DNA of 33,634 nt, from assembly GCA_947627845.1 (NCBI GenBank), contig CANQXQ010000006.1, positions 1-33,634 on the forward strand, given 5' to 3'. The notes under the pieces are model-generated. The model was not told the DNA's origin. It searched no databases and was given only the letters and a program-made list of their open reading frames with translations. Position 1 is the first letter of the stretch. The number at the start of each line of letters is the position of its first letter. Below are positions 1 through 33,634 of this stretch, one piece after another. The stretch comes from an uncultured Bacilli bacterium. Lineage in GTDB: Bacteria > Bacillota_I > Bacilli_A > RF39 > UBA660. The position numbers and the translations under genes are program-made.

Positions 1-9
1 TATGTAAAA

Positions 10-46
10 AAGATGAAAAAGTTTTCCACTTTTTCATCTTTTCTAT
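10..46. terminator. Hairpin terminator (possibly bidirectional)
   Basis: GATGAAAAAG...CTTTTTCATC inverted repeat followed by a T-rich stretch. Confidence 0.5.
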
Positions 47-126
47 TGTCAAGGAATATTTTTACCTAAACTCAAATTATATAAGTCTATAAAACAAAAA
101 AGTTAGAGGTTAATCTAACAATTATT

Positions 127-1725
127 TTATTTTAATTTATAATTATAAGCAACATTTCTAAAAGTAATTATTGCTTCAATACTTTCAGCATTTACTATAT
201 TTTTATTAACTTTAAATACTAACTTATCTTTATAATTAATCGGATTTAAGACATTTACTTTAGTAAAATATTCTTCTCCATTATAAGTGTACTTAATTTT
301 CATAAAATCATTAAAGAAAGACTTAAATGTCTTTTCGACAATCATATAATCTGATGCTTTATCTAAATTCAAATTATAATCTAAAATCATTAAAGTTTGA
401 TTTGAATCTTTAGCTAAATTAATATATATTTCTTTAGTAACCCCATTTAATTTATAACTAAATCTATCAGCTAAACTATAATCATTAATTTGTATATCAC
501 TACTACCTAATTGGGCACTATTTATACTTACTTTAGCACCTTTACTAATCGTATTAGTAATAATGTTATCATTTAATACTTGCGGATCTAAATTAATTTT
601 TCTACTTATCGCGCCAATTCCTCCTAAAGATGTATCAAACCCCGAATAAACCTCTAATTTAAGATTTTTAACTATTAAACTATCATCCATTTCATATGCA
701 AAAACATATTTTATATCAGAATTACCTTTAATTAAAGTTCCATCATAAGGTCTACCAAAATCGGCAAAACTATTACTAACATTTAAATTAGGAGATATTT
801 TTAATTTATTAATAGCTAATTGAATATTTCCATAACTTAATATTTGATCATCTCTACTTCGATTACTTATTTCGGTTTGTAAAATTAAATATTTTTTTCC
901 CTCTTTTATTTTATTTCCATTTAAATCTAAACTAGAAATAGATGATTTTAAAACTTTAAAATTAAAATAACTATAACCAATTGTATCATTTTCTCTAAAT
1001 TCTCTTTCATATACAGTTTTTTTAGTATATAAACTAGAGCCTAAAATAATCATTAAAATAATAATTATTATAAGGAAAATAAATTTATTTTCTTTATAAT
1101 AATAAGTTAATTCTCGAAAAAATCTTCTAATTGTTCTTTTAGTTTTATAACTATCTTTTCCTACTAAAAATTCAAATTCTTCATTATCTTCACTACTAAT
1201 CTTTAAATCTTCAATATCACCTTTAAAATCAAATTTTTTAATATTAAAGCCTATTCCTCTAATCCCTGTAAAAATAATAAATAAATACTCACTATAATAA
1301 ACTATATATAATAAATCTCTAATAATTCTTGCTAAAGTATTAGCTAAAGTATCTAACTCTATACTTTGAAAAACAGCTATTCCAAAACTTAATAAAACTA
1401 ATAAAGCTATATAATATAATATACTAATAGTATAAAACTTAGTTGGTTTATTTTTACGCTGTAAAATGAAAGCTAATATTAAGAAAATAATTAAAATCAT
1501 AATTATCGCTATATACATAAATATATTTATATAATTAGCTGATAAATTAGAAATCATTACATTTCCTGATAAAATATACCCATTTCTTACATAATCTGCA
1601 AAAAAAGTAACAATTCCTCTTGTTTTAGTTACTAAATAAAGCATGGGTATTAATGCAATTAAATGAATTAATCTAAAATGTCTAATAATAAATGCATAAG
1701 GTTTCTTTAATATCATTTCTATCAC
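127..1725 (-). CDS. Multi-TM membrane protein with large extracytoplasmic domain, function unknown
   Basis: 532-aa ORF; several hydrophobic N-terminal segments, a TM near aa 220-240, then a beta-rich C-terminal region. Confidence 0.75.
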   Translation of the reverse strand: MIEMILKKPYAFIIRHFRLIHLIALIPMLYLVTKTRGIVTFFADYVRNGYILSGNVMISNLSANYINIFMYIAIIMILIIFLILAFILQRKNKPTKFYTISILYYIALLVLLSFGIAVFQSIELDTLANTLARIIRDLLYIVYYSEYLFIIFTGIRGIGFNIKKFDFKGDIEDLKISSEDNEEFEFLVGKDSYKTKRTIRRFFRELTYYYKENKFIFLIIIIILMIILGSSLYTKKTVYEREFRENDTIGYSYFNFKVLKSSISSLDLNGNKIKEGKKYLILQTEISNRSRDDQILSYGNIQLAINKLKISPNLNVSNSFADFGRPYDGTLIKGNSDIKYVFAYEMDDSLIVKNLKLEVYSGFDTSLGGIGAISRKINLDPQVLNDNIITNTISKGAKVSINSAQLGSSDIQINDYSLADRFSYKLNGVTKEIYINLAKDSNQTLMILDYNLNLDKASDYMIVEKTFKSFFNDFMKIKYTYNGEEYFTKVNVLNPINYKDKLVFKVNKNIVNAESIEAIITFRNVAYNYKLK

Positions 1726-1793
1726 CCATTAGCATAATTTTAGCAAACTAAAAGCACTTTGTAAATTATTTTAAATTTTTTTTGCAAAAAGTG

Positions 1794-1822
1794 TTGACAA
1801 ATCTTCAATTATCATTTAATAT
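1794..1822 (+). promoter_or_regulatory. Sigma-A-type promoter for orphan sRNA
   Basis: TTGACA (1794-1799), 17-nt spacer, TAATAT (1817-1822). Confidence 0.65.
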
Positions 1823-1828
1823 AACAAT

Positions 1829-1930
1829 CACCAATTCACTTAACAAGGCGAATTGGTGCTAGTATCACACTAGTCAACCCCTTTTTATTCTTTTTTGAAG
1901 CTGTCTTCAGGGGGCAGCTTCTTTTTTTTT
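1829..1930 (+). ncRNA. Putative ~100-nt small RNA
   Basis: Strong promoter just upstream; hairpin CACCAATTC(1829-1837)/GAATTGGTG(1850-1858); hairpin CTAGT/ACTAG (1859-1873); single-stranded CAACCCC; terminator GAAGCTG...CAGCTTC-T9; no plausible ORF. Confidence 0.6.
1897..1930 (+). terminator. Rho-independent terminator of the sRNA
   Basis: GAAGCTG tcttcaggggg CAGCTTC followed by TTTTTTTTT. Confidence 0.8.
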
Positions 1931-1952
1931 GCTTTAAAAAAAAAATCTATTT

Positions 1953-4900
1953 CTAGATTTTTTCACTTAATTTTTTATAATAATCATATCTTTTTTTCGC
2001 ATATTCTATTTGATTATTTAATAATTCTTGAGCTAAAGCTTCATCTTTTATTTTTAAAGCATTATATCTTACTTCATTATTTAAAAATTCTTCATATCGT
2101 TTAAAATCTGGTTCTTTATTATCTAAATAAAGTTTTTCTTCTAAAGGATTATACCGCATTAGTAAAGTATAACCCACTAAACTAGCTAATTGTTCTTCTT
2201 TAATCGAATGCGACATTCCGGTTTTAATACCATGTTCAATACAAGGACTATAAGCAATTATTAAAGCCGGGCCTTTGTGTTCCATCGCTTCTTTTATAGC
2301 TTTTATAGCTTGGGCCATATTAGCTCCTAAAGAAATACTAGCCACATAACAATTAGGGTAAGACATCGCTATTCTAAATAAATCTTTTTTAACCGTTCTT
2401 TTACCATTATTACTAAACTCAGCAACCTGACCTAAGCGACTTGATTTACTAGTTTGCCCTCCGGTATTAGAATAAACTTCTGTATCAAGAACTAAAACTT
2501 TAATATTTTCGTTTGTCGCAAGCACATGATCTAAACCGCCAAAACCAATATCATAAGCCCAGCCATCTCCTCCAATTGCTAAAACTGTTCGTTCGGGAAT
2601 ATAATTTAAAAGGTCATGTAATTTATCAGGAATATTTTTTAAACTTAATTCTTGTTTAACTTCCAAAGTTTTTTGATAATCATCTTTATTAGCTAAATAT
2701 TTTTCAAATATTTCTTTTACATCTTCTTTAACGTTAGGCATTTCTTCTTCCATAACTTTAGCCACTAAATTTCTTTTAGCTTGATATGATAAATGCATCC
2801 CTAAAGCAAATTCAGCATTATCTTCAAATAATGAATTAGCCCAAGGAATAGAATATGGAGTTGATGGGGCCGAACCCCCATAAATACTTGAACAACCCGT
2901 CGCATTGGCAATAACTAAATTATCACCATAAAGTCTCGTTATTAAATTAATATAAGGAGTTTCTCCACATCCGGCGCATGCTCCACTAAATTCTAATTTT
3001 GAGGAACATAACGAAGCTCCCGGAATAGTAAATTTATCAACTATTTGAGGATTTTGATAATTATTAAAATAGTTATTAACTTCTTTAATATTATCTTTAC
3101 TTATTTCTTTAAATTCTAAAGCTTTCTTACCATTTTTACCCGGACATTCTTCAATACATAAACCACATTCGGTACAATCATACTCACTAACTAATATTTG
3201 ATAGTTATATTCTTTATTTAAAAGATAAGGAATACCAGTATTTTCTTTGGTAATAAAACTTCTAATCACGGCATGAGGACAAACAAGACTACATCTTCCA
3301 CACATAGTACAATTTTCTTTTAACCAAGTCGGAGCTACACGATTAACGCCTCTTTTTTCATATTTACTTAAAGCATTAGGAAATGTTCCATCTTTAAAAC
3401 TTTCTAATTCTCTAACCGTTAAAGTATCTCCAAGTCGGCGATTAATTTTACTAATAACATCTAAATTTTCATAAGTATCTTCTTTATTATCACTTACAAT
3501 ACTTATTTTAATTAAATTTTCTTTAGCTTTATTAATTGCTAAAATATTACTATTTATAACTTCTTCTCCTTTAGTTTTAAAAATAGTTTTAATATTATCT
3601 TCTAGTATTTCTTTAGCATCTTTAATTTCTAATTTATCTAAAATAATCATTTCCATTATTTTACTTATTTTACCTCTAATACCAGTTTCTAAAGCTATTT
3701 TCGAAGCATCAATTAAATAAACATCTACTTCTCTATTTTTAAGAATATTTTTATCTTTATTACTTAAAAAATTATTTATTTCTTCTTTTCCCATACTGGT
3801 ATTAATAATTAAAGTAGCTTTATTTTTAATATTATCAAGTATATTAAATTTTTTAAGATATTCTTCTTTGGTAACAATAATTAAACTAGGATTAGTTATA
3901 TAATAAGGTGCATTTATGGGTTTTGCTCCAAATCTTAAATTACTAACTGTAACTCCTCCTGATTTTTTAGAATCATAAGAAAAATAACCATTAACATAAT
4001 AATTTTTCTTACCCATAATTTTTAAAATATCTTTAGAGGCACTTACCATTCCATCTGAACCAAATCCATAAATTAAACATTCTTTAGCCTCTAACTTAAT
4101 TTCATATTCTTCTTTTGGTAAACTTGTATTAGTTAAATCATCAATAATGCCAATAGTAAAATTATTTTTTAAGTTACCTTGAAGCATTGTATAAACACTT
4201 TTAATATCGGCCGGCGTAGTATTTTTACTAGCTAAACCATATCTTCCTCCGACAATATTAATATTAGTATCTTTAAGGGCATTTACAATATCTAAATAAA
4301 GTGGTTCCCCATTAGAACCGGCTTCTTTAGTCCGATCTAAAACCGCGATATTTTTTACAGTCTTAGGTAAAACTTCTTTTAAAAACTTTTCACTAAAAGG
4401 CCGATATAGATGGACATTTATTAAGCCATATTTTTGACCCTTTTTATTTTCATTATCAATTACTAATTTAATTGTATCAGTAATACTACCCATCGCTACA
4501 ATAATATTTTCGGCATCACTCGCCCCATAATAATTAAAAGGTTTATAATCAGTATGCATTATTTTATTGATTTCTTCCATATAATTATTAACTATAGCCG
4601 GTAATTCTTCATAATTTTTATTTCTTGCTTCCGCGGTTTGAAAGAAAATATCTTCATTAAAAGCTAACCCTTTTTGAATATTATTTCCAATATTCAAAGC
4701 TTGTTTTTTAAACTCTGCTATATCTTCCCAAGGAATAATATCTTTTAATTTTTTAGGATCTAATTCTTCAATTGTACTTATTTCATGACTCGTTCTAAAA
4801 CCATCAAAAAAATGTAAAAAAGGTATTCTTCCTTTAATCGCCGCTAAATGAGCAACCGCGGCTAAATTTTGAGCATCACTAACATTACTGGAAGCAAGCA

Positions 4901-5306
4901 TTGCAAATCCTGTTTGTCTAGTCGCATAAATATCACTATGGTCTCCAAAAATAGATAAAGCATTAGTTGCCACTGTTCTGGCCGCGACATGAATAACTCC
5001 CGGAAGCATTTCTCCAGCAATTTTATACATATTAGGAATCATTAAAAGTAAACCTTGAGAGGCCGTAAACGTTGAAGCTAAACTTCCCGTAATTAAAGCT
5101 CCATGTAAAGCCCCGGCTGCCCCGGCTTCACTTTGCATTTCAATTAATTTAACTTCAGTATCAAACAAATTTTTCTGTTTAGATTTTAAATCATCAATAT
5201 TAGAAGCCATAGGACTAGAGGGGGTTATTGGGTATATAGCACATAATTCACTAAAATAATAAGCAATATCACTACAAGCTTTATTTCCATCACATATTTT
5301 TGTCAT
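1953..5306 (-). CDS. nifJ: Pyruvate:ferredoxin (flavodoxin) oxidoreductase, single-chain
   Basis: 1117 aa; YPITPSSPMA N-terminus, two CxxCxxC-type 4Fe-4S motifs (CTMCGRCSLVCP, CTECGLCIEECP), TPP-binding region GDGWAYDIGFGGLDHV. Confidence 0.95.
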   Translation of the reverse strand: MTKICDGNKACSDIAYYFSELCAIYPITPSSPMASNIDDLKSKQKNLFDTEVKLIEMQSEAGAAGALHGALITGSLASTFTASQGLLLMIPNMYKIAGEMLPGVIHVAARTVATNALSIFGDHSDIYATRQTGFAMLASSNVSDAQNLAAVAHLAAIKGRIPFLHFFDGFRTSHEISTIEELDPKKLKDIIPWEDIAEFKKQALNIGNNIQKGLAFNEDIFFQTAEARNKNYEELPAIVNNYMEEINKIMHTDYKPFNYYGASDAENIIVAMGSITDTIKLVIDNENKKGQKYGLINVHLYRPFSEKFLKEVLPKTVKNIAVLDRTKEAGSNGEPLYLDIVNALKDTNINIVGGRYGLASKNTTPADIKSVYTMLQGNLKNNFTIGIIDDLTNTSLPKEEYEIKLEAKECLIYGFGSDGMVSASKDILKIMGKKNYYVNGYFSYDSKKSGGVTVSNLRFGAKPINAPYYITNPSLIIVTKEEYLKKFNILDNIKNKATLIINTSMGKEEINNFLSNKDKNILKNREVDVYLIDASKIALETGIRGKISKIMEMIILDKLEIKDAKEILEDNIKTIFKTKGEEVINSNILAINKAKENLIKISIVSDNKEDTYENLDVISKINRRLGDTLTVRELESFKDGTFPNALSKYEKRGVNRVAPTWLKENCTMCGRCSLVCPHAVIRSFITKENTGIPYLLNKEYNYQILVSEYDCTECGLCIEECPGKNGKKALEFKEISKDNIKEVNNYFNNYQNPQIVDKFTIPGASLCSSKLEFSGACAGCGETPYINLITRLYGDNLVIANATGCSSIYGGSAPSTPYSIPWANSLFEDNAEFALGMHLSYQAKRNLVAKVMEEEMPNVKEDVKEIFEKYLANKDDYQKTLEVKQELSLKNIPDKLHDLLNYIPERTVLAIGGDGWAYDIGFGGLDHVLATNENIKVLVLDTEVYSNTGGQTSKSSRLGQVAEFSNNGKRTVKKDLFRIAMSYPNCYVASISLGANMAQAIKAIKEAMEHKGPALIIAYSPCIEHGIKTGMSHSIKEEQLASLVGYTLLMRYNPLEEKLYLDNKEPDFKRYEEFLNNEVRYNALKIKDEALAQELLNNQIEYAKKRYDYYKKLSEKI

Positions 5307-5369
5307 TTTTCATTCACCTCTTTAATTATACCATGTATCTATTATTTTTGTTATTTTTTCTCAAGACTT

Positions 5370-5391
5370 TTTTCGACAAAACTTGTCAAAA
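5370..5391. promoter_or_regulatory. Inverted repeat upstream of the PFOR promoter, candidate operator
   Basis: TTTTCGACAA-AAC-TTGTCAAAAT imperfect palindrome upstream of a TATAAT -10 on the - strand. Confidence 0.3.
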
Positions 5392-5519
5392 TATACCCAT
5401 TTACATATTTTTATTTATCTTTTAAAATATTAACTTGAACATTTAAGGCGGAGTGCCTACTAACTATTTCCTTTCCATTTTCTTCCTTTATAGGGGGGTA
5501 TTTAAAGGAGGTACTAGTC

Positions 5520-5636
5520 ATGATAAAAGTAATTTTATCTGTGATATTATTGTTTAAAACAATTAAAAAGACACTCATTCTTATCAATATTAGGATTAAT
5601 ATTTTTAAGATAAGTGTCCACAAACACAATTTGTAG
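5520..5636 (+). CDS. Candidate small hydrophobic/basic peptide (type I toxin-like)
   Basis: 38-codon ORF MIKVILSVILLFKTIKKTLILINIRINIFKISVHKHNL with strong SD AAAGGAGG (5504-5511) 8 nt before ATG; not in the supplied ORF track. Confidence 0.4.
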   Translation: MIKVILSVILLFKTIKKTLILINIRINIFKISVHKHNL

Positions 5637-5660
5637 GCATTTAGTCCTTAAATGTTCTAC
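5565..5660 (-). ncRNA. Candidate antisense RNA overlapping the 3' part of the small peptide ORF
   Basis: - strand promoter TTGTAA-16-TATACT (5694..5667); 5' hairpin TTGTAGaaCATTTA/TAAATGcCTACAA; long stem GACACTTATC...ATAAGAATGAGTGTC followed by TTTTT. Confidence 0.4.
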
Positions 5661-5694
5661 AATTTAAGTATAACATAATTTTTTAAAATTACAA

Positions 5695-6198
5695 CTACTT
5701 ATATACCCCAACCACTGTACTATTTGGGGGCACATCCTTTAAGACAATAGCTCCCGCTCCGATTAACGAATTAGCGCCAATTGTAATATTACCTAAAATT
5801 AACGCTCCCGCCCCGATTGTCACATTATCTTCAATCGTCGGATGTCTTTTATTCTTTTCTTTTCCCGTTCCTCCTAAAGTTACACCATGATATAGCATAA
5901 CATTATCTTTAATAATCGTCGTTTCCCCAATTACTACCCCTGTTCCATGATCAATAAAAAAGTTTTTCCCTATCTCTGCTCCCGGATGTATTTCTATTCC
6001 CGTTCTATTTTTGGCTTTTTCACTTAAATATCTCGCCCAGAAATACCATTTATGTAAATAAAGAAAATGGGCTATTTTATAATAAATATACACCTTAAAA
6101 AAAGGGTATAAAATTACTTCCCTATTCTTATGGATGGCTGGATCTTTTTCTTTTATTAAATTAATTAAGTTTTTAAAAAATTTTATCATGCAAATCAC
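5695..6198 (-). CDS. cysE: Serine O-acetyltransferase (CysE-like, short form)
   Basis: Left-handed beta-helix hexapeptide repeats; [45 protein letters not shown]. Confidence 0.88.
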
Positions 6199-6212
6199 AA
6201 TATATTATATGA

Positions 6213-6241
6213 AAAAAACTTAACCATTGTTAGTTAAGTTA
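6213..6241 (-). terminator. Terminator downstream of yebC
   Basis: On - strand AACTTAAC taacaatg GTTAAGTT TTTTT. Confidence 0.6.
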
Positions 6242-6973
6242 TCTATTATTAACATTATGATATATTTCGGTTACATCATCTATTTCATCTAATAAACTAT
6301 AAAGTCGATCAAATAATTCTAAATCTTCGCCCTCTAAATCTACTTTATTTTTAGGGTACATTCCTACTTCATCTATTTCATATTCTACATTAGGAATAAT
6401 AGCTTCGATAACATCTTTAGTTTTATTTATATCATTAGGAATAACACTTATGGTAAGCTCTCCCTCTTCACTTTCAAACTCCATAGGTTCGATTCCATTT
6501 TCCAATAATTTTTCAAAAATTTCTTCTTCTTTATCTGTTTTAAAAGCGACAATTGCTAAATAATCATAATTATAAGTTACACTATTAGTAACACCTAAAC
6601 TTTTATTAACTTTATTAAAAGCTGCTCTAACCATACCTACTGTGCGATTAACATTATCAGTTAAAGTTTTAACAATTAAAGTAGAAGCCCCCGGACCAAA
6701 ACCCTCATAAATAACTTCATGATAGTCTTCTCCTCCAACTCCTTTAGCTTTTTCAATAGCTCTATTTATAATATCACTTGGAACTTGTTCTTTTTTAGCT
6801 TTTTCTACAACTCTTTTTAAAAAAATATTACTTTCTAATTCTGGAACTCCTTTTTTTGCAGCTAAATAAATCTCTTTGGCATAAGTAGAATATAATTTAG
6901 CTTTCATAGCTCCTGTTTTTTGAATACTAGCTTTTCTTACTTCATAAGCTCTTCCCATAAAAATCCTCCTCAA
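6239..6973 (-). CDS. yebC: YebC/PmpR-family protein
   Basis: MGRAYEVRKASIQKTGAMKAKLYSTYAKEIYLAAKKG; YEGFGPGASTLIVKTLTDNVNRT motif. Likely start is the internal MGRAYE. Confidence 0.93.
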   Translation of the reverse strand: MRRIFMGRAYEVRKASIQKTGAMKAKLYSTYAKEIYLAAKKGVPELESNIFLKRVVEKAKKEQVPSDIINRAIEKAKGVGGEDYHEVIYEGFGPGASTLIVKTLTDNVNRTVGMVRAAFNKVNKSLGVTNSVTYNYDYLAIVAFKTDKEEEIFEKLLENGIEPMEFESEEGELTISVIPNDINKTKDVIEAIIPNVEYEIDEVGMYPKNKVDLEGEDLELFDRLYSLLDEIDDVTEIYHNVNNR

Positions 6974-7001
6974 AAATCTTTAAAGATTATAACACTTATC
7001 T

Positions 7002-8081
7002 TTATAATAGTCCAGTAAGAAGTTTTAATTCTCTTACATATTCATAAATAAAATATTGTTTGAAAAAATGTTTTTTAATATATTTTATTACTTTCCTACT
7101 ACTATATATTTTATAATAATCTATTTTTTCGTGTTCCATAATATATTCTAAAGCTTTAATTGTCGTATCTTTATACTTATCAGTATTAAAAAAGAGACTA
7201 ACACGATGATATAACTTTGGTTCAACTTTACGATTTAAAAATTGATAATATTTTTCACTTTTAGTTTTAAAAACATATTTTTCCCCATCATAATTTTTAA
7301 ATAATCTAATCCCATCATAATAACCCATTTTTATATTTTCATCTACTCTTTTAGGATCTAAATCAATTAAGCCTCCTAAAGTTCTTTTAGACTCAATAAC
7401 AACTACTTTTTGATGATCATAAGGCTGATGTAACCCTATTCCGCGAACTTTAACTAAATACACTTTTTCATAACCTCTATTAAGAAGCATATTAACTGGA
7501 CCTACATCATAAAATCCCCCATCTAAATAAAAGTTATTATCAATTAATTTTTCTTCTTTAAATATGGGTAAAAAAGCACTAGCTAAAATATAATCTTTGA
7601 CCTTTTTAGGATCCATCTCTTCTTTAAAAATATATAAAGGTTTTAACCCTTTAAACCGAACCGTACATAATCCAAAATCCATTTTACTTTTAAGTAAAGC
7701 ATCAACATCTAAATTTTTATCTAATACTTCTTTAATTCCCTTAACTTCAATTCCTCTAGATTTTAAGATATTAAAAAAACTAGCTAAACTTAATTTAACC
7801 AAATCAAAATTAAAAGTCTTACTATTTAAAAGTTTTACATATTCATCTTGAAAGCCAAATACTTTACCCATCGATAAACTTCGCCATAATTTAGGTAATT
7901 CTCTTCCTTTACCACTTGCAATCATCGCGCCATTTAAAGCCCCAATACTGGTCCCACATACACCATCTATTTTAATATGGGCATCTAACATGGCTAAATA
8001 TACTCCAGCTTGATATGAACCTCTAACTCCTCCCCCTTCTAGTGCTAAACCAATCATTTTTGGCCTCTTTTTAAAATCCAC
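7002..8081 (-). CDS. Patatin-like phospholipase
   Basis: LALEGGGVRGSYQAGVY, GTSIGALNG (GxSxG), DGGFYD catalytic motif. Confidence 0.92.
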   Translation of the reverse strand: MDFKKRPKMIGLALEGGGVRGSYQAGVYLAMLDAHIKIDGVCGTSIGALNGAMIASGKGRELPKLWRSLSMGKVFGFQDEYVKLLNSKTFNFDLVKLSLASFFNILKSRGIEVKGIKEVLDKNLDVDALLKSKMDFGLCTVRFKGLKPLYIFKEEMDPKKVKDYILASAFLPIFKEEKLIDNNFYLDGGFYDVGPVNMLLNRGYEKVYLVKVRGIGLHQPYDHQKVVVIESKRTLGGLIDLDPKRVDENIKMGYYDGIRLFKNYDGEKYVFKTKSEKYYQFLNRKVEPKLYHRVSLFFNTDKYKDTTIKALEYIMEHEKIDYYKIYSSRKVIKYIKKHFFKQYFIYEYVRELKLLTGLL

Positions 8082-8992
8082 ACTAAAGGTTTAGCTAAAA
8101 TTCTAGGAATTATTCTTTTTTTACCCACACTTCTTTTAAGTCGCATATAATAAGAAGCTAAAGAATCACTTCGATAATCTAATAAATCATTTAAATCATC
8201 ACTATCAGTATAAGTATGAGTATAAAAATTTCTATCAATAAAAAGCGAAGTTAATATATATCTAAAACTTAAACCATAAATATCAAGAACATGGGCTAAA
8301 ATATCTCTATAAGTACTTTTTTGGGCATCTCCACCCCCAGCATTAAAGACTTTTTTATTTAATTTATCACTATTAATTAACGCACTAACAAACATATAAC
8401 CCGCATCATTATCGGTAATTGCCTCACAAACTCTTCTTCTTTTTACATTATACATAAAAGCCCCAAATTTCGGATTACTTAAAACTAAAGGAACCCGAAT
8501 AATTGTATAATTTTTTAATTTTTTCTTAATTAATTCTTCACACTTAACTTTGGTATTACTATAATAATCTAATTCGGTTGTTTTAATCGGACTTTTAACA
8601 CTTACTTCTTTTTCATCTCCATATATTGTGGTCGCGGAAGCATAAATCAAGTGACATTTAGGATTATAAAAATTAATTGCTTTTACAATTTCTTCTACCC
8701 CTTTATATTCCACTAATTCACTTAAATCTTTTTTGATGTCCGCAAGGGGAGGCATAACCCCCGCTAAATTAATAATATAATCTTGATCTTTAACTAAAGC
8801 TTCCATTAAAACACTATCATTAATATCACCATAAATAACATTTACTCTTCTTCGATATCTTTTTAACATTTTTTGACTATTTTTATTTCTTAAATCTACC
8901 GCGGTAATTTCATATTTTCCCTCACTTAATAAATATTTAATTGTTTTAACTCCAATAACACCCGCTGCGCCAGTAACTAAAACTTTTTCCAT
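8054..8992 (-). CDS. NAD-dependent epimerase/dehydratase (extended SDR)
   Basis: VTGAAGVIGVKTIKYLL Rossmann motif, YYSNTKVKCEELI (YxxxK); overlaps the patatin ORF by 28 nt. Confidence 0.87.
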   Translation of the reverse strand: MEKVLVTGAAGVIGVKTIKYLLSEGKYEITAVDLRNKNSQKMLKRYRRRVNVIYGDINDSVLMEALVKDQDYIINLAGVMPPLADIKKDLSELVEYKGVEEIVKAINFYNPKCHLIYASATTIYGDEKEVSVKSPIKTTELDYYSNTKVKCEELIKKKLKNYTIIRVPLVLSNPKFGAFMYNVKRRRVCEAITDNDAGYMFVSALINSDKLNKKVFNAGGGDAQKSTYRDILAHVLDIYGLSFRYILTSLFIDRNFYTHTYTDSDDLNDLLDYRSDSLASYYMRLKRSVGKKRIIPRILAKPLVWILKRGQK

Positions 8993-9002
8993 AAAACGCC
9001 TC

Positions 9003-9776
9003 CTATAAACCTAAAGAAATAATGAGTAATATTAAACCTAACCCTATACCCATATATGTTTCTTTTTTCTTTTTATTTACTATTATTTCTGGTAATAATT
9101 CCATTAATAAAATATATATAATCATTCCTAGGGTAAAAGACATAATTAAAGCAAATACTAAATCATTAATTGAACCACCTAGTAAAAAAATTAATCCTCC
9201 CCCTAAACTTGATAAAGTTAAACTACTTATAAGTAATTTATTATTCTTAAAATCTAAGGAACTAAATATATGTGTTCCTAAAGGAATATTATGAAGAGCA
9301 ATAGATAAAGATATCAATAACCCTACTTTTAAATCATTTATAGCTAATCCACAAATCATAAACCCCTCTAAAATATTATGTAAAACTAAACTTAATATTG
9401 TAAGTATGCCAATATGATGAATATGAGACTCATGTTCTTCATGATTTTTTTCATTATCTTGATGTTTATGACTATGATCCGGAATAAATAAATCTAAAAC
9501 TTTTAAAATAATAAATCCAAGTATTATAAAAACTATCATAAATATTAAAGCTTCAATTTTTTTATAATTTTGGAGTAATTCTTGAATTTCTGGTAAAATA
9601 TCTCCAAAGATAAGACTAGTCATTACAATAAATGCCATTCCGACACTAAAATGATTTAATTTATCTTTATTAGTAAACTTATGACTTATTACTCCTCCAA
9701 TTAAGAAAAATAAACCCGTCAATAAAGTTAAAAGTATTCCATAAATGCTATTCATTATAAAATCCTCCATCATCAT
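9003..9776 (-). CDS. ZIP-family metal transporter
   Basis: His-rich loop HSHKHQDNEKNHEEHESHIHH; LVLHNILEGFMICG and IALHNIPLG motifs. Confidence 0.88.
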   Translation of the reverse strand: MMMEDFIMNSIYGILLTLLTGLFFLIGGVISHKFTNKDKLNHFSVGMAFIVMTSLIFGDILPEIQELLQNYKKIEALIFMIVFIILGFIILKVLDLFIPDHSHKHQDNEKNHEEHESHIHHIGILTILSLVLHNILEGFMICGLAINDLKVGLLISLSIALHNIPLGTHIFSSLDFKNNKLLISSLTLSSLGGGLIFLLGGSINDLVFALIMSFTLGMIIYILLMELLPEIIVNKKKKETYMGIGLGLILLIISLGL

Positions 9777-9805
9777 TATACCCTTATTTACCTATTTAAG
9801 CAAAC

Positions 9806-9843
9806 AAAAAAAGCTATATTTATATAAATAAACATAGCTTTTG
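9806..9843. terminator. Hairpin terminator between ZIP and YIP1 genes
   Basis: AAAAGCTATGTTTATTTATATAAATATAGCTTTTTTT on the - strand. Confidence 0.6.
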
Positions 9844-9936
9844 GTATGGAATGTAGATATTGATATACCTACAAGTTAATAATATCATACATTTTTAAAA
9901 TATACAATATTATAAACACACTTTTTTTAATTTTTT

Positions 9937-10761
9937 TTACCAATCTAATCTGTCAAAATAAGAATCATTATTATTAATATCTAAATCTTTAGCCATTCCT
10001 TTAACAAAATTTGTTAAACAAGAACCCATAACAGCCATATACAAAACTGTGTAAACTACTATAACTGCGGTTAAAGCATAAGCTTTTAAATTAACTTTAA
10101 ATTCTGATATTTTAAGATAGCCTAAAATAAAATGGAAGAAACAGCAAATAGATACGACTACTCCAATAATAGTTCCAATAACTCCTAAAATATTAAAATA
10201 ATTAGTAATAAACATTAATAAATTACTTAAAATCGTTGGAGCAAAACTAACCGCATATAAACTAATAGCTTGTTTAAAAGTAATTGTTTTACCTTTAAAT
10301 ACATTATTACCTAAAAAGGCTACTCCTATTGGTATAAAGGTTAAAACAAATTCTAAAATAAAGACAAATAAGAATATTTTAAAATAAGGTATTGAAATAA
10401 AATTTGCAATATTTACTTGAACTAAACTGCCAAGCATATCAATAATACTTGAAAATGTTCCAGCCACATATAATCCTAAACTTAAAGCTAAAACTACTAA
10501 TAAAACCATATCATGGGCAAGTCTATTATCTTTTAACTTTTTATCTAAAGTATCTTCCGGCGTTTTAAACATATCAATAATAGTATTGCCAAACTCTTTA
10601 GCATAATCTAATATCGCATCGGCATTAATATTTACTTCTGTTTTCTTTTCCGTACAGTTACAAACTTCCCCCTCATTTAATTCTCTTCCACACTTAGTAC
10701 AAAACTTTTTTTCCACTTTTACTTCTTCTTCAACTTTTTTTCTTCCAGCCATTTTACTCAC
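9937..10761 (-). CDS. Zinc-ribbon, YIP1-like membrane protein
   Basis: CTKCGRELNEGEVCNC zinc ribbon followed by multiple TM segments. Confidence 0.65.
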   Translation of the reverse strand: MSKMAGRKKVEEEVKVEKKFCTKCGRELNEGEVCNCTEKKTEVNINADAILDYAKEFGNTIIDMFKTPEDTLDKKLKDNRLAHDMVLLVVLALSLGLYVAGTFSSIIDMLGSLVQVNIANFISIPYFKIFLFVFILEFVLTFIPIGVAFLGNNVFKGKTITFKQAISLYAVSFAPTILSNLLMFITNYFNILGVIGTIIGVVVSICCFFHFILGYLKISEFKVNLKAYALTAVIVVYTVLYMAVMGSCLTNFVKGMAKDLDINNNDSYFDRLDW

Positions 10762-10771
10762 ACTCCTTCAT

Positions 10772-12184
10772 TTATTTATATAAATATGGCTCTACAATAT
10801 AAAGATAATAACTATTATAATCTCCATCATCCGTTGTTCTAAATTCTAATGTTATATCATCAATATCAGTTATATCAATATCAATTTTAGCGGTAAAATT
10901 ACTTTCTTTAGTAATTTCTCCACTTTTAAATAATTCTTTATCACCACTTGTAATTATTAATTCTCCCTTAAAATTACCTGGCCAATTTTCTCCTACGACA
11001 ATTGTCGCCCGTAGCCTTTTATAATCTTTATTAAGTCGGTAAACTCTTGTTGCCGCCTCACCATTAAAACTAAACTGAATATAACTTTGATAATTCTTAT
11101 CTTTAATTGTTACTCCATATTTAGCCGCATAACTATTATCATAACTAACTACATGTTTATCTACTAAATTATCTGGTAATTTATCTTCTAATTCCTCTTT
11201 TTGCTTTTCTAATTCTTTTTGCTTATCTTCATCTTTAATATATTCTAAAACTTCATCAATTAAATCATAAGCTTCATTATAATCCAAATCTTTCTCTTTA
11301 TTTTTAACTACTTCTTTTAAAGTTTCAATAAGCTTATCAACAGTTTTTTGATAAGTTTCTTTATAAGTATCAGTATTACTTAAATCTAGATTATTAACTA
11401 TCTTATTATCTTCTAAATATTTTAATTGTTCGATATAATCATTTAGTAAATCTTCATTTAATACTTTTTCATCCGCTTCTAATATTTTTTTAAACTCATC
11501 TAAATAATCATCTAGTTCTTCTTTAACATAATCTTGAATATATTTTTGAGCTTCCCCATAAAACGAATCTTCTTTTATAACTCTTTCAAAATAAGCATAC
11601 TTGGAATATTCATCTTCGGCTTTAACGCCATATAAATAATTTACTTTGGAACTGTATAAATCACTTAAATCATTTAAATATTCTTGATATTTACTATCAT
11701 TTAAAATATAATCTAACCCCTTATAATAATCATAAATTGTTTTTAATAAATTTCGAATTTTTTGATAAGCTTTATCTAAATCATCTCGATTTTTATAGTT
11801 AGTATTAAAATTCTTAACCCAACTTCCAATTTTGGCATCACTAGTCTTTTTTATTTTCAGTAATGTTTCTTCATCATTGCGATTATTACTTAAAATATCT
11901 TTAATATTAACTAACTCTCGCCCATTAGTCTTCTCATATCTTCCATAATAATCATCTAAATAATCACTTACTTTTTTAACAGGATTATTAAGTAAAATAG
12001 ATAAAACAACTATCGCGACTATTATAAAGACTAAAACCGCGCCCATCGCTAATTTCGTATTTTTAGGTAAGTTTTTAATTTTTTCTAAAAATTCATTGCT
12101 TTTATTTACTTCCAATTTATTGCCACATTTTTCACAAAATTTAGCACCTTTGGCATTTTTAGCACCACACTTTTCGCAGAACAT
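10772..12184 (-). CDS. Zinc-ribbon, single-TM protein with coiled-coil stalk
   Basis: MFCEKCGAKNAKGAKFCEKCGNKLE, then a TM and a charged helical region. Confidence 0.7.
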   Translation of the reverse strand: MFCEKCGAKNAKGAKFCEKCGNKLEVNKSNEFLEKIKNLPKNTKLAMGAVLVFIIVAIVVLSILLNNPVKKVSDYLDDYYGRYEKTNGRELVNIKDILSNNRNDEETLLKIKKTSDAKIGSWVKNFNTNYKNRDDLDKAYQKIRNLLKTIYDYYKGLDYILNDSKYQEYLNDLSDLYSSKVNYLYGVKAEDEYSKYAYFERVIKEDSFYGEAQKYIQDYVKEELDDYLDEFKKILEADEKVLNEDLLNDYIEQLKYLEDNKIVNNLDLSNTDTYKETYQKTVDKLIETLKEVVKNKEKDLDYNEAYDLIDEVLEYIKDEDKQKELEKQKEELEDKLPDNLVDKHVVSYDNSYAAKYGVTIKDKNYQSYIQFSFNGEAATRVYRLNKDYKRLRATIVVGENWPGNFKGELIITSGDKELFKSGEITKESNFTAKIDIDITDIDDITLEFRTTDDGDYNSYYLYIVEPYLYK

Positions 12185-12256
12185 ATTTCCACTCCTTCAA
12201 TATAAATATCATACACTAATTTCTTAATAAAATAAATAGTTTTTTACTTTTTTCTT

Positions 12257-13339
12257 CTAACTATTAACACTCATTTCAATTATTTTTAAATTATTTTTTA
12301 ATCTTTCACTTTCGGGATTTATTTCTAAAGCTTTTTTAATATTTATTAAACTTTCTGGAAAATACCCTAAATTATAACAAATATTAGCCATTAAATCATA
12401 TATATAATCATTCCAACAAAATGCTTCATTAATATAAATAGCATCTTTATTTTTAATTTCTAACGCTTCTTTAATTAAATCATAAGCTTCTCCATATCTT
12501 TTTTCTTCCCCATATAAACTGGCAAGTTCGACATAAGCTTCTCGCATATTAGGAGCTTCCCTAATTGCTAATTTAAACCACATTTCGGCTTCTTTCGGTC
12601 TTTTTAAACTTATATAACACCGAGCTATAAAGCGCATTGAGGCACATCTTTCCGGTTTCCATAAAGCTTTGGGTAAATCTAAATGCTTAATTAAAGTATC
12701 AATGGCCTCATTATATTTTCCATAATACATGTATTCTCGTCCTAAATAATGCATATTTCGATCATCCGTCGGATCTTCTTTGACACTTAATTCCAATAAA
12801 GGTAAATAACTTCCTCGCGATTTAGTTAAATCCGGGTAATGCTTTAAGGTAATTCCTGGGGCAATTAATTCTTTTTCATCTGGTAAAACATTTAAAACTT
12901 CATGAACTGGATGGACCCATTTATACCCTTTTCTTTTATGAATTTTTCCTATATAAAAAGTTGTCGCCGGCTTACCATATTGATCAAAACTCCAAATATA
13001 ATTGTATTTAACTTTATCGGCCCCTAGTTTCCATGTTTCTTCTAATTTTTCTCGCCAGCCCTCATCAAATACTTCATCTAAATCTGTACATACACAAATA
13101 TCTGTATCTAATGGCACCATCTCTAAAGATTTATTTCTGGCCACATCAAAACGCCAAGGCTCAATTTTTTCAACCTTTACCTTTACACCTACTTTTTTTA
13201 ATAAATCTACTGTATCATCACTAGAGCCGGTATCTAATACATAAATATTGTCAGCTTCTTTCATAGAATTATACCACCGCTTTACAAATTTACTTTCATT
13301 TTTACATATTGCATAAACACAAACTTTATATTTGCTCAA
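12257..13339 (-). CDS. Family 2 glycosyltransferase with C-terminal TPR repeats
   Basis: CVYAICKNESKFVKRWYNSMKEADNIYVLDTGSSDDTVDLL; TDLDEVF; TPR-like C-terminal half. Confidence 0.9.
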   Translation of the reverse strand: MSKYKVCVYAICKNESKFVKRWYNSMKEADNIYVLDTGSSDDTVDLLKKVGVKVKVEKIEPWRFDVARNKSLEMVPLDTDICVCTDLDEVFDEGWREKLEETWKLGADKVKYNYIWSFDQYGKPATTFYIGKIHKRKGYKWVHPVHEVLNVLPDEKELIAPGITLKHYPDLTKSRGSYLPLLELSVKEDPTDDRNMHYLGREYMYYGKYNEAIDTLIKHLDLPKALWKPERCASMRFIARCYISLKRPKEAEMWFKLAIREAPNMREAYVELASLYGEEKRYGEAYDLIKEALEIKNKDAIYINEAFCWNDYIYDLMANICYNLGYFPESLINIKKALEINPESERLKNNLKIIEMSVNS

Positions 13340-13410
13340 AACCTATCACCTATTAAATTATATCTTTGTTCTTTTTTACTAGAACGAAAAAAGATAAAAG
13401 CTTAAAACTT

Positions 13411-14697
13411 TTACCCTAAATATTGAATAAGAATTGTCACTACGGAATTAGCAAAATATGATTCTGAAGCCGTTGTCGTAATAGAGGGCGCATCTAAAAT
13501 AATTTGATTTCTTGAAAGATTAACTAATTCCATAAAAGTTTTTGATTTATCGGACACGACAAACATACCTTGACCATAAATTTTTGTCGTTGGTGCTCCT
13601 CCATACCAAGCCGCCCCTCCTGCATAAATTATTTCATCAAACATATTTTTAAAACCTACAGATACCACCGTACTATTAGGATTAAATACTGTATTCGGAT
13701 CAGTATAAGTTGTCACAACAAAATCTATTCGATATACTCCCTCTTTATTAAATGTAATTAAACTTTCCGGGGTTAAATTACAAATATTAGCATTATCCGA
13801 TGCTTTTCTAGTTATCGGAATCCGATTATATCTTCCTAATGTTATTGGCCCTTGATCATTAAAAGTCACAAAGTAAGCAACTCCTATTTCCTGTGGTCCT
13901 GTTGGTCCTGTCGGTCCTATTTCGCCCTGTGGTCCTTGTATTCCTGGTTCTCCTGCAATTCCTTGAGGGCCTTGTAATCCTCGTGGCCCTTGAGGTCCCA
14001 TCGGTCCGATTGGGCCTTGATCTCCTTTAGGGCCTTTAATAACACCCACATCTTGCCAATCCCCTAAAGTATCAGACCAAACATATAGATTTTCATCAAC
14101 TAAATAACTTTGTCCTGGTTCTCCTTTAGGTTGGGCTTTTTTTAAATCTTCCAAGGTATCATAAGAGCCTAAAATTGTTACACTTGTTCCTGCCGGTCCG
14201 GTTGGTCCTTGAGGCCCCACTTCTCCTGTATAGCCCCGCGGAATAGTAATATCTAAAACATGCTCTAGCCCGGAGCCGACATCGACAATACTCGCCGATT
14301 CTTCTGGTGAACCCGTAATAACTTTACCGATAGAGACTGCAACTGGAGGGCCTACTTCTCCTTGAGGTCCGGTGGGACCCATTTCTCCTTTTTCGCCTGG
14401 AACTCCCGGAATTCCTTGGGGTCCTGGTAAGCCCTCTTCCCCTTGAGGCCCAGTTGGTCCTTGAGGAATAATAAATTCTAAGCGAACTTTTTGCTCATCT
14501 CCAAAATTTACTACTTCCGCGGAACTTCCTGGATCGGCAGTTACAACACTAGCAATTTCTAACGATACAGGTCCGGCTGGTCCGGTTGGTCCTTGGGGTC
14601 CCGTCGGACCTTGAGGACCATAACAAATATAATTTTGACAACTATGATTTTTTTGATAATTATTTATATAAGCTTGAGCTTTCTTTTGATTATTCAT
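13411..14697 (-). CDS. Collagen-like (BclA-type) surface/exosporium protein
   Basis: GPTGPQGPTGPAG repeats, interrupting beta modules ending in IPQGPTGP, non-collagenous C-terminal domain. Confidence 0.9.
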   Translation of the reverse strand: MNNQKKAQAYINNYQKNHSCQNYICYGPQGPTGPQGPTGPAGPVSLEIASVVTADPGSSAEVVNFGDEQKVRLEFIIPQGPTGPQGEEGLPGPQGIPGVPGEKGEMGPTGPQGEVGPPVAVSIGKVITGSPEESASIVDVGSGLEHVLDITIPRGYTGEVGPQGPTGPAGTSVTILGSYDTLEDLKKAQPKGEPGQSYLVDENLYVWSDTLGDWQDVGVIKGPKGDQGPIGPMGPQGPRGLQGPQGIAGEPGIQGPQGEIGPTGPTGPQEIGVAYFVTFNDQGPITLGRYNRIPITRKASDNANICNLTPESLITFNKEGVYRIDFVVTTYTDPNTVFNPNSTVVSVGFKNMFDEIIYAGGAAWYGGAPTTKIYGQGMFVVSDKSKTFMELVNLSRNQIILDAPSITTTASESYFANSVVTILIQYLG

Positions 14698-14711
14698 TCA
14701 AGCCTCCTTTC

Positions 14712-14744
14712 ATAAAAAGCTATTGAACAATCAATAGCTTTAAT
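14712..14744 (-). terminator. Terminator downstream of the upstream collagen-like gene
   Basis: - strand AAAGCTATTG attgtt CAATAGCTTT TTATG. Confidence 0.6.
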
Positions 14745-14745
14745 C

Positions 14746-15684
14746 TTAATTTAATTTTTTAACAGTTAAAGATGCTGATGTAATACTTCCCGTTACCGCA
14801 TTAGTTGACTCTGCTTCCAAAGTTACTGAATCTCCAGCATTTAAATCAGCTAGAGTTACAGCTTTAAATACTTGCGGTTGATTAGCCTCTAATGATAAAG
14901 TTTGACTTGATCCCACAATATCATTAGAACCATCATTAGCCGTAATAGTTAAAGATTCGGCTGATTGAAGACTTGCGACTACATCATAAGAAATTTCATA
15001 AACGCCATCTTCGGTAATTGAAATGGTATTTGATTCAGTTTCTCCGACACTTGAACTAGGTAGAGGATTTCCTAATTCGACTGTTACTGGAGTATTAGCT
15101 TGTAAATTAAGAGTCTGGGAAGCTGTATTATATAATCCTCCATAAGCATTCAACCCATTAGCTGGTCCAGTTGGTCCTTCAGGAATTGTAAACTCTAATT
15201 GATAAGTTCCATCTCCTCCGGTAATTTGTACTGCCGCAGCCGTTCCTGATGGTACAGTTTGAACTGGTGCTACTGTTAAAGTTGGGGCTGGTCCTACTGG
15301 TCCAACTGCTCCTTGAGGTCCTGTCTCTCCTGTTGGTCCAGCAACCCCCGGAATTCCTTGTGGTCCAGTCGGTCCAATCTCGCCTTGAGGTCCTGTTGCT
15401 CCAGTAGCTCCCACTATTCCTTGTAAACCTTGAGGTCCTGTAGGTCCAGTTGGTCCTTGAGGTATAGTGAAATTAAAAATAGCATTTGAACTTGTTCCCA
15501 CATTTACAACTGTTGCTTCACTTCCTGGTGCCGTTGTCGTTGTAGTTCCCGCTGTTACTGTTGCCGCAGCTGGTCCCGTTGGACCTGTTGGCCCTGTTGG
15601 TCCGTAGCAGCAACATCCTCCACTATAAGGATGATTTTGTTGATAACAATTAATTAATTGTTGTGCTTTTTGTAAATTATTCAA
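14746..15684 (-). CDS. Collagen-like (BclA-type) surface/exosporium protein
   Basis: [11 protein letters not shown] repeats; N-terminal leader [19 protein letters not shown] similar to the neighbouring paralogue; BclA-like C-terminal beta domain. Confidence 0.9.
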
Positions 15685-15775
15685 TTTTATCTCCTTTCTA
15701 ATTTAATATATGAACTAAAAAAAAGCCCGATTAAGGCAAAAAACTAAATAAAAAGCAAACAAATAAAAAAGAGGC

Positions 15776-17560
15776 TTATAAGCCTCCACCTGAACCAAAA
15801 GAATCTAATTCTTGTTGGGTAACTACTACATTTATCCGCATTCTTCTATTACCACATATAAATAAAGCTTCTCCTTGATTATAATATTTAATACTATCTT
15901 TTTCAGATTCATTCAAATCAATTAACTGAGCTAAATCATCAACTGCTTGTTTTCTAAGTCCCATAATTAAATAATATGAGGCATTATCAAATATCGCTTT
16001 ACCATGAACAATCATATTAGGTGCGGCAAAATCAGTTGGTTGTTGGGTAATAATAATTGTTCCGGTATTGTATTTTCTTGAACGTCTTTGAATTTGTGCT
16101 AAAAATTCTGCGCCTAATTCATTTCTACTTGAAAGTAATACATGGGCTTCATCAACCATCATAACCGTATTAACATCTTTATCTAAACATAAGCCCCAAG
16201 CAAATTTTAAAATATTAAAGAATAAAGCATTCTTAATATTCTCATCACTATTCATAAGTTCACGAATGTTAAAGACAATGTAATCACTATTAAACTCTAA
16301 AGTAGTATGTCCTGTAAAGTAGTAGCGTAACTCTTTAGTAAGAGGTCTAATCTTAAGCTCTAATCTTTCCATTACATCACGTTCTCTAGTCGCATCAGGC
16401 ATTGATAACATCCGACCTTTAATAGTCGCATAAACATCATCAAAAGTTGGAAAATCATTTTTAGTTAAACCGGAAAAATCTGTATCAAAATCAATTTTAT
16501 AACGCTTATAAGTATCTTGAACAATCTCGCTAAACATCGTTAAAACATCTTCTTCAATATCAGGGTATAAATATTTCATAAACGCTTTTAATTGTTGTAA
16601 AGTTCTAGTTAAAATTGTATAGCCAAGACCTTGAGCTAATTCTTCTTCATCGGCATCCATGACTACTTCAAGCGGATTAATCATTCCGTATTCTCCGCCT
16701 TTACCTAAATCTAGGAAATCTCCTCCTAAAGTTCTAGTCATTTCTTCTAGTTCGCCTTCGGGGTCAATACAAACTACCCGACAGCCATTTCTTAAATGTG
16801 TTCTTAAAAGTAATTTTGCCGCGGTTGATTTACCTGAACCAGAAGTACCAAGTAAAATCATATTAGCATTATTTCTGTTAGACTCTTTTTTTATTTGATA
16901 TAAGAATTGGTTAAATAAGACTACACCTCCCGAAAAATCTACGCCAAATAAGGTGGCGTTTCCCGGATCTTTAATACTATCAAAGACAAAAGGGTACATC
17001 GCTGCGACTGTAATAGATGGAATAGGTGTTCCCACTCTTTTTTCAATATCTTGTTTAGGAAATATTGGAATAATTGATTGTAGAACTTTTTCTTGTTCAA
17101 ACATCAAACTTATACCTCTCATTCCTAAAGCATCTAAATAAGTTCGTACTTGAGTCTTCTTTAAATCAAGTTCTTCTTTAGAATCAGCACTAATCATTAA
17201 ATGCATTTGAAAATCAAAAATTCGTGCCTGTGTTGCCGCAAGCATTGAAATAAATTGCTCTAAAGATTCATAATCTTGACGAATTCTTTCTTGAATAGTT
17301 CGATCTTTTTCATTTTGATAACGCATTTTTAAATCAGCAATTTCTTTATTAAGCATTCTTTGTAAAGTACTAAATTCAATAGGAATATGTTTAATTGATA
17401 CTTTAACTCCACTAATACTAGTTATATCAGATAAAAAACCGACATAAACATTTTTAGGGTAACTAATAATAGTTAAAATAGTACAATATTTTCCACCTAA
17501 AGTAAATTCTGTTGGTTTAAACTCCATTCCTTTTGGAGCTATTTCACTTTTTACTTTCAT
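15776..17560 (-). CDS. VirB4/TraE-like conjugation-type ATPase, C-terminal part
   Basis: Walker A GTSGSGKSTAAKLLL, Walker B NTVMMVDEAHVLL, IDPEGELEEM, TIIITQQPTDF. Confidence 0.88.
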   Translation of the reverse strand: MKVKSEIAPKGMEFKPTEFTLGGKYCTILTIISYPKNVYVGFLSDITSISGVKVSIKHIPIEFSTLQRMLNKEIADLKMRYQNEKDRTIQERIRQDYESLEQFISMLAATQARIFDFQMHLMISADSKEELDLKKTQVRTYLDALGMRGISLMFEQEKVLQSIIPIFPKQDIEKRVGTPIPSITVAAMYPFVFDSIKDPGNATLFGVDFSGGVVLFNQFLYQIKKESNRNNANMILLGTSGSGKSTAAKLLLRTHLRNGCRVVCIDPEGELEEMTRTLGGDFLDLGKGGEYGMINPLEVVMDADEEELAQGLGYTILTRTLQQLKAFMKYLYPDIEEDVLTMFSEIVQDTYKRYKIDFDTDFSGLTKNDFPTFDDVYATIKGRMLSMPDATRERDVMERLELKIRPLTKELRYYFTGHTTLEFNSDYIVFNIRELMNSDENIKNALFFNILKFAWGLCLDKDVNTVMMVDEAHVLLSSRNELGAEFLAQIQRRSRKYNTGTIIITQQPTDFAAPNMIVHGKAIFDNASYYLIMGLRKQAVDDLAQLIDLNESEKDSIKYYNQGEALFICGNRRMRINVVVTQQELDSFGSGGGL

Positions 17561-18108
17561 TAGTTCATCACCGTCCCAAAAGTTGTATGGGTTCCCCCAT
17601 TTAAGAAATTATCTAAAATCATTCTTAAATCATCATTACTAGTTTGCGTTGAATTAAGTCCTGAATTAGCAAGCCCACTTATTAAAGTATGGAGATTTTT
17701 TTGAATTAATTCCATTCTTTTTTCTTTAAATAAAATAAAATATTCCGTATCAACTACATTATATTCTGCACTCATAAATAAATTAGCTTTACTTATATCA
17801 TCCATAATTAGTTTTTTTTCGACTTGACTAGTTGAATTATTATATAAAATTTGTAATTGTGATAAATAAAGACTTATATCAACTGGACGATCAGCAATAA
17901 TTAACCAAAATTCAAAATTAATAGAATTATAAAAATTTCGTAAATTACCAATAATAGCATTTTGTAATCCTTGATCAGCAATAAATATATTTCGAGGCAT
18001 TACTTTAACCCCCGTCACATATTCTCCAGTATCAAGTTCAATCATTCCATTAAGTATTTGTTTAATTGGCAACCAATCTTCCGTATAACCACTACTCATC
18101 TTCGCCAT
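17560..18108 (-). CDS. VirB4-like N-terminal segment as a separate ORF
   Basis: 182 aa; TAATG overlap with the downstream VirB4-like ATPase ORF; DWLPIKQILNGMIELDTGEYVTGVKVMPRN resembles VirB4 N-termini in PrgI-type systems. Confidence 0.6.
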   Translation of the reverse strand: MAKMSSGYTEDWLPIKQILNGMIELDTGEYVTGVKVMPRNIFIADQGLQNAIIGNLRNFYNSINFEFWLIIADRPVDISLYLSQLQILYNNSTSQVEKKLIMDDISKANLFMSAEYNVVDTEYFILFKEKRMELIQKNLHTLISGLANSGLNSTQTSNDDLRMILDNFLNGGTHTTFGTVMN

Positions 18109-18400
18109 CTAAACACCAACCCTTCCAAATATATTGTCTTCTTCCTTTATAAAAAGCATAAACATTAATAATAAATTGTAATACATTATGATAATTAGGA
18201 ATTGGAAGAACTAAAAAACTTGCTATTAAAGCCGGGCATAAAATAAGTAACATTAAAGTAATTTTAGCACTTTCCACAATTAATAATAAAATTAATGTTA
18301 ACCCCACTCCAGCAGAAAATATAATTAAATCAGTTAAGGTAAAAAAGCCTAAAATTAATTGTGATTTTTTCGAGTTCGCGGGAATTAAATAATTGTTCAC
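18092..18400 (-). CDS. PrgI-family membrane protein
   Basis: 102 aa, two TM segments, directly upstream of VirB4 as in Gram-positive T4SS. Confidence 0.65.
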   Translation of the reverse strand: MNNYLIPANSKKSQLILGFFTLTDLIIFSAGVGLTLILLLIVESAKITLMLLILCPALIASFLVLPIPNYHNVLQFIINVYAFYKGRRQYIWKGWCLDGEDE

Positions 18401-18484
18401 ACTTCTTCCCTCCTATTTTCATTAATTAATTATAACACAAATATCATAGTTTAGATAGTATTAATTTCTAAAAAGAAAAAAATT

Positions 18485-19291
18485 CTACTTTTTAAGTAAA
18501 ATTCTTCTTAAATCTTCTCCTTCATCTACTTGTTTAAATATAAGATATTCCGAAATATCTATTTGTTCTCCATCCCTTAAAGCTATTTCTCTTAAATTAT
18601 TAAATAACTCCATAAATACTAAATTAAATGGATCATAATTAGAACCAGACATTCTAATTCTCACATTAATACTATTCCCTCTTGTATAAAAATCTTTTAT
18701 ATTTCCCCTATCAAAAGTAATTATAAAAGCATTTTCTCTTTTTTCTATCTTAAAACTAGGACCAACTTCAATACAATCTTTAACTACATATTTTGTCATA
18801 TTACTAAATTCAGTTTGTTCTATAGGACTGGCATAATCATCACTCATCCATGTAATTACACCATCTTTAATTAAATTAGTGTATCTCGCTTTATCTTTTA
18901 AACTTTCAATCCTTTGCTTTTCTAAAGCTAAAGCATCCCTTAAAGCTTGATGATAATCTTCTAAAAAAATTTCGGAATTTCTAATTATTTCTTCTTCATC
19001 TATAGGAAGAATATTACAATTAATAATATCATGATATAATTTTAAAAAAGCTTGATAAATTAAAGCATTATCTTTTCCAATAATAAAAGTTGGCGCATCC
19101 TCAAAATTATCTAAATTAAAGTAAACATCTAAATTAGGCGCAAAAAATATTTTAAGTTTTTTCTTTTCTCTATTTAAATTAATTACTCCAAATTCTTCTG
19201 GATAACCATCTAATTTTTGATATTCTATCTTAAGTCTTTTCATAAAAACCACCCTTAAATAAATTATAATTAATAATTCCGATAAAAACAA
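18485..19291 (-). CDS. Hypothetical protein
   Basis: ORF; likely start at MKRLKIEYQKLDG; no family recognised. Confidence 0.6.
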   Translation of the reverse strand: MFLSELLIIIYLRVVFMKRLKIEYQKLDGYPEEFGVINLNREKKKLKIFFAPNLDVYFNLDNFEDAPTFIIGKDNALIYQAFLKLYHDIINCNILPIDEEEIIRNSEIFLEDYHQALRDALALEKQRIESLKDKARYTNLIKDGVITWMSDDYASPIEQTEFSNMTKYVVKDCIEVGPSFKIEKRENAFIITFDRGNIKDFYTRGNSINVRIRMSGSNYDPFNLVFMELFNNLREIALRDGEQIDISEYLIFKQVDEGEDLRRILLKK

Positions 19292-19299
19292 GTAAAATA

Positions 19300-19328
19300 T
19301 TGTTTTTCAAAAATCTTTATTGTATAAT
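19300..19328 (+). promoter_or_regulatory. Sigma-A-type promoter of the pilB-like gene
   Basis: TTGTTT (19300-19305)-17-TATAAT (19323-19328). Confidence 0.55.
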
Positions 19329-19345
19329 TTATTTAATAAAGGTAG

Positions 19346-20560
19346 TTGATTATGATGCGAAAGTTTGACTTTGAAAAAAATTCCATTGTCGAAATAGTTA
19401 ATGAAATAATTATTGATGCAATCAAGAAAAAAGCTTCTGATATTCATTTTGATCCTACTCCTACTGGTTTAACAGTTCGTATTAGAATTGATGGTGAATT
19501 ACAAGATTATACAGAAATTCCCAATTTACTTAAAAAAAATGTAACGACTAGAATAAAAATTATAAGTGGTATGAATATTACTGAAACGCGTCTTCCTCAA
19601 GATGGTGCAATTAAAAATAGTCTTGATAAAACGGCTTTAGATTTACGAGTTTCGGCTTTACCAACGATTGATGGTGAAAAAATAGTTATTCGAATTCTTG
19701 ATTATTCGATGAGTTTAACTGGTCTCGAAAATTTAGGCTTTTCGGAAAGTAATTTAACTAAACTGGAAAAAATGTTAGCTAACCCCAATGGTTTAATTTT
19801 AGTAACGGGCGCCACCGGAACTGGTAAATCAACCACCGTTTATTCTCTTTTACAAAAATTAAATAAAAAAGAAAAAAACATTATTACCGTCGAAGATCCT
19901 GTCGAAATGCGCCTCGAAAATATTAATCAAGTTCAAGTCTTAAGTGATATTGGCCTTACTTTCTCTCATACTCTTCGCAGTATTCTTCGTCAAGATCCTG
20001 ATATTATCATGGTTGGTGAAATAAGAGACGATGAAACTGCTCGTATTGCAGTTAGAGCATCTATTACTGGTCATATTGTTTTATCAACCATTCATACTAA
20101 TAATTCTCTAACTACAATTGAAAGATTACTTGATATGAATGTTGAACGTTATTTATTAGGTTCGGCTCTAACTGGTATAATTTCTCAAAAACTAGTTAAA
20201 AAGCTTTGTCCTAAATGTCGCGGCACTAGACCTACAACTAGTTATGAAAAAAAATTAATAAAAAAACACCTCGGTATCGAAGTTAATGAAATATACACCC
20301 CTGTAGGCTGTAAAGATTGTCATCATGGTTATTTAGGCCGTATTGCTATTCATGAAGTTTTAACTATTAACGAAGACATTCGTGATGCCATTACAACTAA
20401 TCAAAATCGTAAAGATTTAAAAAAATTAGTCTATAATTCTAAAGAAGATATTACGACTATGTTTGAAGATGGTCTAGAAAAAGTAATCATGGGCTTAACA
20501 ACCATGGAAGAAATCTTAAAAACTGTTGATATTGAAAGTGACAACGAATTAAATGTTTAA
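19346..20560 (+). CDS. GspE/PilB-family secretion/pilus assembly ATPase
   Basis: Walker A GATGTGKSTT, Asp box VEDPVE, Walker B DPDIIMVGEIRD, HTNN His box, CxxC zinc motifs. Confidence 0.94.
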   Translation: MIMMRKFDFEKNSIVEIVNEIIIDAIKKKASDIHFDPTPTGLTVRIRIDGELQDYTEIPNLLKKNVTTRIKIISGMNITETRLPQDGAIKNSLDKTALDLRVSALPTIDGEKIVIRILDYSMSLTGLENLGFSESNLTKLEKMLANPNGLILVTGATGTGKSTTVYSLLQKLNKKEKNIITVEDPVEMRLENINQVQVLSDIGLTFSHTLRSILRQDPDIIMVGEIRDDETARIAVRASITGHIVLSTIHTNNSLTTIERLLDMNVERYLLGSALTGIISQKLVKKLCPKCRGTRPTTSYEKKLIKKHLGIEVNEIYTPVGCKDCHHGYLGRIAIHEVLTINEDIRDAITTNQNRKDLKKLVYNSKEDITTMFEDGLEKVIMGLTTMEEILKTVDIESDNELNV

Positions 20561-20585
20561 AAGGCTATTTGCCTTTTTTTATTTT
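20558..20585. terminator. Terminator of the pilB-like gene
   Basis: AAAAGGC tatt TGCCTTTTTTATTTT. Confidence 0.7.
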
Positions 20586-21065
20586 CCCTAAATAACTAAC
20601 TAATAAAATTATTATATATTCTAAAAATAAATACACAAGCATAATTTTATAAGTTAATACTAAATTATTTTTAAATATATAAAAACTAAAAGGAATTAGC
20701 ATAATTATCAATAATAATATTAATTCTAACCCATTATCTTTAAAAAACTGTTTAGTTATCTTATATTTCTTTTCATAAATACTATTTACACATAAATATA
20801 AATTCATCACCATAAATAGATATTTATCGACAAAATCTTTTTCAAAAGAAGCAAAATAAAAGAATACTAATATTAAAAATAATAAATCTAATCGAAAAAT
20901 CTTAAAAAAATTCTTCTTTAAATACTTCCCATTAAACTTACGATATTCTTTGATATTTAAATTTCTAAAAACACTAATTATAAAAAATAAAATCCAAGGA
21001 ATAAATGTTAATAAAATTATATACTTATTTATCATAATTACCACCTCTTGCATAATGACAACCAC
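20565..21065 (-). CDS. Small multi-TM membrane protein
   Basis: 166-aa hydrophobic ORF; likely start MINKYIILLTF. Confidence 0.6.
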   Translation of the reverse strand: MVVIMQEVVIMINKYIILLTFIPWILFFIISVFRNLNIKEYRKFNGKYLKKNFFKIFRLDLLFLILVFFYFASFEKDFVDKYLFMVMNLYLCVNSIYEKKYKITKQFFKDNGLELILLLIIMLIPFSFYIFKNNLVLTYKIMLVYLFLEYIIILLVSYLGKIKKGK

Positions 21066-21648
21066 AGTAATCTTGTCGATATAAATTATATTTCTTACTG
21101 TATTCTATACTCTTTTTATAGCCATCATTCTTTTTAAAATCCCCATATATATATTTAATTCCTACCTCTTTTTCAATACTTTCTCCTATTTTATTTATTA
21201 TTTGACTATTTTTATGAGGACTAACTGTTAAAGTAGTTCCAAAATAATCAAAATTATTTTCTAAAGCTTTGACCGCGGTATTTTTCATCCGCAAATAAAA
21301 ACATTTGCTACATCTAGCTCCCCCCTCCGGCTCTAATTCTAAACCTTTAGTCTCTTTAAGATATAATTCATTATCATATAAAGCTTCATAAAATTCAATC
21401 TTATTTTCCGGATTTTCTTTGTTAAAAGCTGATATAAACTTTATTTGTTCTTGTTTTCTTTTATTATACTCCAAAAAAGGTTCAATATTAGGATTATAAT
21501 AATATACCGTTATTTTAAAATAATCTTTTAAAAAGTTAATAACTTGGGTTGAACATGGCCCACAACAACTATGTAATAATAATGTGGGTTTACCCTCTAA
21601 TTTTTTAATAATATCATCTAATACTTTTTGATAATTCTTATTCTCCAT
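21025..21648 (-). CDS. queH: Epoxyqueuosine reductase QueH (DUF208)
   Basis: LLHSCCGPCSTQV, YYYNPNIEP, GARCSKCFYLRM, DYCGCHYA motifs. Confidence 0.92.
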   Translation of the reverse strand: MENKNYQKVLDDIIKKLEGKPTLLLHSCCGPCSTQVINFLKDYFKITVYYYNPNIEPFLEYNKRKQEQIKFISAFNKENPENKIEFYEALYDNELYLKETKGLELEPEGGARCSKCFYLRMKNTAVKALENNFDYFGTTLTVSPHKNSQIINKIGESIEKEVGIKYIYGDFKKNDGYKKSIEYSKKYNLYRQDYCGCHYARGGNYDK

Positions 21649-21662
21649 CTTATTTCCCCCAT

Positions 21663-22421
21663 TTAAATACCTACACTTTTATTATCAAAAGTTATAAATA
21701 AGTTATTTTCTGTTAAATAACTATCTAAATATAATGTCCCTTTTTTATTTTGGGCATCACTTGCTATTTTAGCATATATTTTAATATAATTATCTAATCT
21801 TTTCATATTAAGAGTATTTATATATACCATATTACCATCATTCATTCTTAATTTAAAGCGTTTATTATCAATAACAATATCTTCAATAATATCAGGATCA
21901 TACTCTATTTCATTAATCATGCCGATAATATCAGGATTTATTTTTTTAAAAGTATCTCTAAACTCTTCTAATAAATCATTAGGCACATAATTTATTAAAG
22001 TTGGTATTCCCATATATTTATTATTATTTAAAACTTCTTTCCCATTACTTAACATAATCTTATTAGTATTGCGATTATAAAAAAGAGGGATTGCTTCTTC
22101 TACATCAATCGTAATTTTTCCCCTAAAAATATCTTTATTAACTTCGACATTCGCGACTAACTCTAAACTACCAATCTTTTCTTCTAATTTTCTAGAACTA
22201 GTTTTAATAAGCATAGGGTAATCTTTAATCCCTGCGGCTTCAATAATTTCATTATCAGTTAATAATCTTGTATTATTTATATAAATATTTTTTATTCTAA
22301 CTGTAAAAAAAGTATATAAAAGAGTTCCTATTAAATAAACAATTAATAGTAAAACAATTAAAGCTTTAAAATTTACTCTTACTTTTTTTACTGTTTTTTG
22401 CATCTTAATTCTTCCAATCAA
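21663..22421 (-). CDS. ftsQ: Cell division protein DivIB/FtsQ (POTRA)
   Basis: N-terminal TM, POTRA-like region, position next to murB/murG. Confidence 0.8.
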   Translation of the reverse strand: MIGRIKMQKTVKKVRVNFKALIVLLLIVYLIGTLLYTFFTVRIKNIYINNTRLLTDNEIIEAAGIKDYPMLIKTSSRKLEEKIGSLELVANVEVNKDIFRGKITIDVEEAIPLFYNRNTNKIMLSNGKEVLNNNKYMGIPTLINYVPNDLLEEFRDTFKKINPDIIGMINEIEYDPDIIEDIVIDNKRFKLRMNDGNMVYINTLNMKRLDNYIKIYAKIASDAQNKKGTLYLDSYLTENNLFITFDNKSVGI

Positions 22422-23277
22422 CTATTTCTTGTTCTAAAATTAAATCAACATTATATTTTTCTTTAATCTCTTCTTGTATTAATTTTATCAAACTTTTTAT
22501 ATCATTACTAGTCGCATTCCCTGCATTTACAATAAAGTTGGCATGTTTTTCCGAAACTTTAGCCCCACCAATTTGTTTTCCTTTAAGACCTGCTTCTTCA
22601 ATTAATCGTCCCGCAAAATCCCCCTCCGGATTACGAAAAACTGAACCGGCAGATGGAAATTCTAAAGGTTGAGTTTCTTTTCTTTTACTACACCGTTTAT
22701 TCATTATTTCTTGCGATTCTTCTTTGTTTCCTAAAGCCAGTTTAAATTTAGCTTCTAAAACAATAATATTTCTTCCTTTTAAATTAGTATAACGATAAGC
22801 ATGTTCAATTTTATCTTTTAAAATTTCTTCAATTTCCCCAAGTTCATTTAAAATCTTAATACTTATTAAATTATCAAATAATTCAGCATTATAGGCCCCA
22901 GCATTCCCGACAATACTTCCTCCGACAGTCCCAGGAATATTTAAGGCCCATTCTAATCCAGTTAAGGATGCATTAACCGTTTCTTGGGCTAGTTTTCCCA
23001 TCATGCATCCCGCCTCCGCTACAACAATGTTATCATTTATTGTAATATTATTAAACTCTAACTTAATAATTGCTCCTTTAAAATAACTATCTAAAATTAC
23101 ATTAGAACCTGCCCCAATAATAAAATATTTAATATTATTCTTTTTTAAATAATCAAGAATATTTATAAGACCATCTACACTTTTAACTTTAATTAAATAT
23201 TTAGCCTTAACATCTAATTTATAAGTATTTGTAATATTAGCATTTTCTAAAATTATCACATCTTGTATATTATTCAT
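22405..23277 (-). CDS. murB: UDP-N-acetylenolpyruvoylglucosamine reductase
   Basis: GAGSNVIL, GLEWALNIPGTVGGSIVGNAGAY, FPSAGSVFRNPEG, AGRLIEEAGLKG. Confidence 0.96.
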   Translation of the reverse strand: MNNIQDVIILENANITNTYKLDVKAKYLIKVKSVDGLINILDYLKKNNIKYFIIGAGSNVILDSYFKGAIIKLEFNNITINDNIVVAEAGCMMGKLAQETVNASLTGLEWALNIPGTVGGSIVGNAGAYNAELFDNLISIKILNELGEIEEILKDKIEHAYRYTNLKGRNIIVLEAKFKLALGNKEESQEIMNKRCSKRKETQPLEFPSAGSVFRNPEGDFAGRLIEEAGLKGKQIGGAKVSEKHANFIVNAGNATSNDIKSLIKLIQEEIKEKYNVDLILEQEIVDWKN

Positions 23278-24367
23278 TCATTAATTCCTCAATTTCTGTT
23301 ACTATTGCTTCACTACTATCGGCTTTACCTAAATTTTTTAAATTCATTTTAATAATATCATATTGTTGTTTATCATTAAGTAATTCTTCTACCATTTTAT
23401 ATAATTTAGATCCATCTAAATCTTGTTCTAATACCATTTTTCCAGCATTATTATCGACAATCTCTTTCGCATTATAATATTGATGATTGTTAGCTACATA
23501 AGGACTAGGAATAAAAATAGCCGGTAAATTTAAAGCTAAAATTTCACTCATCGTACTAGCCCCTGCTCTCGTAATAATTAAATCTGCACTGCGCATTAAA
23601 CCGGCCAAATTATCTAAATAAGGCACTATTTTTATATTAGAATTAAAATTAGTATCTTTAATAAAATCTTCATAATGCGCTCTTCCGGTAATATATAAAA
23701 CTTGATAAGAACCTTTTTTACTATACTCTAAAAAACTTTTAAGTTTCGCATTAAGCGTACTACTGCCTAAAGAACCTGCGACCACAATAACTAACTTTTT
23801 ATCTTCTAAAAAACCTAAATCACTTTTCTTTATTTTAGTTGTTGTTAAAGCTGCTTCTCCACAAGGATTACCGGTATAAACAACTTTTTTAGCACCCTTA
23901 AATTTATCTAAAGTTGATAAAAAAGAAACTGCGACTAAATTCGTATTCTTAGCTAAAGCTTTATTAGTTTTACCGACCACACTATTTTGTTCATGTAAAA
24001 ATGTTTTTATTTTTAATTTTTTAGCGGCCTTTAAAACTGGGTAAGTTACATACCCCCCAAAACCTAAAACTAAATCTGGTTTAAATTCTTCCATTAATTT
24101 TAAACATTTATTATAAGCTTTATTTATTAAAAATACATTTCTAAAATCTTTTAAAATATTTTTCGAAAAACCATATATCTCTATACCCTCATACTTTATA
24201 TTTCGTTTAGGAATTATTTCACTTTCCATGCGATTATGAGTTCCTATATATAATACATCTAAGTTTTTATCTTTACTCTTGAGTTTATCAATCACTGCTA
24301 AAGCTGGGTAAATATGTCCCCCTGTTCCCCCTGCACTTACAATTATGCGCATAAGATCACCTCTCAA
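23270..24367 (-). CDS. murG: UDP-GlcNAc:MurNAc-pentapeptide glycosyltransferase
   Basis: VSAGGTGGHIYPALAV, GFGGYVTYPVL, HEQNSVVGKTNK, TRAGASTMSEILALNLPAIFIPSPYV. Confidence 0.97.
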   Translation of the reverse strand: MRGDLMRIIVSAGGTGGHIYPALAVIDKLKSKDKNLDVLYIGTHNRMESEIIPKRNIKYEGIEIYGFSKNILKDFRNVFLINKAYNKCLKLMEEFKPDLVLGFGGYVTYPVLKAAKKLKIKTFLHEQNSVVGKTNKALAKNTNLVAVSFLSTLDKFKGAKKVVYTGNPCGEAALTTTKIKKSDLGFLEDKKLVIVVAGSLGSSTLNAKLKSFLEYSKKGSYQVLYITGRAHYEDFIKDTNFNSNIKIVPYLDNLAGLMRSADLIITRAGASTMSEILALNLPAIFIPSPYVANNHQYYNAKEIVDNNAGKMVLEQDLDGSKLYKMVEELLNDKQQYDIIKMNLKNLGKADSSEAIVTEIEELMNE

Positions 24368-24425
24368 TCTATTATACTAATAAATTCCTAAAAAAACTAT
24401 CATTTTTTTTCTTTTCAAGCTTTAC

Positions 24426-24752
24426 CTACCAAAATAACCCTTTTAAAATCTTCATTAACCCTCCAACTCCATTAGTCATTAATTCACTTAAACCCTCACT
24501 AAACTTATTCCCAATCTTTGTAACTTTATTGGAATAATCTACCTTTTCTTCTTTTAAATAATCTTTTAATTCTACTATTTCTCCATTTCTTAAATCATCT
24601 TCAAACTTTGCCATAGCTTCTTTAGTCATTAAAGCTTTACTATTAGCTCTTGTCTCATAATACCCACTTTTATAGGCAATAATAAGCGCCACATAAACTA
24701 AAAATAATACCCCTAATAACTTAAAAAAGATACTTGTTTTTTTCTTTTTCAT
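24426..24752 (-). CDS. Small TM protein in the YqxA position (downstream of spoIIP)
   Basis: 108 aa, one N-terminal TM; overlaps the spoIIP stop; position matches yqxA in Bacillus. Confidence 0.5.
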   Translation of the reverse strand: MKKKKTSIFFKLLGVLFLVYVALIIAYKSGYYETRANSKALMTKEAMAKFEDDLRNGEIVELKDYLKEEKVDYSNKVTKIGNKFSEGLSELMTNGVGGLMKILKGLFW

Positions 24753-25663
24753 ATTTCCCCCTTTATATATTTAGCTAGTGTTCCAGCAACTATCTTTAAA
24801 GTTCGATTAACTTCGGCAATAGTATTTTTTCTTCCCCCAACCTGTAAAAGCATTACATTCTCATCAAAATCTTGATTATAAACTCCATGATAGCCCGCTC
24901 CACCCCATTTACTAACTCCTTTAGATATACAACTATTAAACTTTTTAAGATCATTATCTAGCTTATTTACTATTTTTTCATTTTTAAGATAATTAGTATT
25001 ATCTGTTCCCACCACCCACATAACTTTCGCATAAGCTATATCATCAATCATACAAGTAGTATTATCATAATCATTATCAGATAATTGAATATCAATAAAA
25101 TATTTTAAGGAATTATTTTCATTTTTAGCATTATTAAGTAATATTCTTGATCCCCTATAACTTAAAGAATAATCAATATTATTCTCTTTTAAAACTTTAG
25201 CAACACTACTAAGTTCTACTAAAGAACTTATTCCCTCTTTTTTTAAATATTCTTGTAATATTAAACTAGCTTGGGTAATAACAGGATTAATATTATAAGA
25301 ACTATAATAATTATTTGTATATTTATCAGTTTGAAAAGTATTATATATATATACTAAAGGTTTAGTATCTATAACTAAATCAGTTATATTAGAATTATCG
25401 CTACTTACTTTTTTATCTAAATATATATTAAATCCATAACTATTTTTATATAATAAATTACTATTAAAACTATACTTATCAATTATATTCCCAAAAGAAT
25501 TTACTTTTATAATTTTTATCATATTATTACTTAAAAATAAATCTATATATATATTAACTATTATATTTAAACTAAATAAAATTAACATAAATATAATTAT
25601 TTTACTTAATATAACTTTATATCTCGGTATTTTTATTTTTTTTCTAGCAATAAACCTTTTCAT
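24749..25663 (-). CDS. spoIIP: Stage II sporulation protein P
   Basis: N-terminal TM; PLVYIYNTFQTDKY, INPVITQASLILQEYL, KYFIDIQLSD, YNQDFDENVMLLQVGGRKNTIAEVNRT. Confidence 0.88.
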   Translation of the reverse strand: MKRFIARKKIKIPRYKVILSKIIIFMLILFSLNIIVNIYIDLFLSNNMIKIIKVNSFGNIIDKYSFNSNLLYKNSYGFNIYLDKKVSSDNSNITDLVIDTKPLVYIYNTFQTDKYTNNYYSSYNINPVITQASLILQEYLKKEGISSLVELSSVAKVLKENNIDYSLSYRGSRILLNNAKNENNSLKYFIDIQLSDNDYDNTTCMIDDIAYAKVMWVVGTDNTNYLKNEKIVNKLDNDLKKFNSCISKGVSKWGGAGYHGVYNQDFDENVMLLQVGGRKNTIAEVNRTLKIVAGTLAKYIKGEI

Positions 25664-25731
25664 ATTATCACCATCTATAACTATATTATATAAAATATAT
25701 ATTAAAGTTTATGTCGAAATAAAGCTAAAAC

Positions 25732-25760
25732 AAAAAATATAGAGAATAACTCTCTATATA
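25732..25760 (-). terminator. Terminator of the surface-protein gene
   Basis: - strand ATATAGAGAG ttat TCTCTATATTTTTT. Confidence 0.65.
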
Positions 25761-25866
25761 ATAATAAATATACATGCCTACATTTGAATAAGAAGTAGTA
25801 ATACGGACATGTTCTATTTTATAATACACACTCCTTGAATGAGTTTCACTCTTCCATTTATTGCTC

Positions 25867-27234
25867 CTATGTCGCAACAAATGGTTCTGTACTCGTTCCT
25901 TTTCCTGTGATACTTATATTAGCTTTCAGATTTATTACTGGACGCACCCCAGGCTCAGTCCAGCTCACGCGGTCGTAGCCGAGGGAGCCACCCGAATACA
26001 CATCGAACACGAAAGCGCTGCCGTCAGAGCTATTATAGACATACGGAGACAAGGTCCAATAATACTGGTTAGTATATAGCCAATTACTTGAATTACTTGA
26101 TCCATATATCATTCCCGCTAATGCTACTTCATCGGCTGTTATTAATGCTGCTGGCACTTCCAAAGCTCCATTTCCACTTCCTGCATCTGTATTTAAGGTA
26201 TATAAATCATTTTTGTCACAGCTTAGATCTGGTGTTACACTTGTTTTACTATAAAATCTCTCTCTTGGTTTATATGCTGTCTTTGTTGTACTTGTTCCAT
26301 TTCCTGTATAACTACTATCTGCTGTTGATACTCTTCTATCATTACAAAATCCGGTACTTCCACTTATTTTACTGGTATAACTGTTTAAATTTGTTCCATA
26401 CCACTTTGTTACTTCATCTGCTATTGTACTTTTTCCGCCTTTATTACTATGTGTTTGACTATAATCACTTGATCCTTTTGTTCCATAATAATAACCTACA
26501 TATGTATTATCTCCATAATCTGTATTATATGCGATACTCGATACTGCATTTGTTGCAGTTCCTGTTGTATCTGTACAACTATTTGAATTACACTGGAATA
26601 TTACTCGGAGTGTTCCGTCACTATTTATTCTTATTATTCTCCATGTCTTTCCTGCGAATCTTAACCAATTATCTGTGACATTTCCTCTAAATACATATGT
26701 TTTATCTCCATTTTCTGGGTATGAATACAATGTATTACTTATTGAATCACTTCCAGCTTTTCCGAATGAGCCTTTTTCTAATGAAGTATCTATTGTATAT
26801 TTACTTCCACCTTTGGCTGCCTCTAATTTTGCTAATGTTTTTTTAGATAAACTTTCTTTTACAAAATACAAATAACATTTACTTCCTTTTTTTAATTTTC
26901 CTATGACTAGATTTCCTTCACTATCTGTTGCTAATGTTACATCATCATGTTGTTTTGAATCTGTTGTATAACAATAACTATTTTCTTGATCTATCTCATA
27001 ACCTGCTCCCGGCATTTCAGTTGTTTCTACTCCATCTTTATACATTGCTATAGTATTTAAATCTGGTAATTTATAATTTATTGTTCCTGTCATTAATGGT
27101 ATACTCTCTGTATTCCTATAACTTGCTTTACTTGGTAATATATTTATTAATGTAAGTATACTTGCTGCTATTATTACTCCTATTACTATATACTTATACT
27201 TATTATTACTGGTTTTTAATTTTTCTAGTTTCAT
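25867..27234 (-). CDS. Membrane-anchored surface protein with C-terminal CLec/DUF6273-like domain; candidate DGR target
   Basis: ORF track gives 25867..27255; MKLEKLKTS start (27234) preferred because of AAAGGGAAAAG upstream. Signal anchor YIVIGVIIAASILTLINIL; WTLSP..., VFDVYSGG...GVRPVINLKANISITGKGTSTEPFV. Confidence 0.85.
   Translation of the reverse strand: MKLEKLKTSNNKYKYIVIGVIIAASILTLINILPSKASYRNTESIPLMTGTINYKLPDLNTIAMYKDGVETTEMPGAGYEIDQENSYCYTTDSKQHDDVTLATDSEGNLVIGKLKKGSKCYLYFVKESLSKKTLAKLEAAKGGSKYTIDTSLEKGSFGKAGSDSISNTLYSYPENGDKTYVFRGNVTDNWLRFAGKTWRIIRINSDGTLRVIFQCNSNSCTDTTGTATNAVSSIAYNTDYGDNTYVGYYYGTKGSSDYSQTHSNKGGKSTIADEVTKWYGTNLNSYTSKISGSTGFCNDRRVSTADSSYTGNGTSTTKTAYKPRERFYSKTSVTPDLSCDKNDLYTLNTDAGSGNGALEVPAALITADEVALAGMIYGSSNSSNWLYTNQYYWTLSPYVYNSSDGSAFVFDVYSGGSLGYDRVSWTEPGVRPVINLKANISITGKGTSTEPFVAT
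25935..26064 (-). repeat. Putative DGR variable repeat (VR) at the 3' end of the surface-protein gene
   Basis: Abrupt GC rise (69/120 G+C in 25941-26060 by hand count) and many NNC codons (GTC AGC GAC GGC AGC TTC TTC GGC TCC CTC GGC TAC GAC CGC AGC) within the lectin-like domain. Confidence 0.65.
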
Positions 27235-27285
27235 GTTCTTTTCCCTTTCTATCAATCATATTATAATTTTCTAACTTATATTTAA

Positions 27286-27314
27286 ATTATATATTCTCCT
27301 ATACTCAAAGTCAA
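27286..27314 (-). promoter_or_regulatory. Promoter of the surface-protein gene
   Basis: TTGACT (27314-27309)-17-TATAAT (27291-27286) on - strand. Confidence 0.65.
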
Positions 27315-27317
27315 GAA

Positions 27318-27331
27318 AAATGTCAACATTT
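27318..27331. promoter_or_regulatory. Palindromic candidate operator between divergent genes
   Basis: AAATGT-CA-ACATTT inverted repeat immediately upstream of the -35. Confidence 0.4.
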
Positions 27332-27374
27332 CGGCACTAAAATTTTTTTTAAATAATTTAATGAGACAATTATT

Positions 27375-27842
27375 TTGGTGATTAAAATGAATTATAAAGA
27401 ACGTATGAATGAAATAAGAACAATAAATGATATAAGCCAAAAAGAAATAGCTAAAGTTTTAGGAATTTCAGCCTATACCTATAGCCACTACGAAACAGCT
27501 GATACAATAATTCCTTTAAAACATTTAATTGCTTGTTGTGATTACTTTAAAGTATCTGTAGATTATATTTTAAATTTAACTAATCAAAAAAAATATGCTA
27601 ATTCTAATAAAGAATATAACTTAATTGTAAGTGGTAATAGACTAAAAGCTTTTCGTAAAGAAAATAAAATTACTCAAAACACTTTAGCTAAAAAAATAAA
27701 TATTGCTAGATCTATGCTTTCAGAATATGAAAAAGGTCATTATTTAATTTCAATTCATTGCTTATATTCCATTTGTAAAAAATATAATATTTCTGCCGAT
27801 TACTTACTGGGAAGAATTGACAGTCCTATATACTTAAAATAA
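27375..27842 (+). CDS. Transcriptional regulator with two tandem HTH_3/Xre domains
   Basis: Two HTH copies: ISQKEIAKVLGISAYTYSHYE and ITQNTLAKKINIARSMLSEYEKG. Confidence 0.88.
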   Translation: MVIKMNYKERMNEIRTINDISQKEIAKVLGISAYTYSHYETADTIIPLKHLIACCDYFKVSVDYILNLTNQKKYANSNKEYNLIVSGNRLKAFRKENKITQNTLAKKINIARSMLSEYEKGHYLISIHCLYSICKKYNISADYLLGRIDSPIYLK

Positions 27843-27862
27843 CTATTTACAAATCTATAAAA

Positions 27863-27903
27863 AACATCATTTACTTAATTAAGTTTAAATGATGTTTTTT
27901 TAT
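27863..27903 (+). terminator. Terminator of the HTH gene
   Basis: AACATCATTTA...TAAATGATGTTTTTTTAT. Confidence 0.75.
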
Positions 27904-27916
27904 TTCTTTAACATTA

Positions 27917-27985
27917 TGTCAAATCTGGAATCAATTCCATTTTGGCCAATTTCCGGCTAATCTGGAATTAACTCCATTTTCGCCA
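27917..27985. repeat. Paired ~27-bp direct repeats with internal palindromes; possible IS end relic
   Basis: AATCTGGAATCAATTCCATTTTGGCCA (27922-27948) and AATCTGGAATTAACTCCATTTTCGCCA (27959-27985), separated by 10 bp. Confidence 0.55.
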
Positions 27986-27989
27986 TATT

Positions 27990-28718
27990 TTAAAAAAATA
28001 AATCGTTTAAAGCTTCACTTATTATTTTACTAGTTAATTCTACAACTTCTTTAACATTAGGCGTAGTATATAATCTTTTATCTTTTTCATAAACCAAAGG
28101 TACTCCTATCGCTATAACCGGAATATTAAATGTTTTACTATCTATTTTTTTATTATCTTTAATTGCACTTCCGGGAATAATCCCCGTATTATTTATTTCG
28201 ATAAAATTATTTAAGTTTTCTTCTTTATTAGTCGCTAAAGCATCAATCATAATAATCACCGATGGCTTTAATTTTTTTACGACCATTTCAATTAAACTAA
28301 AAGAACTAATTCCTGTTTTTTCGGTAACTTCCGGATTAAATAACGCAACTTTAGGTAAATTTAAAAAGTCGGTAAAATGATTAGTTGCCATTATTTTATT
28401 GGTGGTATAAACCCCTAAACTATCACAAATAATACTGGAATTGCCTAACCCAATAATTAAAGGTTTAGTTGGAGTTTCATTTTTAAATAAACTTTTCAAA
28501 ATTTTCATTAATTCTTTTTTAATATTTTTTTCTTTTTCATAGAGTTTTTCAAAAGTAAAATTAATAGAAAAATAATCGCCTCTAATTCTTTTAACTTTAG
28601 CTTCATTATTATAGTCTACTTTAAAATGACTAACCCTATAACCCCGATAATTATACTCATCTATTTTATATAAATTATCTTTAATAATTTTTGAAGAATC
28701 CATAAATAATTTTTTCAT
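27990..28718 (-). CDS. gpr: GPR germination endopeptidase (SASP protease)
   Basis: GLGNSSIICDSLGVYTTNKIMATNHF, PSVIIMIDALATN, NNTGIIPGSAIKDNKK, VIAIGVPLVYE. Confidence 0.92.
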   Translation of the reverse strand: MKKLFMDSSKIIKDNLYKIDEYNYRGYRVSHFKVDYNNEAKVKRIRGDYFSINFTFEKLYEKEKNIKKELMKILKSLFKNETPTKPLIIGLGNSSIICDSLGVYTTNKIMATNHFTDFLNLPKVALFNPEVTEKTGISSFSLIEMVVKKLKPSVIIMIDALATNKEENLNNFIEINNTGIIPGSAIKDNKKIDSKTFNIPVIAIGVPLVYEKDKRLYTTPNVKEVVELTSKIISEALNDLFF

Positions 28719-28762
28719 AATAACACCAATATTATTATTACCTAAAAAAAAGAAGATATACT

Positions 28763-31700
28763 TTATCTGGTATAATTTTCTTCTAGCATTTCCCTTTTAA
28801 TTCTTGTAATTATTTCTAAAACATTTAGTCCTTCTTCTTTATATTTTTTTACTATTTCTATTAAACTATTAAGAGGATTATCTAATTTTAATCGATAATC
28901 TATAAGCTTTAATTCTTCATTTAATAATTTAACTTTTGCAGCACTTAAATTATTATATTCTTCTTTAAACCATTCTAAATCAATACTCATAAATATATTT
29001 TCTAAATAATAATAATTTGGAAGTATTCCATAATCAAAATAATAATCATAAGATTTTCTCAATAATTTTATAAGGTTATTAACTAAATTATTAACTTTTT
29101 TAGTTTTCATATATTTTTTTAAACATTCTCTTTCTTCCAAACTTAAATGTTTAATTAATATATTAACTATGAAAGAATCTATAAAATCTTGATTAAATAA
29201 AATGTTCCAATTATAAGAAGGATAAATATTATATTTTTGTTTTATATTACCTAATATTGAACGAACTTCTTTAGCACTTAATTTACCATCAAAATATAAC
29301 TCTATTTTTTCCAAATTATCTTTAGATAAATTATTTAGTATTTCATCTAATATTTTTCGCTTTTCTAAATTATTTACATCTTCTTTTAAAATATATTCAT
29401 AAATATCTAAAGCTCGTTTTTTTGTTTTTGGCGTTATTCTTCTTTCATATTTTTTATTGATATTTATTAAAATTGAATGCGTTTCTTTAGCACTTAATTT
29501 ATCATCAAAGTATAACTTTATTTTTTCTAATCTATCTTTAGGTTCATTATTTAATATTTCATCTAGTATTTTTCTTTTTTCTAAATTATTTACTTCCTCT
29601 TTTAAAACAAATTCATAAATATCTTGAAATTTCTTTCTTCTTACTAGCTTTTTGGAAACTCTATTTTTATATTTATCTCTTAAATTGTTTAATATAGATT
29701 TGACGTCACAATAATTTAATTTATCATCAAAGTATAACTCTATTTTTTCTAATCTATCTTGAGGCTCATTAGTTAATATTTCATCTAGTATTTTTCTCTT
29801 TTCTAAATTATTTACTTCCTCTTTTAAAACATATTCATAAATATCTTGAGATTTCTTTCTTCTTGCTAACTTTTGGACAACTCTATTTTCATACTTCTGT
29901 TTTATATTATTTAATATAGGACCAACTTCTCTAGCTTTTAGTTTTCCCTCAAAATATAACTCTATTCTTTTTAATCTCTCTTCAGGTTCATTACATAATA
30001 TTTCATCTAATATTTTTCTGTTTTCTAAATTATTTGCTTCATCTTTTAAAATATATTCATAAATATCTGAAGCTCGTTTTCTACTTTTTGACTTAAAAGT
30101 TTGTTTGTTTGAACTATTTAAAGTCTCTTTATATTTATAGCGAAGATAACTTAATCTTCTTTGAGTAATATATCTTTTTTCATGATCATCTAGTTTATCT
30201 TCATAATATAATCTTATGTTTTTTTGATCTTCTTCACTTAATTTTAATAATAAATTATCAACAATCTTTCTCTTCTCAAGATTATCAGCATCTTCTCTTA
30301 AAATATATTCATAAATATTAGCAAAATTATGCTTTTTATTAAGCTCTGAAATTGGAATATTATTTTCTTTAAATAATTCATATTTTGCACGAATTTTTGA
30401 TAATTTATTTACCACTTTAGTTTTATTTGCTTTTGTTAAAGATCCATCAAAATAAGCCTTAATTAAATTAAGTATATCTTCCTTTTCTTGTCCGAGCATT
30501 TCATCTAAATAAAGTCTTTCTAGTTCATCATAAGCTTTATCTTTTAAAATATATTCATAAACGTTTTTATATTTAGTTAATCTTTGTTTTTTTATTTTTT
30601 CGTTCTTATCATTTAAAAATTTATTTTTTAAAAAGTAAATATAATTTCTAGCTTTCATTTTTAAATCTTTACTTTCCAGTTTATTAATAATATATAATTT
30701 TATTAAAGCAATACCTTCTGGTTTTTGTTTAGCTAAAAATTCCTCTAGCTCTTTTCTTTTATCTAGATCATTTTCTAAATTTCCTAAAAATAAAGCATAA
30801 ATATCATGATAACTTTTTTTATTTCCCGACTTTGTTGGCTGATAATTATCAATACGCTCATAGTCAATTGCTAATTCTTGCAAATCTTCTTCAATTTGCA
30901 TTATTTTTTCAATATCTGTTAATTTATTTTTAAAATATAAATCAAAATCAGTTTTATTAAAATTATTTACTGCCAAAACTAAATCCAATAATTCTCTTTT
31001 ACTAGGGTCATCTTTACTATTTTTTAAAATATAATCATACATATCATATGTAGCTATTCTTTTTTCAACATAACTTTGTAAATGTTTTAAAGACCAAAAT
31101 ACATCTGGTGTTTTTGGACTTTTTCCTTGTAAATATAAACTTAATTCTTCTTTTTTATCAACCATACTATAAGCTCTAATAACTAAATCTTTTTTAGCTA
31201 ATGAATTAACAGCCCCCACTTCAATTACTTCCATTAAAGCATTAATTAAATCAGCAAAACTTTGAATTAAAAAGTACTTTTGGTGACTTTCTTTTTTTAT
31301 TTCTTCTTTTTCTTCATAAACAACATTTTTAATTTTACTATATAAACTATTAAATAAAGATTTATCTTGAACATAAGAGTTTTTTAAACCATTGTATCTC
31401 ATAAAATCTTCTAATAATTTTTGTAAATTTTTTAATGAATAATTAAATACCACCATGTCAAATACTTTTCTATTAGTGTCCCTAAATAATTTAATATACT
31501 CATTATAAATATCTGTAAAAGTATCATATTTACTTAAAATAAATTTTAATTTTTTAAAATTATCTGTCTTTTGTATATAACTTACTTGGCTCTTTGAAAA
31601 ATTTCCAAAATTCCAATCTAATCCCATTATTTTTGTAACATAACTGCCTATTTTTATAACCCAACTAATAGATTTATTTTGAGGTCTTAAAGAAAGTTCT

Positions 31701-32176
31701 AAATCATATTTACCATAAGCTAAATCTCTTAATTCCTTATTCGTAAAATCTAAAGCTCCTAACGCTTGAATGATCATATTAAAAGTTTTAGATTTATTTT
31801 TTAATTTAAAAAAATATTCCTCATCAAAATTTATTTTATAATTATCTAACATTTCATAAAAAGCTTCTAAAGTTTTTAAATAAGAATTACTTTTAATACT
31901 TAAAAATAAATAATTTTCTAAAATGGCGACATTCCTATCATTACAATTTATCTTAATAACTTTTTCAAATCTTTTTTTAACTTCCTTTACAAATTTATCT
32001 ATATTAAAACTTGGCATTTCGGAAGCAATTTGTTTAAAAATATGGATCCACATTTCCCTACTTACTTTTAAAAAAGCAAATTCCTTTAGTAAGGCCTCAA
32101 TATTTTCTTCTAAAATTAATTTATCTATTCTACTTATTTTACCTTGTATAAATAAATCATTAATAAACTGTTCCAT
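28763..32176 (-). CDS. Large tandem-repeat protein of unknown function
   Basis: 1137 aa with recurring [D/N]IYEYILK...NLEKRKILDEIL...LEKIELYFDGKLSAKEVRSIL..I..KY units. Confidence 0.8.
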   Translation of the reverse strand: MEQFINDLFIQGKISRIDKLILEENIEALLKEFAFLKVSREMWIHIFKQIASEMPSFNIDKFVKEVKKRFEKVIKINCNDRNVAILENYLFLSIKSNSYLKTLEAFYEMLDNYKINFDEEYFFKLKNKSKTFNMIIQALGALDFTNKELRDLAYGKYDLELSLRPQNKSISWVIKIGSYVTKIMGLDWNFGNFSKSQVSYIQKTDNFKKLKFILSKYDTFTDIYNEYIKLFRDTNRKVFDMVVFNYSLKNLQKLLEDFMRYNGLKNSYVQDKSLFNSLYSKIKNVVYEEKEEIKKESHQKYFLIQSFADLINALMEVIEVGAVNSLAKKDLVIRAYSMVDKKEELSLYLQGKSPKTPDVFWSLKHLQSYVEKRIATYDMYDYILKNSKDDPSKRELLDLVLAVNNFNKTDFDLYFKNKLTDIEKIMQIEEDLQELAIDYERIDNYQPTKSGNKKSYHDIYALFLGNLENDLDKRKELEEFLAKQKPEGIALIKLYIINKLESKDLKMKARNYIYFLKNKFLNDKNEKIKKQRLTKYKNVYEYILKDKAYDELERLYLDEMLGQEKEDILNLIKAYFDGSLTKANKTKVVNKLSKIRAKYELFKENNIPISELNKKHNFANIYEYILREDADNLEKRKIVDNLLLKLSEEDQKNIRLYYEDKLDDHEKRYITQRRLSYLRYKYKETLNSSNKQTFKSKSRKRASDIYEYILKDEANNLENRKILDEILCNEPEERLKRIELYFEGKLKAREVGPILNNIKQKYENRVVQKLARRKKSQDIYEYVLKEEVNNLEKRKILDEILTNEPQDRLEKIELYFDDKLNYCDVKSILNNLRDKYKNRVSKKLVRRKKFQDIYEFVLKEEVNNLEKRKILDEILNNEPKDRLEKIKLYFDDKLSAKETHSILININKKYERRITPKTKKRALDIYEYILKEDVNNLEKRKILDEILNNLSKDNLEKIELYFDGKLSAKEVRSILGNIKQKYNIYPSYNWNILFNQDFIDSFIVNILIKHLSLEERECLKKYMKTKKVNNLVNNLIKLLRKSYDYYFDYGILPNYYYLENIFMSIDLEWFKEEYNNLSAAKVKLLNEELKLIDYRLKLDNPLNSLIEIVKKYKEEGLNVLEIITRIKREMLEENYTR
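29200..31045 (-). repeat. About eight intragenic tandem repeats, ~217-250 bp period
   Basis: DIYEY-encoding motif recurs near 29400, 29617, 29838, 30060, 30311, 30558, 30800 and 31038; the C-terminal units are the most alike. Confidence 0.75.
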
Positions 32177-32274
32177 AAACCCTCCATATTTCCATAAAAT
32201 ATTTTAACATAATCCTCTACAAAGTCAATAATATTCTATTTTTTTATAAAAAGCATATAAATATAATAAAAAAC

Positions 32275-32303
32275 TTGAAAAAAGCCTAGTTTTTTGATAG
32301 AAT
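32275..32303 (+). promoter_or_regulatory. Sigma-A-type promoter of rpsT
   Basis: TTGAAA (32275-32280)-17-TAGAAT (32298-32303). Confidence 0.65.
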
Positions 32304-32333
32304 TGATACTGAATCAAAGGAAGGAGTGTTCCC

Positions 32334-32597
32334 ATGGCAAATATTAAAAGCTCTAAAAAAGCCATTAAAGTAATCGCAAAAAAAACTGAAAACAACCATG
32401 AACTTAAAGCTAGAGTTAAAAATTTAATTAAAGAAACTGAGAAAGCTATTTCAAATGGTGAAAAAGAAACTGCTACTACTTTATATAAAGATGTTCAAAA
32501 ATATTTAGACCAAGCAACCAGCAAAGGTTTTATTAAATCTAATACATCTGATCGACAAAAGAAAAGATTATCAAATAAAATTAAGAATATGAAGTAA
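32334..32597 (+). CDS. rpsT: 30S ribosomal protein S20
   Basis: MANIKSSKKAIKVIAKK...ATSKGFIKSNTSDRQKKRLSNKI; AAGGAGTG RBS. Confidence 0.97.
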   Translation: MANIKSSKKAIKVIAKKTENNHELKARVKNLIKETEKAISNGEKETATTLYKDVQKYLDQATSKGFIKSNTSDRQKKRLSNKIKNMK

Positions 32598-32648
32598 CAT
32601 TTATTGTGAACTTCTTTTTTTTTTGCTATACTAAAAACAGGTGGTAAT

Positions 32649-33563
32649 ATGAAAAAATTAGTTATTCCTTTTATATGTATTTTAAGTATTCTTATTGTTT
32701 TATTAAATATTGATAAAATAACTACTTCCCTAACTAACTTTTTATATCATCCCCAATTTAATAAATTAGATCAAGCTAATAATTATTATAAAAATACTAC
32801 TTATGCTTTTGCATCTACCACTAATAATTTTACCCCTTATGGTAAACAAGACTTATTAAATATTATTTATACTATCATCAATAATGGTACCAATACTTTT
32901 AGTTTTTATTGTCCTCGTTCTTATAAAAACTGTTTAGATGATCTTGATAATCTCGGTAATAGAATTACTCATCTTAATAATTTTGTTCATCCTTTTAATT
33001 CTTCCGCAAGTATTGAACCCACTATTTATGCCGATGGCGAAATTAATATCAAAGTTAATTATTTATATACGAAAGAAGAAATAGCTAAAATAAATACCGA
33101 AGTAACTAACCTAATTAATACTTTAATTACTCCTGATATTACTGAAGATTATGATAAAATTAAAACTATTCATGACTATATAATTAATAATACTAAATAT
33201 GATTTAACTAGTAATAAAGATTTAAAAAGTAATACTGCTTATGGAGCTTTATTTAATCATCAAGCAACTTGTAATGGTTATACTGATTTAATGGCTATAT
33301 TCCTATCAAATATGGGGTACGAAAATATTAAAGTCGCGACCACTAGTAATGAAAATAATTCCGAGGGTCATGTCTGGAACGCTGTAAAAATAAATGATGA
33401 GTGGTTGCATTTAGATCTTACTTGGGATGACCCGGTAAGTTCTGATAATAAAGATTATTTATATCATAAATATTTTTTAATTAATACTGCCGAGTTAGTT
33501 ATAGCTGATAGTAATATTACTAGTTTAGAACATCAATTTGATCCCACTATTTACCCCGAATAA
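32649..33563 (+). CDS. Transglutaminase-like domain protein, membrane-anchored
   Basis: Signal anchor; NHQATCNGYTDLMAIFL (Cys), GHVWNAVKINDEWLHLDLTWDDP (His/Asp). Confidence 0.88.
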   Translation: MKKLVIPFICILSILIVLLNIDKITTSLTNFLYHPQFNKLDQANNYYKNTTYAFASTTNNFTPYGKQDLLNIIYTIINNGTNTFSFYCPRSYKNCLDDLDNLGNRITHLNNFVHPFNSSASIEPTIYADGEINIKVNYLYTKEEIAKINTEVTNLINTLITPDITEDYDKIKTIHDYIINNTKYDLTSNKDLKSNTAYGALFNHQATCNGYTDLMAIFLSNMGYENIKVATTSNENNSEGHVWNAVKINDEWLHLDLTWDDPVSSDNKDYLYHKYFLINTAELVIADSNITSLEHQFDPTIYPE

Positions 33564-33565
33564 CT

Positions 33566-33588
33566 AACCACGTCTAAAAGGCGTGGTT
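33566..33588. terminator. Hairpin terminator at window end
   Basis: AACCACG tctaaaagg CGTGGTT TTCT directly after the stop codon. Confidence 0.55.
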
Positions 33589-33634
33589 TTCTCTAAGCCT
33601 ATAAGGCTTTAATATTTACCAGCACACATACGAA

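Follow-up and report, generated by a model that had tools for sequence, protein, structure and literature searches.

DGRs are usually found through their RT with a nearby template repeat (TR). The DGR of Bordetella phage BPP-1 (target mtd) resembles the system described here in having RT and Avd, adenine-specific transfer from TR to variable repeat (VR), a VR at the 3' end of the target gene and a structured RNA 3' of the TR; in BPP-1 this spacer folds, recruits bRT-Avd and primes the cDNA (PMC12875486). It differs in having its TR and spacer within the avd-brt operon (avd-TR-spacer-brt), whereas here the TRs are separate, with their own leader and tail and at a distance from the RT, and Avd is preceded by a MutS_I-like gene. 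In Treponema denticola one RT likewise serves several remote targets, two to seven per isolate, and isolates without RT and TR retain leftover targets (PMC4891356). Its single TR, however, is in the core locus, whereas here many TR genes lie outside the core locus, and the genome analysed here has retained TRs after loss of the RT. Thiohalocapsa sp. PB-PSB1 also has many targets in one genome, and its incomplete loci have been proposed to act in trans, but it has nine loci with 15 targets and several independent DGR systems, in contrast to the single core RT and as many as 26 TR genes found here (PMC10907252). Paralogous target domains are dispersed over the genome in cyanobacterial DGRs as well (PMC7517822), whereas here the templates are dispersed too. 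Multi-TR DGRs are known: 216 of 271 multi-VR DGRs had one TR and the remainder had more, and since that survey accepted partial systems only with an RT and one or more TRs, it would overlook TR genes located far from any RT (PMC6642488). No description of stand-alone TR-RNA genes away from an RT was found in the open-licence literature.

The window, that is the whole stretch of 33,634 nucleotides analysed, is contig C6 of an uncultured Bacilli assembly of 983 kb in 88 contigs, rated 92% complete. It encodes a protein whose gene carries a GC-rich patch of 57.5% GC, against 30.9% in the remainder of the gene and 27.2% in the window (Table 1). This agrees with the hand count of 69/120 on which the initial annotation had based a GC island in an AT-rich gene. 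The enrichment in NNC codons which it had put at about 15 of 36 was also found, at 16 of 40 codons in the patch versus 23 of 422 in the remainder of the gene (Fisher p=4e-9). The limits given for the island, 25935-26064, were correct to within one base at the start and ran 9 bp too far at the end. The patch border proved to be more than a shift in composition, as it is also the onset of template homology, which the initial annotation had not noted. GC at the level of the patch was reached in 5 of 3352 sliding 120-bp windows, one being the patch and four lying in two collagen-like genes with G-X-Y repeats (13411-15684), the sole other stretches to match the VR in GC.

Table 1. Coordinates of the target gene and its parts in the window (contig C6) and of the genes at the former RT site (contig C50).
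Feature	Contig	Position	Strand	Basis or remark
DGR target gene	C6	25867..27255	-	ORF of 462 codons; paralogues in own genome
C-terminal domain with VR	C6	25870..26838	-	AlphaFold2 and Foldseek; DUF6273-like by fold
VR, WTLSP-variable-GVRPV, 120 bp	C6	25936..26055	-	TR homology, adenine-specific mismatches, composition
VR 3' end GTGCGTCCAGTA; GTGCGTCCAATA in TRs	C6	25936..25947	-	Sequence comparison; candidate counterpart of IMH/IMH*
MYG1-like gene	C50	313-1194		Name by reading
DUF378-type gene	C50	1529-1326	Reversed coordinates	Name by reading
Lipoprotein gene	C50	1654-2721		Name by reading

When the patch was used as a query against its own genome, ten further places were matched, nearly all of them paralogous genes or fragments of these. 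These paralogues end in W-T-M-S-P-variable-RPV. The one match that was not a paralogue was an intergenic, AAC-rich stretch on another contig (C43:7536-7643). This stretch, used in turn as a query, identified two more TRs, one after a uvrA-like gene (C12) and one after a ribosomal L27-like gene (C19), both gene names being assigned by sequence reading. All three TRs share a 5' leader and approximately 150 nt of 3' tail, and no RT was found beside any of them. A search of the genome with a model of the tail added two partial cassettes, namely a remnant on C41 and one at the start of contig C64 which is interrupted by the contig end. With three full cassettes and two partial ones, the suggestion that a template lies elsewhere in the genome was borne out. 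Single-base insertions are present in the C19 cassette. C41 was rejected as a fourth TR, being a tail remnant without a TR core. A match to the window on contig C14 (L007, about 1420-1545) was also considered as a TR and looks like the remnant of a target-gene 3' end; the sequence downstream of it resembles that found 3' of the window's target gene.

Comparison of the VR with these templates showed differences concentrated on TR adenines. Against the C12 TR, mismatches fell on 16 of 28 adenines and 8 of 82 other bases (Fisher p=1e-6), and against the C43 TR on 19 of 33 adenines and 6 of 74 other bases (Fisher p=1e-7), so that 57-58% of the adenines of these two intact TRs differ from the patch as opposed to 8-10% of the other bases. 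The TRs of the genome compared with one another displayed no strong bias (A 0.24, others 0.14-0.19). The intact TRs have 43-49% GC and 27-33% A, while the VR has 58% GC and 14% A. The TR alignment spans C6:25936-26052, and constant termini were seen across copies, CCAGTA in VRs and CCAATA in TRs, as candidate counterparts of IMH/IMH*. Lest plain scoring build the bias in, alignments were redone favouring each base in turn. For 22 VRs and 7 TRs of a relative (G026), mismatches at other bases came to 12.7% if A was favoured and 27-31% if C, G or T was favoured; in one pair from this genome, 18 of 31 adenines differ and 1 of 62 other bases. Adenine-biased differences between TR and VR thus occur in this relative, and also in G018. 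These mismatches identify the GC-rich patch as the VR of a DGR, as the initial annotation had claimed. None of the TRs found is an exact template for it, the best having 8 of 68 non-adenine mismatches and two 3-base gaps, and the pairing of the window's VR with a TR therefore rests on family likeness; its true TR may have been lost, may have drifted or may be unassembled. Most other VRs of the genome have drifted further, with an adenine bias that is weak or absent.

The VR sits at the 3' end of a gene whose product matched no Pfam or NCBIfam family over the cut-off, a match to SpaA (Pfam) being sub-threshold. A hydrophobic segment, read by eye as a probable membrane anchor or signal, is located at the N-terminus. 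The C-terminal domain was modelled by AlphaFold2 with a mean pLDDT of 95, and the sole Foldseek match in the PDB at an E-value below 0.001 was a Thomasclavelia IgA peptidase; the significant matches thus included no solved structure of a DGR protein with C-type lectin fold. A profile of the domain found nothing among the sequences of solved structures. Among viral Foldseek matches, DUF6273 proteins were significant and DUF1566 proteins far weaker. DUF6273 has been reported among DGR target domains (PMC11792537), and the DUF6273-like fold of the model therefore makes a C-type lectin fold likely. The last 117 residues of the window's protein gave 37 matches in G026, 44 in G018, 58 in G028, 67 in G021 and 80 in G004, these being counts of domain matches of which some are perhaps undiversified. 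It should also be noted that proteins of about 1000 residues in G021 (C5, C13 and C27) have two variable-domain matches each, possibly representing two VRs in one protein. Beside the VR gene in the window lie ftsQ, murB, murG and a SpoIIP-like gene (21663-25663; named by eye), a cell-wall and sporulation neighbourhood, and directly upstream is a divergent gene (27375-27842) with two helix-turn-helix (Xre-like) repeats, also recognised by eye.

The initial annotation had expected an RT elsewhere in the genome. In the whole assembly, 92% complete, no match was obtained with RVT_1 or with the genus's own DGR RT as query, and the greater part of its sequence was also read directly. The latter is a protein of 372 aa with IGNMTSQ and YMDD motifs, encoded by a full-length ORF in 18 of the 36 genus genomes searched, the window's genome counted among them. 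In the core loci examined with their surroundings, a MutS domain I-like gene is followed by a bAvd gene and then by the RT. The bAvd assignment reached 40.2 bits in a relative against a cut-off of 40, and the NCBIfam Avd model gave E=1.3e-9, yet below the cut-off of that model. The MutS domain I-like protein has 140 aa (L094:2757-3179 and homologues), and its gene occupies the same place upstream of Avd and RT in the cis cassettes examined. In relatives the core RT is flanked by a MYG1-like gene on one side and by a DUF378-type gene and a lipoprotein gene on the other (names by reading). In the window's genome these flanking genes are adjacent on contig C50, and the gap of about 130 bp between the MYG1-like and DUF378-type genes still carries the final codons and the stop of the RT, matching G026. 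With the flanking genes contiguous on one contig and an RT scar between them, the idea that the native RT was merely unassembled was dropped; judging by this scar, the MutS_I-Avd-RT operon has been deleted at its conserved locus. The native site is thus empty, and the expected RT was not found. Joint absence of TR and RT from a complete genome had been named as evidence against a DGR; here the TRs exist and the RT is absent, in an assembly short of completeness. By its gene content, the system of the window's genome is a relic and not a complete DGR, and DGR activity would have been lost in this species.

Loss or damage of the RT is seen elsewhere in the genus. At least five other genomes have a broken core RT gene: it is interrupted in G001, G007, G009 and G013, and in G011 most of it has been deleted. 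The frame changes in G007 (L116) and G009 (L117) almost coincide, at around residues 270-297, and may reflect a shared lesion, an error of assembly or a programmed event. A second, divergent DGR RT lineage, 45-46% identical, was observed in two genomes (G012:C73, L121; G029:C26, L122) with a TR-tail match on the same locus, which indicates that the cis form also persists in the genus.

TR cassettes were detected in 32 of the 36 genus genomes, both dispersed and in tandem arrays. All 18 genomes with a full-length core RT carry TRs (2-26 each), and the four genomes without TRs (G002, G016, G024 and G029) all lack the core RT, G029 having a divergent RT. The covariance model counted 26 cassettes in G030, 20 in G004, 16 in G015, 13 each in G021 and G028 and 11 in G018, with rough E-values and one genome per species; these copy numbers may be low because the assemblies are fragmented. 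No TR tail was found at the 18 core RT loci, where only chance-level matches near E=0.8 were obtained. By this arrangement, the system of the genus is a DGR variant with TRs as separate genes and a TR-less RT operon.

A GGTTAATCT-like box was present in 68 of 70 cassettes, and 60 of these 68 boxes have a −10 hexamer (TATAAT box) at most 25 nt upstream, usually at 6-7 nt, compared with a background of 16%. It is suspected that each TR is transcribed from its own promoter. The tail is predicted to fold into five helices, with 97.6% of cells paired and two-sided changes in 26 of 33 pairs; none of 500 shuffles equalled this and slid controls gave 37-45%. A T run follows the last tail hairpin in most aligned copies. 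The 5' box also forms a 10-bp pairing with AGATTAATCN of the tail. At the variable pair of this 5'-3' helix, 52 of 59 copies are paired, whereas shuffles gave 26 on average and at most 39, with boxes picked by consensus likeness and position and not by pairing, and with related copies that are not independent. Several box changes are compensated in the tail, such as GGGTTAGTTT with AAACTAATCC and GGGTTTATCT with AGATAAATCC. The TR loci matched no Rfam family.

Across the order, the tail model found matches in 39 of 385 genomes, all in one family and spread over 8 genera. In G178 and G131, two genomes of sister genera, the parts stand in the usual order of target gene, TR(s), tail, MutS_I-like gene, Avd and RT, with no RT seen within the stretch of G178 that was examined. 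Tails also lie upstream of the RT in loci L317, L322, L323 and L325, with four tails in L317. Sister lineages thus have a cis TR beside homologous RTs, and the likely course, as read from these arrangements, is from a cis cassette to a cis array, then to dispersed templates and to RT loss in some species including the window's. Most related public records come from uncultured gut Bacilli, and the RT relatives include Candidatus Caccenecus avistercoris.

Taken together, we hold with high confidence that the VR arose by DGR retrohoming, that the RT operon has since been deleted and that separate TR-RNA genes occur in the genus. RNA from a stand-alone TR gene would have been copied by an RT-Avd complex misreading template adenines, and the cDNA would then have replaced the 3' end of the surface-protein gene, retrohoming taking place in trans. 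The sharp edges of the patch, its NNC codons (AAC with randomised adenines) and its rise in GC would follow from the VR having been written in this way. Later deletion of the MutS_I-Avd-RT operon in the window's species most likely left the VR frozen. In the rest of the genus one TR-less RT operon would serve 2-26 TR-RNA genes, each with a structured 3' tail which, by analogy with BPP-1, would recruit and prime the RT.

Continued diversification of the VR by a DGR RT of foreign lineage, carried on a phage, a plasmid or an unassembled contig and using the remaining TRs in trans, is improbable, though it merits more weight than the other alternatives. Two TR cassettes look intact in leader, tail and pairing, the assembly is incomplete and some genus members do have divergent DGR-like RTs; however, the assembly is without any RT match, the native operon was deleted and is not an assembly gap, and the insertions in C19 and the remnant on C41 are as expected without selection. 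An origin of the patch by horizontal acquisition or gene conversion, without any part for reverse transcription, is very unlikely. A sharp compositional border and many paralogues able to recombine would suit such an origin, but the differences from non-coding AAC-rich repeats fall on adenines, and conversion between paralogues predicts neither an adenine bias nor intergenic templates. Least credible of all is composition due to chance or to the demands of the protein: the collagen-like genes of the window also reach 57-58% GC, but the patch coincides with TR homology, and some paralogues (L013 and L016) write the same protein positions with more A and T. Retrohoming followed by loss of the RT operon is thus the preferred reading.

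On a wider scale the genus probably has a modular trans DGR, a view held with somewhat less confidence than the origin of the VR itself. One MutS_I-Avd-RT complex would draw on a library of separately expressed TR-RNA genes (up to 26), each with its own recruiting tail and closing 5'-3' helix, to rewrite surface-protein genes, dozens of them, in genomes of some 1-1.5 Mb; the templates would have multiplied and left an ancestral cis cassette, and the RT would have been lost repeatedly, with frozen repertoires remaining. Surveys that rely on an RT plus a nearby TR would undercount templates and targets, since the templates here are far from the RT. One template RNA is available in the genus in many natural copies, in which covariation reveals a conserved fold including the 5'-3' closing helix, and this fold leads to direct, testable predictions on the template features that a DGR RT requires. 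The genus also provides a natural series that runs from cis cassette through cis array and dispersed templates to RT loss, and in the window's species the presumably frozen result of targeted hypermutation can be set against sister species in which the RT is retained.
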